DNA from: Opitutaceae bacterium
GTDB taxonomy: Bacteria > Verrucomicrobiota > Verrucomicrobiia > Opitutales > Opitutaceae
Direction of reading: 5' to 3'
Assembly: GCA_027482185.1 (NCBI GenBank)
Contig: JAIXWF010000015.1
Span: 248,001 to 312,000 of the forward strand
Length of the DNA stretch: 64,000 nt
The position numbers and the translations under genes are program-made. This document shows positions 1 through 64,000 of this stretch, in pieces. Every line of letters begins with the position of its first letter. Positions within the stretch are counted from its first letter, which is position 1. The notes below the pieces were generated by a model that was not told the DNA's origin, searched no databases, and was given only the letters and a program-made list of their open reading frames with translations.

Positions 1-570
1 CGTCGTCGCCGAGTCCGGCGCGCTGACCGCGGCGTGGTCGCCGACGGAAACATGCAGCTGATAGTCCTGACCGGAGCCGAACGGCGAGTTGGGATATCTC
101 AACACTTGGACGTAGTAGAGGCCCGCAACACTGCTCGTGAACTGGTAGTAGGCATCGTACCCATGGACAGAGCCACCCTGACCATAGCTGGTGGAGGCGT
201 CGTCAACTTGCGCAATGAGCGAAGCGCCCTGATAGACGTTCAGCCACGAATCGACGTCGAACATGCCGTAGTCGATGTCGAGGATCACGGTCTTGTTCGC
301 ACCCGCGGTGAAGGAATACCAGTCGCTGGCGCCGGCATTGCCCGTGGCCAAGCCGTTGGCGCCGGTGACGGTCGCATGAGCGATCGTGGTCGACGTGTTC
401 GTCGTGTAGTCGCCGATGTCGGAACTGAAACTGAGGTCGAACGCGCCATCGAGGTTCTGCGCCGTCGCCATCGAAGTGTTGCCGGCGATCTTGAAGATCG
501 GCGCAGCTTGGGCGACCGCCGCGGAAAGCGACAGAGCAAGAAGGAGCTTGAGAGAAGAAGTCGAGGTCAT
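1..570 (-). CDS. VPDSG-CTERM-type surface protein, 3' end cut by window edge
   Basis: The frame is open for 190 codons from ATG at 570 to base 1, so the C-terminus lies outside the window. Residues 1-22 form a signal peptide (MTSTSSLKLLLALSLSAAVA). The mature part contains a stretch resembling a bacterial pre-peptidase C-terminal-like beta domain (DWYSFTAGANKTVILDIDYG, then DSWLNVYQ and YYVQVLRY). The last visible residues, VSAPDSATT, resemble the start of the VPDSG-CTERM sorting signal seen complete in the protein at 45155-45946; the membrane helix and basic tail would follow off the edge. Export through Sec and processing by an exosortase-like enzyme is inferred. The upstream region carries a perfect inverted repeat at 624-658. 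The product is otherwise of unknown function. Confidence 0.7.
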   Translation of the reverse strand, partial: MTSTSSLKLLLALSLSAAVAQAAPIFKIAGNTSMATAQNLDGAFDLSFSSDIGDYTTNTSTTIAHATVTGANGLATGNAGASDWYSFTAGANKTVILDIDYGMFDVDSWLNVYQGASLIAQVDDASTSYGQGGSVHGYDAYYQFTSSVAGLYYVQVLRYPNSPFGSGQDYQLHVSVGDHAAVSAPDSATT

Positions 571-934
571 CGTCCGCTCTTACGCATCGAGTGTGCCATC
601 CCCTCGTTCTCACCAGCCAACAATTTCTCAAAACACTATCATTCATTGTTTTGAGAAACATTTATGCTTCCGCCCAAATTCCGCCGTTCAACCCGGCGTA
701 GCGCATTTGTAACATTTTCCGACGCTATCCGCCTCTGATTGTACCTATCGCGGCCCGCAGAATCTGCCCGCGTTCCGCATTGATCCAATCGCTCACACAA
801 GCGGGCAGAAACACGAAGACCATGCGTAGCCTTACGCACCGGGAACTTCACGGGGTGTTTACCCCGGCCGAATTGCCCGCGCTCCCCCGGCAAACAACGG
901 TCGTGCAGTCAGCGAATATCATCCCTACATAAAA
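571..934. other. Divergent intergenic region between VPDSG protein and pilin genes
   Basis: These 364 bases hold no convincing gene. Visible structures are the 12-bp inverted repeat at 624-658, a small hairpin TGCGTA/TACGCA near 823-838, and a CGGGGT-GTTT-ACCCCG hairpin at 851-866. The region is noticeably richer in A and T than the flanking genes, as expected for a double promoter. No Shine-Dalgarno sequence is obvious ahead of the pilin ATG at 935. Confidence 0.5.
624..658. promoter_or_regulatory. Perfect 12-bp inverted repeat, possible operator or 5'-UTR hairpin
   Basis: TTTCTCAAAACA at 624-635 and TGTTTTGAGAAA at 647-658 are exact reverse complements separated by 11 bases. The element lies 54 bases upstream of the ATG at 570. 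No T-run follows either arm as in a terminator, and the spacer length suits a dimeric repressor site or an mRNA leader hairpin. The regulator is unknown. Confidence 0.5.
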
Positions 935-1432
935 ATGAAAGTCCCTGTCCGCCCCATGCACCTGTACCGTCCGAGCGACCCGCCGAACCCACGGGCCGGC
1001 TTCACGCTCGTCGAGATCATGATCGTCGTCGTGATCATCGGTCTCCTTGCCGCCCTCGCCATCCCGGCCTTCGGCCGGGTCCGGGCCGCCTCGCAAAACG
1101 CCCGCTTCATCTCCGACCTGCGCACCTTCTCGCAGGCCTTCGAAGGCTACGCCGCCCTCAACGGCACCTGGCCGCCGAACGCCGGCACCGGCGCCGTCCC
1201 CACGGGTATGTCGGGCGATTTCAACGAATCGAATTGGCGGGGCCGCAATTCGGTGGGCGGCCGATGGAACTGGGACCGCAACCTCAACGTCACCGCCGGC
1301 ATCTCGACCACCGGCGTCACCGTCTCCGATGCCCAGATGAGGGAAATCGACGCCAAGATCGATGACGGCAACTTGAGCACGGGGCTCTTCCAGAAGTTCG
1401 ACCCGCGGTTCACGTTCATCCTCGAACCCTGA
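935..1432 (+). CDS. Type IV pilin-like (prepilin N-methylation) protein
   Basis: 165 aa. A short basic leader precedes the prepilin peptidase motif GFTLVE near residues 22-27, followed by a long hydrophobic helix (IMIVVVIIGLLAALAIPAF), the hallmark of type IV pilins and type II secretion pseudopilins. PilD-type processing after Gly is expected. The C-terminal part has SNWRGRNSVGGRWNWD and DGNLSTGLFQ, which match the same region of the protein at 17859-18458, so the two are paralogues. The gene stands alone, away from the main pilin cluster at 17859-21747, and is closed by a strong terminator at 1456-1486. Assignment to a pilus versus a secretion pseudopilus cannot be made from sequence. Confidence 0.88.
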   Translation: MKVPVRPMHLYRPSDPPNPRAGFTLVEIMIVVVIIGLLAALAIPAFGRVRAASQNARFISDLRTFSQAFEGYAALNGTWPPNAGTGAVPTGMSGDFNESNWRGRNSVGGRWNWDRNLNVTAGISTTGVTVSDAQMREIDAKIDDGNLSTGLFQKFDPRFTFILEP

Positions 1433-1455
1433 CCCGCTCGCACGTTTTCCCTCGC

Positions 1456-1486
1456 GGCGGCCGGATCCGTTCCGGCCGCCTTTTTT
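1456..1486 (+). terminator. Rho-independent terminator after pilin gene
   Basis: Arms GGCGGCCGGA (1456-1465) and TCCGGCCGCC (1471-1480) with a 5-base loop are followed by six T. It ends the pilin transcript immediately before the convergent cytochrome gene, whose stop is at 1495. Confidence 0.9.
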
Positions 1487-1494
1487 GCGCCTCC

Positions 1495-3234
1495 TCAAAG
1501 CCCGGCGCGGGCCGGCCCAGGCGCTAGGTCGGTCAACGCGTGCAGAAACGCCACCAGCGCCGCGCGGTCGGCCGCGTCCAAACCCAACCCGCCCGCCGGA
1601 TGCTTCGCGAGATTCGGATCGAGGTTTTCCGTCCGGCGCACGCCGTGATCGTAGTGCGCGATCACGGCCTCGAGCGTCGCGAACCGCCCGTCGTGCATGT
1701 AGGGTCCGGATAGGGCGACGTTGCGCAGCGACGGCGTCTTGAACGCCCCGCGGTCCCGCGCCGCCGCGGTGACCGTCGCGCGGCCGGCATCCGTTTCCGT
1801 TCCGCCAAGTCCGTTGTCGCGATAGCCGAAATCCGTGAACAGCGCCCCGCCGTGACAATGGAAACAATCAGCCCCGCGGCGCCCGCGCGCCGGATCGGAC
1901 TCCGTCGCAAACAACTCGAACCCGCGCCGCTCCTCCGCCGTCAATTCCGCCTCGCCCCGCAGCGCCCGGTCGAACTTCGAATCCGCGGCGACCAACGTCA
2001 GCAGGTACTGCTCGAGCGCGAGCCCGACGCGCTCAGCCGTCACGCCGCCGGCCCCGAAGGCCGCTTCGAACCGCGCCGCCGTCGCCGCGTCGCCGGCCAA
2101 GGCGGCCACGACGTCGCCGCGCGCCGCGTTCATCTCCGCCGGATGTTCGATCGCCGCCCACGCCTGCTCGCGGATCCGCCGGCGCGCGCCGTCCCAGCCG
2201 TAGGCCGGATGCCAGGCGAGATTGAACAGCGGCATCGCGTTGCGCGTGCCTTTGGCTCCCGTACTGCCCGTGCTCACCGCGGTCCCGTCGCCGAAGGCCC
2301 GCGCCGGCGCATGGCAACTCGCGCAGCTCTGCGTGCCGTTGCCCGACAGTCTCGGGTCGTCAAACAGCGCGCGACCGAGCGCAATGCCTTCCTCGGTGAG
2401 CGCATTGTCCGCCGGCAAGTCGGGCACGGGAAAACCCGCGGGCACCTTGAAGGCGACCGGCGTACCGCCGGCGCTCGCCGCCGCGGCCGCGACCGCCGGC
2501 GTTGCCGCCGCCCGCTGCGGCCGCACTTCCAACCAGAACCACGCCCGCGACACCGCCGCCGCCAGCCGAACTGCCAGTTCGTCCCCGGCCGCCGAATGCG
2601 TCGACTCGCTCGCGTCGTCCGCCCCCAGCCGCAGGTCGCCGAGCACACGGCCAAGGTCGAAGGCCAGCCGGATTTCCGTCGGCCCCGCCACCGTGAAATC
2701 CGCGCGGAACCGCACCGGCATCCGCCGCGCGTCCGTGGCGAGGTGATACGAAAAACCGCGGCGTTCGCCGGCGCCTTCCCGCCAACGGCCCTCGAGCGCG
2801 AGAAAAACATAGCCGCCCTGCCAGCTCCAGTGCAGCCCGTTGACCAACGGATTCAGCGCATGCCCGGCCGCCCAGCGTCCGGGGTCCGACCGATTCAACG
2901 CGTCGGGCAAACCCACTTCGAATTCCAGACCGACATAATCTCCCTCCGGCACGCCCGACCACGGCATGCTCACACGGCCGGACCCCGCATCGAAGCCGCC
3001 CGTTTGGCCATCGAGCCGGATCGTCGCGCCGTCGGCACGATGCAGCATCACGCCGGCAACCAGGCCCGCCAGCCGCGTCACCTCCAGCTCCTGCCCCGCG
3101 GCATTTCGCACCGGCCCGGCCGCCGCGAGTTCCGCCCCGCGCCAACGCGGTTCGACGGTCAGCGTCAGCGTCGCCGCCTCCGCCCCGACCGAACCCAGCC
3201 AGCCCAGCATCAAGATCAGCCAACCGCATCGCAT
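1495..3234 (-). CDS. MbnP-like copper-binding domain fused to MbnH/MauG-like di-heme peroxidase
   Basis: 579 aa with signal peptide (1-20). Residues about 21-205 look like the MbnP family: ALNPLVNGLHWSWQGGYVF (126-144) and FSYHL (161-165) supply conserved Trp and His. After an Ala-rich linker (240-258), residues 262-579 are a di-heme cytochrome c peroxidase/MauG-like domain with CASCH (304-308) and CFHCH (457-461) haem sites, and LSGPYMHDGRF around His514. In known MbnP/MbnH pairs the di-heme enzyme oxidises a Trp of MbnP to kynurenine, giving a Cu(I) site, and the two proteins are usually encoded by adjacent genes. Here enzyme and substrate are one polypeptide, presumably periplasmic. The gene is divergent from the response regulator at 3352, and the shared region carries GTTAA boxes. 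Copper binding is inferred from the family only. Confidence 0.82.
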   Translation of the reverse strand: MRCGWLILMLGWLGSVGAEAATLTLTVEPRWRGAELAAAGPVRNAAGQELEVTRLAGLVAGVMLHRADGATIRLDGQTGGFDAGSGRVSMPWSGVPEGDYVGLEFEVGLPDALNRSDPGRWAAGHALNPLVNGLHWSWQGGYVFLALEGRWREGAGERRGFSYHLATDARRMPVRFRADFTVAGPTEIRLAFDLGRVLGDLRLGADDASESTHSAAGDELAVRLAAAVSRAWFWLEVRPQRAAATPAVAAAAASAGGTPVAFKVPAGFPVPDLPADNALTEEGIALGRALFDDPRLSGNGTQSCASCHAPARAFGDGTAVSTGSTGAKGTRNAMPLFNLAWHPAYGWDGARRRIREQAWAAIEHPAEMNAARGDVVAALAGDAATAARFEAAFGAGGVTAERVGLALEQYLLTLVAADSKFDRALRGEAELTAEERRGFELFATESDPARGRRGADCFHCHGGALFTDFGYRDNGLGGTETDAGRATVTAAARDRGAFKTPSLRNVALSGPYMHDGRFATLEAVIAHYDHGVRRTENLDPNLAKHPAGGLGLDAADRAALVAFLHALTDLAPGPARAGL

Positions 3235-3255
3235 GCCGCAGTCTCGCTGCTCCGG

Positions 3256-3305
3256 GTTAAGCCGCGATGCGGCCGGGCGGACGGAATTGTTAAGCCGGCG
3301 TTAAG
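3256..3305. promoter_or_regulatory. GTTAAG boxes, probable OmpR/CpxR-type operator
   Basis: GTTAAG occurs at 3256-3261, 3289-3294 and 3300-3305. The last two are in direct repeat with an 11-bp period (GTTAA-N6-GTTAA), and the first is 33 bp, three such periods, upstream. This is the layout expected for a tandem OmpR-family dimer. It lies between the divergent MbnP-MbnH gene and the response regulator. Nearly the same arrangement recurs at 6473-6520. Confidence 0.6.
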
Positions 3306-3351
3306 GCCGCGGGAGTTGCGCGCCGCGGAAGCGCCTGCCCTACTGCGCGCG

Positions 3352-4098
3352 ATGAACGCCGACGCCCCCGCTCCCGGCCGCACGCGCCTGCTGATGATCG
3401 ACGACGACCGGAAACTTTGCCGCCTCGTCGCGACCTACCTCGAGCCACTCGGATTCGACGTCACCGCCGTCCACACAGGCCCCGAGGGCGTCGCGCAGGC
3501 AACCGCGCCCGACGCCGCCTGGCACGCGCTCATCCTCGATGTGATGCTGCCCGGACTCGACGGTTTCGAGGTCCTGAAACGGATCCGTGCCCGCAGCCAA
3601 GTCCCGGTGCTCATGCTCACGGCGCGCGGCGACGAGACCGACCGCATCGTCGGCCTCGAGGTCGGCGCCGACGACTATCTGCCCAAAACCTTTTCCACCC
3701 GCGAACTGCTCGCCCGCCTCCGCGCCGTCCTGCGGCGCAGCGCCGCCACCGCGGCCGCCGGCGCCGTCGCCGTCCCTCCCCCGCAGGAAATCGTGGTCGG
3801 CGCGCTCCGCGTGAATCTCGATGCGCGCAGCGCCGTGCTCGGCGCCGCCCCGCTCGCCCTGACTCCCGTGGAATTCGACCTGCTCGCAAGCCTCGCGAAG
3901 GCCCGCGGCCGCGTGAAGTCGCGCGAGGCCCTGCTCGACGAGATCCGCGACCGGAACTACGACGTCTTCGACCGTTCCATCGACGTGCACATTTCTTCAC
4001 TGCGGAAAAAGCTCAACGACGACGCCAAGGATCCGCGCTTCATCCGCACGCTCCGCTCCGCCGGGTACATGTTCATCAATCCCGACGCCAGCCCCTGA
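3352..4098 (+). CDS. CpxR-like OmpR-family response regulator
   Basis: 248 aa. Receiver domain at about 13-130 with acidic pocket Asp17-Asp19 (LLMIDDDRK), phospho-acceptor Asp63 (LILDVMLPGLDG), Thr90 and Lys112 (YLPKTFSTREL). A winged-helix DNA-binding domain at about 150-244 has LTPVEFDLL and NYDVFDRSIDVHISSLRKKL, which is close to CpxR. The ATG at 3352 was chosen because an upstream-extended frame runs antisense through the cytochrome gene, and the receiver fold starts immediately after it. The likely partner is the CpxA-like kinase at 6570, although the YHYH gene on the other strand separates them. Targets probably include the two divergent genes with GTTAA boxes. The gene converges on the YHYH gene with only 12 bases between the stops. 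Confidence 0.9.
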   Translation: MNADAPAPGRTRLLMIDDDRKLCRLVATYLEPLGFDVTAVHTGPEGVAQATAPDAAWHALILDVMLPGLDGFEVLKRIRARSQVPVLMLTARGDETDRIVGLEVGADDYLPKTFSTRELLARLRAVLRRSAATAAAGAVAVPPPQEIVVGALRVNLDARSAVLGAAPLALTPVEFDLLASLAKARGRVKSREALLDEIRDRNYDVFDRSIDVHISSLRKKLNDDAKDPRFIRTLRSAGYMFINPDASP

Positions 4099-4110
4099 GC
4101 CCGCGGCGCA

Positions 4111-6435
4111 TCACGGCGCGAGATAGAGTTCAAAGAGCGCCGTGCCCGTCGTTCCGCCGGCGCCGGCGACGTTCGCCGTGTAGGCCCCGGCCGGCAGGTC
4201 GACGAGCAACGCCGCATCCCGGCTGCCGTTCGCCAGGGCAAACGCCCCCGCCGTCGTCGCCGCGGCCGCGACGGCTTCCGCGTTGGCGGCCGTCGCCCAA
4301 TTGTCGTTCGTCGCCACCGCGGTCGCGCCCGAGTACAGCGTCAATTGCGGGTCGGCCAACGCACCCGCGACGCCGAACGAGGCGAGCGTCGGGCCGACGG
4401 CGCGGATCAACAGACGCACGGTCCCGGTGCCGCTCACGACAAAGCCCGGGATCAGCACCTCGCTGCCGGTCCCGACGAAGGCCCGCGTCGAAGCGTTCAC
4501 CAACCGGCTCGCCGGTGTCCCGGTGTCGGTGTCGTACACTTCGAGCAAGGCGGTGCCGGCGCCGCCGTTGGCCCCGATCACCGTCGAGTAGGTGCCCGGG
4601 CCAAGCGTCGTCACCAGCGCCGCGTCCCGGCTGCCCGCCGTGAGAGCAAACGCTCCCGCCGCCGCCATCGTCGTCGCGTCGGCCGTGACCCAATTGTCGT
4701 TCGCCGCCACCGTCGCGCTGCCCGCGACCACGGACAAAGCCGGATCGGCCAACGCTCCGGAAACTCCGAACGCCGCGAGACCGGGTCCGACGGCACGGAG
4801 CAGCAGGCGCTTGGCGCCGGTACCGCCGACGGCGAAGCCTGCGATCGGCGTCCCCGCCGCGCCGCCGACCGCCGCCCGCGTCGCCAAGTTGACCAACCGC
4901 GCCGTACCTGTGGTGCCGACCGTCTGCACCGGCAACGCGGCCGTCCCGAAACCGTCGAGGCCCGAAAGGCCGCCGGTGCCGCGGCTGTCGAACACCGCGA
5001 GCGCGGTGAGCGTCACGCGGTAGTAGGCCGCCCGCACCGACGTCGCGTAGCTTGTCGCCAACCCGGCGCTCGCGATCCCGCCGGCGAGCGGCGTGAACGT
5101 CGTGCCGTCGGCGGATGTCGCCACCGCATAGGTGCCACCCTCGACGGAGTTCCAGCGGACCGTGACGCCCGCGTCCGTCGCCGTCGCCGTCACGGCCAGC
5201 GCCTGCGACTGGCCGCCGCGGACGTACTCGGCGACCGTTTCGCCGACCGCCGCCACAGATCCACCGGTCGGACTGCCGTAGTACCAACGGCCCAGCATGT
5301 ACGGAAACTTCGGCGTGCCGTCGGCCTCGATCGTGAGAAAATAGGCATAGGTGCCCTGCGGAAATTCCGGCGTGACGCAGAAGCGGCCGTTGTAGAGATC
5401 GAGATCGAAGTCGGCGCCCTGCGTTTTCCCGAGTTCGCCAAGATAATCGTAATCCTCGAGGTAGTGTCCCAGCGTGTAGACTGCATTTACAGCCGGGCCG
5501 GACTGCGCTGCCGTCAACGTGCCGGCACGGTTCTGCGCCCGCTGCGCCCAGGCGGGGAGCGACGTGCGGCCGGTGACGGCGAGATTCGTCGTGCCGAGCG
5601 TGCCGTCGCGTTTCGCATAACCCGGCACCATGCGCCGGACGCCGCTGGTCGGGTCGAGCGGCGACGCGTAGCCGTAGGGGCCGTAGAGCGGATGGCCGTC
5701 GGCCAACCAGCCGAGAATCGGCGAATGCCGTGCCGGCGCCGCGGTTTCCTCGGCGTAGGACTTCGTGGCGGCGTCGTAGGTCACGCGGTCGCCGAGCAGG
5801 TACCGGAGCGCGGGCGTGTTCGCGTGATAGTGGTAGTTGGAACCGGCCTGGTGCGCGAGCGCGGGATCGAAGGTGACCCCTTCGTTCACATAGGCGTCGC
5901 GGTTCCAGATTCCGTCGCCGCGGAGGCCGTTGGCCGGCGAAGCGTCCTGGCCGCTGGCGGCGGCATACGAAAAGGCGTCGCGGTTGTCGAAGAGCGCGAC
6001 GCCGTCGACGCCGTAGCCGATCGCGCCGCCTGGCGTAAGCGTCTTCGTCGTCGGCACCGTCGGCGTGCGCGGAATCCGGTAGAGCACATTCTGGCTGGCG
6101 GGAAAGTTGGGGAAATTCTGGGTCTGGGCCGCGTTGCCGTACCACGGCCCCATCGTGTGGTAGCCGAGGCCCGTGCTGCGCACGTAGACCCACGACGCGG
6201 AATAGGACACATGCATCACGCCGGCGTAGGCGGGTGTCGCCTGCACGCCGGCACCGCGGCTCCACGTCGTCACGGCGGTACCGGCGTTCTTGGCGGCCGT
6301 CGATTCGTAGAGCCGGGCATAACGGCCCGAGGGGGCGAGATTCCAGGAAGTGATCCGGGGATCGGACGGAGTCGCCGACTGGGCAGCGGCGACCACCGGG
6401 AGCAATAGGCAGAGCGGCAGGAAACGTAGGTTCAT
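4111..6435 (-). CDS. Secreted YHYH-domain protein with two C-terminal surface repeats
   Basis: 774 aa from the ATG at 6435, which gives a clean signal peptide (MNLRFLPLCLLLPVVAAAQ). The YHYH domain family motif YHYH is at 201-204, followed by HSPILGWLADGHPLYGPYGY (237-256) and LEDYDYLGELG (326-336). The family is His/Tyr-rich and often suspected of metal binding, but its biochemical role is not established. A short linker leads to two tandem repeats of about 130 aa (512-637 and 643-774) with the signature RLVN.STRAFVG, LLIRAVGPTLASFGV and NDNW. The same repeat ends the proteins at 8827 and 24163. Divergent from the sensor kinase, with GTTAA boxes between. An alternative ATG at 6468 would add 11 basic residues before the signal peptide and is less likely. 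Confidence 0.82.
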   Translation of the reverse strand: MNLRFLPLCLLLPVVAAAQSATPSDPRITSWNLAPSGRYARLYESTAAKNAGTAVTTWSRGAGVQATPAYAGVMHVSYSASWVYVRSTGLGYHTMGPWYGNAAQTQNFPNFPASQNVLYRIPRTPTVPTTKTLTPGGAIGYGVDGVALFDNRDAFSYAAASGQDASPANGLRGDGIWNRDAYVNEGVTFDPALAHQAGSNYHYHANTPALRYLLGDRVTYDAATKSYAEETAAPARHSPILGWLADGHPLYGPYGYASPLDPTSGVRRMVPGYAKRDGTLGTTNLAVTGRTSLPAWAQRAQNRAGTLTAAQSGPAVNAVYTLGHYLEDYDYLGELGKTQGADFDLDLYNGRFCVTPEFPQGTYAYFLTIEADGTPKFPYMLGRWYYGSPTGGSVAAVGETVAEYVRGGQSQALAVTATATDAGVTVRWNSVEGGTYAVATSADGTTFTPLAGGIASAGLATSYATSVRAAYYRVTLTALAVFDSRGTGGLSGLDGFGTAALPVQTVGTTGTARLVNLATRAAVGGAAGTPIAGFAVGGTGAKRLLLRAVGPGLAAFGVSGALADPALSVVAGSATVAANDNWVTADATTMAAAGAFALTAGSRDAALVTTLGPGTYSTVIGANGGAGTALLEVYDTDTGTPASRLVNASTRAFVGTGSEVLIPGFVVSGTGTVRLLIRAVGPTLASFGVAGALADPQLTLYSGATAVATNDNWATAANAEAVAAAATTAGAFALANGSRDAALLVDLPAGAYTANVAGAGGTTGTALFELYLAP

Positions 6436-6472
6436 GGGTGGCGGGGAACGCCGCCGAGGAAACCGCACCGCG

Positions 6473-6520
6473 GTTAACCGCGCATGAGCCGCCGCCGCGA
6501 AAATGTTAAGCCCGGGTAAA
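6473..6520. promoter_or_regulatory. GTTAA/GTAAA boxes, second probable response-regulator operator
   Basis: GTTAA at 6473-6477 and 6505-6509, then GTAAA at 6516-6520. The last two have an 11-bp period (GTTAA-N6-GTAAA), and the first is 32 bp upstream, almost the same layout as 3256-3305. It lies between the YHYH gene and the kinase gene and is close to the CpxR consensus GTAAA-N(5-8)-GTAAA. Confidence 0.58.
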
Positions 6521-6569
6521 TGCGCGCGCTTTTGCCCGCCGCCCTGCTAAGGTCCGGCCCGCCCCGCCG

Positions 6570-7991
6570 ATGAAGGTCCCGTTTCCGCTGTCCCTGAAAG
6601 TGTCCGTCTGGCTGCTCCTCAACTTGCTGCTGCTGGCGGCCGGCGGCACGGCGCTCTACTGGCGGCAGTTCGGCGGCAGCCGGGACTCGCTGGCCGTCGG
6701 GGCCCTTGGCGAGCGGCTGCAAAGCCACGGCGATGCCCTCGTCGCCGCCTATTACGGCAGCCCGGCCGAAGAGCGGCCCGCGGTCCTCGCCGAACGCGAC
6801 CGCAAGACCGGCGCGACCCACGCGTTCTTCCTCAACACCGGCCAGCCGCTCGCCGGCGCGGCGCTCGAGCTGCCGGCCGACTTTGCCCGCGAGTTGCGGC
6901 GGGGCCCGCCTGGCCGCGGCGGACCCTTCCGCGGCGGAGCCGGCGAAGGACCGCCCGGCCGCAGCCCGGCCCCGGGACGCCTCCTGCACCGCGATGCGGA
7001 CGGCACCCTCTGGTTCGGCCTGCGCGTGCCGTTGCTCCGCGACGACGGTCCGCCCATGCGCGGCACCCTCGTGATCCGGGTGCCGGGACTGCTCTCTTTG
7101 CTCCGGATCTACGACCTGCTGCCCTGGCTGGGACTCGGCGCGGCCGCGTTCGCGCTTTCCGTCCTCTTTTGGCTCCCGCTCGTCGGCAACATCACGCGCG
7201 ACCTCCGCCGCCTCACCGCCGCCACCGAGGCGCTCGCCCTCGGCCGCTTCGACACGCGCGTGCCCGACTCGGGCCGCGACGAACTCGGCCACCTCGGCCG
7301 CTCCGTCAACCGCATGGCGGCCCGCCTCGACACCCTTGTGAACGGCCAGAAGCGCTTTCTCGGCGATGTCGCCCACGAACTCGGTTCGCCGCTCGGCCGC
7401 CTGCAGGTCGCGACGGAGATCCTCGAGACCCGCGCCGACCCCGCGCTGCGCGGACAGGTGCGCGATGTCCGCGAGGAGGTCCAGCAGATGGCGGAACTGG
7501 TCAACGAGCTCCTCGCCTTCACCCGCGCCGGGCTCCGGCCCCGCGACGCGGCACTCGCCGAGGTCGAACTTGCGCCGCTGGTCGCCGAGGTGCTCGCCCG
7601 CGAGGATGCCGCCGGCCAAGTCCGCACCGAACTCCGCGCCGCTTCTGTCCGCGCCGACCGCGCCCTCCTCGGCCGCGCCCTCGGCAATCTCGTCCGCAAC
7701 GCCCTCCGCCACGCCGGTCCGTCGGCCGCCGTCACCGTCCGCGCCGACGCCGCCGGGGAATGGATCGTGCTCGCCGTCGAGGACGAAGGCCCGGGCGCCC
7801 CGCCCGAGTCGCTGGAACGCCTCGGCGAGCCCTTCTACCGTCCGGAGACCGCCCGCTCCCGCGAGACGGGCGGGGCCGGCCTCGGCCTCGCCATCGTCCG
7901 CGGCGCGGTCGCCGCCTGCGGCGGCGAAGTGCGTTTTTCCAACCGCGCGCCCCACGGTTTCCGCGCCGAGCTCCGGCTCCGCGCGGCCTGA
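6570..7991 (+). CDS. CpxA-like sensor histidine kinase
   Basis: 473 aa. Membrane helices at about 9-30 and 182-205 bracket a periplasmic sensor region containing a Gly/Pro/Arg-rich stretch (about 110-136). A HAMP domain follows (about 203-256; ITRDLRRLTAATEALALGRF). The H-box FLGDVAHELGSPLGRLQ contains the phospho-acceptor His269. The ATPase part has the N-box LGNLVRNALRHA, VEDEGPG and GGAGLGLAIV. The H-box and following EVQQMAELVNELLAFTRAG resemble CpxA. It probably phosphorylates the regulator at 3352. The stimulus is not evident, but envelope or copper stress would fit the neighbours. Divergent from the YHYH gene. Confidence 0.9.
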   Translation: MKVPFPLSLKVSVWLLLNLLLLAAGGTALYWRQFGGSRDSLAVGALGERLQSHGDALVAAYYGSPAEERPAVLAERDRKTGATHAFFLNTGQPLAGAALELPADFARELRRGPPGRGGPFRGGAGEGPPGRSPAPGRLLHRDADGTLWFGLRVPLLRDDGPPMRGTLVIRVPGLLSLLRIYDLLPWLGLGAAAFALSVLFWLPLVGNITRDLRRLTAATEALALGRFDTRVPDSGRDELGHLGRSVNRMAARLDTLVNGQKRFLGDVAHELGSPLGRLQVATEILETRADPALRGQVRDVREEVQQMAELVNELLAFTRAGLRPRDAALAEVELAPLVAEVLAREDAAGQVRTELRAASVRADRALLGRALGNLVRNALRHAGPSAAVTVRADAAGEWIVLAVEDEGPGAPPESLERLGEPFYRPETARSRETGGAGLGLAIVRGAVAACGGEVRFSNRAPHGFRAELRLRAA

Positions 7992-8167
7992 GCGCCCGGA
8001 CGTATCCGTACTTCGGCGACAGCCGGCGCCTTTACACGGCCCGAACAATTTTCCCGCCGCCGTTAACCGGCGCGCAACAGTCGGGGCGTCTTCCTTGGTG
8101 TCGCTCCTCTGCCGCTTCCGCGCCCGCCACCACGGCGGACGCCGGCAGACGGAACGGCCTTCGCAAC

Positions 8168-8668
8168 ATGAAAACCTCGTTTCGCCTCGCCCTCGTCTCC
8201 CTCCCCCTCGTGCTCGCCGGCGCCGCCGCCGCGCAGCCCGCCGACGCCGACGGTCCGCGCCGCGGCCCGCACGGCCCCCGCGGCAACGCCGCCATCCGCG
8301 TCCTCGACGCCGACCGCAACCACGAGTTGTCCGCCGCCGAGATCGCGGGCGCGTCCGCCGCGCTCCGCACGCTCGACACGAACAACGACGGCACCGTCGC
8401 CGCGACGGAACTCCGCCCGGCGCGTCCGGCCGACGCCCCCGCCCGCCCGGAGCGTCCCGCCGGCCAGACCGACCGCGCGCGGCCCGTCGATCCCGTGATG
8501 CTCGCGCTCGACGCGGACAAGAACGGCAGCCTCTCGGCCGGCGAGATCAACAATGCCGCCGCCAGCCTCGCCGCCCTCGATCTGAACAAGGACGGCAAGC
8601 TCACCGCCGACGAATTCCGTCCGCTGCCCCCGGAAGGCGCGCCCGCAGGCCGCGGTCCGCGCCGCTGA
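8168..8668 (+). CDS. Periplasmic protein with four EF-hand loops
   Basis: 166 aa with signal peptide (MKTSFRLALVSLPLVLAGAA). Four calcium-binding loops are visible in two pairs: DADRNHELSAAEI, DTNNDGTVAATEL, DADKNGSLSAGEI and DLNKDGKLTADEF, with a Pro/Arg-rich linker between the pairs and an RGPRR tail. The ATG at 8168 is preferred over a longer frame because the latter overlaps the kinase out of frame. It lies 176 bases after the kinase stop and ends at a good terminator (8696-8721). It may buffer or sense Ca2+ in the envelope; its link to the two-component system is by position only. A lone GTTAA at 8062-8066 upstream lacks the 11-bp partner. Confidence 0.85.
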   Translation: MKTSFRLALVSLPLVLAGAAAAQPADADGPRRGPHGPRGNAAIRVLDADRNHELSAAEIAGASAALRTLDTNNDGTVAATELRPARPADAPARPERPAGQTDRARPVDPVMLALDADKNGSLSAGEINNAAASLAALDLNKDGKLTADEFRPLPPEGAPAGRGPRR

Positions 8669-8695
8669 CCGCGCCGGACACCCGGACCTTCGCAA

Positions 8696-8721
8696 CCCCG
8701 CCGCTCCAACGGCGGGGTTTT
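8696..8721 (+). terminator. Rho-independent terminator after EF-hand gene
   Basis: CCCCGCCG (8696-8703), loop CTCCAA, CGGCGGGG (8710-8717) and four T. Confidence 0.88.
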
Positions 8722-8826
8722 CTTCGTCCGCCCGACCCGAATTTCGCGATCTCCTGACAGTTTCGGCCGCGGATCGACGCAACAAGTAACCGGTTTCGGC
8801 GTCCCACCCGTCACGAACGCCGCCCG

Positions 8827-10674
8827 ATGAAACGTCTTCACTGGATCTCTTTCTCAAGCACCTGGCTGATGTTGCTGCTGCAACGCACTCCCGTTCTGCG
8901 GCTGCCCCAGTGGGCCGGGGAAGCCGGGGGACTCGCCCGCATCGTCGCCCTGCTTCGAAACGTCGCCGCGACCGCCGGCGCCCTCGGCGCGGTGCATTCG
9001 GTCGCCGGCGCGACCACGCTCTCCGCCACCACGACGAGTCCCGCCGCGGCCACCGTCGGCACCAGTTTCCGCGTCGCCTACGCCATCACCGGCGCCCAGA
9101 GCGCCGCCGCCTCGTGGACCGTCGCCGGCAGTGTCCCGCCGGGCCTGACATTCAACAACGGCGCCACGAGCGGCACCATAAACGTCGCCAACCTCGTCCT
9201 CAGCGGCACGCCCACGACGGCCGGTTCCTACACGTTCACGCTGCGCGGCTGGGAACGCGTCAACGCCGGCGCCGCCGGTTCGCCGACCTATTCCTACACC
9301 GTCAATGTCGCGGCCGCCGCGGTCACCGCCGTCGCGCCGAGCTTCACGACCCAACCCTCGGCCCAGACCGCGGATGTCGGCGGCACCGTGACCTTCGCCG
9401 CCGCCGCCGCGGGCACGCCCGCGCCGACGTATCAATGGCGCAAGGACGGCGTCGCGATCGCCGGCGCCACGTCGGCTTCGCTCACGCTCGGCAGCCTGCT
9501 CGCCTCCGACGCCGGCGCCTACTCCGTCGTCGCCACCAATTCCGCCGGCTCCGCCACCAGCAACGTTGCCACGCTCACGGTCCGGGCCGCGACCGCGGGC
9601 CTCGCCTTCACGGTGCAGCCGCAATCGCAGCACGTCGCGGTCGGCGGCACCGTTACCCTGACCGCCGCCACCGGCACGGCCGGAACGACGTGGCAGTGGC
9701 GCAAAGACGGCACGGCGCTCGCCGGCGCCACCGGCGCGACCCTCACCCTGCCGTCCGCCAGCGCGACCACCATGGGCTTCTACACCGTCGTCGCCACCGC
9801 CGGCGGCGCGTCGCTCACCTCCGATGTTGCGATCGTCACCGTGGCCACGGGCGGCCCGAGTCGGTTGATCAACGTCTCGACCCGCGGCTTCGTGCAGGCC
9901 GGCGGCTCGCTCACCCCGGGCTTCGTCCTCAAGGGCAATGCCGGCAAGGCCCTCGTCATCCGCGCCGTCGGCCCGACCCTCGGCTCCTTCGGCGTCGCCG
10001 GCACCTTGGCCGATCCGTTGATGGAAATCATCCCGCTCGGTGGCAGCACTGCCGTCGCCGCCAACGACAATTGGGGCGGCGCCACCGAGCTCCAGGTCGC
10101 CTTCAACCGCGTCGGCGCCTTCCCGCTGTCGGCCGCGACCTCGAACGACGCCTCTGTCGAGACCACGCTCGCCGCCAACGGCGCCACGGGCTACACCGTG
10201 CGCATCGCCGGCAAAGCCGGCGCCTCCGGGATCGCGTTGGCGGAAGTATACGACGAACAGGGCCTCGACGCTCCGGTGCGGCTCGTGAACGTGTCGACGA
10301 GCGGCTTCGTGGGCACCGGCGACCAGGCCCTCGTGCCCGGCTTCGTGATCGGCGGCACCGCGCCAAAAGCGCTGCTCATCCGCGCCGTCGGCCCCGGCCT
10401 CGAACCCTTCGGCGTCGGCGGTCTCCTGGCCGACCCGCAGCTCGCCGTCGTGCCGCTCGGCAAGGATTTCAACGTCGCCGCCAACGACAATTGGGGCGGC
10501 ACCGCGGCCCTGCAGGCCGCCTTCGGCCAGGCCGGCGCCTTCGCCCTTCCCACCTCGAGCAACGACGCCGTCGTCCTCGTGCGGCTCCCGCCCGGCGGCT
10601 ACACGGTCCTCGTCTCGGGTCGCAACGCGACCACCGGCAACGCCCTCGTCGAGGTCTACGATCTCGATCCGTGA
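8827..10674 (+). CDS. Secreted Ig-like domain protein with two C-terminal surface repeats
   Basis: 615 aa. The N-terminus is unusual: MKRLHWISFSSTWLMLLLQ, then about 35 residues ending AVHSVAGATTLSA, which looks like a long or two-part export leader. Residues about 65-160 form a putative-Ig/cadherin-like domain (SVPPGLTFNN, LSGTPTTAGSYTFTLRG). Two I-set-like Ig domains follow (about 170-253 and 258-340; YQWRKDGVAIAGAT, WQWRKDGTALAGAT). The C-terminus is two tandem repeats (about 345-477 and 484-615) with RLVNVST.GFVGTG, LLIRAVGP.L..FGV and AANDNWGG. No catalytic domain is present, so an adhesive or surface-structural role is inferred. The stop is followed by a GC hairpin and inverted heptamer arrays. 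Confidence 0.82.
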   Translation: MKRLHWISFSSTWLMLLLQRTPVLRLPQWAGEAGGLARIVALLRNVAATAGALGAVHSVAGATTLSATTTSPAAATVGTSFRVAYAITGAQSAAASWTVAGSVPPGLTFNNGATSGTINVANLVLSGTPTTAGSYTFTLRGWERVNAGAAGSPTYSYTVNVAAAAVTAVAPSFTTQPSAQTADVGGTVTFAAAAAGTPAPTYQWRKDGVAIAGATSASLTLGSLLASDAGAYSVVATNSAGSATSNVATLTVRAATAGLAFTVQPQSQHVAVGGTVTLTAATGTAGTTWQWRKDGTALAGATGATLTLPSASATTMGFYTVVATAGGASLTSDVAIVTVATGGPSRLINVSTRGFVQAGGSLTPGFVLKGNAGKALVIRAVGPTLGSFGVAGTLADPLMEIIPLGGSTAVAANDNWGGATELQVAFNRVGAFPLSAATSNDASVETTLAANGATGYTVRIAGKAGASGIALAEVYDEQGLDAPVRLVNVSTSGFVGTGDQALVPGFVIGGTAPKALLIRAVGPGLEPFGVGGLLADPQLAVVPLGKDFNVAANDNWGGTAALQAAFGQAGAFALPTSSNDAVVLVRLPPGGYTVLVSGRNATTGNALVEVYDLDP

Positions 10675-10676
10675 AG

Positions 10677-10797
10677 CGCCGCGCCCCAGGGCGCGGCGGG
10701 TTGAAAGTTGAAAGTCCTGAGCTGAAAGACGGAATAACTTTCCGCCCGGTCCGGTCGGCGTGACCGATCCTTCAACTTTCACCTTTCAACTTTCAAC
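10677..10797. repeat. GC hairpin plus inverted heptamer arrays between convergent genes
   Basis: A hairpin CGCCGCGCCC/GGGCGCGGCG (10677-10698) is followed by GTTGAAAGTTGAAAG (10700-10714). Its exact reverse complement CTTTCAACTTTCAAC occurs at 10783-10797. Both arms belong to 7-bp period arrays (unit TTCAACT or its complement). The element separates the convergent Ig-protein and lutC genes and may act as a bidirectional terminator, although no classical T-run is present. Confidence 0.75.
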
Positions 10798-10814
10798 CGC
10801 GGCCTCGCGCCGCC

Positions 10815-11426
10815 TCAGACAATCAGCGCGATCTGCACGCCGGGGCCGTGCACGCCTTCGATGAGGATGCCCTCGACGTCGGCGGTTTTCGAAGGACCCG
10901 TGACCCAGATCACGTTGCGGTCCTGGCCGAGCGCCGCGACCGCCTGCGTGAGATCCGAAAAAATCGCCGCGCGTTCGACCACCGCGATGTGCACCCAGGG
11001 CGCAAGCGCGGCCAGCCGCCGCGAGGTCGCCGCATCGTTCAGCACGATCGTGCCGGATTCGGCCACCGCCCCGGCCGCGCGCGTGATGCCGAAGGCGTAA
11101 TCGTCGACGCGTTTGCGGTCGAAATCGGTCTCCACCGTGAAGCCCGCGCCGAAGTGCGGCGCGAGCTGCGGCCACAACGCCGGGTCGCAATAGCCGCGGG
11201 TCCAGCCCCCGGCCTTCAGAAAGTCCGCCACGGCGGCGGCCGACGTGTAGGCGTGGGCGCTCACGCGCTTCATGCGCTCGGCGAGCAGCTCCGCGAGATC
11301 GCGGCCCGCGATCATTTTCCGCAGCACCGCCATGTCGGCATCGTACTGCGGCAACGGGGCGCGTTCGCGCAGGGGCGCGAGGGCGCCGCGGACTCGGGAA
11401 AAAATGGCTTCGCGGTCGTCGGTCAT
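10815..11426 (-). CDS. lutC: LutC/YkgG-type L-lactate oxidation protein
   Basis: 203 aa, LUD domain. Recognisable family features are the N-terminal IFSRVRGAL, the central GAVAESGTIVLNDAATSRRLAALAPW and the C-terminal VWVTGPSKTADVEGILIEGVHGPG. LutC works with LutA and LutB as a cytoplasmic iron-sulfur complex oxidising L-lactate to pyruvate. The ATG at 11426 gives the family's normal start and overlaps the stop of the OPT transporter gene by four bases (ATGA), indicating translational coupling. It is the last gene of the operon lutA-lutB-OPT-lutC. Confidence 0.93.
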   Translation of the reverse strand: MTDDREAIFSRVRGALAPLRERAPLPQYDADMAVLRKMIAGRDLAELLAERMKRVSAHAYTSAAAVADFLKAGGWTRGYCDPALWPQLAPHFGAGFTVETDFDRKRVDDYAFGITRAAGAVAESGTIVLNDAATSRRLAALAPWVHIAVVERAAIFSDLTQAVAALGQDRNVIWVTGPSKTADVEGILIEGVHGPGVQIALIV

Positions 11427-13714
11427 GGGCGGGAGCGGGGAGCGGAGAGCAGTTTTTCGCGCGCGACGAGATAAAGAAACCCGACGATCAGCGCGAAGGG
11501 AATGAGCGCGAGGGCATCGGCGTGCGGGCCCTCGTAAAACGGATTGTGCGCGGCGGCCCACTTCGTGACCGCGGCGTCGAACGAGTCCAGCACGCCCGCG
11601 AGGAACGCGATCACGATCCCCGCGATCGCGCCGCCGGCGATGTAGCCGGAGGCCAGCAGCACGCCGGGGCTCTTGTCGCTCTCCGCGGCGAATTGCTCCT
11701 CCGTCAACGCGGCGTGCGCGGCCTGCCGGCGCAGCTTGCGGTCCACGAGCCAGCGCACCACGCCGCCGACAAAGATCGGCATCGAGGCCGAGAGCGGCAG
11801 GTAAACGCCGACCGCAAACGCCAGCGCGGGCACAAACGACAGCTGCATCGTCACCGCGATCATCACGCCGAGCAGCACGAGCGCCCACGGCAGCTTCTGG
11901 TCGAGGATGCCCTTGATGATGTAGGAAACGAGCGTCGCCTTGGGCGCGTCGAATTTGCGGACCTCGGTGCCGTCGGGGCGTTTCGAATACGCGCCGTTGA
12001 TGCCGGGATCGACGAACCACACCGCCGCGCCGCGCTCGTCCACGAAGTACTTGCCCGCCGGGCCGCCGACGGCGTCGGTCTTGTGCCAGACGCGGTACTG
12101 TTTCCCGTCGTCGCGGGCCTGCGGGCCGACCAGGCCCTGGGTGCCGGGTTCGAGTTGCGCGACGTCGGTTTTCAATCCCGGCGCGATCTGCGCGGCGGGC
12201 ATGTAGACGACGGCGGAATCGTTGAGCTTGAGCAGAATCGGCCCGAGCAACAAAGCCGAGGCGAAGGCCCCGATGAGAATCGCGTACTGCTGCAGCTTCG
12301 GCGTGCCGCCGAGCAAATACCCGGTCTTCAAATCCTGCGACGTCGTGCCGCCGTTCGAAGCCGCGATGCAGACGATGGCGCCGACGGAGAGCGCGGTCAC
12401 GTAGTAGGTGCCGCCCTTCCAACCGACCAGGAGGAAGACGAGGCAGGTGAACAGCAGCGTCGCCACCGTCATGCCCGAGATCGGATTCGAGGAAGATCCG
12501 ATTTCGCCCGTCAGCCGCGACGACACGGCCACGAAGAGAAACCCGAGGACCACGATCAACAGCGCGCCGAGCAGGTTCATGTGCAGCGACGGCGCGAGCA
12601 TGATCAGCGCGATCAGCACCACGATGCCGATGCCGACGAACTTCATCGACAGGTCGCGGTCCGTGCGCGGGACATCGCCGCCGCCGGCCGCCGCCCCGGG
12701 ACCGCGCAGGCCGGCAAATCCGCCGCGCAGGCCGTGCCAGATCGTCGGCAGAGCCTGGAGCAGGCTGATGATGCCGCCGGCGGCCACGGCGCCGGCGCCG
12801 ATGTAGAGAATGTAGGCGCTGCGGATGCCGTTGGCCGAGAGTTCGGAAATCGGCGCGGTCGCGGGCGCGAGCGGCGCGGCCAGGCCTTCGCCGAAGAATT
12901 TGATCAGCGGGATCAGCAGCAGGTACGAGAGCACGCCGCCGGCGCACATGACCGAAGCGATGCGCGGCCCGATGATGTAGCCGACGCCGACAAGCTCCGG
13001 GGAAATCTCCGCGCCGACGGAGCCGGACTTGAGCGGCGGGCCGAAGACTTTTTCCGGCACGTCCTTCCACGCCTTGAAGGCGATGTTGAGTGTCTTGTAG
13101 ACGAGGCCGATCGCGAACCCGGCGAAGACAATCTTGGCGCCGGGGGATTGCCCGAGCCCGGCCGCCTCGGCGGCGCGCATCTCGGCCTGGGCCGAAGGCG
13201 ACGCGGCCGCGCGGGATTCCGCGTTGGCACCGGCGCGCAGGACCGCCGCGCAGGCCGTGCCTTCCGGATACTTCAAGGTGCCGTGTTCCTGCACGATCAA
13301 CGCGCGGCGCAGCGGCACCATCATCAGGATTCCGAGCAGGCCGCCGAGCAAACCGACCAACAGCACGCGGGTGAGCTCGAGGTCGAAGCCGAGGATGAGG
13401 ATCGCGGGCATCGTGACGCCGACGCCGAAGGCGATCGACTCGCCGGCCGAACCGGCGGTCTGCGTGATGTTGTTTTCCAGGATCGTCGAGTCGCGGACGC
13501 CGACCTTGGAAAACGCGCGGAACATCGCGAGCGAGATGACTGCGACGGGAATCGACGCGCTCACCGTGAGCCCGACCTTGAGCACGAGGTACAGCGACGA
13601 GGCGCCGAAGATGATGCCGAGCACGGTGCCCGTGAGCACGGCGCGCAGCGTGAACTCGCGCATCGCGGTGCCGTCCGGAATGTAGGGTTCGAACTTCGCG
13701 GACGGGGGCGTCAT
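11423..13714 (-). CDS. OPT-family oligopeptide transporter embedded in lut operon
   Basis: 763 aa, with many membrane helices characteristic of the OPT superfamily: EFTLRAVLTGTVLGIIFGAS at the N-terminus, EGTACAAVLRAG at about 150-161, and several Gly-rich helices. A hydrophilic loop of about 100 residues (about 500-605) interrupts the helices before the final set. OPT proteins move oligopeptides or metal-siderophore conjugates by proton symport. Transport of lactate has not been shown for the family, so its place between lutB and lutC is puzzling. It is 40 bases after lutB and overlaps lutC by 4 bases, so it is co-transcribed. Confidence 0.88.
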   Translation of the reverse strand: MTPPSAKFEPYIPDGTAMREFTLRAVLTGTVLGIIFGASSLYLVLKVGLTVSASIPVAVISLAMFRAFSKVGVRDSTILENNITQTAGSAGESIAFGVGVTMPAILILGFDLELTRVLLVGLLGGLLGILMMVPLRRALIVQEHGTLKYPEGTACAAVLRAGANAESRAAASPSAQAEMRAAEAAGLGQSPGAKIVFAGFAIGLVYKTLNIAFKAWKDVPEKVFGPPLKSGSVGAEISPELVGVGYIIGPRIASVMCAGGVLSYLLLIPLIKFFGEGLAAPLAPATAPISELSANGIRSAYILYIGAGAVAAGGIISLLQALPTIWHGLRGGFAGLRGPGAAAGGGDVPRTDRDLSMKFVGIGIVVLIALIMLAPSLHMNLLGALLIVVLGFLFVAVSSRLTGEIGSSSNPISGMTVATLLFTCLVFLLVGWKGGTYYVTALSVGAIVCIAASNGGTTSQDLKTGYLLGGTPKLQQYAILIGAFASALLLGPILLKLNDSAVVYMPAAQIAPGLKTDVAQLEPGTQGLVGPQARDDGKQYRVWHKTDAVGGPAGKYFVDERGAAVWFVDPGINGAYSKRPDGTEVRKFDAPKATLVSYIIKGILDQKLPWALVLLGVMIAVTMQLSFVPALAFAVGVYLPLSASMPIFVGGVVRWLVDRKLRRQAAHAALTEEQFAAESDKSPGVLLASGYIAGGAIAGIVIAFLAGVLDSFDAAVTKWAAAHNPFYEGPHADALALIPFALIVGFLYLVAREKLLSAPRSRP

Positions 13715-13754
13715 GGCGGACAGGGCAACGGAGACCGGCGGGCAGGGCGCCGGC

Positions 13755-15140
<1,386 letters not shown>

Positions 15141-15150
15141 CGTCGGGACC

Positions 15151-15915
15151 TCAGGATTTCGCCGCCTTGAGGGCGTCGCGCAAAACCTGCGCGAGGTGCA
15201 GCGTCTTGACCGGCTTGCCTTCCTTCGCGGCCAGGCCGCCGAGGTGCATCATGCAACTCATGTCGCCGGAGACGACGACGTCGGGGTTCGCGGCGCGCAT
15301 GTGCTCCAGTTTCAGATCGCCCATCGCCGAGGAGATATTGGGAAACGAAACCGAGAACGTGCCGCCGAAACCGCAGCACTGCTCGCCCTCGCCGAACTCG
15401 GCGAGCTTCACGCCCGCGATCGAGCGCAGCAGCGTCAGCGCCGCCTCGCCGCTGGCCGTGCCGCGCGTGTGGCAGGCGCGGTGGAAGGCCACCGTGGCCG
15501 GATAGGAGCCGGGCCAGGTCTTCACGCCGAGGCCGTTGACGATGAAGTCCGCCAGTTCCCACGTGCGCCGGCCGAGCGCCGCGACCTCGGGCAGGTCGCT
15601 TTCTTTTTCGAATTCCAGCACCGCGCCGTGGAACATCATCGCCGCGCAAGACCCGCTCGGCACCACGACCGGATCCTCGCCCGCAAAGGTGCGCACCGTG
15701 TGGCGCACGACGCGCCGCGAGGCCGCCCAGTCGCCGCCGTTGAAGGCCGGTTGCCCGCAGCAGGTTTGGCCTTCCGGAAACACGACGGTGACGCCGAGGT
15801 GCTCGAGCACTTCGACGGTGGCCGCGGCGACGTCGTCGTAGAAGGCATCGCACAGGCACGTGGCCATGAGCTGCACGCGTTTGCCGGTGATGGGACTGCG
15901 CTCGGTGTTGAGCAT
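15151..15915 (-). CDS. lutA: LutA (Fe-S)-binding L-lactate oxidation subunit
   Basis: 254 aa with two CCG domains typical of LutA and GlcF/HdrB proteins: TCCGQPAFNGGDW (about 51-63) and QCCGFGGTFS (about 179-188), each expected to bind a non-cubane iron-sulfur cluster. Further Cys residues occur in TCLCDAF and GDMSCMMHLGG. The ATG at 15915 is used; an internal ATG would also leave the fold intact. First gene of the operon lutA-lutB-OPT-lutC and divergent from rhamnulokinase at 16218. With rhamnose catabolism producing L-lactate, LutABC would complete conversion to pyruvate. Confidence 0.94.
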   Translation of the reverse strand: MLNTERSPITGKRVQLMATCLCDAFYDDVAAATVEVLEHLGVTVVFPEGQTCCGQPAFNGGDWAASRRVVRHTVRTFAGEDPVVVPSGSCAAMMFHGAVLEFEKESDLPEVAALGRRTWELADFIVNGLGVKTWPGSYPATVAFHRACHTRGTASGEAALTLLRSIAGVKLAEFGEGEQCCGFGGTFSVSFPNISSAMGDLKLEHMRAANPDVVVSGDMSCMMHLGGLAAKEGKPVKTLHLAQVLRDALKAAKS

Positions 15916-16217
15916 GAAGAGGAGAGGAAAACCGTGCGTCGCCCCCTCGGCCTTGCAACCGAAATTCCCGGTCCCGGAGGATTGCGGATCGCGAATTGCG
16001 GAATGCGGATTGCCGCCGGCGAAGTCCTCCGCAGCAATGGGTCGGGGAGCGGTCAGCCTTCAGCGGTCAGCTTTCAGCCCTCAGCGTTCAGCTCTCCGCC
16101 GCCAGCATTCCGGTTTCCGGTCTTCGGTTTCCGGTTTTCCATTTCGCCTTTCGCCTTCTCTGTTTCTTCCGTTTCCCGCTTTCCCAATTTTCCGCCTTTC
16201 CCAATTTTCATCCCGCC
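15916..16217. repeat. Heptamer arrays filling lutA-rhaB divergent intergenic region
   Basis: Most of these 302 bases are degenerate 7-bp repeats. ATTGCGG-type units run from 15981 to about 16013, six consecutive TCAGCNN units from about 16054, and TTTCCGG/TTTCCCA-type units up to about 16210, just before the rhaB ATG. No gene and no classic operator could be separated from the repeat. Promoters for both operons must lie within or beside these arrays. Confidence 0.8.
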
Positions 16218-17675
16218 ATGCCTTCCCTCTACACCGCCGCCCTCGATTTCGGTGCGACCAGTGGTCGCGTGATTCTCGGCGAATGGTCCCGCAACCGGCT
16301 CACGTTGACCGAAGTCCACCGTTTCCCGAACGCCTTCCGTTCCCTCAACGGCCACGACTATTGGGAAATCGGCACGCTGTGGCACGAGGCCCAGACCGGC
16401 CTGCGCAAGGCCGTCGCCGCCCTACCGAAAAAGGCGACCCTCGCCTCCGTCGGCGTCGATTGCTGGGGCGTCGATTTCGCCCTGCTCAACGACCAAGGCC
16501 GCCTCGTTTTCCCGATCCACGCCTACCGCGACCCGCGCTCCCAACCCGGCCTGCAGCGCCTCGCCAACACCCGCGCCGCCCTCGCCCGGATCTACGCCGC
16601 CACCGGCATCCCGAACGTCTTCTACAACTCGTCCCTTCATCTCGAGGAAACCGTCGCGAATTGCCCCGCGATCACCGACCTCGCGACGCGCTGCCTTTTT
16701 TTGCCGGACTATTTCAACTACCTCCTCTCCGGCAAAATGGAGGTCGAGCTCACCATCGCCAGCACCTCGCAGTTGCTCGATGTCCACTCCACGGGTTGGT
16801 CCGCCGAGGCGTTGAAGTACTTCCGCCTGCCGCCGCAGTGGTTTTCCCAACCCATTCTTTCCGGCACCAAACTCGGGAAACTTCGTCCCGAACTCGCCGC
16901 CGGCAGCCCCGCTCTCGCCAAGACCCAGGTCATCGCCGTCCCCGGCCATGACACCGCCTGCGCCTACGACGCCATGCCGGCCGCGCCCGACGGCACCGAT
17001 CTCTATCTCAGTTCCGGCACCTGGTCGCTCGTCGGTTGCGAAAGCGACACCCCCGTCCTCGGCGCCGAGGCCCAGGCCGCGCGCATTTCCAACGAACGCA
17101 TCGGCGACGGCCGCTACCGCCCCCTGACCAACGTCATCGGCCTCTGGCTCCTCGAAGGCATCATGAAGGACTTCGCCACGCGGCCGACCAACGACCGTGG
17201 CTGGGCCGCCCTGATCACGGCCGCGGAAAAACTTCCCGCGCCCGCCGCTCTCCTCGACGTCACGGATCCCGCCTTCGCCAACCCGCCCTCGATGAAGGCC
17301 GCGATCGACGCGCACCTGAAACGCCGCAAGCTTCGCGCCCCCGCCGACCTCGCGGCCTACACGCGCCTGATCTGCGCCTCGCTCGGCCAAGGCCACGCCG
17401 ACGCCATGCGCAACTTCGAGCGCATGATGAACCGCCGCTTCAAACGCATCCTCATCGTCGGCGGCGGCTCCAAGAACCGCCTGCTCTGCCAGGCGACGGC
17501 CGACGCCGCCGGCATCCCCGTGATCAGTTTTGCCCTCGAAGGCACCGCCGTCGGCAACATTGCCCGCCAGCTCATCGGCCTCGGCGCCGTCAAAGACCTC
17601 GCGACGTTCCGCCGCCACCTCGGCGCGGATCTGAAGCAGACCGTCTATTCGCCGCGCCCGCGCGCTGGCACCTAA
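16218..17675 (+). CDS. rhaB: Rhamnulokinase (FGGY carbohydrate kinase)
   Basis: 485 aa. The FGGY fold is clear: N-terminal ALDFGATSGRVILG (ATP phosphate loop), CWGVDFALLNDQGRLV (about 91-106), HDTACAYDAMP in the middle, LYLSSGTWSLVG, and the C-terminal ILIVGGGSKNRLLCQATADA with EGTAVGNIARQLI. These match RhaB, which phosphorylates L-rhamnulose at C1. The ATG at 16218 is chosen because the upstream frame is only heptamer repeat. Rhamnose isomerase is not in the window. The aldolase for its product is at 38518. Divergent from lutA, whose complex would oxidise the lactate formed by rhamnose breakdown. Confidence 0.92.
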   Translation: MPSLYTAALDFGATSGRVILGEWSRNRLTLTEVHRFPNAFRSLNGHDYWEIGTLWHEAQTGLRKAVAALPKKATLASVGVDCWGVDFALLNDQGRLVFPIHAYRDPRSQPGLQRLANTRAALARIYAATGIPNVFYNSSLHLEETVANCPAITDLATRCLFLPDYFNYLLSGKMEVELTIASTSQLLDVHSTGWSAEALKYFRLPPQWFSQPILSGTKLGKLRPELAAGSPALAKTQVIAVPGHDTACAYDAMPAAPDGTDLYLSSGTWSLVGCESDTPVLGAEAQAARISNERIGDGRYRPLTNVIGLWLLEGIMKDFATRPTNDRGWAALITAAEKLPAPAALLDVTDPAFANPPSMKAAIDAHLKRRKLRAPADLAAYTRLICASLGQGHADAMRNFERMMNRRFKRILIVGGGSKNRLLCQATADAAGIPVISFALEGTAVGNIARQLIGLGAVKDLATFRRHLGADLKQTVYSPRPRAGT

Positions 17676-17703
17676 GGTCGGATCACGCCGGATTGCGGTT
17701 TGA

Positions 17704-17762
17704 GTAGGGGCGCGCCTCGTGCGCGCCCTGCCCGATTGGTCGCGGACGAGCCGCGCCCCTAC
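17704..17762. repeat. Palindromic GTAGGGGCGCG element
   Basis: GTAGGGGCGCG (17704-17714) and its exact reverse complement CGCGCCCCTAC (17752-17762) flank an internal hairpin-forming GC-rich core (GCGCGCC..., GGACGAGCCG). It resembles REP-like intergenic palindromes and is different from the CGTAGCCCGGG family. It lies between rhaB and the pilin cluster. Confidence 0.75.
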
Positions 17763-17858
17763 GCCCAAGCCCGGGGTTAAGATCGGCTCCGGCGGACCGA
17801 TAAAGAGGGGAATCCTTGTTCCCAACCTTGTCGCGTCCCCCACTTTGAACGTCCGGCC

Positions 17859-18458
17859 ATGACCACCGCGTCCGATTTTCCCGATACCGCGGAACCCGTT
17901 TCCGGGGAGAACGCACCCGCGCCCGGCCGCAAGCCCGCGGCCACCCCGGCGGCCCCGGTCGAAGCCCATGTGATCTGGACGATACCCGACCTCCTGCTCG
18001 TCGGTCTCGTCATCGTGCTCGCGCTCACCGCGGCCGTCTCGACTTACCAACGCTATCGCCACCGCGCGATCGTCGATCGCCTCGCCGAAGACCTGAAGAT
18101 TTCCGCCGCCGGTTTCCGCACCCATATCCAGGAAACGGGCACGGCCCCGGCCGATACCGTCGCGGGCCTCGCGCCCTCGGGCATGGGCGACCACCTCAAG
18201 GGCGTGAACTGGAAACTGCCGACGCCCGTCGGCGGGTATTACCGTTGGACCAATATTCCCACGACCGAGACCGGCCAGGTCCTGCCGCCGGGCGGGACGA
18301 TCTCGGTGACCGCGTTCACGCGCGACGCCGAGTTGAACCTGACGCGCGCCGACTTGCTCGAACTCGATCGCCGCCTCGACGACGGCAACCTGGAGACCGG
18401 CAACTTCCGCACCGGCTTCAACGGCTGGCCCGTGCTCACCGTCCGTCCCCAGCCCTGA
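17859..18458 (+). CDS. Pilin-like protein without prepilin peptidase motif
   Basis: 199 aa. A cytosolic Ala/Pro-rich N-terminal extension of about 40 residues precedes one hydrophobic helix (DLLLVGLVIVLALTAAVSTY, about 44-63), then DLKISAAGFRTHIQETG. The downstream part (GMGDHLKGVNW, GGYYRW, DGNLETGNFR) aligns by eye with the true prepilin at 935-1432. However, the GFTLVE processing motif and the Glu5 residue are missing, so PilD cleavage seems impossible and the protein should stay anchored by its helix. First gene of the pilin operon, 6 bases ahead of the next gene. Confidence 0.78.
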   Translation: MTTASDFPDTAEPVSGENAPAPGRKPAATPAAPVEAHVIWTIPDLLLVGLVIVLALTAAVSTYQRYRHRAIVDRLAEDLKISAAGFRTHIQETGTAPADTVAGLAPSGMGDHLKGVNWKLPTPVGGYYRWTNIPTTETGQVLPPGGTISVTAFTRDAELNLTRADLLELDRRLDDGNLETGNFRTGFNGWPVLTVRPQP

Positions 18459-18464
18459 TCCGCC

Positions 18465-19259
18465 ATGTTCCGGACCACCGTCGTCAATTTCGATCCCAAC
18501 ACCGCCCAGGCCAGCCCCGCGTTCGGCGCGCAGGAAGTCGGCGACCTGTCGGGCGACGAACTGCGCGAGCTGCTCGAGATCTTCCGCGGCATCGACCCGA
18601 TCCAGAACGTCGAGGCCGACCCCGAGGTCCACGTCGAGTCCCGCCGTTCGAGGTACGTCATCCGCACCGGCCAAAACCGCCTGCTGTTTTCCGATCCGCG
18701 CAAGGTCCTCGAGCCGGCGCTCGTGCTGAGCCCGGAAGCGATCGTCGCCGAACTCGACGGCTCCGCCGCCGCCGCCCGCACGCGCGCCCCGTTCGTGATC
18801 CCGCCGACGGCATCCACGGAACCGGTCCTGCAGACCGCGGCCGTCCCGACCGTGTCGGCGCTGCGCCTGCCGCACCGGATCGCCTTCGCCGTCGCCGCCG
18901 TCGTCCTCGCCGGCTACATCGCCTACCCGACACTCTCCGCCGAGCCCGTCCCGCCGCCGCCCTATTTCACGCCGTTCGCCGACGCGAAGCAGGAGGACGC
19001 CCAGCGCGAGGCCCTCTCCGGGGTCTACATGACCGGCGCGCAGGCCGGCCAAACGGGCATTGCCCTCACCGCCGACGGCTCGCTCCGCCTTTTCCAGATC
19101 AACACCCAGGGCACGCCCAGCCTGATCCAGGACACCTACCGGCTCGGCCGCATCGGCAACGTCGTCTATATCCTGAGCAACCAGCCCGGCGGGCCGATCC
19201 GCGTGAACGAAGGTAACACGCTTTCGTTCTGCGGGGAAACCTACTCCCGCCTCCCGTAG
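18465..19259 (+). CDS. Membrane protein of unknown function in pilin operon
   Basis: 264 aa, not assigned to a family. A soluble N-terminal part (about 1-135; GDLSGDELRELLEIFRGIDP, then VHVESRRSRYVIRTGQNRLLF) is followed by a membrane helix (about 141-158, IAFAVAAVVLAGYIAYP). A C-terminal domain of about 100 residues (GVYMTGAQAGQTGIALTADG, SLIQDTYRLGRIGN) is probably periplasmic and reads like a short beta-rich module. It sits 6 bases after the non-canonical pilin and ahead of the true pseudopilins, so a role in assembly of the same pseudopilus is plausible. Confidence 0.7.
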   Translation: MFRTTVVNFDPNTAQASPAFGAQEVGDLSGDELRELLEIFRGIDPIQNVEADPEVHVESRRSRYVIRTGQNRLLFSDPRKVLEPALVLSPEAIVAELDGSAAAARTRAPFVIPPTASTEPVLQTAAVPTVSALRLPHRIAFAVAAVVLAGYIAYPTLSAEPVPPPPYFTPFADAKQEDAQREALSGVYMTGAQAGQTGIALTADGSLRLFQINTQGTPSLIQDTYRLGRIGNVVYILSNQPGGPIRVNEGNTLSFCGETYSRLP

Positions 19260-19338
19260 TTTTCCCGGTCAGGTGCAGCCGGTTGCGGAGCCGCGCCCCG
19301 CAAGAGTCCCCGCTTAATTCCGGGGCCGGGAATCCGAT

Positions 19339-19836
19339 ATGATCGGTGGTCCCATGCCATCCCCCGGAGCCCAGGTGTTGCCGTCGCCCCGATTCCGCCG
19401 TCCCCGCGGACTCGCGCGGCGCGCGTTCACGCTCGTCGAGGTCATCATGTCGGTGTCCGTGCTCGCGCTGACGATCACGACGTCGATCACCGTCATGCAG
19501 CGGGCGTTTCTCAACTTCGACTCGGCCCGCAACCTCGAGGTCGCCAGCCGCATTTTGCAGACCGAAATGGAAAAGCAGCGGCTCCTCTCCTGGACCCAGG
19601 TCACCAGCTCGGCGTACACGCCGACGCTCGACGCCGTCTTCCGCAACAACCCGCAGATCGCCGGCCGCTTCACCCTGAGCCGCAGCATCGAGCTGCTGCC
19701 CGACCGCGGCGGCAAACTGCTCCAGATCACGCTCACCGCCTCCTGGCGTTCCTACGACGGCCGTCCGCAATCCCGCAGCTACACCACCTACTATGGCCAG
19801 AACGGGCTCTTCTCCGCGTTCACGACCCGCTCGTGA
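19339..19836 (+). CDS. PulI/PilV-like minor pseudopilin
   Basis: 165 aa. The prepilin motif RRAFTLVEVIMSVSVLAL is near residues 28-45. Ala replaces the usual Gly at the cleavage position, which some prepilin peptidases accept. The downstream region NLEVASRILQTEMEKQRLLSW fits type IV pilus PilV or type II secretion PulI-class minor pilins. The start could also be the ATG at 19354, which has a GGTGG ahead of it. Its end overlaps the next gene by 44 bases. Confidence 0.82.
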   Translation: MIGGPMPSPGAQVLPSPRFRRPRGLARRAFTLVEVIMSVSVLALTITTSITVMQRAFLNFDSARNLEVASRILQTEMEKQRLLSWTQVTSSAYTPTLDAVFRNNPQIAGRFTLSRSIELLPDRGGKLLQITLTASWRSYDGRPQSRSYTTYYGQNGLFSAFTTRS

Positions 19837-20395
19837 CGCGCGGGCGCCGCGCCGCGCCTTCACGGTCGTCGAGTTGCTCATCGCCGCCACCGTCAGCGGC
19901 ATTCTGCTCACCGCCGTCCTCGCGACCACGGTCGAGATGGCCCGCAGCAGCGTCCGCATTTCGAACTACACCGACATGGACCTCCAGGTCCGCCGCGCCT
20001 TCGAACAACTCGGCATCGACCTCAAGGCCGCGAGCAACCTGACGTGGAACAGTTCCAGCGACATCACCGTCACGGTGCCCAAGAGCGACGGCACGACGAC
20101 GCAGGTGACCTACGCGTGGAACAGCACCACGGAGACCTTCTACCGCGTGCCCGGCACGAGCAGCGCCTCCTACACGGGCCGGCGCGATCTGGTCCGCGGC
20201 ATTCCCTCCGCGGCCAACGGCGGCACCGGACTCGCCTTCGCGCGCCTCGATTCGAACGGCAACGCCACGAGCTCCGACGCCGCCACCAAGCGCCTGCAGG
20301 TCACGTTCACCGTCACCCGCGGGGTCGGCACGGCCGCCAAGACGCGGACCGCCGCCGCCACGGTCTTCACCCTGCGGAACAAGCCCGCGTCATGA
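19793..20395 (+). CDS. PulJ/PilW-like minor pseudopilin
   Basis: 200 aa. The prepilin motif RRAFTVVELLIAATVSGILL is near residues 21-40, again with Ala at the -1 position. The helix continues into MARSSVRISNYTDMDLQVRRAFEQLGIDLKAASNL, typical of PulJ/PilW-like minor pilins. The 44-base overlap with the preceding gene and the ATGA overlap with the following one indicate one translationally coupled operon. No alternative start exists before the prepilin motif in this frame. Confidence 0.82.
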   Translation: MARTGSSPRSRPARDARAPRRAFTVVELLIAATVSGILLTAVLATTVEMARSSVRISNYTDMDLQVRRAFEQLGIDLKAASNLTWNSSSDITVTVPKSDGTTTQVTYAWNSTTETFYRVPGTSSASYTGRRDLVRGIPSAANGGTGLAFARLDSNGNATSSDAATKRLQVTFTVTRGVGTAAKTRTAAATVFTLRNKPAS

Positions 20396-21747
20396 GCTCC
20401 GCCGCCTCCGGCCCTTTCCGCCGCCTGTGCCGCCGCCGCGGCAGTCTCCTGCTGTCGTCGATGCTCATCTCGATTTCGATGGGCGCCGGATTGGTCGGCT
20501 ACCTCCAGGTCAGCCGCAACGCGCTCAAGTCGGCGCAGCGCGCCTACTACCTCAACGACGCCGCCGCCCTCGCCGAGGCCGGCCTTGAGGAAGCCGCGTA
20601 TTGCTTCCGCCAGATCGAGCTCGGCACGGCCGTCAACACGGTGTGGAACGCTTGGAGCATGGTCGGCAGCAACGCCACTATCACCCTCCCGCAGTTCAGC
20701 CGCGGCCAGGGAGCCATCGGCCGCGTCAAAATTTTCGTCAGCGGGTACAACGGTTCGGTCCAGATCCCGTACGTCATCTCCCAGGCCACCGTCACGCCGC
20801 TCGACGGCAGCCCGCCGATCACGAAGACCCTGAAGATCGGCCTGCGTAAGCGCGGCGCCTACAACGCCGCCATGGTTGCCTCGAACGGCATCGACCTCGG
20901 TTCCAGCACCGTCGTCGACAGCTTCAATTCGAACCCTTCCGGCATCTCCGGCTCCACTCCGCTCGCCTACCCGGGCAACGGCGTCGCCTCCGCGGCCAAC
21001 GTGATTGTGCTCGGCGGCGACGCAGACTTCGGCTCTAGCAGCCAGCTCAAGGGCAGCCTGATGCTGGCCTCGGGCGTCGCCTCCCCGCCGTCCAGCCAGG
21101 TCACCGGCACGATCGTGACCAACTACGCCGGCACGTTTCCGCTCCCGTCGTTTCCGTCGCTCGCCTCGATCAACCGGGGCTACCTGCTGTTCACGGTCCC
21201 GTCCACGCTGCCGCGCTCCGGCGATTCGCCGGCCTCCGACGGCCGATTTTACTACTTTCCCCTCCTCGACAGCATCGACAACACCACCATCACGGCCAAC
21301 AAGAACGTCACCGTCGTCTGCGCCGGCGTCCGCTCAGGCATCACCATCCAGCCCGGCGCCAGCCTGATCGTTTATACATTCGGCACGATCAACACTTCGG
21401 GCGACAACGCGATCGTGAACAACAGCTGGGCCGGCGGCCTCCAGATCTTCACCTCGACTTCGTCGCGGTGCGACGTCGGCCACAACGGCACCCTGCTGGC
21501 CTGCATCTACGCCCCGAACGCCGAGGTCCGACTCAACGGCGGCAGCGGCGGCAGCTCGCACTTCGTCGGCGCCGTAATGGCGAAATCGATCACGACCCAG
21601 TCGAACCTCAGTTTCCACTACGACGAGGCCCTGCTCAACTCGAGTCTGGTCGTCGGCATCGGCTACACGCTCTCGACTTGGTACGACCTGCAGGGCACGG
21701 CCGAGGCCGCCGGCCTCTCCGCGCTGACCGGCGGGTTCCTACTGTGA
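20392..21747 (+). CDS. PilX/PulK-like pilus assembly protein
   Basis: 451 aa. The N-terminus RRRGSLLLSSMLISISMGAGLVGYLQVSRNALKSAQRAYYLNDAAALAEAGLEEAA is split here as: a basic leader, a hydrophobic helix (LLLSSMLISISMGAGLVGYL) and the alanine-rich AEAGLEEA region typical of PilX-type proteins. The C-terminal 250 residues form a beta-rich region of polar repeats (GSSSQLKGSLMLASG, LLACIYAPNAEVRLNGGSGG) like the C-terminal domain often fused to bacterial PilX proteins. It begins with an ATGA overlap on the previous stop, and its 3' end overlaps the convergent glycosyltransferase gene by 9 bases. Confidence 0.78.
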   Translation: MSSAASGPFRRLCRRRGSLLLSSMLISISMGAGLVGYLQVSRNALKSAQRAYYLNDAAALAEAGLEEAAYCFRQIELGTAVNTVWNAWSMVGSNATITLPQFSRGQGAIGRVKIFVSGYNGSVQIPYVISQATVTPLDGSPPITKTLKIGLRKRGAYNAAMVASNGIDLGSSTVVDSFNSNPSGISGSTPLAYPGNGVASAANVIVLGGDADFGSSSQLKGSLMLASGVASPPSSQVTGTIVTNYAGTFPLPSFPSLASINRGYLLFTVPSTLPRSGDSPASDGRFYYFPLLDSIDNTTITANKNVTVVCAGVRSGITIQPGASLIVYTFGTINTSGDNAIVNNSWAGGLQIFTSTSSRCDVGHNGTLLACIYAPNAEVRLNGGSGGSSHFVGAVMAKSITTQSNLSFHYDEALLNSSLVVGIGYTLSTWYDLQGTAEAAGLSALTGGFLL

Positions 21748-23955
21748 ACCGTCGGCCGTCGCGTCCGTAAGACGGTACACTTCCATCCGCGCGTTCGAGA
21801 ACAGCCGGTTCGCCGGCGGCAAGTTCACCTTGGCCCCGTCGGCCAGACTCCGGTCGACCAAAATGTAGCACGGGCCGGTCGTCACCTGCGAGGCCCGCAG
21901 CGGGCGGCCGCGGTAGAAAAAGTTCGAGGCGAGATTCGCCCGGATCCGCAGCCTTGTCGTATCGAGCGCGTAATGCGGACCCTCGATCCAGAGCCGCCGC
22001 TCGGCCAGGGCGGAATAGTAGAAATGGACGCCCGTGAGCGTGCGGTCCAACGCACCCCAATGGTCTTTCCGCATGTTCTCCGGCGTGCAGGCGTTCGAAA
22101 CCAGCACCGCGTTGCGCTCGGTGTTGTGCCGCACCCAGAGCAGCGCTTCCTGCAACTCCCGCATGTAGCCGTCGGGCTTGAGGTCCGTCGGCGTGGCCAA
22201 AAACTCGCGGAATCCGGGCCGGTTCCGTTTCCACCACAGCGTCGTCTGCATGCCCAGCGCGCAGGCGAACACCAGCACGCCGCCGCCGATCGCCAGCCGC
22301 GGCAGCCAGCGGGACCGGACCGGCGTCGTCGCCCGCCGCACCCACGGCAAACCCAGGTCGAGCTCGGCTTCCACCGCGGCCCGCCGCCACGCCGCCAGAC
22401 GCCGCACCGCCGCGACGAAAAACGCCGCGGTCAGCACCGCCATCGGCAGCCGCATCATCAGCACGAGATAAAGTTCGCCGTAGCTGTTCAGCTCCATCAG
22501 CAGGCCCATCCCGGCGCTGGCGAAAAAGAAAGCGCCCAACCAACCCGCGAGCACGCGGTCGCGTTTGCCTTCGCCGCCCCACAGCAGGTAGGGCAGCGCC
22601 AGCAGGCGCACGCCGCAGGTGCCCGCGAACACCACGGCCGCGCACAGCCACGTCGCCGCCGGTTTCGCCAGCCACTCCGGCAGCACGCCGGCCGCCGCCG
22701 CCTTCCACGCCGGCAGGAACTGTTTCCAGAAGCCCGTGAGCTCGAAGACATGGAACGGGTTGAACTTCGCGTCGCCGGTCCGCCACGCCGACATCGTCGG
22801 GTAGTAGACGACCAAGAACGCCACCCCGAGCAGCAGGCCGAATCCCACCAACCGCCACGGGATCCGCCGCTCGCGCCACCAGCGCCATGCCGCCCACAGG
22901 CCGAGCGCGCACAGCAGCACGGGCAACAGCGTGCCTTTCGCCCCCGTGCCCGCCGTCGCGAGCAGGGCCAGCCACGCGTAGTGCCGCCAGCCGCAGCTCT
23001 CGCGCCGCGCCGCCTGCGCGATCGCGATCAGCAGCGCCCCGCAGTAGATCATGCCGAAGAAAAAGGTCGGGCTCACGAAGAGCCACCGCACGAAGAGACC
23101 GAGGAACAGCGGCTCGCCGTAGCTCTCGGCGAACGACACCTCGCTCGCCACCACCAGCAGCAGCGCCGCCGCCACGCCGCCCCAGGGACTGCGCGACAGC
23201 GAGCGGCCGAGGACAAAGGCCTGCGCCACCAGCACCGCCCCGAGCGGGGCAAACACGAGCCGCAGCATCACCGCGCCCAATTCCACGCCCGTCGTCCACG
23301 AAGCCGCCGCCGCGTGCACCATCATGAAGTAGTGGTACTGCAGCGGCGTGCCCGCGAGGCTCGGGTCGTCGAGCGGCCAGTTGTTCTTGATCACCGCGGC
23401 GCGGCTCACGAGGTACACCCAGTCGTGGAAAATCGCCCGCGTCGGCAGGCCCGCCGCCAGCGGCGCCTCCGAGAACATCTGGCTCGCCGCCATCAGCACC
23501 GTGGCGAGAAACGCCAGGCCGAGTCCGACCGACAATCCCGCGTGCCTCGCCGCCAGCCGCAGCCGCAACGGCCAATATCCCTGCCGGACGCGGATCGCGA
23601 CCGCCAACCCGATCCACAGCAACGGCAGCCACGCGTACAACGGCTTCGCGCCCAACGCCGCCAGACCGAGGAAGGAGAAAATCTCCACCGCAAAGCCCGT
23701 CGGCAGCGCCAGCGCGAGGAGCGCCGACGGAGTCACCCGCGCCCCGCGCACCGCATGGAGCACCACCGCACCCGGCAGCGCCACATAGAGCGCCACGTAG
23801 GCCGCGTAGCCGGCCACGGTATCGAAGTCATACCCGCAGGCCCGGGCCAAAATGTAGACCGCCCCGCAGACCATCGCCGCCGCCGCCGGCCAAAGCGCCA
23901 GCGCCGCCGCCGGGCGGGCAAGTACGGGAATGACGCGATGCAGCGGCGACGTCAT
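21739..23955 (-). CDS. Polytopic membrane glycosyltransferase-like protein (GT-C type)
   Basis: 738 aa with about 12-14 hydrophobic helices through residue 580 and a soluble C-terminal tail (MRELQEALLWVRHNTERNAVLVSN, FYRGRPLRASQV). The luminal loop HDWVYLVSRAAVIKNNWPLDDPSLAGTPLQYHYF is described here in parts: HDW near residue 180, then PLDDPSLAGTPLQYHYF, an Asp/His/Tyr-rich first-loop arrangement as in GT-C glycosyltransferases or DUF2298-like proteins. The donor is probably a polyprenyl-phosphate sugar. Substrate and pathway cannot be told. It lies downstream of the pectinesterase gene on the same strand. Confidence 0.7.
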   Translation of the reverse strand: MTSPLHRVIPVLARPAAALALWPAAAAMVCGAVYILARACGYDFDTVAGYAAYVALYVALPGAVVLHAVRGARVTPSALLALALPTGFAVEIFSFLGLAALGAKPLYAWLPLLWIGLAVAIRVRQGYWPLRLRLAARHAGLSVGLGLAFLATVLMAASQMFSEAPLAAGLPTRAIFHDWVYLVSRAAVIKNNWPLDDPSLAGTPLQYHYFMMVHAAAASWTTGVELGAVMLRLVFAPLGAVLVAQAFVLGRSLSRSPWGGVAAALLLVVASEVSFAESYGEPLFLGLFVRWLFVSPTFFFGMIYCGALLIAIAQAARRESCGWRHYAWLALLATAGTGAKGTLLPVLLCALGLWAAWRWWRERRIPWRLVGFGLLLGVAFLVVYYPTMSAWRTGDAKFNPFHVFELTGFWKQFLPAWKAAAAGVLPEWLAKPAATWLCAAVVFAGTCGVRLLALPYLLWGGEGKRDRVLAGWLGAFFFASAGMGLLMELNSYGELYLVLMMRLPMAVLTAAFFVAAVRRLAAWRRAAVEAELDLGLPWVRRATTPVRSRWLPRLAIGGGVLVFACALGMQTTLWWKRNRPGFREFLATPTDLKPDGYMRELQEALLWVRHNTERNAVLVSNACTPENMRKDHWGALDRTLTGVHFYYSALAERRLWIEGPHYALDTTRLRIRANLASNFFYRGRPLRASQVTTGPCYILVDRSLADGAKVNLPPANRLFSNARMEVYRLTDATADGSQ

Positions 23956-23964
23956 GGGACGGAA

Positions 23965-24162
23965 TCAGTGGTCGGGGTGGAAGGGGTACGCCGGCTTGGC
24001 AGGCGGCGGAACCGGCGCGGAAGGTGCAGCCCGGACCGGTTCGCTGCGGAGCCAAGGTTCCGCGGCCGGGTTTGCAATGCCGAAGTCGGCACCGGCGGCC
24101 CGTACCGTCAGATTTCCCAAACCACCTGCCAGTTGCCTGCGATCACCGGTGGCCGCGCCCAT
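23965..24162 (-). CDS. Possible 65-aa protein between pectinesterase and glycosyltransferase genes
   Basis: The ATG at 24162 directly follows the pectinesterase stop (TGA-ATG), and the frame ends 9 bases before the glycosyltransferase start, so its position fits a coupled operon gene. Against this, the sequence (Pro-rich C-terminus, PVPPPAKPAYPFHPDH) has no recognisable domain and the third-codon GC is lower than in neighbours. It may be a leader or chance frame. Confidence 0.3.
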   Translation of the reverse strand: MGAATGDRRQLAGGLGNLTVRAAGADFGIANPAAEPWLRSEPVRAAPSAPVPPPAKPAYPFHPDH

Positions 24163-27100
24163 TCAGCGCAGTTCGTACACTTCCACGAGCGCGACACCGC
24201 TCTCGCCGCCGTCGCCGGTGATCTGCGCCGTGTAGTTGCCCGGCGCCAGGTGCAGCACGAGCGCGGCATCCGCGCTGCCGTTCGCAAACGGGAACGCCCC
24301 CGCCTCCGCCGCCGCGGCCCGCACCGTCGCCGCTTGGCTCGCGGCGCTCCAGCCGCGGTTCTCCGCCACCGGCTCCGTGCCGCGCAGCACCGTCAACACC
24401 GGCCGCGCCAGCGCGCCCGTGACGCCCAGCGCCGCGAGCGCCGGACCCGCCGCGCGCACCAACACGCGCTTCGGCACCGTGCCGGAAACGGAGATGCCCG
24501 CGATCAGCGTGTTGTCGCCGCCGCCGACAAATGCCCGCGTCGACAGGTTCGCCAGCCGCTGCCCACCCGATCCGGCCGACAAATCGTAAACCTCGATCAG
24601 GCCGACCCCCGCACCGCCCTGCGCTTCGCTCACGATCGCCGAGTACGCCCCGGGCGCGAGCGTCAGCCGCAGCGCCGCATCCGCGCTGCCCGCGGCAAAG
24701 GGAAACGCCCCCGCCGCCGCGGCCGCCGCCGCGATCTCGCCCGCCGCCCCGCCCGCCGCCCAACCCGTGTTGCCCGCGATCGCCGTCGCCCCGCGGTACA
24801 GCTCCAGTTTCGGCGCCGGCAGCGTGCCGCCGATGCCGAAGCCCGCCAGCGCCGGACCCGACGCGCGGACCAGCACATTGACAGGCGCATCGCCCGTCAC
24901 GACGAAGCCGGCCACGATCACATTGTCGCCCGTACCCGCGCGGGCCCGCGTCGAAAGGTTCTGCAACCGCTGCGCCGCCGCCGCCCGGTCCGCCGGACCG
25001 CTCAACGCCGTGATTCGGCCGCCCGCGGTCAATTGGCCGGCCAGGCTCGCGCCGCCCGCCGCAATGTCCGCCGCCAGCACGGAGCCGCCGGCCAGTGTCG
25101 CTGTCACGCGCCCGCCCGCCGTCACCGTGCCCGTGCCGGCGTCGAACCGCTCGCCGTCGTCGGTCACCGCCAGCACCTGGCCCGTCGCCGTCGCGATCAA
25201 CTGGGCGGACAACACTCCGCCCGTCGCCCCGGCCCGGAAATAGCCGGCCGCCGCCGCCGTCGGTCCGGCCGGCAGCACCCGCAAAGCCGCGCCGAAACCG
25301 GCGACGGTCAGCGTGCCGCCCGCGTCGATGGTCCCGGCCAAGCCCGCCGCCGTCGCGCCCTGCCCGCGAATCGTCAGCGCGCCCGCGTCGTCGACCTGCG
25401 CCGTCCCGGCCAGCACCGTTCCGCCCGGCGACCGGCCCAGCACCGTGGCCGAGCCGTCGTCGCGGACAAACGCCGCCAGATTGGCCCCGAAGTAAACCCC
25501 CGCCCAGCGGCCCCGCGTCACCGTCAGCGCCGCCGGCGCGCTCGTCGCGACGCCGCCCGCATTCGTCACGCGCACGGAATAGCTGCCCGCGTCCTCCGGC
25601 CGCACCTGCGGCAGGACCAGCTCCGCGGCGGTCGCGCCCGCGACGGCGACGCCGTCACGGAACCACTGATACGTCGGCGCCGGATAGCCCGCCCCCTGCG
25701 CCGTCAACCGCGCCGTCGCCCCCGCGCGCACCTCGGCGGCGGCAGGCCCTGCCGCCACCGTCGCGGCGACCGCCGGCACGAAACCCACCGTGAAACGGGG
25801 ATCGCGGTACTGCGCCGCCGTCCCCTCGTCGATCCGGCGCGACGCCGGCAGACGGCCCGTCACATCGAGCGTCGCCCCCGCGAGATCGGTCGAGCGGTAT
25901 TCCCAGAACTGCACGTCCGGCGCCGCCGTCGCGTTGTCGAGCCGCCAGCCTTCGCGGGCGATGTGCGCTCCCATCGCGCAATCGATGAACACGACCTGGC
26001 TGTACGGCCAGGTGTTGGCCACGCCGGCCCGCGGGTCGATGCGCGCAAGGTAGACATTGGTCACGCCCGGCGCCGCCGTGAGCCGGCAGTCCACGTACAC
26101 GTGGCCCTTGCCCGTCTGGCCGTTGCGCACCTGCGCCAGAAAGCCGGCGCCCACCGACCGCAACTCGCAGCGGTGAAAATGGCAGGCGCCGCCGCCCCAC
26201 ATGAAATCCACGTCGCCCTCGATCAGGCAGTCCGTCGCGAACAGGCCGCCGTTCCACAGCAGCGTGTCCTGGAAACTCGTCAGCGTCACGCGGTCGAGCA
26301 CGACCCGCTGCCCGTTGCCCCGCAGCGCCTCGGCCTGCGAACCACCCCGCGGCGTGAGGTTGCTCAGCGTCAGGGTTTCGAACGTCATGTCGCTCGCGTC
26401 GCAAGAGAACATCGCGCGGTTGTTGCCCGAGTTGAAGTTCGCGTTGTTCGCGTAGGCGATCACGGTGCCCGTCCGGTCCTCGCCCCGCAGGGTCACAAAG
26501 GGCTTCGTCGCCCCGAGGTAGTTGATTTCCCGGTACGTGCCGCGGCGCACGGTGATCGTCACGCGGCGGGTGTTGCCGGCCGGCACGAAATCGAGCGCGC
26601 CCTGCACCGTCGTAAAATCGCCGCTGCCGTCCGCCGCCACCGTCACCGCCGCCGTGCCCGGCACCGGCCCGGCGTTCTTGGTCGCGAAGCGCCACGCCGT
26701 CGGCTCCGTGCTGCCGGGAAACGCGGCCCCGGCCGCGTCCAGCAGCACGCCGGGCTCGAGCGTCACGTAGTAGCTCTGGCCGTACGCGAGCACGCCCGCC
26801 CGCGGGAAAATCTCCGCCGTCGTTCCCGTGGCGATCACCGGCAGGAACGCGTACGGCGTCGGGTTCGTCCCCACGAGCCGCGTCTGCGGCGCGCCGAGGT
26901 CGAGCGTGTCGACGACCGCGCCGTCGCTAGCGCGGTGGATCCGGATCCGGCCGGACACCCCCGCCCGCACCGCCCGGTCGAACGTCAGCCGCAGGGGCGT
27001 GTCGGGATTCACCGCCGTCGCGTCCGCGGCCGGAAACCGCGCCGTCACCGCCATCGCCGACGGCACCGCCAGGACCGCGCCGGCGCTCGTCACCGAGCCG

Positions 27101-28584
27101 ACCGCGTTGGTCAAACGCACGGTGTACGTGCCGAGATCGGCCGCGGTCACGCTGGCGATCGTCAGCGTCGCGCCCGTCGCACCCGCCACCGGTACGCCGT
27201 TGCGCAGCCATTGGTACGTCGGCGCCGGCGTGCCCGAGGCCGTAACGGAAAACTCCGCGCGCTGGCCAAGGGCCGCGATCACGCTCGCCGGCGGCGTGGC
27301 CACCGCCGGAGCCGTGCGCACGGTCAACGTCGCCGGCGTGCTGACCGCGGCCGTCGTCGCATTGCGCACGGTCACGGTGTACACTCCCGCGTCGGCCGCC
27401 GTCGCGGCGGCGATCGCCAGCGTCGCGCCCGTCGCGCCGGCGATCGGGGTGCCGTTGCGCTGCCACTCATAGGTCAGCGGCGCCGAACCGAAGGCCTGCA
27501 CGGCAAACGTCGCGCCCTGGCCGGCGTTCACCGTGAGGGACACCGGCTGCGTCTGGATCGTGGCCGGCACCGGGGTCGACGAAATCGTCACGGCTGCGCC
27601 CGGACTGGTGACGCTGCCGAAGGGATTGGAAACCGTGACGCTGTAGCTGCCCGCGTCCGTTGCCGCCCCGGTCAGGGCGAGCGTCGCGCCCGTCGCGCCC
27701 GCGATGGGCACGCCGTCCTTGCTCCATTGATACGCCAGCGGCGCCGCGCCGGCCGCCGTCACGCCGAGGGTGCCCGCCTGCAGGACGTTCAGAATCAGCG
27801 GCTGCGGCGCGACGGAAATCGTCGGCGGCGTCTGGGGCGAGACGCCCGTGACGTTTTCCAGCGTGAGCGTGACCGGGGTCGCGCCGGTGTTGAGAAACAT
27901 GAACGCGATCTGGTCGAACACCGTCGCCGCCGGCGCCGGATCCGGGTTGGTGTATGCGGTCTGGCTCAGACCGTCGCCGCGCAGCCACGCGCCCGCGGCG
28001 TCCGTACCGGTGCCGGTGCCGAGCGCGATCCCGCCCGCGCTGCGCACGAGGCGGAGCGTGAGCGTGTAGGGAACGCCGTCGGCCAGCGCGCCCGCCGTCT
28101 GCACCGCGCTGCCGGTGCCGAGGTTGGCGAACGACGCGCCGGTCGGGTTGAGCAGGCTCGGCGACGGGCCGGTGCCGTTGCGGCGGCGCATCTCGAGCAG
28201 GCTGCCCGTGCTGCGGCCGTTGACCCAGACGAAGTAGCCGCCGTCGTCGGTGAAGCCCGCGGTGGCGGCCCGGTTGAAGAGCCCAAAGCCGATCGCGCGC
28301 GTGCCGGCCGCGAGGGAATTGAGGCCGCCGCTGGCCGTGAACGTCACCGACACCGGCACGGTCGCCGCGGCCGGCGCCGTCAGATCGATCGGGACCAGAT
28401 TGCTCGCGACCAACGTCGCGCGCTGGCCGGGCGCGACCGTGACCACGACCTTGTCGCCGGTCGACGGAGTCGCCGCGAGGGTGGTCTCGTCGAACACGCT
28501 CCAAGCCAATTGGGCCCGCGCCGATATGGCGGCGACGAGCAAGACGAACGGAAGCAGGGCGAAACGCAGGCGGCAGCGGGGCAT
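24163..28584 (-). CDS. Large secreted multidomain pectinesterase
   Basis: 1473 aa with signal peptide (1-24). Order: N-terminal beta domain (about 25-250); three I-set-like Ig domains (about 255-335, 340-422, 425-507; YQWSKDGVPIAGAT, YEWQRNGTPIAGAT, YQWLRNGVPVAGAT); an SbsA-like Ig domain (about 512-637); a right-handed beta-helix pectinesterase domain (about 645-940) with VAADGSGDFTTVQGALDFVP, SFQDTLLWNGG (Gln772, Asp773) and GDVDFMWGGG (Asp791); a fourth Ig domain (about 942-1022); a beta region (1025-1195); and two C-terminal surface repeats (about 1205-1335 and 1341-1473). It would remove methyl (or similar) esters from pectin outside the cell. The usual GxVDFIFG motif is changed to DVDFMWGGG, so substrate preference may be altered. 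Confidence 0.85.
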   Translation of the reverse strand: MPRCRLRFALLPFVLLVAAISARAQLAWSVFDETTLAATPSTGDKVVVTVAPGQRATLVASNLVPIDLTAPAAATVPVSVTFTASGGLNSLAAGTRAIGFGLFNRAATAGFTDDGGYFVWVNGRSTGSLLEMRRRNGTGPSPSLLNPTGASFANLGTGSAVQTAGALADGVPYTLTLRLVRSAGGIALGTGTGTDAAGAWLRGDGLSQTAYTNPDPAPAATVFDQIAFMFLNTGATPVTLTLENVTGVSPQTPPTISVAPQPLILNVLQAGTLGVTAAGAAPLAYQWSKDGVPIAGATGATLALTGAATDAGSYSVTVSNPFGSVTSPGAAVTISSTPVPATIQTQPVSLTVNAGQGATFAVQAFGSAPLTYEWQRNGTPIAGATGATLAIAAATAADAGVYTVTVRNATTAAVSTPATLTVRTAPAVATPPASVIAALGQRAEFSVTASGTPAPTYQWLRNGVPVAGATGATLTIASVTAADLGTYTVRLTNAVGSVTSAGAVLAVPSAMAVTARFPAADATAVNPDTPLRLTFDRAVRAGVSGRIRIHRASDGAVVDTLDLGAPQTRLVGTNPTPYAFLPVIATGTTAEIFPRAGVLAYGQSYYVTLEPGVLLDAAGAAFPGSTEPTAWRFATKNAGPVPGTAAVTVAADGSGDFTTVQGALDFVPAGNTRRVTITVRRGTYREINYLGATKPFVTLRGEDRTGTVIAYANNANFNSGNNRAMFSCDASDMTFETLTLSNLTPRGGSQAEALRGNGQRVVLDRVTLTSFQDTLLWNGGLFATDCLIEGDVDFMWGGGACHFHRCELRSVGAGFLAQVRNGQTGKGHVYVDCRLTAAPGVTNVYLARIDPRAGVANTWPYSQVVFIDCAMGAHIAREGWRLDNATAAPDVQFWEYRSTDLAGATLDVTGRLPASRRIDEGTAAQYRDPRFTVGFVPAVAATVAAGPAAAEVRAGATARLTAQGAGYPAPTYQWFRDGVAVAGATAAELVLPQVRPEDAGSYSVRVTNAGGVATSAPAALTVTRGRWAGVYFGANLAAFVRDDGSATVLGRSPGGTVLAGTAQVDDAGALTIRGQGATAAGLAGTIDAGGTLTVAGFGAALRVLPAGPTAAAAGYFRAGATGGVLSAQLIATATGQVLAVTDDGERFDAGTGTVTAGGRVTATLAGGSVLAADIAAGGASLAGQLTAGGRITALSGPADRAAAAQRLQNLSTRARAGTGDNVIVAGFVVTGDAPVNVLVRASGPALAGFGIGGTLPAPKLELYRGATAIAGNTGWAAGGAAGEIAAAAAAAGAFPFAAGSADAALRLTLAPGAYSAIVSEAQGGAGVGLIEVYDLSAGSGGQRLANLSTRAFVGGGDNTLIAGISVSGTVPKRVLVRAAGPALAALGVTGALARPVLTVLRGTEPVAENRGWSAASQAATVRAAAAEAGAFPFANGSADAALVLHLAPGNYTAQITGDGGESGVALVEVYELR

Positions 28585-28704
28585 GGGATGGGGTGGACCG
28601 GCGCGATGCGCTCCGGCCCCGCCAGCAATGCAGTCGCCGCCGACGCCGCAACGGCGAACTCGCCGAACCGTCCGAGTACGCCCTTCCGCGCGCCTCCGCC
28701 GGCC

Positions 28705-30093
28705 TCAGCGCTTCACCGCTTCCGGCTGGGCCCACTCGGCGCCGGCGGGAAACGTGTACGGCAGGCGGAAGACGTTTTTCCCGGTCGAATCCGAAAAATA
28801 CAATCGCGAGGGACTCGGCTGGTCGGGATTGCCGTCGGCCCAGAACGCAAAGAACGGATCCCGCGCGTTCACCGGACGGCGCGCGTAGCTGTGGTTGAAC
28901 TCGCTGCGCTGGGTCACCTGCTGGCGCCGCGTCCAGGTTCGGCCTTCGTCGCGGCTCGCCCACAGCACCATATCGCCGCCCGTGCCCCACTTCTGCGGAC
29001 CGACGTCGGTCGGTGCGATCACCAGCCATTCGTCCTTCAGGACGTACAGGCTGCCCATGTCGTAGTTGTGGTCCGAGGTCGTGACGGTGGAAAAATTCCA
29101 TTTCCCGCCGCGCCAATGCGCCACGGTCCACTCGCGCTCGCCGCCGCCGGGGCCGGGCCGGAAGTCGCGGGAAACAACGTAGAGCAGAATCGGATTGCCG
29201 GCCGCGTCGAAGTTCAGGTCGCAGGTATAGACGAGCCGCCCCTGCGCCGCGTAATCGACGACGAGAGCGGGATTCTTGATCTCGGCGAGCGGCAGGGTGA
29301 GCGCGGTGCCGTCGGCCGTCGTCCACGTGGTGCCAAAATCCGTCGTCTGCGCGTAGTAGAGATTTGTGCGTTTATCGACGTTGCCGCCCGGGTGGTAATT
29401 GAAGAACGACGCCACCTTGCCGTCGCGCGCGCCGCTCGTCTGGTAGTGCCCGCCCATGCCGGCGAGTTTGCGTGTCTCGCTCCAGGTGCGGCCGTCGGGA
29501 CTCGTTTCGAAGTACAGTTCCCGGCCCTTCGTGTACTTCGTGAAAAGGTGCAGGAACCCTTTGCCCGGCACCTGCCACGGTTGCGGGTACGTGATCGTCT
29601 TGGTCGCGACCAACTCGAACCGCGAGGGGTCGTACGGTTTCTCGCTGCGATAGATGAAACCGGGTCGGGAATTCGCGCGGCCGCTGACGAAGACCCAAAT
29701 GTAACCCTGCGGGTCGAGGTTGAGGCTGGGGTTGTCGTGCGGGTCGTCGACGGGACGCTTGTCGTGCACGAGCACGGGCCGGGAAACGCGTCCCGTTTTG
29801 TGATCGTAGCTGCCGATCAGGCAGAGCAGCGCGCGTTCGCCGGCCGGGGAGCCGCCGTAGACGAAGAACGTCTTGTCCACCGCCGCGGCGTACACCGCGA
29901 TCGGGTTGTGGTTCGCGGTGTAGGTGCCGAGGCCGCCGGAGTATTTGTCGCCGTACTCGGACTTCTGGCCGAGCGTGAACCAGATGCCGCGGTAGCCATC
30001 GATCGGCACCGCCGGCGCGGCGCGCAACGCCGCCGAAAAACCAAGCACGCAAAGCAATCCGGCCGCAGCCGTCTTCAGGGGGAGGGAAAGCAT
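28705..30093 (-). CDS. Secreted BNR-4 family protein, possible polysaccharide lyase/hydrolase
   Basis: 462 aa from the ATG at 30093, which gives a signal peptide (MLSLPLKTAAAGLLCVLGFS). BNR-4 family signatures include DGYRGIWFTLGQKSEYGDKYSGG (split: DGYRGIWFTLGQ and EYGDKYSGGLGTY), PVDDPHDNPSLNLDPQGYIW, GHYQTSGA and FNHSYARRPVNARDPFFAFW. BNR-4 proteins form a beta-propeller, and some members act as lyases on rhamnose-uronic acid polymers such as ulvan. Activity here is not proven. The neighbouring pectinesterase and the rhamnose genes support a plant or algal polysaccharide role. A longer start at 30147 is less likely. Confidence 0.8.
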   Translation of the reverse strand: MLSLPLKTAAAGLLCVLGFSAALRAAPAVPIDGYRGIWFTLGQKSEYGDKYSGGLGTYTANHNPIAVYAAAVDKTFFVYGGSPAGERALLCLIGSYDHKTGRVSRPVLVHDKRPVDDPHDNPSLNLDPQGYIWVFVSGRANSRPGFIYRSEKPYDPSRFELVATKTITYPQPWQVPGKGFLHLFTKYTKGRELYFETSPDGRTWSETRKLAGMGGHYQTSGARDGKVASFFNYHPGGNVDKRTNLYYAQTTDFGTTWTTADGTALTLPLAEIKNPALVVDYAAQGRLVYTCDLNFDAAGNPILLYVVSRDFRPGPGGGEREWTVAHWRGGKWNFSTVTTSDHNYDMGSLYVLKDEWLVIAPTDVGPQKWGTGGDMVLWASRDEGRTWTRRQQVTQRSEFNHSYARRPVNARDPFFAFWADGNPDQPSPSRLYFSDSTGKNVFRLPYTFPAGAEWAQPEAVKR

Positions 30094-30172
30094 CGGCCGG
30101 CAACCAAAGCCAGTCCCCGCCGCGGCGCCAGCCGGCAACGGCGGCACTTTCGTGCGCCGCGGGACGGCGACC

Positions 30173-31447
30173 TCAACCGAAGAGCGCCGCGATGGGTTTG
30201 CCGCCGTCGGTGATCGGCACCGGGCGGTCGCCGTCGAAGAGGTTCTTCGTGTAGTCGATGCCCATCGCCGCGTGGATCGTCGCGAAGAAGTCCGGCACGC
30301 TCACCGGGTCGCGCGCGATCGTCTTGGAAATCTCGTCCGACTCCCCGTAGGCCCCGCGGTGCCGCAAACCGCCGCCCGCGAGCACGCACGTGAAGACGCG
30401 GCCCTGGTGCCCGCGCCCGCCGCCGCTGTCGAACTCCGGCGGCCGGCCGAATTCGCTCGTGATCACGATCAGCGTCTTGTCGAGGAGGCGGCGTTGCTCG
30501 AGGTCGGTGATCAGCGCGGAGAAGGCGATGTCGAGCTCCTCGATCAGGCCGTGCTGCTGTTTGATGCCCGTGTTGTGCACGTCCCAGCCCGTGCCGTTGA
30601 TGAAATTCAGGTTGTGCGAGACCTCGATGAAACGGACGCCCCGTTCCACGAGCCGGCGCGCCAGCAGGCAACGCTGGCCGAACTCGCCGCCGTACGTCTC
30701 GCGCAGCGCCGCCTTCTCCTCCCCGAGCTTGAAGCTGCGGGTGAACTCAGGGCTGCCCAGTTTCAGGCTCTGGTCGATCGCGGCGTCGTAATCGCCGAGC
30801 CGCGCGTCCTCCGGCCGCGGCGTCCCGGCCCGCAGCCCCGCCAGCAGCGCCTCGCGCCGCGCCTGCCGCGGTTCCGCGATGCCCTCGGGCCGCGACAGCC
30901 CCGCCGGTCCCTGGCTCGTGTCGGTCAAATAGAGATAGCCGGCCTTGGCCCCGAGGAAACCGGGGCCGCGGGTCACATTCGGGTATCCAATCAGCACGTA
31001 CGGCGGCACGCCGTCGGCCGCCGCCCGCCGCTCGTGCGCGATCGTCGAGCCGAGCGAGGGATAGACCACCGTCCCGCTTACGATCCGGCCGGTGTGCATG
31101 CGGTTGGTCGCCGCCGCGTGCTCGTCGATCACATCGTGGTGCACGGTGCGCACCGCCGTCACGCGGTCCATCAGCGGCGCGGTGCGGCGCAGATGTTCGC
31201 AGACGTTCACGTCGCGCACCGCCGTCGGGATGCTGGCGTAAAGCGAACCGGCAAACTTCTTGGCCGGGTCGCCGCGGCGCTTGGGATCGAAGGTGTCGAT
31301 CTGCCCCATGCCGCCGCCGAGCCAGATGGAAATGACGTGCTCGGCTTTGCCTTTGAGCAAAGCGGACGGCGCCGCGGCGGCCCCGCGGGCAAACGCGGGC
31401 AACAAGGCGGCGGACGCGGTGGCGGTGAGGAAATCGCGGCGGTTCAT
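30173..31447 (-). CDS. DUF1501 family Tat-exported protein
   Basis: 424 aa from the ATG at 31447, giving a Tat-like signal ([20 protein letters not shown]). DUF1501 belongs to the alkaline phosphatase/sulfatase superfamily by fold: [54 protein letters not shown] and [19 protein letters not shown] fit. It is found almost only in planctomycetes, verrucomicrobia and relatives, next to PSD1/DUF1553 cytochromes, and its function is unknown. Here it lies 145 bases downstream of such a gene. A longer frame to 31561 runs into heptamer repeats and is rejected. Confidence 0.88.
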
Positions 31448-31547
31448 GGCAGTGGAATCAGGGGCTTGGGGAAACGGAATTGGGATTTCGGAATCGACTC
31501 GGCGGAACAGAGTGGCGGCACGGCGGCGCTGGGACGGGGGCTTCGGT

Positions 31548-31576
31548 CTTTCAACGTTCAACTTCCCGCTTTCAAC
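31548..31576. repeat. Short heptamer array
   Basis: Four units of the CTTTCAA type (CTTTCAA, CGTTCAA, CTTCCCG, CTTTCAA) sit just beyond the stop of the PSD1 gene at 31593. A purine-rich counterpart (GGGGAAACGGAATTGGGA region, 31470-31495) lies near the start of the DUF1501 gene. Confidence 0.6.
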
Positions 31577-31592
31577 CGCGCGCCCCGCGCGC

Positions 31593-34500
31593 TCAAGGCA
31601 GCCACACGAATTCGCGGGTGTTGAAGAGGGACCAGACGACGTCCTCGTAGCGTTCGCGCCACTCGGCGCGCAACCGCGGATCGGGCGGCGGACCGGCGCG
31701 GGCGCGCTGCTCGTGCTCGATCTTGATCGAATTCGCCTCGGGCATCAGGTGGTTCGACCACGACACGCCAGGCAACGGCGCCGGCGGCGGCGGCGCCTTC
31801 ACCTCGGCCGCGGGCACCAGTCTTTGGCCGAAGCCGTCGGCGAGCGTGCGCGCGAGCGGATGGCGCTCCGCGTCCGTCGGCGGCCGGCTATAGACGCGGA
31901 GGAAAAGCCGTTCCACCAACTCGTCGGGCGAACTTGCGGCCACGGCCAGATCGGCCAGTTCGCTGCGGTGCGAGGCCCGCGTGACCCAGGTCGAGACGAC
32001 GCTGTTGGCCAGCACGCCGGCCTGCAGCACGTTCGGATCGGTTTCGCGGTCCGTGCGCGGATTCTGCCGCGAGCCGGTCCAGCCGAAGGCCTCGAGCACA
32101 TCGGCCACGGCCTGGGCCCGCGGTAAATTGAGGCTCGGGCGGTCGCGTTCGTTCGAAAGACTCGCGAGCATCCACGCGCGCTTCGGCGTGCCGAGGGAGA
32201 CAAACGAATCCGCCGGCCGGCGCGCGTCCGAGTCGAGGGTGATTTCCTCGACTTCAAGCGGTTGGCCGGAGGCGGCGAAGAGCGCGTCGACCACCTGCTC
32301 CGCGCCGAGGCGCCGCGGCTCCGGCGCGCTGAAGAAACGCTGGTCGGCCGAGGCCGCGAGATTCCGGCCGGTGGCCGCGCGTTGGTAAACCTGCGACGTC
32401 ATGATCAGCCGCACGAGGTGCTTCGTGTCGTAGCCGCGCGCGACAAACTCCCGCGCCAGCCACGCCAGCAACTCGGGATGGCTCGGCGTCTTGCCTTCCC
32501 AGTCGTGCGCGGGCTCGACGAAGCCGGCGCCGAGCAGGCGTTTCCACACGCGGTTCACGATCACCTGCGCGAAACGCGTGTTGGCCGGCGACGTGACGAG
32601 TGCGGCCAACCGCTCGCGCGGGTCCTTGGGATTCTGCAGCAGGCCGTCGAGCGAGCCGTCGTCGACGGCGCCGGTGACCGCGGCAAACGGCCACGCCGGC
32701 GGCACCGGCGTCTTCGGCGGCAGCGTCACCTTGATCAGCGATTCGCGCGCCTTCTTCTGCTCGAAGAACGCCGCGGGCACCGTGCTGGAGGCCGGGACCG
32801 TCACGGGCTTGCGTTCGAAGTAGGCGGCCAGCGCGTAGAGGTCCTTCTGTTTCGTGCTGTGATAGGGCGAGTCGTGGCAGCGCGCGCATTGCAATTCGAT
32901 GCCGAGGAATGCCGTCGCGACAATGTGGCCCTTGGCGGCGAAGGGCGCGTCGTTGTCCGCCGCGAGGCCGAAGCCGGCCGTGCCGCCCTCGCGTTCGCTG
33001 CCGCGCAGCATGATCAATTCGGTGACGAGCCGGTCCATCGGTTTGCCGTCGCGCAATGCCTCGTGGAGGTACCAGCGGAACGGTCCCGTGTTGTTGAGGC
33101 TCGGCTTCAGCATGCTCGGGTTCTCCGCGAGCACGTCCTGCCAATAGCTCACCCACTGGTCGGCGAAACGTTCGTCCGCGAGCAGGCGATCGACCAGCCG
33201 CGCGCGTTTGTCCGGGGCGCGGTCGGCGAGAAACGCGCGCGTCTCGCGCTCGGTCGGGGGCACGCCGACGGCGTCGAAGTACGCGCGGCGCAAGAACGCG
33301 GCGTCGCCGATCACGGGCGCGGGCTTGACGACATCGGGCGCGAGCGGCGGCGCCGGCCACTTGGCCCCGGCGTCGATCCATTTTTCCAAAATCGCGATCT
33401 GCGCCGCGGGCAACGGGTCGCCGTTCGGCGGCATGCGGTCCTCTTCGTCGGCGTGCCGGAGCCGCGCGATCATTTCGCTCGCGGCGGCCTTGCCGGGTAC
33501 GATCGCCGGAAGTTTCGATTCGCCGCCGGCCAACGCCGCGGCGCGGCTGTCGAGTTTGAGCCCGCCTTTTTCCTTCTCGCCGTGGCAACGGAAGCATTCG
33601 CCGCGCAAGATCGGCATCACGGTACCGTGAAACGCCTGCGCCTCCGCCGGCGGCGTGCCGGCCGCGGCGGCCACGGCCTTGGCCAATTTTGCCGCGAGAA
33701 ACGCGTCCACCGGATGCGGCGCTCCCGCCGGCACGGACGGCGCCGGCCCCTGCTCCGCCCACGCGCGGGCCAATTCGTGCCGCCGCTGCCAGAAGGCGTC
33801 CTGCGACGCCGCCAATTCGCGGCGGTGCGCGTCGTCCGCCGCCGCGAGGCCGGCCTCGACGCGGCCGAGCGCCGCAGTGACGGCGTCGTCGGTCAGCGGC
33901 ACCGGCTCGCCCGCGGCTCCCGCCGGGCGCAACAAATTGAAACTGCGGCCGTCCGGGGTCTGCACGGCCACGAGCAATTCGCCGGGCTCGGGCCGGTAGC
34001 GGCGACCGCCGACGAGATTCTCGACCACGATGCGCTGCGGGGCCGTTGCTCCGGCCGGAATCGTGATTTCGCCGAAGGTTTCCTGCACCCCGTAGATCAC
34101 CTGGCGGAGGCCCGGCAACGGCGGAGCCGGCTGCGGCACCACCGTGTCGTACCCGCCCGAATCCTGCTTGTGCGGCACCGTCGAGGCGACGAGCCGGCCG
34201 TCGACCCAGAGGCGCGCGAGTCCGCGGGCGCGGAACACGACGCGGTGTTGGCCCGGCGGCAACGCCACATCGGCCGCGAGCCGCGCCAGCACCGGCGGCT
34301 TCCAACTCGCGCGGATGCCCCAATCGTCGTACCGCAGCGGCAACCGCGGCAGGAGAAATTCGCCGCCGCTCCACCGCCGCGTTTCCGCGGGCAGTTTCTC
34401 GCCTTCGTTCAGCCAACGGTCGTGCGCCGGCATGCCTTCGTGGAACGACGCGCTGACCCGCCCCGCCGGCAACGCGCCGAGCTCGGGCATCACCGCCGGC

Positions 34501-35303
34501 GCGGCCTTCGCGACCACGGGGCCGCCGACGCGCCGGAAGCGCGCCTTCATCTCCGCGTCGCCGAGGATCTCCCGGTGCACGGCAACGGAATCCATGCTCC
34601 CGCGGAAACTCGCCGAAGCCGAGCCCTTCATCGAGGAGCCGATCCAGATTGCGTCGTCGTCGACCACCGGCGCCGCCGTCGTCGCGCCGCCCATGTCCCA
34701 GTCGCCGGTCACAACCTGGCCGTCGAGCCAACCCCGGAGGCTGCCGGGCTCGCCGAAGCGGTAGCTCACCGCGATGTGGTGCCAGCCGGAGCCGGCGGCA
34801 AAGCCCGCCTTCGACGTCCAGCGGTGCCAATGCGCGTCGCGGGCGCCCGCGTTGGGCTGGCGCGGCGTCGCGAAAAGGAAGTTCACCTTGAACTGGCCGC
34901 CGGCAGCGCGCAGCCGCAGGGCCCAGTTCTGGTTGTCGCGGCCGTCGGTGCGGCCCTTGCCGACGACGTAGAGGTTTTCCCCGTCTTTCAATCCCTCGAC
35001 CTGAACCCACGCTTCCAACGTGATTGCATCGCCGTTCGTGAAATCGAACGCACTCGCCGCGCCCGGATCCGCCAGAGCCAAGCGCGCCCCGGCGCCCTCG
35101 AAACGGACCGCGGTGTTGGTGCGTTCGAAATCCGGAAACATCGGCGGCCGCGGACCCGGCACGTCGCGTTGCACGCCGCCGACGGCGACGGCGCGGGACA
35201 CATCCTCTTCGCCGAAATCCCAACGCGCGACCGGCGCGGCCGAAACCAAAGCGGGCACCAACAGAACAAGCGCCGGCAGGGCGCGGGCAAACAGCGTCTT
35301 CAT
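31593..35303 (-). CDS. LamG-PSC1-DUF1549-DUF1553 (PSD1) cytochrome-like protein
   Basis: 1236 aa from the ATG at 35303, giving a signal peptide ([22 protein letters not shown]). A LamG-like domain (about 20-250) comes first, then a beta region with DGRLVAST, then a planctomycete-type cytochrome domain with CFRCH (about 569-573) and [11 protein letters not shown]1549 (about 680-880) containing a second CARCH (about 805-809), and DUF1553 to the end ([36 protein letters not shown]). The two CXXCH sites are potential haem c attachment points. These proteins are lineage-specific and of unknown function, possibly in periplasmic redox steps linked to glycan use. Operon order with DUF1501 matches the second pair at 59217-64000. 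Confidence 0.88.
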
Positions 35304-35431
35304 GGGCAAGCGGAACGGGGGTAAACGGGGGCCGGAAGGGGGAAATCGGCCGGAAAGCGAATCCGATAAAACCCATCGGCCCGCCCCGGGCCAGCCGCAA
35401 TCGGGGGCCCGCACGAAAGTGTCGGCGCCAA

Positions 35432-35503
35432 CGTAGCCCGGAGCTTCAGCCCGGGCGGTCTTCTATCCTTTCCCGATCCCACGGGCTAAAGCCCCGTGCT
35501 ACG
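35432..35503. repeat. CGTAGCCCGG palindromic element, copy 1
   Basis: CGTAGC at 35432-35437 and GCTACG at 35498-35503 are inverted ends. Inside are two hairpin-forming halves, GCCCGGAGCTTCAGCCCGGG and CACGGGCTAAAGCCCCGTG. Similar elements are at 38371, 55020 and 57681. It lies between the PSD1 start and the panE stop. Confidence 0.82.
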
Positions 35504-35529
35504 GCGCGCCCATCCCGATTTCCCAATCT

Positions 35530-36474
35530 TCACTTCCCCGCCGTCGCCCGCCGCAAGTCCGCGTACAACGCCGCCAACCGCGGCATCGCCAAACCCGCCG
35601 CCTGCGCCCGCCGCAACGGCTCGCCCCAGATCGCCTCGCGCTCGACTTCCCGGCCCGCGAGAAAATCCACGAGACTCGAAGGCGCGTAGGCGCCCATGCC
35701 CGGCGTCACGTCGAGCTGCGAACGGATGAACTCCTCCGTCACTTCGTAGCCGAAGTGCCGCGCCGCCCCCGCGACTTCGTCCATCAGCGGCCGCACCTCC
35801 GCCGCAATCCGCGGATCGGCCAGCAACCGGTCCGTCGTGAGCCCGCCGCGCGCGATCGCGAGGCCGTTGAAGGGCACGTTCCAGATCAACTTTTGCCAGC
35901 GCGCCTCCGCCAGGTTGTCGAGCACGCGCACCTGCACGCCGATCCCCGCGAACCGCTCCGCGATCGCCCGCAGCCGCGGCGTCGCCGGCCGGCCGAATTC
36001 CCCGAACGTCATTTTCCCCGGCGTGTGGAAACCGACGATCTCGCCCGGCCGCGCACGCGTCACGCCGATGTAGCAGAGCGCGCCGCACACGCGTTCCGCG
36101 CCGGCGATGCCCGCGATGAATTCCTCGTTGCCCAGACCGTTCTGCAACGTGAGCACGACCGTATCCCGTCCGAGCAACGGCGGCAGCAAGTCGCGCAGCG
36201 CCGCATTGCCCGTCGTCTTGAGGGCCACGAGCACGAGATCGACCGGACCGATTTCCGCCGGCGCCGCGAAGGCCGCCACCGGGTCGAGCCGCCGCACCGC
36301 GTCGCGTTCCCGCAGCGTCAATCCCGCCGCGCGCACCGCGGCGAGGTCGCTCCGCAGCAGAAAACGCACGTCCGCGCCCGCCAACGCGAGCCGCGCGCCG
36401 TAGTAGCAACCAATGGCGCCGGCCCCGACGACCGCGATGGCCGGGCGCGAACTCTTCTCCGCGTTTTCGGTCAT
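35530..36474 (-). CDS. panE: 2-dehydropantoate 2-reductase (ApbA/PanE)
   Basis: 314 aa. The N-terminal Rossmann motif AVVGAGAIGCYYGARLALAG (about 14-33), LVLVALKTTGNAALRDLLPPL and TLQNGLGNEEFIA are diagnostic of ketopantoate reductases; the C-terminal domain has the conserved Lys in ARWQKLIWNVPFNGLA. It would reduce 2-dehydropantoate to pantoate with NADPH in coenzyme A synthesis, and panC lies at 42728. The ATG at 36474 overlaps the stop of the peptidase gene by four bases, so the two are coupled. A longer frame upstream only overlaps the peptidase. Confidence 0.9.
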   Translation of the reverse strand: MTENAEKSSRPAIAVVGAGAIGCYYGARLALAGADVRFLLRSDLAAVRAAGLTLRERDAVRRLDPVAAFAAPAEIGPVDLVLVALKTTGNAALRDLLPPLLGRDTVVLTLQNGLGNEEFIAGIAGAERVCGALCYIGVTRARPGEIVGFHTPGKMTFGEFGRPATPRLRAIAERFAGIGVQVRVLDNLAEARWQKLIWNVPFNGLAIARGGLTTDRLLADPRIAAEVRPLMDEVAGAARHFGYEVTEEFIRSQLDVTPGMGAYAPSSLVDFLAGREVEREAIWGEPLRRAQAAGLAMPRLAALYADLRRATAGK

Positions 36475-38312
36475 TGCCCGCGCGCCACGACGATTTCCTC
36501 GAGTGCCTGCACCGCCGGCGCCACGGCGACGATCGCGTCGGCCCAGAATTGCTTTTCGCGGATGTCCCACCCGAGCGTGCGGCGCACCGCATCCTCGCAG
36601 GACGCGCGGCCGGTTTCCCGGAGAAACGCCTCGTACTTCGGCAGGAAACCCGCGCCTTCGCGGCGGAATTGCGCCGCCAGCGCCTGGCTGAGCAAAAACC
36701 CGAAGGTGTAGGGGAAATTGTAGAAAGCGACGTCGGCGAAATAGAAATGCTGCTTCGACGCCCAGAACCACGGGTCCTCCGCGCCGGGCTCCAGCACCTC
36801 GCCGTAGACTTCGCGCTGCGCCGCGACCATCAATTCCCCGAGGCGCGTAGGGCTGACGACGCCCGCTCTCCGTTCCTCATGAAAACGGTTCTCGAAGAGG
36901 TAGCGCACGGGAATGTTGAGCAGGTACGCGGGCACGTGGCCGGTCTCCATGTCCACGAGAAACGCCTTCCGCTCCGGGGTCAGCCCCGGCTCGGCCAGCA
37001 GCCCGCGCACGAGGATCTGTTCCGCGAAGGTCGAAGCCGTCTCCGCCAGCGTCATCGCGTAGTCGCGCGCGCAGGGCCGCAGGTCGGACAACACGTGCGT
37101 GTGCCAGGCGTGGCCGGCCTCGTGGGCGAGCGTGACGACGTCGTTGATCGTGCCGCCGAAGGTCATGTAGATGCGCTCCTCGCGCGTGACCGGCGACGAA
37201 GTCTGGAAGGCGCCGCCGCGCTTGTTGGCGCGTTTCTCGGCTTCGATCCAGCGGGCGCGCACGATGCGGCGGAAGTAGTCGCCGAGTTTCGGATACGCCG
37301 CGTCGAAGGCCGTCTGCACGGCGGCGACGCCTTCGTCCCACGAATACGCCGGCACCGGCGCGAGCGGCCGCGGCGCGCCGAGGTCGTACCACGCGAGCGC
37401 CGGCGTGCCCTGGATCCGCGCGCCGAGTTTGAGAATGCGGCGGGGCAATTCGTAGTTGGCCGCGATGGCGGCGAACATGGCGTCGAGCGTCGCGCGGGCG
37501 ACGCCGGCGTCGTGCAAGGGCACGTCGAGGAAATGCCCGCGGCCGCGGCGCGCGTAGAGCGTGAAGCGCGTGCCGGCGAGGCCGTTGAGCGCGGCGGCGC
37601 AGGTGTCGGCGTGCGCGGCCCAGGCCCGGTTGCCGCCCTCGAAGGCGGCGCGGCGGAGCGCGCGGTCCGGCTGCGAAAGCAGCGCCTGCCGTTGCGCCAT
37701 CGGCACCGTCTCGCGCGTGCCGTCGGATTTCTCCACCTCGAAGGTCAGCTTGCCGGCGATCGTCTCGTAGAGGCGCGTCCAGGCCTTGAAGCCGTCGACG
37801 CCGAGGTCGGCCGCGAGCGCCTCGAGCGCGGCGGGCATCTGGTACACCGCCTCGGCCCGCAGCAGGCCAACCGAGTGCCCCGCGCCGGCCAGCGCGGGCT
37901 CGGCGAGCAGCGCGGCGTACGCGGCGTCATCCGCCGGCCGCAGCGCGCGGAGGAGCTGCGTCTTGATCTTGCCGAGTTCGGCGAGGAGCAGGGCCAGGGC
38001 GGCGTCCTCGGCCTGCACGGCTTCGTCGGCGGCATTGGCCGCGCTCAGGCAGCCGAGATAGGAAACCAGATGCGCACCGCGGGCGGAGAGATCCTCGTAC
38101 GCCGCGAACAATCCGGCCCACGCCGCGCGGGCGGCCGCACCGGTGGCGTCGGCTGATTTCACTTCCGGCAACGCCTCCGCCTGCGCCAGCGCGCCGGCGA
38201 GATCGGAGCGGAAGGCGCCCTTGAAGGCGGCGAATTCCGGTCCGGCAAAGGTCGGGAAATACGACGTGAGGTCCCAGGTCTGCGGCAACGGAGCCGCGGC
38301 GGTGTTGGCCAT
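36471..38312 (-). CDS. M3 family oligoendopeptidase (PepF-like)
   Basis: 613 aa. Zinc-peptidase motif TLAHEAGHAWH near residue 415, with the following Glu in AMTLAETASTFAEQ. Other M3 features are MTFGGTINDVVTLAHEAGH (split), FHEERRAGVVSPTRL and YNFPYTFGFLLSQAL. The length and N-terminus (TWDLTSYFPTFAGPEF) match oligoendopeptidase F, a cytoplasmic zinc peptidase degrading short peptides. The ATG at 38312 fits the family start; the longer frame to 38384 reads through a palindromic repeat. It shares an ATGA overlap with panE. Confidence 0.92.
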   Translation of the reverse strand: MANTAAAPLPQTWDLTSYFPTFAGPEFAAFKGAFRSDLAGALAQAEALPEVKSADATGAAARAAWAGLFAAYEDLSARGAHLVSYLGCLSAANAADEAVQAEDAALALLLAELGKIKTQLLRALRPADDAAYAALLAEPALAGAGHSVGLLRAEAVYQMPAALEALAADLGVDGFKAWTRLYETIAGKLTFEVEKSDGTRETVPMAQRQALLSQPDRALRRAAFEGGNRAWAAHADTCAAALNGLAGTRFTLYARRGRGHFLDVPLHDAGVARATLDAMFAAIAANYELPRRILKLGARIQGTPALAWYDLGAPRPLAPVPAYSWDEGVAAVQTAFDAAYPKLGDYFRRIVRARWIEAEKRANKRGGAFQTSSPVTREERIYMTFGGTINDVVTLAHEAGHAWHTHVLSDLRPCARDYAMTLAETASTFAEQILVRGLLAEPGLTPERKAFLVDMETGHVPAYLLNIPVRYLFENRFHEERRAGVVSPTRLGELMVAAQREVYGEVLEPGAEDPWFWASKQHFYFADVAFYNFPYTFGFLLSQALAAQFRREGAGFLPKYEAFLRETGRASCEDAVRRTLGWDIREKQFWADAIVAVAPAVQALEEIVVARGQ

Positions 38313-38370
38313 GCCCCGAAGCAGAAACCCCGCCGCCGCGTTGGCAAACGGGGAAATCGAGGACCGGGAG

Positions 38371-38455
38371 CGTAGCCCGGCCAAGGCGTAGCCCGGGCCT
38401 TCAGCCCGGGTATCTGAATACCCGAAACAAACGCGGGCTGGAACACCGCGCTACC
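38371..38455. repeat. CGTAGCCCGG palindromic element, copy 2 with duplicated left end
   Basis: Two CGTAGCCCGG left ends (38371 and 38387) precede GGCCTTCAGCCCGGG, an internal CGGGTA/TACCCG hairpin (38408-38423) and a right end GCGCTACC near 38449-38454. It is a rearranged relative of the copy at 35432. Confidence 0.75.
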
Positions 38456-38465
38456 TCGGGCACGA

Positions 38466-38495
38466 AAAAGGGCAGGTCCGGAGACCTGCCCTTTT
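38466..38495 (-). terminator. Bidirectional terminator after rhamnulose aldolase gene
   Basis: AAAAGGGCAGGTC (38466-38478), loop CGGA, GACCTGCCCTTTT (38483-38495). The A-run gives U residues on minus-strand transcripts, so it ends the aldolase/dehydrogenase mRNA whose stop is at 38518. Confidence 0.88.
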
Positions 38496-38517
38496 GCTTT
38501 GAGGAATTCCGCTTCGC

Positions 38518-40710
38518 TCAGCGCAGGAAGGCCTCGTGGAGGCCGCCGTCGACGGTGAGGATCTGGCCCGTCGTCTTGCTCAGGCGCTGGCTTACGAGGA
38601 GGAAGTACGCCTCGGCCTGGTCGGCCGGCGTGATCGGCGCCTTCGTCAACGTGCGGTCCGCGTAGAACTGCGCCAGTTTCTTCACCAGCGAGTCCGTCGC
38701 CTCGTCGTCCGTGTACGGGATGTTGTACTTCGCGAGCGAACCGATGACGCGGTCGCGCGGGAACATCGCCGAGCCCTGCACCACGGTCGCGGGCGCAACG
38801 CCGTTCACGCGCACGAGCGGCGCGAGTTCGATCGCGAGTTCGCGCACGAGGTGGTTGGCCGCGGCTTTCGAGGTGTCGTAGGCCACGGAACCCTTCTTCG
38901 CGACGGCGGCGTTGGCCGAGGTCGTGAGGACGAGCTGGCCCTTCAGGCCCTGTTCCTTCCAGGTCTTGTAGGCTTCGTCGCCGACGATGTAGCTGCCGGT
39001 GACGTTCACGCCGAAGGTGAACGCCCACTTGTCGTCGGGGATGTGGCCCGTGGTGTCGCTCGGCCAGAACACGCCGGCCGTCACGCAGATCGAGTCGAAG
39101 CCGCCGTAGGCGAGCGCGACGTCGTCGAGCATGGCGCGCACGCTGGCGCGGTCCGTGATGTTGGCGGCGAGGCCGACGGCCGGGCCGCAGTTGGAAATGC
39201 CGGAACCGGCGACGCCGATGCCGAGCCCGAGCTTGTCGGTGATTTCCTTGGCCGTGGCCTGGGCGCTCTCGACCTTCATGTCGACGCACACGATGTGCGC
39301 GCCGTCCTTCACGAGGCGGTGGGCCGTTTCCTTGCCGATGCCGGAACCGGCGCCGACGACGACGATGACCTGCCGGGCGAGTTCCTTCTCGGCGGGCATG
39401 CGCTTGAGTTTCGCTTCCTCGAGGAGCCAGTACTCGATGTCGAACGCTTCCTGCTGCGGGAGGGCGATGTAGGTGTCGATCGCCTCGGCGCCGCGCATGA
39501 CCTCGACGGCGCAGTTGTAGAATTCGGCGGTGACGCGGGACTCGGACTTGTCCTTGCCCCAGGCGATTAGGCCGAGGCCGGGGATGAGGACGACCGTCGG
39601 GTTCGGGTCGCGCATCGCGGGCGAGTTGGCGTGTTTGCACTTCGCGTAGTAGGCCGCGTAGTCCTTGCGGTAAGCCTCGAGGCCGGCGGCGAGTTTCGCC
39701 TTCAGCGCGGCGCCGTCTTCGGCCTGGGGATTCCAGTCGACGTAGAGCGGCTTGATCTTGGTACGGAGGAAGTGGTCCGGGCACGAGGTGCCGAGCTCGG
39801 CAAGGCGGGCGGCGTCCTTCGAGTTAACGAAACGCAGGATCTTCGCGTCGTCCTGGATCGTGCCGATAAAGCGCTTCTCCTTGGAAACCTGACCGCGCAG
39901 CCAGGGTAGAATCGCGGCAAACGTCGCGCGGCGCTTCGCCTCGTCGAGCGTCTGGTACTTCTGGCCGCCGAAGGCGGTCGCATCGCCGCCCTTCGCGGCG
40001 TACTTCGCCTCGATGTAGGCGGCGGCCTTTTCGATGCAGTCGAGCGTATAGGTGTAGCAGGCCTTGTCGTCGTTGTCCCAGGAGATGAAGCCGTGCTGGC
40101 CCATCATGATGGACTTCACCTTCGGGTTGGCGCGGCAGATTTCCTGCATCGCGAGGCCGAGCTCGAAGCCCGGGCGCATCCACTTCACGTAGGCCATCTC
40201 GCCGCCGAAAATTTCCTGCGTGAGCTTTTCGCAGTTCTTCGAGGCCGCGATCGAGATGATCGCGTTGGGGTGCATGTGGTCGACGAACTTCGCCGGGATG
40301 AAGCTGTGCAGCGGCGTGTCGATCGAGGAGGCGCGCGGGTTCAGGTTGAACGTCGTGTGCGTGTACATGCCGACCATGTCGTCCTCGGCCTGCGACTTCA
40401 GGCCCTTGTCGGCGCGCGCGGCGTAGAGTTTCTGCAGGTCGATCAGCTTCTGCTGGTAGAGGGAGGAGAAGTTTTCCCGCGTGCTCGTGCGGAGGTCGCC
40501 GCCGGAGCCCTTGACCCAAAGCACCTCGGTGGGCTGGCCGTTGAGCGGATCCTTTTCCACGATCTTGGAGGACGTGTTGCCGCCGCCGGTGTTGGTGATG
40601 CGCTGGTCGCTGCCAAGCAGATTGGAACGGTACACGAGGCGGCCGACCGGATCGAGGGACGCGGCCTTGGCATCGTCCCAGGCAAAGTTGACGTACGAGT
40701 AGGTTTTCAT
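38518..40710 (-). CDS. Bifunctional rhamnulose-1-phosphate aldolase/lactaldehyde dehydrogenase
   Basis: 730 aa. N-terminal class II aldolase domain (about 1-420): GGGNTSSKI (42-50), VKGSGGDLRT (66-75), metal ligands in DHMHPNA (144-150) and GQHGF (204-208). C-terminal short-chain dehydrogenase (about 440-730): NAD-binding GAGSGIG (453-459), Tyr611 and Lys615 of the YxxxK motif (AYDTSKAA), and the C-terminal TGQILTVDGG. Such fusions split L-rhamnulose 1-phosphate into DHAP and L-lactaldehyde and then oxidise the latter to L-lactate. This joins RhaB at 16218 to LutABC at 10815-15915. Single gene with its own terminator. Confidence 0.92.
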   Translation of the reverse strand: MKTYSYVNFAWDDAKAASLDPVGRLVYRSNLLGSDQRITNTGGGNTSSKIVEKDPLNGQPTEVLWVKGSGGDLRTSTRENFSSLYQQKLIDLQKLYAARADKGLKSQAEDDMVGMYTHTTFNLNPRASSIDTPLHSFIPAKFVDHMHPNAIISIAASKNCEKLTQEIFGGEMAYVKWMRPGFELGLAMQEICRANPKVKSIMMGQHGFISWDNDDKACYTYTLDCIEKAAAYIEAKYAAKGGDATAFGGQKYQTLDEAKRRATFAAILPWLRGQVSKEKRFIGTIQDDAKILRFVNSKDAARLAELGTSCPDHFLRTKIKPLYVDWNPQAEDGAALKAKLAAGLEAYRKDYAAYYAKCKHANSPAMRDPNPTVVLIPGLGLIAWGKDKSESRVTAEFYNCAVEVMRGAEAIDTYIALPQQEAFDIEYWLLEEAKLKRMPAEKELARQVIVVVGAGSGIGKETAHRLVKDGAHIVCVDMKVESAQATAKEITDKLGLGIGVAGSGISNCGPAVGLAANITDRASVRAMLDDVALAYGGFDSICVTAGVFWPSDTTGHIPDDKWAFTFGVNVTGSYIVGDEAYKTWKEQGLKGQLVLTTSANAAVAKKGSVAYDTSKAAANHLVRELAIELAPLVRVNGVAPATVVQGSAMFPRDRVIGSLAKYNIPYTDDEATDSLVKKLAQFYADRTLTKAPITPADQAEAYFLLVSQRLSKTTGQILTVDGGLHEAFLR

Positions 40711-40724
40711 GGGAAAGTTCGAGA

Positions 40725-40841
40725 ATTGCGGAGCGGGGATTGCGGGTTGCGGATTGAAGAAACGGAATTCGCGGGCGTTCCGGCTTACCAAAGCCGTGTG
40801 TCCGGCGCTGATCGCCGACAGCTGATCGCTGATCGCTCTTT
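40725..40841. repeat. Two heptamer arrays between aldolase genes
   Basis: Five ATTGCGG-type units run from 40725 to 40759, and GCTGATC-type units run from 40807 to 40841. The second array reaches the stop codon of the class II aldolase gene. Confidence 0.75.
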
Positions 40842-41626
40842 CATGCCAGCCCCAGCGCTTTCTGCCGGTAATGTTCGTCGGGGCGGCCCGCGATGCGCGC
40901 GACCTGGGCCGCGCTGAGGAAACGCGGTTTGCCGCCCGACAACGCCGCCGCGCCGGCAAAGATTTCCGCGGCCTTCGTCGCCATCAACGTCGCGGCCAGC
41001 ACCGACTCCGGCGTCGGCCCCAGCGCGATCAACCCGTGGTTTTCGAGCAAGATGATCCGCGGCGCGCGCGCGACGCGTTTGATGTACGCGCGCACCGCCG
41101 CGCGGATGCCCTGCGCGAGTTTCAGGCCGGGATCGAGGTACGGCACGAAGACGCTCTCGACGCCGCAGCACACGATCTCGTCGGGACACAACCGCCGCCG
41201 CGCAAAGGTCCGCGCGTGCCGCGTGCAAAGCAGGCGGTTGACCGCGACGGGATGCGTGTGGCCGACGAAATTCACTCCCGGCAACGTGAGCAGAAACGCG
41301 TGGAACATCGCCTCGACCGACGGCTTCTTCGCCGCCGCGTCCACGCGCGCCGCCAGCAGCGCCGCGTCGACCGCCGCATCCGGCACGGCCTTGCGGTCGA
41401 GCAACGCCGCGAGTTCGCCGAGCCGGCATTCCGTCAGGCCCAACGGCGACAGCGTCGCGAGGTTCGAACCGCTGGCCTTCACGAGAAACGTGTCCGCCCC
41501 CGTCCGCGCCGAGGTGTTGCCCTCGCCCAAAATCGCCAACTTCCGATCCTCGCGCCCGAGGTCGTGCGACAACGCCAACAGGCGATCGGCGACGTGGGCG
41601 GGAGCGGATTCGGTCGGGGCGGCCAT
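40841..41626 (-). CDS. Class II aldolase/adducin family protein
   Basis: 261 aa. Family motifs are GEGNTSARTGADTFLVKASG (33-52), FVGHTHPVAVNRLLCT (His pair of the metal site), and LLENHGLIALGPTPESV with the third His. The nearest functional relatives are L-fuculose- and L-rhamnulose-phosphate aldolases and adducin-like proteins; specificity is undetermined. The ATG at 41626 leaves a 93-base divergent region to the DeoR regulator at 41720, which suggests that regulator controls it. Upstream in-frame extension runs antisense to the regulator and is rejected. Confidence 0.85.
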   Translation of the reverse strand: MAAPTESAPAHVADRLLALSHDLGREDRKLAILGEGNTSARTGADTFLVKASGSNLATLSPLGLTECRLGELAALLDRKAVPDAAVDAALLAARVDAAAKKPSVEAMFHAFLLTLPGVNFVGHTHPVAVNRLLCTRHARTFARRRLCPDEIVCCGVESVFVPYLDPGLKLAQGIRAAVRAYIKRVARAPRIILLENHGLIALGPTPESVLAATLMATKAAEIFAGAAALSGGKPRFLSAAQVARIAGRPDEHYRQKALGLA

Positions 41627-41667
41627 GACGAAAGAGCCCGAGAAACGCCGAAAATCTTCCATCCTGT

Positions 41668-41681
41668 CAACGTTTCCGTTG
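41668..41681. promoter_or_regulatory. Small inverted repeat in aldolase-deoR divergent promoter
   Basis: CAACG-TTTC-CGTTG, perfect 5-bp arms, lies midway between the two divergent starts. It is a candidate operator for the DeoR-family regulator. Confidence 0.4.
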
Positions 41682-41719
41682 CAAAATCTTCCAACTTCTT
41701 CCAATTCCTCCCGCACGTC

Positions 41720-42478
41720 ATGCAACCGGAAGAGCGCCAGGCCAAGATCGAGGCCTACCTTCAGAAAGCGGAATTCGCTTCCCTGGAGGAACTTGCCCAG
41801 CAGGTCGGGGCCTCGGTCTCGACGGTGCGCCGCGATGTCGCCGCCTTGGAAGAACGTGGCCTCGCCCGCCGCACGCATGGCGGGGCACGGTTGCTGCAGG
41901 CGCCGAAAAGCGACGAGTACGTCTTCAATATCCGGGACACGCATCAGGTGGCCGAAAAGGAAGCGATCGGCGCCGCCTGCGCCGCGCTCATTCAGCCGGG
42001 GCAAAACGTGATCCTCGACAGCGGCACCACGTGTTTCCACGTCGCGAAGCACCTCGGCGACAAGGTCGCGCAGATCATCACCAACTCGCTGCCGATCGCG
42101 AATCTGTTCTCCGGCTCCAACCGCCACGAAGTCCATCTCTCCGGCGGCACAATCTACCCGCGGCTCGGCACCTTGGTCGGACCGCATGCCGTGGAAACGT
42201 TTTCGCGGCTCCACGCCGATGTCGCGATTCTGAGCGGCGGCGGGCTCGCGGCCGACGGCATCACGAATTCGCACGCCCTCCTCGTCGACATCCAGCGCGC
42301 CATGATCGCCGGCGCCGCCCAGGTCATCTTCTGCCTCGACGCCACGAAGTTCGGCCGCCGGTCGACGTTCTTCCTCTGCGATTTCACCGACGTCGACGTC
42401 GTCGTCACCGACGCCAAAGCCCCCGCCGACCTCGTCGCCGCTCTGCGCGCCCGCGGCATCGAAGTCGTGCTGGCGTGA
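41720..42478 (+). CDS. DeoR-family transcriptional regulator of sugar metabolism
   Basis: 252 aa. An N-terminal helix-turn-helix (ERQAKIEAYLQKAEFASLEELAQQVGASVSTVRRDV, seen as LEELAQQVGASVSTVRRDV near 22-40) is followed by LARRTHGGARL and a sugar-phosphate-binding domain with DSGTTCFHVAKHL, TNSLPIANLF and GGGLAADGITNSH. DeoR regulators bind phosphosugars; the neighbouring aldolases make rhamnose or fucose phosphates likely effectors. The ATG at 41720 is the family-typical start. The last six codons form the left arm of a perfect 26-bp inverted repeat. Confidence 0.9.
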   Translation: MQPEERQAKIEAYLQKAEFASLEELAQQVGASVSTVRRDVAALEERGLARRTHGGARLLQAPKSDEYVFNIRDTHQVAEKEAIGAACAALIQPGQNVILDSGTTCFHVAKHLGDKVAQIITNSLPIANLFSGSNRHEVHLSGGTIYPRLGTLVGPHAVETFSRLHADVAILSGGGLAADGITNSHALLVDIQRAMIAGAAQVIFCLDATKFGRRSTFFLCDFTDVDVVVTDAKAPADLVAALRARGIEVVLA

Positions 42479-42516
42479 GCGCCGCTTGCCGCGGCGCTCA
42501 CGCCAGCACGACTTCG
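42460..42516. repeat. Perfect 26-bp inverted repeat across deoR stop codon
   Basis: Bases 42460-42485 and 42491-42516 are exact reverse complements with a five-base loop (TTGCC). The left arm begins CGAAGTCGTGCTGG and contains the last codons and the stop of the DeoR gene; the right arm is non-coding. It is a very strong hairpin and may terminate transcription, although it is followed by G/T-rich heptamers instead of a T-run. Confidence 0.9.
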
Positions 42517-42722
42517 GGTTTGGGGTTCGGGGTTCGGAGTTCGGAGTTCGGAGTTTTGCGCGGCGCAAATCTCAGGTTCTGGGTTTTGCGTTTTGGGTTT
42601 TGGGTCAGCCGATCCCATCAGCCCTCACCTTCTGCGACTCTTGCGCCTCTTTGCGGCGCTCCGTGCGATCACCCGCGCCTATCCGCCGCGTCCTCTCCGG
42701 TTTCCGGTCTCCGCACTCCGGT
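42517..42722. repeat. Heptamer arrays between deoR and panC
   Basis: Successive 7-bp arrays with unit families TTCGGAG (about 42515-42558), GGGTTTT (about 42572-42604), a CTTTGCG/CTCCGTG-like degenerate stretch (about 42628-42672), and GGTTTCC (about 42695-42722). The orientation changes from G/T-rich to C/T-rich across the gap between these convergent genes. No gene is visible. Confidence 0.78.
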
Positions 42723-42727
42723 CTTAT

Positions 42728-43570
42728 TTATAAAACCGCGTTGTCGATCAGCCGCACTTCATCGATCCACGCGGCCAGCGCCAGCAGCGTGCGGCCGGGC
42801 ACGACTTCGCGCATCGGCTCCATCGTCACGGGATCGACGATCGCCACATAGATCACGCGCACCATCCGGCGCTGGCCGAGGTGGTGCGTCACTTCCGCGA
42901 TGATCCGGTCCGGGCTGCGCACGCCCTGCGCGGACATCTCCTGCGCTTTCTTCAACGCCGCCGACAGCGCCTGCGCGTCCTCGCGCTGCCGCACCGACAG
43001 GTCGCGGTTGCGCACCGCGATCGCCACGCCGTCGGCCTCCCGCACGAGCGGCGCCACCGCCACCTCGGTCGCAAAACAAAGATCGGCAATCAGCTTCCGC
43101 ACCACGGCGACCTGCTGCGCGTCGCGTTGCCCCAGCACGAGCACGTCCGGCTGCACAATATTCAGGAGCTTCGCGAAACACGTCGTCACGCCCCGGAAAT
43201 GCGTCGGCCGCGACACGCCGCAGAGCGGTTTGCTCACGGCCTCCTCTGTCACGAACGTCGAATATCCTTTCGGAAACATTTCCTCGGGCGCCGGCAAAAA
43301 CACCGCATCGACCTTCAGCTGGCTGCAAAACAGCACGTCGGCCGCCGGCGTCCGCGGGTACTTCGCGAAATTCTCGCTCGGACCGAAAGCCAGCGGATTG
43401 GGAAACACCGCCACCACGACCGCCTGCGCCCGCGCCTGCGCCTCGGCAATCAGCGCCGCGTGGCCGGCATGGAGCGCGCCGTTGGTCGTCACCAACGCGA
43501 CCGTCCGGCCGGACTTCCGGAATTCGGCGGCCTGCGACCGCATCTCCTGCACGGATTCGATTTTTAGCAT
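42728..43570 (-). CDS. panC: Pantothenate synthetase
   Basis: 280 aa. Nucleotidyltransferase motifs: TTNGALHAGHAALI (HIGH-like, near 28-41), VSRPTHFRGVTTCFAKLLNIVQPD, and LGQRDAQQVAVVRKL in place of the common GEKDFQQ. The KMSKS-like segment reads AVRNRDLSVRQRE, whereas most enzymes have SSRNxYLS. It joins pantoate and beta-alanine with ATP to give pantothenate. Its sequence is more divergent than usual at the motifs but all elements are present. Divergent from dapL; panE is at 35530. Confidence 0.88.
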   Translation of the reverse strand: MLKIESVQEMRSQAAEFRKSGRTVALVTTNGALHAGHAALIAEAQARAQAVVVAVFPNPLAFGPSENFAKYPRTPAADVLFCSQLKVDAVFLPAPEEMFPKGYSTFVTEEAVSKPLCGVSRPTHFRGVTTCFAKLLNIVQPDVLVLGQRDAQQVAVVRKLIADLCFATEVAVAPLVREADGVAIAVRNRDLSVRQREDAQALSAALKKAQEMSAQGVRSPDRIIAEVTHHLGQRRMVRVIYVAIVDPVTMEPMREVVPGRTLLALAAWIDEVRLIDNAVL

Positions 43571-43666
43571 GGGGTACGGCCGAAGCGCCGGCCAACGTCG
43601 GGCTTGAACAAACGGAACGCCACCCGTTTGTTCAAGTTTTTCGCCCGCGCGCCGGTGCCTTCCGCT

Positions 43667-43701
43667 CCCAACTCTCAGCCCTCAACTCTCAACTCCTTCC
43701 C
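43667..43701 (+). repeat. Heptamer array covering the dapL translation-initiation region
   Basis: Five units of the CTCAACT type (43667-43701) end five bases before the dapL ATG at 43707. They leave no room for a Shine-Dalgarno sequence. Confidence 0.75.
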
Positions 43702-43706
43702 CGTCC

Positions 43707-44930
43707 ATGATTCGCATCAACGAAAACTACACCAAGCTGAAGGCCTCCTACCTCTTCAGCGACATCGCCAAACGCGTCTCCGCCTACACGGCCGCGAATC
43801 CGACGAAGCCCGTCATCCGCCTCGGCATCGGCGACGTCACCGAGCCCCTCCCGCCCGTCTGCGTCGAGGCCCTCCACGCCGCCACCGACGAGATGGCCCA
43901 GCGCGCCACGTTCAAGGGCTACGGCCCCGAGCAGGGCTACGCCTTCCTCCGCGAGGCCGTCGCGCAGCACGACTACGCCGCCCGCGGCTGCAAGATCGAC
44001 GCCGACGAGATCTTCATCTCCGACGGTTCCAAGTGCGACTGCGGCAATATCCAGGAAATCTTCGCCGCCGACGTCCGCCTCGCGATCCCCGATCCCGTGT
44101 ATCCGGTTTACGTCGACACCAACGTCATGGCCGGCCGCACCGGCGCCAACGTCGACGGCCGCTACCAGGGCATCACCTATCTCGAAAGCACGCCCGCCAA
44201 CGGCTACGTCCCGTCCGTCCCCGGCGTCGCGACCGACCTGATCTACCTCTGCTTCCCCAACAACCCCACCGGCGCCGTCGCCACCCGCGCGCAGCTCGCC
44301 GCCTGGGTCGCCTACGCGAAGCAAAACAAAGCCGTCATCCTATTCGACAGCGCCTACGACGCGTATATCCGGAATCCGGATATCCCGCATTCGATCTACG
44401 AGATCGAGGGCGCCCGCGAGGTCGCGATCGAGTTCCGCAGCTTCTCCAAGACCGCCGGCTTCACCGGCACCCGCTGCGCCTACACCGTCGTCCCGAAGTC
44501 CCTCGTCGCCTACGACGCCGCCGGCAACGCCCACCCGCTCCACGCGCTCTGGAACCGCCGCCACACGACGAAGTTCAACGGCGTCGCCTACCCGATCCAG
44601 AAGGCCGCCGCCGCGATCTACACCGACGCCGGCAAAAAGCAGACCGGCGACCTGATCAACTTCTACCTCGCGAACGCGAAACTGATCCGCGAGGCCATGA
44701 ACAAACTCGGCTTCACCTGCATCGGCGGCGACAACGCCCCCTACATCTGGGTCAACACCGGCCGCGACTCCTGGCAGTTCTTCGACCTCCTGCTCGAAAA
44801 GGCCCAGGTCGTCTGCACGCCCGGCGCCGGCTTCGGCAAGTGCGGCGAAGGCCACGTCCGCATCAGCGCCTTCAACTCCCGCGAAAACGTCGAGCTCGCC
44901 CTCGCCCGCATCGCCGCGGCCCTGAAGTAA
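43707..44930 (+). CDS. dapL: LL-diaminopimelate aminotransferase
   Basis: 407 aa PLP enzyme. DapL features: [20 protein letters not shown] at the N-terminus, [66 protein letters not shown], and the PLP-lysine segment [15 protein letters not shown] near residue 247. It converts tetrahydrodipicolinate directly to LL-diaminopimelate for lysine and peptidoglycan synthesis, the variant pathway found in verrucomicrobia, chlamydiae and plants. A clear terminator follows at 44968-45001. Confidence 0.95.
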
Positions 44931-44967
44931 ACTCCGCCCGCGGGCGCCGCCGGTCCGCCTCTTCACC

Positions 44968-45001
44968 ACCCCGGGTGCCGCCTTGCGGCCCCGGGGTTTT
45001 T
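44968..45001 (+). terminator. Rho-independent terminator after dapL
   Basis: ACCCCGGG-T-GCCGC, loop CTT, GCGGC-CCCGGGGT and a T-run to 45001. The stem is 13 bp with one bulge. Confidence 0.92.
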
Positions 45002-45154
45002 CGCGCCCGGCCACCTCCGCCCGGCCCGATCCCGGCTACGTAATCCCCGAAGCCCAAGGGGGATCAGCCCCGCTTGCGGCTGACGAACTCCCTCGGCCAG
45101 TTTCTGGGGTATAGACCCTAGCCCAACGCCCGACGCCTACTCCCTTCCCACTTC

Positions 45155-45946
45155 GTGAAACTCGCCGTCTTCAAATTCGCTCTCCTCGCCGTCCTCGCGG
45201 CGATCCCGGCCCAGGCCCTCTCGGTCCTGGAGCTGTCGAGCGATGAAGCCTTCGCGAAGTTCACCGCGGCCGCGTCGTGGTCCCAGGAAGCCGGCGTCAA
45301 TGTCCGCTGGGGCAACAACGGCAAGGGCGGCCTCTGGGAAATGGCCTTGGTCGACGCCAAGGACAACGCCGTCGCCGGCACCACCCGCCAGGGCAAGGTC
45401 GACGGCTACCGCGCCTTCGGTTTCGATTACGCCAAGGGCACCGCCACCGCGGCCCTCGCCGGTTTCAAATCCGCGCAAACCACGCTGGGCGACGCCGAAC
45501 TCAACACCGTCATCATCCGCGTCCGGGGCGACGATGCGCGCGAGGACGAAGACGAAGACGACGACGGCAAGGGCAAAGGCAAAGGGAAGAACCAGGACGA
45601 CGACGACGACGCCAGCGTCGCCGCCCTCGCCGGTCTCAGCATTTCTTTCGGCTCCGAAGTCTACTCGCTGGGCCAACTCGTCGGCGACAACGACTCCAAC
45701 TATCTCGTGCTGCAGGACACCCGCTTCAGCGGCGTCTGGTCGCTGTTGGCCGACGGCGTGATGTACCATGATCGCGACGACCGCGACCGCGCCCCCTTTT
45801 ACTCGGTGCGCCTGGGCACCACCACGACGTCGGTGCCCGACTCCGCCGCGACCTTCGGTCTGATCTCCGCCGCGCTGCTCGGCACGATTTTGATCCGCCG
45901 GCGTATGCGCGGCGGGAAGCGGGACGCTGTAAGCTTTAAGCGGTAA
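45155..45946 (+). CDS. VPDSG-CTERM sorting-domain protein with acidic low-complexity insert
   Basis: 263 aa from a GTG at 45155, with signal peptide (MKLAVFKFALLAVLAAIPAQ). The C-terminus SVPDSAATFGLISAALLGTI followed by LIRRRMRGGKR is a complete VPDSG-CTERM tripartite signal (motif, helix, basic cluster), recognised by an exosortase-like enzyme outside this window. The central region has an Asp/Glu-rich run and a Gly/Lys-rich run (about 125-150; EDEDEDDDGKGKGKGK) that might bind divalent cations. The final codons (AVSFKR) and the stop are encoded by the start of a heptamer array, so the C-terminal tail has been extended or replaced by repeat sequence. Function unknown. Confidence 0.82.
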   Translation: MKLAVFKFALLAVLAAIPAQALSVLELSSDEAFAKFTAAASWSQEAGVNVRWGNNGKGGLWEMALVDAKDNAVAGTTRQGKVDGYRAFGFDYAKGTATAALAGFKSAQTTLGDAELNTVIIRVRGDDAREDEDEDDDGKGKGKGKNQDDDDDASVAALAGLSISFGSEVYSLGQLVGDNDSNYLVLQDTRFSGVWSLLADGVMYHDRDDRDRAPFYSVRLGTTTTSVPDSAATFGLISAALLGTILIRRRMRGGKRDAVSFKR

Positions 45947-46096
45947 GCTGAAAGCGTTCAGCGATCAGCCTTCAGCGGTCAGCCAACACGACGGCGCTCC
46001 GCGGCGCTGCCGAACTTTTCGCCGGCTCGACCCTGCCCTGCGATCGGTGCTTTCACTGCTTTCCGCTTACCGCTTTCAGCTTTCAGCTTCCCGCTT
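45930..46096. repeat. Paired inverted heptamer arrays between convergent genes
   Basis: Left array: eight units TAAGCNN/TCAGCNN at 45930-45985. Right array: six units NNNGCTT at 46055-46096, largely the reverse complement of the left. The arrays overlap the stop of the VPDSG gene and abut the stop of the lipoprotein gene at 46098, so both convergent transcripts end within a potential long stem. Confidence 0.82.
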
Positions 46097-46097
46097 T

Positions 46098-46739
46098 CTA
46101 TAGCTTCGCCGCGCGCGGCAGCGCGGCCGCGATTTCGCCGGCCAGCGCATCGACGGCCGCGCTGAGCTGGGCCACGAGCGCGGCTTCGTTTTTTCCGTCC
46201 CAGCGCAGGTCCGCCGACAGGAAATCGCCGCGGCCCAAAATCGTCCCCGCGGCACCGGCCGTCGCGGCCGCCTGCAGCGTCCACCCCGCGCGAAAACGCA
46301 CCCCGCCGTCGGCCGTGCCTTCGCAGGCCAGCACGCGGATCGCCAGAATCACGCCGGTGCCGTCCGCCGGCGTGCGGCCGGCGCCGAGCGCCACCTCCGC
46401 GGCCGCGCCGCGGCCCAGCAGGCTCTCGCGCACCACGCGCGCCACGCCGGCCTCGAGGCCCTCGCCCCAGCGCGCAAAATCGCGGTAGCGGATCTCGTGC
46501 TCGCCGGCCCGCACGATCAGCGGCCGCGAGCGCAGGTACGCCGCGAGCTCCACCGGCTGCAGGTACACGCGCGCCGTGCCCGCCGGCCCGGTCGGCGTCG
46601 CCGCCGGCGTGCGCAGGACGTAGAACCGCGTCGGGTCCGCCTCCGCCTTCGGCAACGGCACCGACAGGCAGCCCGACAGCAACAACCCGCCGCCAAGGGC
46701 GGCGATTCCGGCAAGACGCGAGACACGGACGGCGTTCAT
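46098..46739 (-). CDS. ABC-type transport auxiliary lipoprotein (PqiC-like)
   Basis: 213 aa from the ATG at 46739. Lipoprotein signal with lipobox LLLSGC. The mature part begins PLPKAEADPTRFYVLR, then VYLQPVELAAYLRSRPLIVRAGEHEIRYRDFARWGEGLEAGV, read in parts as VELAAYLRSRPLIVR and YRDFARWGEGLE, typical of the ABC_trans_aux/PqiC family. It is anchored to the outer membrane and presumably receives lipid from the MCE ring. Last gene of the operon mlaE-mlaF-mlaD-lipoprotein. Confidence 0.85.
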   Translation of the reverse strand: MNAVRVSRLAGIAALGGGLLLSGCLSVPLPKAEADPTRFYVLRTPAATPTGPAGTARVYLQPVELAAYLRSRPLIVRAGEHEIRYRDFARWGEGLEAGVARVVRESLLGRGAAAEVALGAGRTPADGTGVILAIRVLACEGTADGGVRFRAGWTLQAAATAGAAGTILGRGDFLSADLRWDGKNEAALVAQLSAAVDALAGEIAAALPRAAKL

Positions 46740-46770
46740 GGCAAAAAGGACGGGGGACAAAGGCGGCCGT

Positions 46771-47772
46771 TCACTCCGGCCGCTTGCGGCCCGTGATCAG
46801 GGCGTTGGGATTGCGTTCGAGGAAATCGACGAGCCGCGTCACCGCGTCGGCGGATTCGTTCAGCCGCACCAACGTGGCGGCCACGTCGGCGCCGACGCCG
46901 CTCTGCGCCGCGAGAAAGGCCTCCGTCGCCGCCGCGGCCGTGCTGAAGTTGCGCAACGTTTTCCGCGTCTCGGCCAGGGTCTCGGCCACGCCGGTGCCGA
47001 GCGGGCCGATCTGGCCGTCGAGTTTCGCGATCACCGCGCGCAGGTCGGTCACCGCGGCGTTGAGATTTTCGAACGTCTTCCGGTACTCGGGATTCGAGGC
47101 CAGGGCCTCGACCTGCGCGCCGGTCTTCTTCCACTGCTCGGCCAGGCCGCGGAGGTCGACGCCGTCGATTTCCTTCCGCGCCGTCTGCGCGAGGGTGCTG
47201 ATGTCGCGGGCGAGACCGGCGAGGTCCAGTTTCTTGATGTTGGAAAGCACCTCGCCGATGCCGGCCTGGAATTCGGAGATTGCCGACGGGATCTGCGGCA
47301 CGACGACGTAGCGCTCGCCGGGCGCCGGCGGGGCCGGCGGGTACTCCTTCGGGTCCTTGAAATCCAATTCCACGAAGAGCAGGCCGGTCGCGAGGCCCGC
47401 GACGCCGAGCTGCGCGCGCAGCCCGCGCTCGACGAGTTTTTCCAGCGCGGCGCGGCTCGCGACGTCGATCAGGACGCCGGCCGGATCCGTGACCATGTTG
47501 CGGTTCAGCTCGCAGACCACGGCGACGACGGAGCGGTTGTTCGCGCCGTCGTAGCGGATGTTGATCGCGGTGACGCGGCCGACGCGCACGCCGCGCAGCT
47601 TCACCGCGGAGCCCTGGTCGAGGCCGCTGATGGACTCGTTGAAATAGACGACGAAGCGTTCCGGTTTCTCGAAGAACGAAATCCCGCCGAACGACAGCAG
47701 CGCCAGCACCAGGAGCGCGAAGGCCCCGATGACAAAGGCGCCGACGATGGCGGGACTGACTTTCGTTTTCAC
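46771..47772 (-). CDS. MlaD/MCE-family lipid transport protein
   Basis: 333 aa starting at a GTG (47772). One N-terminal membrane helix (VSPAIVGAFVIGAFALLVLA) precedes the MCE domain (FVVYFNESISGLDQGSAVKLRGVRVGRV, read as VYFNESISGLDQGSAVKLRG near 42-61). Then comes a long alpha-helical region with VEALASNPEYRKTFENLNAAV and TLAETRKTLRNFS. It forms the periplasmic hexameric ring that moves phospholipids between membranes. No purine-rich ribosome site is visible upstream, so the exact start is less certain. It is 47 bases after mlaF. Confidence 0.87.
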   Translation of the reverse strand: MKTKVSPAIVGAFVIGAFALLVLALLSFGGISFFEKPERFVVYFNESISGLDQGSAVKLRGVRVGRVTAINIRYDGANNRSVVAVVCELNRNMVTDPAGVLIDVASRAALEKLVERGLRAQLGVAGLATGLLFVELDFKDPKEYPPAPPAPGERYVVVPQIPSAISEFQAGIGEVLSNIKKLDLAGLARDISTLAQTARKEIDGVDLRGLAEQWKKTGAQVEALASNPEYRKTFENLNAAVTDLRAVIAKLDGQIGPLGTGVAETLAETRKTLRNFSTAAAATEAFLAAQSGVGADVAATLVRLNESADAVTRLVDFLERNPNALITGRKRPE

Positions 47773-47819
47773 GCGGGGAGGAAGTTGGGCGGGATCGGAC
47801 GGATTGGACAGGCGTAACT

Positions 47820-48626
47820 TCAGCGCGGGCCGCCGCCGGGCGGGACCACGACGTCGGTGCGCCGCAGGAAATCGGTCACCCTCGGATCCCGCGAAGCGAG
47901 CGCGAGTTCCTTCGGCGCGCCCTCGGCGATGATGCCCTTGGCCTGCCGGTCGAGCATGATCGTGCGGTCGCCGATGCCGAAGATCGAAGCCAGTTCGTGC
48001 GACACGATCACGATGGTGGTGCCGAGCGTGTCGCGCACCTGCAGGACCAATTCGTCCATCTTCCGCGAGGTCACGGGATCCAGGCCCGCCGAGGGTTCGT
48101 CGAAAAACACGATCTCCGGGTCGAGCGCCAGCGCCCGCGCCAGACCGGCGCGTTTCCTCATGCCGCCGCTGATCTCGGCCGGATAGTGGTCCTCGAAACC
48201 CGAGAGGCCCACCTGCGCCAGCTTCAACGTCGCAAGCTCCAGAATTTCCGGCTTCGACAGCAGCGCATATTCCTCCAGCGGCAACGCGACGTTTTCCCGC
48301 AGCGTCAACGACGACCACAGCGCCCCGCTCTGGAAGAGCACGCCGAAGGTTTTGAGCATCGCGCGGCGCCCCGCCGCATCCGTTGCCGCGAACGAACGGC
48401 CGAAGAAGTGCACGTTGCCCGCGCGCAACGGGTTCAGCCCGACCAGATGGCGGAGCAGCGTGCTCTTGCCGCAGCCGGAACCGCCGATGATGAAGAAAAT
48501 CTCGCCGCGCTTCACGGTGAAGGAGACGTTCTCGAGCAGCGTCGTTTCGCCGTAGCCGCAGGCGATCCCGGCCACGTCGATGGCGGGCAATTCGGCGGAC
48601 GGCGCAGGAGCAGGCACGGCGGTCAT
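47820..48626 (-). CDS. MlaF-like ABC transporter ATPase
   Basis: 268 aa. Walker A GGSGCGKSTLLRHLVG (about 52-67), Q-loop LFQSGALWSSLTLRENVALPL (seen as FQSGALWSSLTLRENV), signature ISGGMRKRAGLARAL, Walker B PEIVFFDEPSAGLDPVTS and H-loop His in VSHELASIF. The SGALWSSLT and GMRKRAGLARA segments are characteristic of MlaF/MCE-associated ATPases. It powers lipid transport by the permease at 48630, from which it is separated by 3 bases. Confidence 0.94.
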   Translation of the reverse strand: MTAVPAPAPSAELPAIDVAGIACGYGETTLLENVSFTVKRGEIFFIIGGSGCGKSTLLRHLVGLNPLRAGNVHFFGRSFAATDAAGRRAMLKTFGVLFQSGALWSSLTLRENVALPLEEYALLSKPEILELATLKLAQVGLSGFEDHYPAEISGGMRKRAGLARALALDPEIVFFDEPSAGLDPVTSRKMDELVLQVRDTLGTTIVIVSHELASIFGIGDRTIMLDRQAKGIIAEGAPKELALASRDPRVTDFLRRTDVVVPPGGGPR

Positions 48627-48629
48627 CGT

Positions 48630-49757
48630 TTACCAGCCCAAGGCGTTGAAGAGCACGGCGAACACCGCGTCCGCCACAATGATCAGCAAAATCGCCGTCA
48701 CGACCGCCGAGGTCGCCGCGCGCCCGACGCCCATCGCGCTGCGCTCCGCCTGAAGGCCGCGCAGGCAGCCCGCGAGGCCGACGATCAGGCCGAAGGCGCC
48801 GGCCTTGATCACGCCGACCATGATGTCGGAGAGGTCGACGATCGTCTTCATCTCGACCCAGTAAGCCGTCGGCGGGATCGAGAGCAGGCCCATCGCCACA
48901 ACCATGCCGCCGATCACGCCGAGGGCATTCGCATAGAGCGCGAGCAGCGGCATCATCACCGCGAGCGCGAGCATCCGCGGCAGCACGAGAAATTGCACCG
49001 CGGGAATGCCGAGCGTCTCGAGCGCGTCGATTTCCTCGTTGCTCTTCATGTTGCCGAGCGTCGCGGCGAACGCCGCCCCGGTCCGGCCCGCGAGCACGAC
49101 CGCCGTCATCATCGCGCCCATTTCCCGCACCATCGAGAGGCCGATCAGGTCCGCGATCCAGATGTCGCCGCCGAATTGCCGCAGCACGATCGCGCCCGTG
49201 TACGCCAGCGTCACGCCGACGAGAAAACTGATGAGGCTCACGATCGGCAGCGCCATCGCGCCGCACTGCTGCATCTCGTGCAGCGTGTCCCGCCAGCGGA
49301 AACGCCGCGGCGAACGCACCGCCTGCACCGCGCTCAGCGTGCACTCGCCGACAAACCGCGAGATCTCGCCGGCCTTGCCCAGGCTCTCCTGCGCCGCCAA
49401 CCCGACCTGCGTCAGGAAACTCTCCGAGCGGTCGAAGGGCACGCAGGTTTCCTGCACGCCTTCCAACTGCCGCACCAGCGCCCGGATCTGCTCCGGCACG
49501 GCGTCGAGGTCGCAGTGCAGCCCTTCCACGCGCGCCCAGCGCGCCACCTCGTGGACAAAGAGCGGCAACGTGCTGTCCCACGCCGCCAAGTCCGCGGTCC
49601 GCACCGCCACGCGTTCCGGTTTCCGTCCCGCCAACACGTCCGCCCAGACCGGCCGCGGCTCCGTCAGCTGCCAACGCCCGCCGAGCACGACCTCCAGCCG
49701 GCCGCCCTCGAGGGTCGCGGCGACCGTCGCGGGCTGGATTTCCGGCATCGTCGGCAT
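48630..49757 (-). CDS. STAS-MlaE lipid transport permease
   Basis: 375 aa. An N-terminal STAS/MlaB-like segment (about 1-105; AAWDSTLPLFVHEVARW) is fused to the MlaE permease (about 145-375) with the family motifs RQFGGDIWIADLIGLSMVREMGAMMTAVVLAGRTGAAF (in parts: LIGLSMVREMGAMMTAVVLAGRTG), GNMKSNEEIDALETLGI and FGLIVGLAGCLRG. Five membrane helices are apparent. The start is the ATG at 49757 (49748 also possible); the frame to 49799 would overlap the divergent promoter. First gene of the operon. Confidence 0.9.
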   Translation of the reverse strand: MPTMPEIQPATVAATLEGGRLEVVLGGRWQLTEPRPVWADVLAGRKPERVAVRTADLAAWDSTLPLFVHEVARWARVEGLHCDLDAVPEQIRALVRQLEGVQETCVPFDRSESFLTQVGLAAQESLGKAGEISRFVGECTLSAVQAVRSPRRFRWRDTLHEMQQCGAMALPIVSLISFLVGVTLAYTGAIVLRQFGGDIWIADLIGLSMVREMGAMMTAVVLAGRTGAAFAATLGNMKSNEEIDALETLGIPAVQFLVLPRMLALAVMMPLLALYANALGVIGGMVVAMGLLSIPPTAYWVEMKTIVDLSDIMVGVIKAGAFGLIVGLAGCLRGLQAERSAMGVGRAATSAVVTAILLIIVADAVFAVLFNALGW

Positions 49758-49813
49758 CGCGCGGAAGTTCACCCGTGACAACGCCCGCCGCCAGACCAAT
49801 TTTCCGCGCCTCC

Positions 49814-50458
49814 ATGCCGCGCTTCGCCACGTTGCTCCTCGATCTCGACGGCACCCTCGTCGACGCCTTCACGACGATCCATCGCAGCTACGTGCACACG
49901 CTGCCGCAGTTCGGCCGGCCCGCGCCCACGATGGAGGAAGTCCGCCGTGCCGTCGGCGGCGGTTTGGAAAACGCGATGCGCCGATTTCTGCCCGAGGCGC
50001 AGATCGCCGAGGCCGTCCGCGTCCACCTCGCCCACTCCGACAAAATTCTGCTCGAGGATCCCGTGCTCTTTCCCGGCGCCCTCGAGCTCGTGCGCGCGCA
50101 GCACGCCGCCGGCGCCGTCCTCGCCGTCTTCACCAACAAGCGCGGCGACCACGCCCGCCGTCTCTGCACGCACCTCGGCCTCGATCCCTACCTGCGCGGC
50201 GTCTACGGCGCCAAGGACACGCCCTGGGTGAAACCGCAGCCCGAATTCGCCGCCCATGTCCTCGCGCAACTCGGCGCCGCGCCCGCGACCACGTTGCTGA
50301 TCGGCGATTCGCCCTACGACATCCAAGGCGCCCACGCCGGCGGCTTCCCCTGCTGGTGCGTCACCACCGGCACGCACGACGCCGCGCAGCTCGCGGCCGA
50401 CCGCGCCGACGCCGTCTTCCCCGACCTCTTCGCCCTCGCCGCCGCGCTCCCCGTCTGA
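49814..50458 (+). CDS. HAD-superfamily hydrolase, phosphoglycolate phosphatase-like
   Basis: 214 aa. HAD motif I LLLDLDGTLVDAF at the N-terminus, motif II VFTNKRG, motif III Lys in TPWVKPQPE and motif IV LLIGDSPYDIQGAHAGG. The alpha-helical cap between motifs I and II identifies subfamily IA, which includes Gph and beta-phosphoglucomutase. The substrate is not determined; phosphoglycolate is the usual prediction. The ATG at 49814 directly precedes motif I. Divergent from the Mla operon and convergent with the DUF2721 gene. Confidence 0.88.
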   Translation: MPRFATLLLDLDGTLVDAFTTIHRSYVHTLPQFGRPAPTMEEVRRAVGGGLENAMRRFLPEAQIAEAVRVHLAHSDKILLEDPVLFPGALELVRAQHAAGAVLAVFTNKRGDHARRLCTHLGLDPYLRGVYGAKDTPWVKPQPEFAAHVLAQLGAAPATTLLIGDSPYDIQGAHAGGFPCWCVTTGTHDAAQLAADRADAVFPDLFALAAALPV

Positions 50459-50473
50459 AGCAGGGGGAGGAGC

Positions 50474-50584
50474 GGTCAGCGATCAGCTTTCAGCGATCAG
50501 CAGATCGCCGATCCGCCTTCCGCTCCGGTCGCCTCAAGCTGAGCGCTGACCGCTGATCGCTTTCAGCTTATAGCTTACAACTTC
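50474..50584. repeat. Paired inverted heptamer arrays between convergent genes
   Basis: Left: GGTCAGC, GATCAGC, TTTCAGC, GATCAGC at 50474-50501. Right: GCGCTGA/CCGCTGA/TAGCTTA-type units at 50536-50584, roughly complementary to the left. The right array overlaps the stop codon of the DUF2721 gene (50575). Confidence 0.8.
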
Positions 50585-51027
50585 TCCGCCCGCTCCACTT
50601 CGACGCGGAGCGCCCAGAGCGACATGAAGATGTCGCGCAAAAATGCCACCAGCGACGCGATCAGGCACATGATGCTGGCGACGAAAATGACCACGAGTTC
50701 GAAGCCGAAATCCGGCTCGGCCGTCGCGTCCACGAAGATCGCCATCACGAGCACGCAGGACAGCAGCATGCTGAAGCCGGCGAACGTCACCGCGATGCGC
50801 ATGAGTTTCGCGCGCCGCCACATGATGCCGATCTGGTCCTCGATGTGCGCGCGTTCGCCGACCGGCGCGGCGTGGATCTGCCCGGCCAAAATGCGCGTGC
50901 GGTCCACGATGCGGCCCATGCGGTTCGTCAGCGTCAACATCAGCGCCCCGACGCCCGACAGCAGAATCACCGGCGTGATCGCGAGCTGGATGACGGGGAG
51001 AAACGAATTCGGCGTGAGCGTTTCCAT
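50575..51027 (-). CDS. DUF2721 family membrane protein
   Basis: 150 aa from the ATG at 51027 (METLTPNSFLPVIQLAITPV). Three hydrophobic helices at about 8-33, 74-95 and 105-130. The segments ITPVILLSGVGALMLTLTNRMGRIVDRTR (seen as LLSGVGALMLTLTNRMGRIV) and ALRVEVE at the C-terminus are typical of DUF2721. Function unknown. The last two codons and the stop are encoded by a heptamer array. An ATG at 51081 would add 18 Gly-rich residues and is less likely. Confidence 0.82.
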   Translation of the reverse strand: METLTPNSFLPVIQLAITPVILLSGVGALMLTLTNRMGRIVDRTRILAGQIHAAPVGERAHIEDQIGIMWRRAKLMRIAVTFAGFSMLLSCVLVMAIFVDATAEPDFGFELVVIFVASIMCLIASLVAFLRDIFMSLWALRVEVERAEKL

Positions 51028-51124
51028 TCCCGCCACCGTGAGGCTTCCGCCCCCGCCGAGTCGAGCCGCGTTCCCGTCCACCCCCGCCCTTGACCGCCCC
51101 CGCCCACGGTAGATGTTGCCAAGA

Positions 51125-51257
51125 GCGATCAGCGGTCAGCTGTCAGCGCTCAGCTTGCAGCGCCCAGCCTTCCGTTTCCCGATTTCCCGATTTTCCAATT
51201 TTCCGATTTTCCGATTTTCTCAGCTCTCCGGTTTCCGGTCTCCGCATTCCGGTTTTC
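51125..51257. repeat. 133-bp heptamer array upstream of recD2
   Basis: Nineteen consecutive 7-bp steps can be laid out from 51125 to 51257. Unit type changes gradually from GCGGTCA to GATTTTCC-like (locally 8-bp period) to GGTTTCC. The array is open in the recD2 frame and would encode a Phe/Ser-rich leader if translation began at 51113. Confidence 0.85.
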
Positions 51258-51268
51258 ATCTCCCCGCC

Positions 51269-53629
51269 TTGCCTCCTCCGCCTTCCCCCGCCGCCCCCGC
51301 CACGCTCACCGGCGTGATCGAGCGGATCATTTTTCTCAACGAGGAGAACCACTACACGATCGCGGAGTTCCGGCCGGATGCGCCGCCCGCCGCCGTCGCC
51401 GCCCGCGAACCCGCCTCCCGCGCCCGGCCCGACACCGTCACCGTCGTCGGCGCCCTCCCCGGCGTCGAATGCGGCGAGACGCTCCACCTTCAGGGCGAAT
51501 GGACGCACCACGCCCAGCACGGCGCCCAGTTCAAGGTCGGCGCGTTCCGCAGCGAGCTCCCGGCCAGCGTGTATGGGATCCGCAAATACCTCGGCAGCGG
51601 CCTCGTCACCGGCATCGGCAAGGTCTACGCCAACAAGATCGTCGACGCCTTCGGCACCGACACCTTCCGCGTCCTCAGCGAGGAATCCGGCCGCCTCCGC
51701 GACGTCCCCGGCATCGGCAAGAAGCGCGCCACCGCGATCAAGCAGGCCTGGGACGCCAAGCGCACGGAACGCGAGCTCTACATTTTCCTCCAGACCTACG
51801 GCGTCACGCCGTCGCAGTGCGTGAAACTCGTCCAGCACTACGGCGCCGAAGCCAAAACGATCCTCACCACGCAGCCCTACAAGGTCGCGCGCGAGATCGA
51901 CGGCATCGGTTTCAAGACCGCCGACCGCATCGCGATCAATCTCGGCTTCGCCAACGACGCCCCGCCCCGCCTCGACGCCGGCCTCATCTACGCCCTCGAA
52001 ACGCTGCAGGAGGAGGGCCACACCGCCTTCCGCGAGGCCGATCTCATCGACCACACCGCCGGCCTGCTCGAAACCGATTCCCGTTTCCTCGCCGCCCGCA
52101 TCGAAGCCCTCGTCGCCGCCAAGGCGTTGGTTCGCCAAGCTCACCAGCACTCAGCGCTCAGCCCTCAGCTCTCAGCCCAAAACCCAGAACTCAAAACCCA
52201 AAACCCAAAACTCCTTCCGCCCAACTCCGCACCCCAAACTCCAAACTCCGAACCGGCCGCGCCCGGCGCGGCCTTGATTCAGCTGCCGCACCACGATCGC
52301 GCGGAACAGAAAATCGCCGCCACCGTCCACCGCCTCAACCGCGTGCCCAGCGGCTTGCCGCCGATCAAGATCGATGCCGCCGTCGCCTGGGCCGAGGAAA
52401 AGGCCGGCTTCGTCTTCGCGGAACTGCAACGCACCGCGCTCCGCCACGCGCTCGCCCACAAGTTCACCGTCCTCACCGGCGGCCCCGGCACCGGCAAGAC
52501 CACCATCCTCCGCGCCCTCGTCGAGATCCTCAAAGCCAAGAAGGTCCGCGTCCACCTCGCCGCCCCCACCGGCCGCGCCGCCCAGCGCCTCTCCGAGACC
52601 ACCGGCGGCTTCGCCACCACGATCCACCGGCTGCTGAAATTCGACGCCGCCAACGGCGGCTTCACCGCCAACGAGAACACGCCCCTCGCCACCGATTTCC
52701 TCATCGTCGACGAGGCCTCGATGCTCGACTCGCGCCTCGCCGCCGCGCTCCTCCAGGCCGTGCCGTCGCGCGCGCACCTGCTGCTCGTCGGCGACACCGA
52801 CCAATTGCCCAGCGTCGGCGCGGGCAACGTGCTCAAAGATCTCATCGCCACGGAACGCATTCCCGTCACGCGCCTCGCCGTCATCTTCCGCCAGCAGGGC
52901 CAAAGCCAGATCGTCACCGTCGCCCACGCCATCAACGCCGGCGACCCCACCCTCCCCGCCGTCCTCCCCGAAGTCGCCAACGCCCAGGTCTGGGCCGATC
53001 TCAATTTCATCGCCGCCACCGACGCCGAAGACTGCCTCGCCAAGGTCCGCCTCCTCGTCACCGAGTTCATTCCGCAAAAACTCAAGTGGCCGCACCCGGT
53101 CAACGACGTGCAGATCCTCGCCCCCATGCACAAGGGCGTCGCCGGCGTCGGCAACCTCAACGCCCAGCTCCAGGCCACGCTCAACCCCCACGCCCGCGGC
53201 CTCCGCACCGTCGCCGGCGAATTCCGTCCGGGCGACAAGATCATCCAGCTGCGCAACAACTACGACAAAAACGTCTTCAACGGCGACATCGGCTCCGTGG
53301 TCGGCATCGATGCCGACGCCGGCACGCTCGACGCCGACTTCGACGGCCAGCGCCTCACCTTCGAGCGCGGCGAACTCGGCGACCTCGCCCTCGCCTACGC
53401 CATCAGCATCCACAAAAGCCAAGGTTCGGAATACCCCGTCGTCATCGTGCCGCTGCTCAAGGCGCACTTCATGATGCTGCAACGCAACCTGCTCTACACC
53501 GCCATCACCCGCGGCAAGAAGAAGGTCTTCCTCGTCGGCGAACCCGCCGCCTACGGCATGGCCGTGCGCAACAGCGAATCGAAACTCCGCGTCACCCATC
53601 TGCGCGAAAAAATCGCCGCCACGGCCTGA
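51269..53629 (+). CDS. recD2: RecD2-type ATP-dependent DNA helicase with heptamer-array insertion
   Basis: 786 aa from TTG at 51269. Order: N-terminal OB-like domain (TLTGVIERIIFLNEENHYTI), helix-hairpin-helix region (GIGKVYANKIV, VPGIGKKRATAI, GIGFKTADRIA), then SF1B helicase motifs: Walker A GGPGTGKTT, APTGRAAQRLSE, Walker B IVDEASMLD, VGDTDQLPSVGAGNVL, IFRQ, and the C-terminal DLALAYAISIHKSQGSEYP and YTAITRGKK. These identify RecD2, a 5'-3' DNA helicase in repair. Residues about 294-328 are encoded by an in-frame 105-bp heptamer array between the winged-helix-like region and the helicase core. The ATG at 51113 is an alternative start but would add a repeat-encoded leader; the TTG context (TTTTCATC...CCGCC) resembles that of rhaB. 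Confidence 0.9.
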   Translation: MPPPPSPAAPATLTGVIERIIFLNEENHYTIAEFRPDAPPAAVAAREPASRARPDTVTVVGALPGVECGETLHLQGEWTHHAQHGAQFKVGAFRSELPASVYGIRKYLGSGLVTGIGKVYANKIVDAFGTDTFRVLSEESGRLRDVPGIGKKRATAIKQAWDAKRTERELYIFLQTYGVTPSQCVKLVQHYGAEAKTILTTQPYKVAREIDGIGFKTADRIAINLGFANDAPPRLDAGLIYALETLQEEGHTAFREADLIDHTAGLLETDSRFLAARIEALVAAKALVRQAHQHSALSPQLSAQNPELKTQNPKLLPPNSAPQTPNSEPAAPGAALIQLPHHDRAEQKIAATVHRLNRVPSGLPPIKIDAAVAWAEEKAGFVFAELQRTALRHALAHKFTVLTGGPGTGKTTILRALVEILKAKKVRVHLAAPTGRAAQRLSETTGGFATTIHRLLKFDAANGGFTANENTPLATDFLIVDEASMLDSRLAAALLQAVPSRAHLLLVGDTDQLPSVGAGNVLKDLIATERIPVTRLAVIFRQQGQSQIVTVAHAINAGDPTLPAVLPEVANAQVWADLNFIAATDAEDCLAKVRLLVTEFIPQKLKWPHPVNDVQILAPMHKGVAGVGNLNAQLQATLNPHARGLRTVAGEFRPGDKIIQLRNNYDKNVFNGDIGSVVGIDADAGTLDADFDGQRLTFERGELGDLALAYAISIHKSQGSEYPVVIVPLLKAHFMMLQRNLLYTAITRGKKKVFLVGEPAAYGMAVRNSESKLRVTHLREKIAATA
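52148..52252 (+). repeat. 105-bp heptamer array inside the recD2 coding sequence
   Basis: Fifteen exact 7-bp steps: four CNCTCAG units, then CCCAAAA-type, then CTCCAAA-type units. 105 bp equals 35 codons, so the frame is kept. The encoded peptide is Ser/Gln/Asn/Pro-rich (ALSPQLSAQNPELKTQNPKL) and lies in an expected linker. Confidence 0.9.
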
Positions 53630-53974
53630 GCGCCGCCCCGCACCCGGCCGGGCCGGGTGCGGAAGATGAAAGGTGAAAGGTGAACGTGGAAGGCCCGCCG
53701 CTCGGGCCTTTCGCGCCCGCGGCCAGTCATCCCTCCGCCATCGGTTTCGAAGTTGAAACCAAGCAATTGCCACCGCGCCCCATATCTTCCCGAGCCAGCA
53801 TTCGGTCCACCGCCCGCGTCCGGATCGAATTCCCTCCGATTAAGTGCCTCTCAGTGAAAATCAGTGGTTCCTTAAAAAACTGAGATTGAGGCCCTGCCGC
53901 CCCGCGCCCCGCTTCAACCTCCCACTCTTTCAACCTTCAACTTTCACCCGTCCCCTGCACCATCGGTCCCCGGG
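53630..53974. repeat. recD2-chaN intergenic region: hairpin, heptamer arrays
   Basis: A 12-bp perfect hairpin CCGCACCCGGCC/GGCCGGGTGCGG (53638-53662) follows the recD2 stop. AAAGGTG-type heptamers run at 53662-53689, and the complementary CTTTCAA/CTTCAAC type at 53912-53946. Between them is an AT-richer stretch with CTCAGTG-AAAAT-CAGTG direct repeats (about 53850-53866). No open gene is convincing here; the promoter for the ChaN-like gene probably lies in the AT-rich part. Confidence 0.7.
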
Positions 53975-54994
53975 ATGAACCTCCGCTCTGCCGTCCTCGC
54001 CCTCGGTCTCGCCCTGCTCGCCGGCTGCGCCACGGTCCCGCCGCCCGCCCCGCCCGCGGCCCAGACACCCCCGCCCGCCCGCGACACCTGGATCAATCTC
54101 GTCAGTGCCGAGGAAGCAACGAACGACGAAGTCCTCGCCGACCTCGCCGGCGCCGGCGTCGTCTTCGTCGGCGAAGCGCACACCAACCGGCGCCACCACG
54201 CCGTGCAGTTCGAATTGCTGCAGGCCCTCTTCGCCCGCGGCGTTTCCCTCGTGCTTTGCCTCGAGCAAATCGAGGCGCGCTACCAGCCCGCCGTCGACCG
54301 CTACGTCGCCCGCGAAATCGATTTCGCCACCCTCGCCCGCGACATCGATTGGCCCAACCAGTGGCGCAACTTCGCCGACTACCGCGCGCTCTGCGAATTC
54401 GCCCGCCAGCACCGCATCCCGATCCGCGCCCTCAACGCCCCCGCCGCCACGATCCGCGCCGTCAGCCGCGGCGGCGGCCTCGCGAAATTGCCTCCGGAGC
54501 AACGCGCCGACCTGCCCGCCGAGATCTGGACCGACGACCCCGTCTACGAACGCATCACCAACCAGGCCCTCTCCGCCCACATGGCCCTCGACCCCGCGCG
54601 CCTGCGCCCCGTCTTCGAGGCCCAGGCCGCCCGCGACGAAACCATGGCCGCCCACATCGTCGCCGCCCGCCGCACCGGCGTGCCCGCGGACAAACCCCGC
54701 ACCGCTTTCGTCGTGACCGGCGGCGGCCACATGCGCTTCGGCCTCGGCACCGCGGAACGCGTCCGCCGCCGCGCCCCCGGCATCGTCGAGCGCCTCGTGC
54801 TGGTCACCGAAGGCGATCCGCGCGAACCCACGGCCGAGGAAAAAGCGCAAACGCGTCCCGTCTCTATCACCCACGCCGACCTCCGCCCCGTCGGCCGCCC
54901 GCCCGCCGACTACCTCCGTTTCCTCGCCCCTTCCGTCGCCGCTCCCGCCCCCGCCCTTCCGCCCGGCCACCCGCCGATCCCCGCCACCAAGTAA
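53975..54994 (+). CDS. ChaN-like lipoprotein
   Basis: 339 aa. Lipoprotein signal with lipobox ALLAGC (about 14-19), Pro-rich linker, then a ChaN/haem-binding uptake-like domain (about 38-290) with VVFVGEAHTNRRHHAVQFELL, split as FVGEAHTNRRHHAVQFELL, FLDIDWPNQWRNFADYRALCEFARQH region (IDWPNQW, YRALCEFARQHRIPI) and the C-terminal VTGGGHMRFGLGTAERV. The family is membrane-anchored and has been linked to haem or iron handling. A Pro/Ala-rich tail of about 25 residues ends the protein. The stop is inside a small GTAACC/GGTTAC hairpin (54991-55007). Confidence 0.85.
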   Translation: MNLRSAVLALGLALLAGCATVPPPAPPAAQTPPPARDTWINLVSAEEATNDEVLADLAGAGVVFVGEAHTNRRHHAVQFELLQALFARGVSLVLCLEQIEARYQPAVDRYVAREIDFATLARDIDWPNQWRNFADYRALCEFARQHRIPIRALNAPAATIRAVSRGGGLAKLPPEQRADLPAEIWTDDPVYERITNQALSAHMALDPARLRPVFEAQAARDETMAAHIVAARRTGVPADKPRTAFVVTGGGHMRFGLGTAERVRRRAPGIVERLVLVTEGDPREPTAEEKAQTRPVSITHADLRPVGRPPADYLRFLAPSVAAPAPALPPGHPPIPATK

Positions 54995-55019
54995 CCTCTC
55001 GGGTTACTTTCCCCGCCGC

Positions 55020-55046
55020 CGTAGCCCGGGCCTTCAGCCCGGGGCC
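55020..55046. repeat. CGTAGCCCGG palindromic element, half copy
   Basis: CGTAGCCCGGGCCTTCAGCC and the following CGGGG correspond to the left half of the element complete at 57681-57743. The right half is missing. The remaining 140 bases to the next gene are C-rich and show no other feature. Confidence 0.72.
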
Positions 55047-55190
55047 TGGCCTATTCCACCGCACCGCGACGCCCCCGCCCCCGCACAACCCCACCGCCTC
55101 CTTTCCATCCGGATTGCCACGGAAATCCCCTTGAGGGCGCCGCCCCCGAACGCGAACGTCCGGCACCCCGTCCACCCCTCCCCGCAGACC

Positions 55191-56651
55191 ATGTTCCTTC
55201 GCCCGCTCCTTCGCCCCCGCGTCCCGTTGCTCGTCCTCGCTTTCGCCTTCGCCGTCGCCGGCGTCGCACTTGTCCCGGCGCACGCCGCCGACACCGCCCG
55301 TCGCGGGCAAACCGAGACCGCCCTCGACCGCTACGTCGCCGCGCCCGATCCGAGCTACAAATGGTCCAAGGTCACCGAAGCCTCCGACGGCACCGGCACC
55401 GCCTACGTCCTCGATCTCGTTTCCCAAACCTGGCTCACGCCCGCCGAGGTCAACCGCCCCGAATGGCGGCATTGGCTCCTCGTCATCAAACCCGCCGAGC
55501 TCAAGCACTCGACCGCGCTCCTCTTCATCAGCGGCGGCTCCAACCGCCCCGGCAACCCGCCGCGCCCCTCGCGCAGCCTGATCGAAGTCGCCCGCGCCAC
55601 CGGCTCCGTCGTCGCCGAGCTGCGCATGGTGCCCAACCAGAAACTCGTCTTCCACGGCGACGGCCAGGAACGCGAGGAAGACGACCTCATCGCCTACACC
55701 TGGAAACAGTATCTGAAAACCGGCGACGAGCGCTGGCCCGCCCGCCTCCCGATGACCAAGGCCGCCGTCCGCGCCATGGACACGATCACCGCCTTCCTCG
55801 CGACGCCCGAAGCCGGTAGCGCCAAAGTCGATACGTTCGTCGTCGCCGGCGGTTCCAAGCGCGGCTGGACCGCCTGGACCGCCGCGGCCGTCGACCGCCG
55901 CGTCGTCGGCGTCGCCCCCATCGTGATCGACGTGCTCAACGTCGAGGTCTCGATGCGGCACCACTACCGCGCCTACGGGTTCTACGCGCCTTCCGTCGGC
56001 GACTACGTGCGCCACGGCATCATGGCCTGGTCCGGCACGCCCGAACTCGCCGCCCTCTACCGGATCGAGGATCCGTTCGCCTACCGCGACCGCCTGACGC
56101 TGCCGAAACTCGTGATGAACGCCGGCGGCGACCAGTTCTTCGTGCCCGATTCCGCGCGGCATTTCTTCGGCGCGCTTTCCGGCCCGAAGCACCTCCGCAC
56201 GATCCCCAACACCGACCACGGGCTGAAGGATTCGGACGCGTACCAGACGCTCACGGCGTGGTACCACGGTTTGCTCAACGGCAAACCCGCACCGGAGCTC
56301 GCGTGGAAACTCGACGCCGGCACCTTGGCCGCGACGACGTCGGCCGCGCCGAAATCCGTCCTGCTTTGGCGGGCGCACAATCCCGCCGCGCGCGATTTCC
56401 GCATGGAAACGCTCGGCCCGGTCTGGAAATCGACGCCGGTCGCGGGCGACGGGAAAACCTACGCCGCGAAACTGGAAACGCCGGCCGCCGGCTGGACCGC
56501 CTCGTTTCTCGAACTCAGCTACGATGTCGGCGCCGGCGTGCCGCTCAAACTTACGACCGAAGTCTTCATCACGCCGGACACGCTGCCCTTCGCCGCGCCG
56601 AACGAACCGCCGCCGAAAGGCTTCCTGCAAAACGCCGCCGCGAAGAAATAG
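55191..56651 (+). CDS. PhoPQ-activated pathogenicity-related protein (PqaA-like)
   Basis: 486 aa from the ATG at 55191, with a signal peptide (RPRVPLLVLAFAFAVAGVAL). Family features: TALDRYVAAPDPSYKW, HWLLVIKP, LLFISGGSNRPGNPP, VVAELRMVPNQKLVF, EREEDDLIAYTWKQYL, FVVAGGSKRGWTAW (alpha/beta-hydrolase-like nucleophile elbow), LVMNAGGDQFFVPDSA and TIPNTDHGL (catalytic His). It is an exported alpha/beta-hydrolase-fold protein of unknown substrate, common in planctomycetes and verrucomicrobia. The name reflects a Salmonella homologue and does not imply virulence. It converges on apbE with 12 bases between stops. Confidence 0.88.
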   Translation: MFLRPLLRPRVPLLVLAFAFAVAGVALVPAHAADTARRGQTETALDRYVAAPDPSYKWSKVTEASDGTGTAYVLDLVSQTWLTPAEVNRPEWRHWLLVIKPAELKHSTALLFISGGSNRPGNPPRPSRSLIEVARATGSVVAELRMVPNQKLVFHGDGQEREEDDLIAYTWKQYLKTGDERWPARLPMTKAAVRAMDTITAFLATPEAGSAKVDTFVVAGGSKRGWTAWTAAAVDRRVVGVAPIVIDVLNVEVSMRHHYRAYGFYAPSVGDYVRHGIMAWSGTPELAALYRIEDPFAYRDRLTLPKLVMNAGGDQFFVPDSARHFFGALSGPKHLRTIPNTDHGLKDSDAYQTLTAWYHGLLNGKPAPELAWKLDAGTLAATTSAAPKSVLLWRAHNPAARDFRMETLGPVWKSTPVAGDGKTYAAKLETPAAGWTASFLELSYDVGAGVPLKLTTEVFITPDTLPFAAPNEPPPKGFLQNAAAKK

Positions 56652-56663
56652 CCCAGGGCGCAG

Positions 56664-57716
56664 CTACGGACCGAGCCGGTTCTTCCACGCCGGCGTTGGC
56701 CGAAGCGAAATCTCCGTCGGACCAAGATCGGAATTCCGCATCTGGAAGAGCGCCGCGAGCCCGAGTTCCTCGGCCAAACGTACGCCGGCCTCCGGCCCGA
56801 GCACAAAGAGCGCCGTCGCCCAACCGCTCGATTCCGCCGCCGTCGGCGCCACGACACTCACCGCGACCAACGCGGACTCAACCGGCCGGCCCGTCCGCGG
56901 ATCAAGGATGTGCCCGTAGGTCCGGCCGCCGAGCACGGTGGTGTTGCGGTAATTGCCGGACGTCGAGAGTCCGCCTTCGCCCAGCCGCAACGTTGCCGCG
57001 ATTCCGGCCGGCACCGCTGCCGCCGTTTCAATGCCCAGGGACCAGCCTGTTCCCGCCGGGCCGTTGCCCGAAACCCTAAGATCGCCGCCGAGCTGCACGC
57101 GGTGCCCGGGCCAATTCCGTCGGACCAACCAACGGCTCAACTCATCCGCGGCGAAGCCCTTGGCCACCGACGAAAGTTCCAGGGCCCGCGGGCCTTCGCG
57201 TTTCCGCAACGCCGGCGGCGAGGTCTGCACCTCGATCGCACGCCAACCAACCTGCGCGCGCGCCGCCGCGATCTCCGCCGGCGTCGGCTCCGCGCCCCGG
57301 CGCCGCACCGGACCGAAGCCCCAAAGATTCACGAGCGGCGCGACCGTAGGATCGAAGGCGCCGCCGGTGCGTTCCGCCAACGTCAAGGCCCACGCCGTCG
57401 CCGTCGCCAATTCCGGCGTGGCCGCGAACCACGTTGCCGCCGGGGCAAGATTGAAACGGGCGATCTCCGAGGTCGTGCGGTAGGTCGAGAAAATCGCCTC
57501 GAGCCGTTCAAGCTCGGCCGCGATGCCGTTTTGCAAATCGGTCCGCCGCGCCTCGTCCGGCAGCGATCCCACCAACTGCACCTCCCACGTCGTGCCCATC
57601 GCCCGCCCGCGCAGCGTCGTCGTTTCCGCCGCAGGCAGCACGGTCGCGGCAAAAATGAAAATGATCGGCCAGCTCGCCCGCGTAGCCCGGGCCTTCAGCC
57701 CGGGGTATTGCCCCAA
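56664..57716 (-). CDS. apbE: FAD:protein FMN transferase (ApbE)
   Basis: About 350 aa; the 3' end is firm, the start is not. The ApbE domain shows MGTTWEVQLVG, IFSTYRTTSEIARFN, GGAFDPTVAPLVNLWGFG, LELSSVAKGFAADELSRWL, LGGDLRVSGNGP and GHILDPRTGRPV, with the usual Mg-binding region. It attaches FMN to Ser/Thr of partner proteins; the obvious target is the SGAT motif of the membrane protein at 57755. No ATG precedes the hydrophobic signal (WPIIFIFAATVLPAAE). TTG at 57716, inside a palindromic repeat, is the nearest upstream initiator; GTG at 57641 would remove the signal. Confidence 0.85.
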   Translation of the reverse strand: MGQYPGLKARATRASWPIIFIFAATVLPAAETTTLRGRAMGTTWEVQLVGSLPDEARRTDLQNGIAAELERLEAIFSTYRTTSEIARFNLAPAATWFAATPELATATAWALTLAERTGGAFDPTVAPLVNLWGFGPVRRRGAEPTPAEIAAARAQVGWRAIEVQTSPPALRKREGPRALELSSVAKGFAADELSRWLVRRNWPGHRVQLGGDLRVSGNGPAGTGWSLGIETAAAVPAGIAATLRLGEGGLSTSGNYRNTTVLGGRTYGHILDPRTGRPVESALVAVSVVAPTAAESSGWATALFVLGPEAGVRLAEELGLAALFQMRNSDLGPTEISLRPTPAWKNRLGP

Positions 57717-57743
57717 CCGCACGGGCTGAAGCTCCGTGCTACG
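57681..57743. repeat. CGTAGCCCGG palindromic element, complete copy
   Basis: CGTAGC (57681-57686) and GCTACG (57738-57743) bound two half-hairpins: GCCCGGGCCTTCAGCCCGGG and CACGGGCTGAAGCTCCGTG. It lies between the FMN-binding protein gene and apbE and overlaps the likely apbE start. Confidence 0.85.
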
Positions 57744-57754
57744 CCCGCCCCGTC

Positions 57755-59020
57755 TCACGGCACGCCCTTCACCCAGTGGATCAACGGCAGGTACTGCCAA
57801 TGGATCAACGCGGCCAAAATCACGAAACCCAAAGCCGTCGCATCGCGCGCCGAAAAACCGTCCGTCGCGCCGCGGCCGCGCACGAAATTCAGCAACGCAC
57901 CCGTCGGGCAGCCGAACCGGCAATACGCCTGCGGCACAAACACCGACGCCACCAAGCCCACGCCCGCTACGACCAGCGTGCCGATGCCGGCGGAGCGGAT
58001 GAGGTACGCGTCGAAGGGTTCGATGCCCGCCAGATCGAAGGGCGCCGCCATCAACGCGATCACGAGCACGAAACCGAGCAACGCCCACGGCAGCACGCCG
58101 AGCCCGCGGCCGACCGAGGCCGGCAGCACGATTTGCCAGCGCGCGGGCCGCACCCGGCTGATCCATTCCTGAGCCGCGCCGTGCGGACAAACATGGTGGC
58201 AATAGAACGGTTTTCGCGTCGCCCACGGCACGAGCAGCGCCGCGGCCGTCAGCAGCACAAGGCCGGGCGCCGTGTTCCACGGGATGCCGCCGCGAGCCCA
58301 GCCCGCGAGCAGACCCTGCGCGACCAAATCCCCGCTCACAAATCCGACGTAGCCGATGAGCACGAGCCGATACGGCCAACGCCAGCGGTTGCGCCACTCC
58401 GCCGGCCCGAAGGCCATCGCCGCCGCCGCGGCCAGCACCGCGAACATCCCCCAGTCGCGCCACCCGAAGCGCAGCGGCGGCCGCGCGGCGATCTCGCCGG
58501 CGCTCAATTGCAGCCGCGCCTTCACGCTCTCCGCGATCGCCATGCTCGTCATCGTCGCGCCGGACACGCCTTCGATACCCGCCTCCTTGAGGTTGAGCTG
58601 CGCGGCGGCGTCCCAGGTCATGCCGTTCCACTTCTTCAGGAAACGGCGGTCGGTGACGACGTCGCGCACATGGTCCTTGGTGTCGTCGGAATGGTGGACG
58701 GTGATGCCGATGATCTTCCAATCGGCGCCGAGCACGACGAGCGCGTCGGTCACGCCGCAGTAGCCGATGATGTCGCGGCAATACGGCTGCGTGCGCACGA
58801 CGTAGCCGATCTCCTTTTCCGCGCGGTCGAGGACGAAGAGCCCGTCGCGTTCCGAAGTGTCGGGCCGCAACGTCGCCGCGGCGGGGAGCAACGACTTGAT
58901 TTCCTCGACCGTGATCGGCGAATCGCGGTGCGTGCGCTGGCGCAGCGCGAGATCGCGCAGCAGCCACGCAATCACGGCCACGACGGCCAGGCGGTAGAGT
59001 TGCAGCGCGATCGGTTTCAT
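57755..59020 (-). CDS. NosR/RnfG-like FMN-binding and CX3CP iron-sulfur membrane protein
   Basis: 421 aa from the ATG at 59020. An N-terminal helix (about 8-22), then a periplasmic FMN-binding domain (about 60-175) with GVSGATMTS, in which Thr156 is the expected covalent FMN site. About six membrane helices follow (190-421), with paired CX3CP motifs Cys274/Cys278 (CHHVCPHG) and Cys367/Cys371 (CRFGCPTG), as in the C-terminal part of NosR/NirI, where they flank iron-sulfur centres. No extra ferredoxin domain is present. It probably carries electrons from quinol or cytoplasm across the membrane. ApbE encoded next to it would load the flavin. Electron acceptor unknown. Confidence 0.88.
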   Translation of the reverse strand: MKPIALQLYRLAVVAVIAWLLRDLALRQRTHRDSPITVEEIKSLLPAAATLRPDTSERDGLFVLDRAEKEIGYVVRTQPYCRDIIGYCGVTDALVVLGADWKIIGITVHHSDDTKDHVRDVVTDRRFLKKWNGMTWDAAAQLNLKEAGIEGVSGATMTSMAIAESVKARLQLSAGEIAARPPLRFGWRDWGMFAVLAAAAAMAFGPAEWRNRWRWPYRLVLIGYVGFVSGDLVAQGLLAGWARGGIPWNTAPGLVLLTAAALLVPWATRKPFYCHHVCPHGAAQEWISRVRPARWQIVLPASVGRGLGVLPWALLGFVLVIALMAAPFDLAGIEPFDAYLIRSAGIGTLVVAGVGLVASVFVPQAYCRFGCPTGALLNFVRGRGATDGFSARDATALGFVILAALIHWQYLPLIHWVKGVP

Positions 59021-59030
59021 CCGGGCCAAC

Positions 59031-59200
59031 GGAGAGGAGTCACGGAGTGCACGGAGGCAAACCGGAGCGGCACGGAGGGACGGAACAAGTCCAACGTCTC
59101 CCTTCGCAGAACCTCGGTGCGGCACTCGGGCGAAGCATCCGGACGCCAAAACGGGTCGCTCCGTGAACTCCTCTCTCCCCTCCGTGTCCTCTGTGTCGCT
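59031..59200. repeat. Inverted CACGGAG/CTCCGTG arrays
   Basis: GGAGAGGAGTCACGGAG at 59031-59047 is nearly the reverse complement of CTCCGTGAACTCCTCTCTCC at 59159-59178. CTCCGTG units recur in a 7-bp register (to about 59200), and CACGGAG units recur on the left (to about 59085). It lies between two minus-strand genes. Confidence 0.7.
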
Positions 59201-59216
59201 ACCGAACCGCGGGCGG

Positions 59217-60701
59217 TCACGTCAGGATCTGTTTCACGACCTGCGCGGGCTCGACGCCAGTGAGGCGCTGGTCGAGGCCCTGCGATTTGTAGGTGAACTT
59301 GAGGTGGTCGATGCCGAGGCAATGGAGCAGCGTGGCGTTGAGGTCGTGGAGGCTGACGGGATCGCGCACGATGTTGTAGGAAAAATCGTCGGTCTCGCCG
59401 TGCACATAGCCGCGCTTCACGCCGCCGCCGGCGAGCCACACGCTGAAGCAGCGCGGGTGGTGGTCGCGGCCGTAATTCGTCTTCGTCAACGTGCCCTGGC
59501 TGTACACCGTGCGCCCGAATTCGCCGGCCCAGACGACGAGCGTGTCGTCGAGCAGACCGCGTTGTTTCAAATCCGTGATCAGCGCATAGCAGGCGCGGTC
59601 GACATCCTGGCATTGCAGGCGGTGGTCGCTCGGCAAATTGCCGTGCTGGTCCCAGCCGCGGTGGAGGATCTGGACGACGCGCACGTTGCGCTCCGCGAGG
59701 CGGCGCGCGAGCAGGCAGCTCGCGGTGAACGAGCCCGGCTCTTTCACGGCGTCGCCGTAGAGCTCGAGAGTCGCGGGCGATTCGCCGGAAAAATCCGTAA
59801 GCTCGGGCACGCTCGTCTGCATGCGGAACGCCATTTCGTACTGCGCGATGCGCGTGATCGTCTCGGGATCGCCGTAGCGGGCGTGCGCCTTGTCGTTCAA
59901 TTTGTTCAGCGAATCGAGCATCGCGCGGCGCGTGCCGGCGTCGACGCCGTCGGGATTCTGGATGAACAGCACCGGATCGCCGGACGCGCGCAGGGCGACG
60001 CCGTTGTGGGACGTCGGAAGGAAGCCGCTGCTCCACATGCGCGTGAAGAGAGCCTGGGCCGAGACCTTCGAGGAGAACTTCGGCGTGAGGACGACGAAGG
60101 CCGGGAGGTCGTTGTTGTCGCTGCCGAGACCGTAGCTGAGCCACGAGCCGATGCTGGCTTTGCCGGGAATCTCGCTGCCCGTCATGAGAAACGTGCAGGC
60201 CGGATCGTGGTTGATCGCGTTGGTATGGACGGAGCGGACAACGGAGATCTCGTCGGCGAGCTTGGCGGTCCACGGCAAGAGGTCGCTGACCCACATGCCG
60301 GACTGGCCGTGCTGCGCGAATTTGAAGAGCGACGGCGCGACCGGGAAACGCGTCTGGCCGCTCGTCATCGTGGTGATGCGTTGGCCCTGGCGGATCGAAT
60401 CGGGGAGCTCGACGTCGAACTGTTCCTGCAGCTTCGGCTTGTAGTCGAAGGTATCGAGCTGCGAGGGACCGCCGTTCATGTGCAGGTAGATGATGCGTTT
60501 GGCGCGCGGCGCGAAGTGCGGGAAGCCCGCGAGCGGCGGGTGCACGCGGGCGTTGAGCGGCGAGTTCGACGGCACGGCGGCGCCGGCGGCGCGCAGCCGC
60601 GACGCGAGCAGGTTCATGGCGATGCCGCCCATCGCGAGCCCAGCCCCGGCGAAGAATTGCCGGCGGGTAAGGTGTTTCAGGAACTGGGAGGCGGGATGCA
60701 T
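59217..60701 (-). CDS. DUF1501 family Tat-exported protein, second copy
   Basis: 494 aa with a Tat-type N-terminus ([20 protein letters not shown]). Motifs parallel those of the protein at 30173: [68 protein letters not shown] and [17 protein letters not shown]. The fold is of the alkaline phosphatase/sulfatase type; the reaction is unknown. It lies 188 bases downstream of a DUF1549/DUF1553 gene on the same strand, repeating the pairing seen at 30173-35303. Confidence 0.9.
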
Positions 60702-60708
60702 CGGAAAA

Positions 60709-60888
60709 GAAGAAAGTGGGAAATCGGGAAAGTGGGAAACGGCGGCGGGCGGGAGCTAGATCAAGGTGGGAGAATAAATGCGTTATCCGGGGTCTTCAGT
60801 TTTCCGATTTTCCAATTTCCCGTTCTTCCAATTTTCGGTCGGCGCGTTTCCCGATTTCCCAATTTCCGAAGTTTCCCGCTTTTCCAAC
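60709..60888. repeat. Inverted purine/pyrimidine heptamer-octamer arrays
   Basis: Left: GGGAAAG/TGGGAAA-type units (about 60711-60740). Right: TTTTCCGA, TTTCCCGA and TTTCCAA-type units (about 60798-60890), complementary in composition and reaching the stop codon of the following gene at 60890. Periods of 7 and 8 bp are mixed. Confidence 0.75.
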
Positions 60889-60889
60889 C

Positions 60890-63800
60890 TCAGTTCCGGT
60901 TCACGGTTTCGTCGAGGTTGAGGAGGAGGTTGGCGACCATCGTCCAGGCGGCGAATTCCGGAATCGGCAACGCGGCGTTGGGCTTCGATTCGCCGTTGGC
61001 GATCACGCGGGCGGCGGCCTCGGTGTGCTTGGCGAAATGGTCGCGGTGGCGGGCGAGGTCGGCGGCGAGGATCGCGGCTTCGTCGCGGGTCGGCGGGCGG
61101 GCGACGACGCTGCGGAAGCCGTAGGCCAGGCGGCCGGCGTCGTCGGCCGTGCGGAGCAGCAGGCGCTCCGCGAAGCCGCGCGCGGCCTCGAAGTGCTGCA
61201 CGTCGTTCATCAGGGCGAGGGCCTGCAGCGGGGTGTTGGAACGGCCGCGGCCGACGCAGACGTTTTCCCGGGACGGCGCGTCGAAGCTCGCCATCGACGG
61301 CGCGGGCGCGGTGCGTTTCCAGAACGTGTACAGGCTGCGCCGATACAACGCGGCGCCGGTGTCCTGCACATAGGTCTTGGTGTTGCTGCCGCCGAAGGCA
61401 ACGGGCTCCCAGATGTTGGCCGGCTGGTAGGGGCGCACGGGCGGGCCGCCGATCGCGGGCTGGAGCAGGCCGCCGAGGGCGAGGGCCTGGTCGCGCAGGA
61501 CCTCGGCATCGAGGCGGAAGCGCGGGCCGCGGGCGAGGAGCTTGTTTTCGGGATCGAGCTCGAGCAGGGCCGGCGACGCGTGGGCGTCCTGGCGGTAGGT
61601 GCGCGAGGTGACGAAGAGGCGGACGAGTTCTTTCACGTTCCAGCCGCCGCGGACGAATTCGCCGGCGAGCCAGTCGAGCAGTTCCGGGTGCGTGGGCGGT
61701 TCGCCCTGCGTGCCGAAGTCGCCGGGCGTGCGGACCAAGCCGGCGCCGAAGAGCTGCTGCCAGAAACGGTTCACGGTGACGCGCGCGGTGAGCGGGTGCT
61801 CCGGCGCGACGAGCCAGCGCGCGAATTCGAGGCGCGTGATGCGGTCGCCGGCGGGCTTGAGCGGCGGCAGGAAGGCGGGGACGGCGGTGCCGACACGGTC
61901 GCCCGGTTTGTCGTATTGGCCGCGGACCAAAATGTGGGCGGGCAACGGCTCCGGCAGCTCGCGCGAGATCAGCGTGCCCGGATAGGTAAGCTCGTAGTGG
62001 ATCTGCTCGGCGAGCAGGCGGCGGACGGCGTGGGCCTCCGCCTCGACGGCGGCGCGGCGCGGGCCGTAGAGATGATCGCGGTGGAAACGCGCGAGGCGCG
62101 CCTTTTCCTCCTCGTTCTGCTGCGTGGGCGAAAGGCCGATGAGGTACTTGATGTCGTGGCGCAGCGGCACGCCCTCGACGAAGCGCGCGTTGGCGCGGAG
62201 GGAACTGGCCCAGGCCGAAGCCGACAGCAGCGGATCGTCGCTGGCGCTCGGGCTCTTGATCACGGCGCCGGCGCGGTCCCACCACGCGGAGCCGTCGCTC
62301 TGCGCGATCTTCAGGCCGGTGTAGGATTTGCCTTCGCGCACGCCGGATTCGCAGGCGGTGAGTTCGAGGCGCGTGAACTGGCCGGCGGCCGGGAGCGGGC
62401 CGGCGTGCAACGCCTTGGCCGCGACCTCGGGCCCGAAGGCCTGCGGATCGCCCCAGACCATGCGGACGGTCTTTTCCTCGCTTTCGAATTCGAGGCTGAC
62501 GGCGCGGGGCGGATTCGCGGGGTCGGGTTGGAAATGGACGAAGGCGGTGACTTCGTTGCGGACGACGAGCGTGATGTCGCCCGTGGAAAACGTGAACGGG
62601 CGTTCGGCCTTGCCCGCGACCTGCAGCGCGCGTTGGCCGCCGGCAACCGGGACGCCGGCGCCGGAACGCCACACGCCGGCAGGAGCGGGTTTGCCGAAGT
62701 CCCGCGCCCGGGCCTGGTCGGAATCCTCGGCCCAGATCACTTCGTAGGTGATGGGCGTCTTGGTGTATTTCTTTTCCGGCTTCGCTTTGACGAGTTCGTC
62801 GACGCGGGCGCGGAGGGCGGCTTCGAACGGGACGACCGCGGCGTTGATCTCGTCGATCCGGGATTGGGTTTTCGCATCCGGGGCGATGACGGCGATGGGG
62901 CCGGGCAGGCGGACATTGCCGTCCCACACGCGGTCGGCGAGGCCCTTGAAGATGGCGCCGAGGGAATAGTATTCGCGCTGCGAGATCGGGTCGAACTTGT
63001 GGTCGTGGCAGGAGGCGCAGTTGGCGGTGAGCCCCATGAAGACGGCGGCGGTGGTATCGACGCGGTCGGCGGTGTTGCGCATCTCGGCTTCGGCCTCGAT
63101 GGCGCCGCCCTCGGAGGTGGTGAGGTGGTTGCGGTTGTAGCCGGAGGCGACGAGCTGGTCGATGCGCGGATTCGGCAATTGGTCGCCGGCGAGCTGCTCG
63201 ATCGTGAATTGGTCGAACGGCAAATTCCGGTTGAAGGCCGAGACGACCCAGTCGCGGTACGGCCAGATCATGCGGACGTTGTCGAGATGCAGGCCGTGGG
63301 TGTCGGCGTAGCGGACGGCGTCGAGCCACGGGCGGGCGAAGTTCTCGCCGTAGCGCGGGGAAGCGAGCAGGCGGTCGACGAGCCGGTCGTAGGCATCGGG
63401 CCGCCGATCCTGGACGAAGGCGTCGACTTCCTCGGGCGTGGGCGGGAGGCCGGTGAGATCGAGGTGGAGCCGGCGGACGAGGATTTCGCGCGGGGCTTCG
63501 GGGGCGAGGGCGAGCTTCCGCGGGGCCAATCTGGCGGCGACGAAGCGATCGATCGGATGATCGCTGCCGGCGGCGGCTTTCTTCACGGCGGCCGCGGCGG
63601 GCACGGCGATGCGGGCAACGGGTTCGAAGGCCCAGTGTTTCTGGTAGGGCGCGCCCTCGAGGATCCAGCGGCGGAGAATCTCGCGTTGCTCGGGCTTGAG
63701 CGGCGGCTTGTGGGATTCCGGCGGCGGCATGACCTCGTCGTCATGCGGGCTGATGATGCGCTGCCAGAGTTCCGATTTCTCGATGTTGCCCGGGACGATG

Positions 63801-64000
63801 GCGCGGATGTCGTTGCGTTCGGCGTAGGCGCCCTCGGGGGTGTCGAGGCGGAGCTTGCCCTTGCGGTGGGCGGCGTCGACGCCGTGGCAGGCGAAACAAT
63901 TGTCGGCCAAAATCGGCCGCACGTGGGTGTTGAACGTCAGCGGTTCGGCGGCTGCGGCGAAGACCGGCAGCACCGTGAAGGCAAGAGCGAGCGCGGACGC
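60890..64000 (-). CDS. PSC1-DUF1549-DUF1553 (PSD1) cytochrome-like protein, 5' end cut by window edge
   Basis: 1037 codons are visible; the frame is open to base 64000 and the signal peptide ([19 protein letters not shown]) begins beyond the edge, so the GTG at 63973 is not a good start. The haem-like motif [20 protein letters not shown] comes first, then [11 protein letters not shown] (planctomycete cytochrome domain), DUF1549 with [17 protein letters not shown] carrying a second CXXCH, a middle beta region, and DUF1553 ([27 protein letters not shown], seen as [40 protein letters not shown]). Unlike the copy at 31593 it lacks the LamG domain. Function unknown; partner of the DUF1501 gene at 59217. 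Confidence 0.88.
   Translation of the reverse strand, partial: [1036 protein letters not shown]

Follow-up and report, generated by a model that had tools for sequence, protein, structure and literature searches.

How an array of heptamers can lie inside the reading frame of a conserved helicase, and whether its presence there reflects a function, an accident of assembly or the tolerance of the protein, is the question raised by the recD2 gene considered here. The gene is located in the window, the 64-kb stretch of DNA analysed, which corresponds to positions 248001-312000 of the 586-kb contig C20 in a genome of 6.43 Mb on 24 contigs (G000). The array occupies positions 52148-52252 on the forward strand, in the RecD2 linker, and encodes HSALSPQLSAQNPELKTQNPKLLPPNSAPQTPNSE.

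The host gene

The reading frame that carries the array matches the RecD2 profile TIGR01448 with 795 bits (cut-off 500) and the solved structure 3e1s with an E value of 3.4e-89. In the numbering of the 838-residue ORF, the Pfam domains OB_YrrC, HHH_RecD2 and AAA_30 are found at residues 64-150, 216-304 and 438-613, together with an SH3 domain. These matches indicate that the host gene is a genuine RecD2 (SF1B helicase). It has been called from GTG 51314 to 53629 on the forward strand, with TTG 51269, ATG 51113 and others as possible upstream in-frame starts. The residues ATLTG, directly before 51314, occur in the consensus of the relatives, and the true start is thus probably upstream of this position. 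A second heptamer array, detected by TRF, unit listing and scoring of matches at a lag of seven bases (lag-7), lies at the 5' end of the gene or immediately before it (51124-51251, forward strand), and its full translation requires a start upstream of the array, at ATG 51113 or TTG 51116. Since the start of recD2 is uncertain, this array may be either a leader or an N-terminal extension. It shares its ORF with the array at 52148-52252 and was absent from the earlier note on this DNA.

The linker array encodes residues 346-380 of the ORF, which fall between HHH_RecD2 and AAA_30, and the frame stays open across it. An AlphaFold model, starting at GTG 51314 and built with an input of 26 of 30 sequences, has a mean pLDDT of 75.1 and shows folded domains flanking the array on both sides. 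Values below 50 are confined to residues 279-314, 1-17 and 22-38 and three short stretches. The lag-7 segment corresponds to residues 278-313 in the numbering of the model, matching the low-confidence stretch at 279-314, and this part of RecD2 is predicted to be disordered. The earlier note had placed the array at a linker preceding the ATPase core, within protein sequence continuous with the family on either side; the Pfam positions and the model agree on the former, and alignment with relatives bears out the latter.

Structure of the recD2 array

The array comprises exactly 105 bases, or fifteen units of 7 bp with the register kept, and its first base falls on a recD2 codon boundary. Its product of 35 residues is rich in Pro, Gln, Asn and Ser. 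Read in a phase of two free bases followed by five, the 5' part consists of four NNTCAGC units and then five units of NNAAAAC or NNAGAAC (the CAAAACC kind), while the 3' part holds a single CCTTCCG-like unit followed by CCAAC, CGCAC, CAAAC and CGAAC units. The heptamers are imperfect, degenerate units rather than exact copies. Neighbouring units are often the most alike, with gradual change along the array, and the longest near-perfect run is under three units.

The best 70 bases match at lag 7 in a proportion of 0.71, compared with at most 0.47 at the other lags between 4 and 29, multiples of seven excepted. Scored at +1 for a match and -1 for a mismatch, the lag-7 segment extends over 52145-52253 and reaches 46, whereas 2000 codon shuffles of recD2 average 6.5 and never exceed 16. 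This is the highest score among 339 called genes from the window and a further 400 kb, the runners-up scoring 21 and 17. The array is therefore real and above chance, and the fifteen units and 35 codons first read from the letters are recovered by unit listing. TRF arrays at this site are limited to 52145-52178 and 52176-52211, the 3' part being missed. A period of 7 bp does not keep step with codons of three, and it probably did not arise through selection for the encoded peptide.

A genome-wide population of heptad arrays

Several further arrays have been located in the window. An intergenic array of the same TCAGC/TTCCGG kind as that of recD2 lies at 16043-16157 on the forward strand (TRF, unit listing, lag-7), near a GGATTGC-type array at 15979-16013, and a TTCAAC-type array is placed between convergent genes at 10771-10797 (both lag-7). 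Two arrays of the TTCGGAG and GGTTTTG kinds at 42513-42605 (TRF, lag-7) have units that are similar, when read on the opposite strand, to the families making up the recD2 array over its 3' two thirds. Inverted pairs occur as well, detected by lag-7 scoring and folding: the array at 45912-45983 (forward), within which the called gene 45155-45946 ends, is paired with a right arm at 46058-46096 (reverse), and the left arm at 50471-50523 (forward), between convergent genes, is paired with 50538-50583 (reverse).

A wider sample of 1.664 Mb, made up of the window, C3:1-800000 and C19:1-800000, with 1193 home-made gene calls and a segment threshold of 17, contains 158 lag-7 segments, compared with 1, 18, 1, 1 and 1 at lags 5, 8, 10, 11 and 13. 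About 90% of the sample is called coding, and the coding share is at most 10% in 112 segments, at least 90% in 24 and intermediate in 22. Among the convergent spacers 47 of 180 bear arrays, as do 58 of the 688 tandem spacers and 6 of the 188 divergent ones. Near the 3' ends of genes, TCAAC-type units are mostly antisense, with GTTGA on the coding strand (85 antisense, 7 sense), as are AAAACCC units (11 and 2), GGAAACC units are mostly sense (17 sense, 5 antisense) and the polarity of TCAGC is weaker (22 sense, 13 antisense). At least two GTTGANN units begin within 70 nt after the stop codon in 83 of the 1193 genes, with an inverted arm downstream in 32 of these 83. The array of recD2 is one member of this genome-wide population of degenerate repeats with a 7-bp period.

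Folding was assessed against mononucleotide shuffles. Intergenic inverted pairs fold in eight of nine hand-chosen stretches, with z values between -3.6 and -10.4, the ninth giving -1.7. The recD2 array (-4.2 kcal/mol, z -0.8), unlike these pairs, does not fold, and a hairpin or terminator role was rejected for it on this ground. A TTTTCAT start-codon motif beside arrays was also considered and rejected, as it occurs in 4 of 1193 genes (about 0.8 expected) and adjoins an array, by eye, in one of the four.

Heptads are not confined to this genome. G000 has 53 lag-7 segments in 464 kb. In 20 relatives, each sampled by a single stretch of 15-20 kb (389.9 kb in total), a threshold of 15 gave 12 such segments, distributed over eight of the 20; the same sample held 7 segments at lag 8, 2 at lag 10 and a single one at each of lags 4 and 11. 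Among 54 genomes, overlapping matches to TCAGCNN triplets number 228 in G000 (0 for the reversed control), 66 in G006 and at most 11 in each of the others. The TCAGC heptad is present in 17 of the 54, G000 included, and in 44 of 288 genomes of the phylum, with 371 matches in G239. In some genomes the matches are exclusively or mostly to the reversed control, which represents other heptads, as in G018 with 15 control matches against 1. In a scan of named genomes, TCAGCNN arrays are also found in records of many phyla, cyanobacteria included, among the matches listed. By these counts heptads are widespread and patchy, with units that vary by genome.

Arrays within genes

The 24 segments that are at least 90% coding fall in 14 called genes, so that the proposal that arrays can enter genes, made from recD2 alone, extends to UvrA and MutL among others. 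Codon shuffles of all 1193 genes gave 0 arrays in each of five replicates. The genes named by profile are RecD2, UvrA (six arrays), MutL, two Hsp70-like genes, DUF1501, DUF1365 (two arrays) and GcvP, along with two DUF1549/1553 genes with three and one arrays. In HisH (C19:666552) the array is N-terminal, preceding the domain, and may be an untranslated leader. C19:718707, with three coding arrays, is without a profile assignment, and there are two weak cases, each with a score of 17: C3:767781 and C3:8223, the latter DUF1549-like by eye. A special tie to repair genes was considered and set aside: three of the 14 are repair genes, but recD2 had been preselected, and these are long multi-domain proteins.

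The six TCAGC/TCAAC-type arrays lying at least 90% within genes (RecD2, C19:8090, 10132, 21869, 22350 and 632098) are all read on the stop-free strand. Matches of two units inside called genes are partly on the stop-containing strand (4 of 11 for TCAAC, 1 of 3 for TCAGC), and a filter against stops is thus clear only for the longer arrays.

The RecD2 linker in relatives

A search for RecD2 covered 57 genomes including G000, of which 56 gave a match, some only to other helicases; this is the case for G006, G042 and G052, whose matches have weak E values. The RecD2 loci of 29 relatives were aligned, and 28 of these have a complete linker, L018 being truncated within it. By one column cut, which leaves some linker residues of G012 and G029 outside, linker length in the 28 relatives ranges from 12 to 54 residues, with a median of 18 and 16 as the commonest value (9 of 28). 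The G000 linker, with 48 residues, is longer than those of 26 of the 28. In the alignment the heptamer array is missing from all 28 complete linkers, as would fit a lineage-specific gain, and the 35-residue segment is not conserved in the RecD2 of these relatives.

Other linkers are filled with other sequence. That of G029 holds a short heptad run of CTCAGCT units (26 bp, lag-7 score 19), and that of G012 a CTCAACC-like run of 27 bp with a score of 14, inside the chance range of shuffle maxima. The G029 linker also carries a palindrome with at least 73 matches in its own genome on both strands (40 of 187 candidates scored), and the G020 linker another dispersed palindrome, with 19 matches in its own genome, both strands counted. 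The RecD2 linker is thus, judging by these alignments, a permissive site, which appears to have taken up unrelated repeats more than once. Palindromes of similar look were noted by eye in the linkers of G025 and G017.

In a tree of 27 RecD2 sequences with the linker removed, G000 and G018 form a sister pair with a local support of 0.94. The nearest RecD2s are those of G018 and G020, with core identities to G000 of 85.7% and 86.3%. The G018 linker has an insert unrelated to the G000 array and not of heptad type, so that the array either arose on the branch leading to G000 or was once present in G018 as well and has been replaced there. A gain on the G000 branch after the split from G018 would most simply account for this, the other reading being possible. 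An empty recD2 site was not seen in any close genome, the nearest RecD2s being about 86% identical in the core.

Frame conservation in UvrA and MutL

The species comparison used one genome per species. Among the species searched, G006 is the closest by MutL (92%) and UvrA (94% identical over nearly the full length), and no RecD2 was found when all candidates from its assembly, which is 85% complete, were scored. The UvrA of G000 contains a heptad block of 11 codons (33 bp) that is lacking from the UvrA of G006; the site is occupied by different residues in other relatives, so that gain and loss are not polarised with certainty. A CTCAAC-type segment in the UvrA of G006 (residues 1727-1737 of the stop-to-stop frame) has no above-threshold counterpart in G000. 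The MutL array of G000 covers residues 331-357, in the linker between the N- and C-terminal domains (Pfam 209-326 and 427-563). Arrays in this linker are common to G000 and G006 and differ in length and content, both being in frame, and G006 has extra in-frame heptad blocks (610 versus 628 residues in the G000/G006 comparison). The length differences seen between the two genomes in the mutL and uvrA arrays are in-frame only.

These data bear on the suggestion that arrays survive in genes when their length is a multiple of 21 bp. The recD2 linker of G000 differs from the commonest length by 32 codons (48 versus 16 residues), a net change of 96 bp, and the UvrA block measures 33 bp, neither of which follows this rule. 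To judge from these cases, divisibility by three together with freedom from stops suffices for survival.

Origin of the array

The interpretation we favour, with a probability of roughly 80%, is that the array is a dispersed repeat tolerated in a disordered linker of RecD2 and most likely functionless. In the G000 lineage, a copy of a dispersed array, or a seed that grew by 7-bp slippage, would have landed in the linker that connects the helical HHH region with the ATPase domain. It would have been kept because the loop tolerates the residues, the strand read by the gene is free of stops and the net change in length is divisible by three. A search of the genome with 146 bases of linker DNA found at least 60 places at E values up to 1, the query itself included (40 of 197 candidates scored), the best other copy among the candidates scored being 84% identical over 80 bp. 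All of the best nine other copies have AAAACCC-type units followed by AACTCCG/A-type units, in the same order as recD2, and in eight of them a spacer of about one to three units separates the blocks, L092 being without it. The common block order favours copying over independent growth, without proving it, and we infer that the array arrived by copying from another array rather than by growth in place. It is likewise presumed to be selectively neutral. Against this explanation, the common block order could be convergence in a genome full of similar units, and long disordered linkers are loosely constrained, so that a functional role is possible.

Growth in place would require no incoming copy, a two-unit seed, formed by mutation of a short ancestral C/A-rich linker, having been extended to 15 units by polymerase slippage. 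The gradual change of the units, with neighbours often most alike, would suit such a process, as would the short runs of differently composed heptads that G029 and G012 have at this position, although the score of the latter is in the chance range. A proposal quoted in PMC4692102 ties the 7-nt size to polymerase contact and slippage. Against this stand the block order common to nine other genomic copies and the presence of at least three unit families in this one array, hard to derive from a single seed by slippage, and we consider growth in place possible but rather unlikely. More doubtful still is the idea that the 7-bp step itself spreads, through a dedicated process of copying or synthesis by which heptads are written with their sequence left free. 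Such a process would be suggested by the sharing of one period by many unrelated unit families, the strong polarity of several of them at 3' ends, the inverted pairs between convergent genes and the repeated in-frame entry into loops of conserved genes. If it were true, recD2, uvrA and mutL would hold recent write events, readable like a fossil record.

Seven is not a multiple of three, and slippage by one unit could shift the frame and toggle recD2, mutL or uvrA between reversible mutator states. Such a contingency locus is highly improbable: three repair genes do occur among the 14 with coding arrays, a count biased by the preselection of recD2, but no repair gene was recognised among the remaining 11, of which 8 were run against profiles, G000 and G006 both keep the frame in mutL and uvrA, and slippage should be slow in degenerate units with so short a near-perfect run. 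It is also very unlikely that the insert provides RecD2 with a new contact surface or spacing, as could be imagined from the intact frame and the folded domains on either side, given that similar peptides occur in the unrelated genes for GcvP, an Hsp70-like protein, DUF1365 and UvrA and that the linkers of relatives are filled with unrelated sequence. An assembly or binning artefact, lastly, might be suspected from long near-perfect arrays at contig ends (a TCAGCGG run at 2-146 of C8 and a TCAGCTC run at 538-619 of C1). The recD2 array is degenerate and lies inside a 586-kb contig with the ORF open through it, and G006, assembled separately, also has arrays inside orthologous genes, which makes an artefact extremely improbable.

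Comparison with known repeats

Heptanucleotide repeats known as STRR occur in heterocystous cyanobacteria such as Calothrix and Nostoc, with several unit sequences per genome. Vioque, cited in PMC2858038, reportedly found STRR repeats inside the RNase P RNA gene rnpB in 1997. The G000 population shares with them the 7-bp unit, the several unit sequences per genome and the tolerance within a gene, and its period and many, mainly non-coding copies place it with this genome-wide kind. It differs in that the host genes are protein-coding, the unit families change along one array and the lineage is another. Three Calothrix heptanucleotides are mentioned in PMC4692102, along with the Xanthomonas and Nostoc heptamers GGGAATC and GGGGA(C/T)T, described there as G4-forming with four copies preferred. 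The unit length is again the same and the placement agrees in part (in G000, after stop codons, with 6 of 188 divergent spacers occupied), whereas G000 has many unit families. Heptanucleotide repeats abound in several bacteria, and the discussion of PMC4692102 leaves their role open.

The TAACTGA repeats of marine Beggiatoaceae resemble those of G000 in being heptanucleotide arrays that are mostly intergenic with some in ORFs; according to PMC4679880, 24 repeat sets lie within or overlap the coding sequences of 25 proteins, and the stop-free orientation is the one able to sit within a protein. As given there, a single unit is involved, located mostly before start codons, with the ORF copies mainly at protein ends, whereas the G000 arrays lie in internal linkers of conserved enzymes. 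In Rickettsia, palindromic elements are dispersed repeats found in frame in unrelated genes (PMC10969869), and in-frame presence within unrelated conserved genes is observed here too. Those elements are palindromes of about 150 bp, while the recD2 array, with its z of -0.8, lacks a palindromic stem. Tandem repeats of constant length and variable sequence, with periods of 20-21 and 52 nt, have been reported from Bacillus and other bacteria (PMC8161180); a kept period, varying sequence and several families per species are common to both, the period in G000 being 7.

Heptanucleotide repeats with some ORF-internal copies are therefore known already, as are in-frame dispersed repeats. The one literature collection searched yielded no paper dealing with such arrays in Verrucomicrobia or with their presence in RecD2, MutL or UvrA. 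Nor was a description found there of degenerate heptads of several families that recur in frame within internal linkers of conserved enzymes of repair and metabolism, with a filled and an empty site between sister species. The UvrA and MutL arrays that differ between sisters offer filled and empty sites in which the reading frame itself serves as a reporter, and by which the origin, growth and selective filtering of arrays could be measured. They also point to loops in RecD2, UvrA and MutL where tens of additional residues seem to be tolerated. In relation to these systems, the recD2 array represents a natural example of repeat DNA entering a conserved protein rather than a new kind of system.

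Repeats and insertions in RecD2 and other repair proteins

The RecD2 linker that holds the heptamer array in the source genome also carries repeats of another kind in three relatives, with a palindrome around GACGCCCTCGTC or similar occurring in frame in G029 (L015), G025 (L007) and G017 (L034). This palindrome type is dispersed in the genome of G029, the one in which its dispersal was checked. Heptads have been detected in other parts of RecD2 reading frames as well: RecD2 of G028 (L026) has AAAATCC units in a second loop (lag-7 score 22), and the RecD2 frame of G035 (L033) has a long heptad run close to its 5' end (score 68), which is possibly a leader. The RecD2 proteins of two relatives, G017 (L034:1411-4221) and G020 (L032), have a larger insertion of about 350 residues close to the P-loop. 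It matches LAGLIDADG_3 (about 8e-9) in both, with a weak Hint_2 match (0.0017) in G017, and judging from these domain matches the insertion probably represents an intein that contains a homing endonuclease.

In-frame heptamer arrays also occur in the interdomain linker of MutL (C3:45839-47671, L067), where they are common to the source genome and its sister species G006 and differ in length. The double-length UvrA of the source genome, a protein of 1988 aa encoded on the minus strand (C3:427206-433172, corresponding to L232:7206-13172), contains six arrays, all in frame, two of them in the loop that connects the ABC signature to the Walker B motif. Similar peptides were seen by eye, at the protein level, in this loop of UvrA from G004 and G005.

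Arrays between genes and at contig starts

Among the 83 called genes of the source genome with GTTGANN runs past the stop codon, the run begins 10-34 nt past the stop in 64. The stretches between stop and run have a median predicted fold of -6.2 kcal/mol (68 stretches), compared to -2.85 kcal/mol in controls (200 stretches), as if these arrays were placed directly behind a terminator hairpin. Long, nearly perfect runs of TCAGCGG (C8:2-146) and TCAGCTC (C1:538-619) are found at and near the starts of their contigs, respectively, and long perfect arrays may therefore cause breaks in the assembly. Inverted array pairs, predicted to form long hairpins, lie between adjacent genes at window positions 45912-46096 and 50471-50583, at C3:160348-160484 and 368324-368402, and at other sites. 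TCAGC heptad pairs in plus and minus orientation, spaced 28-110 bp apart, are also present in records from other phyla, with L118, L132, L145, L154 and L155 among the matches listed.
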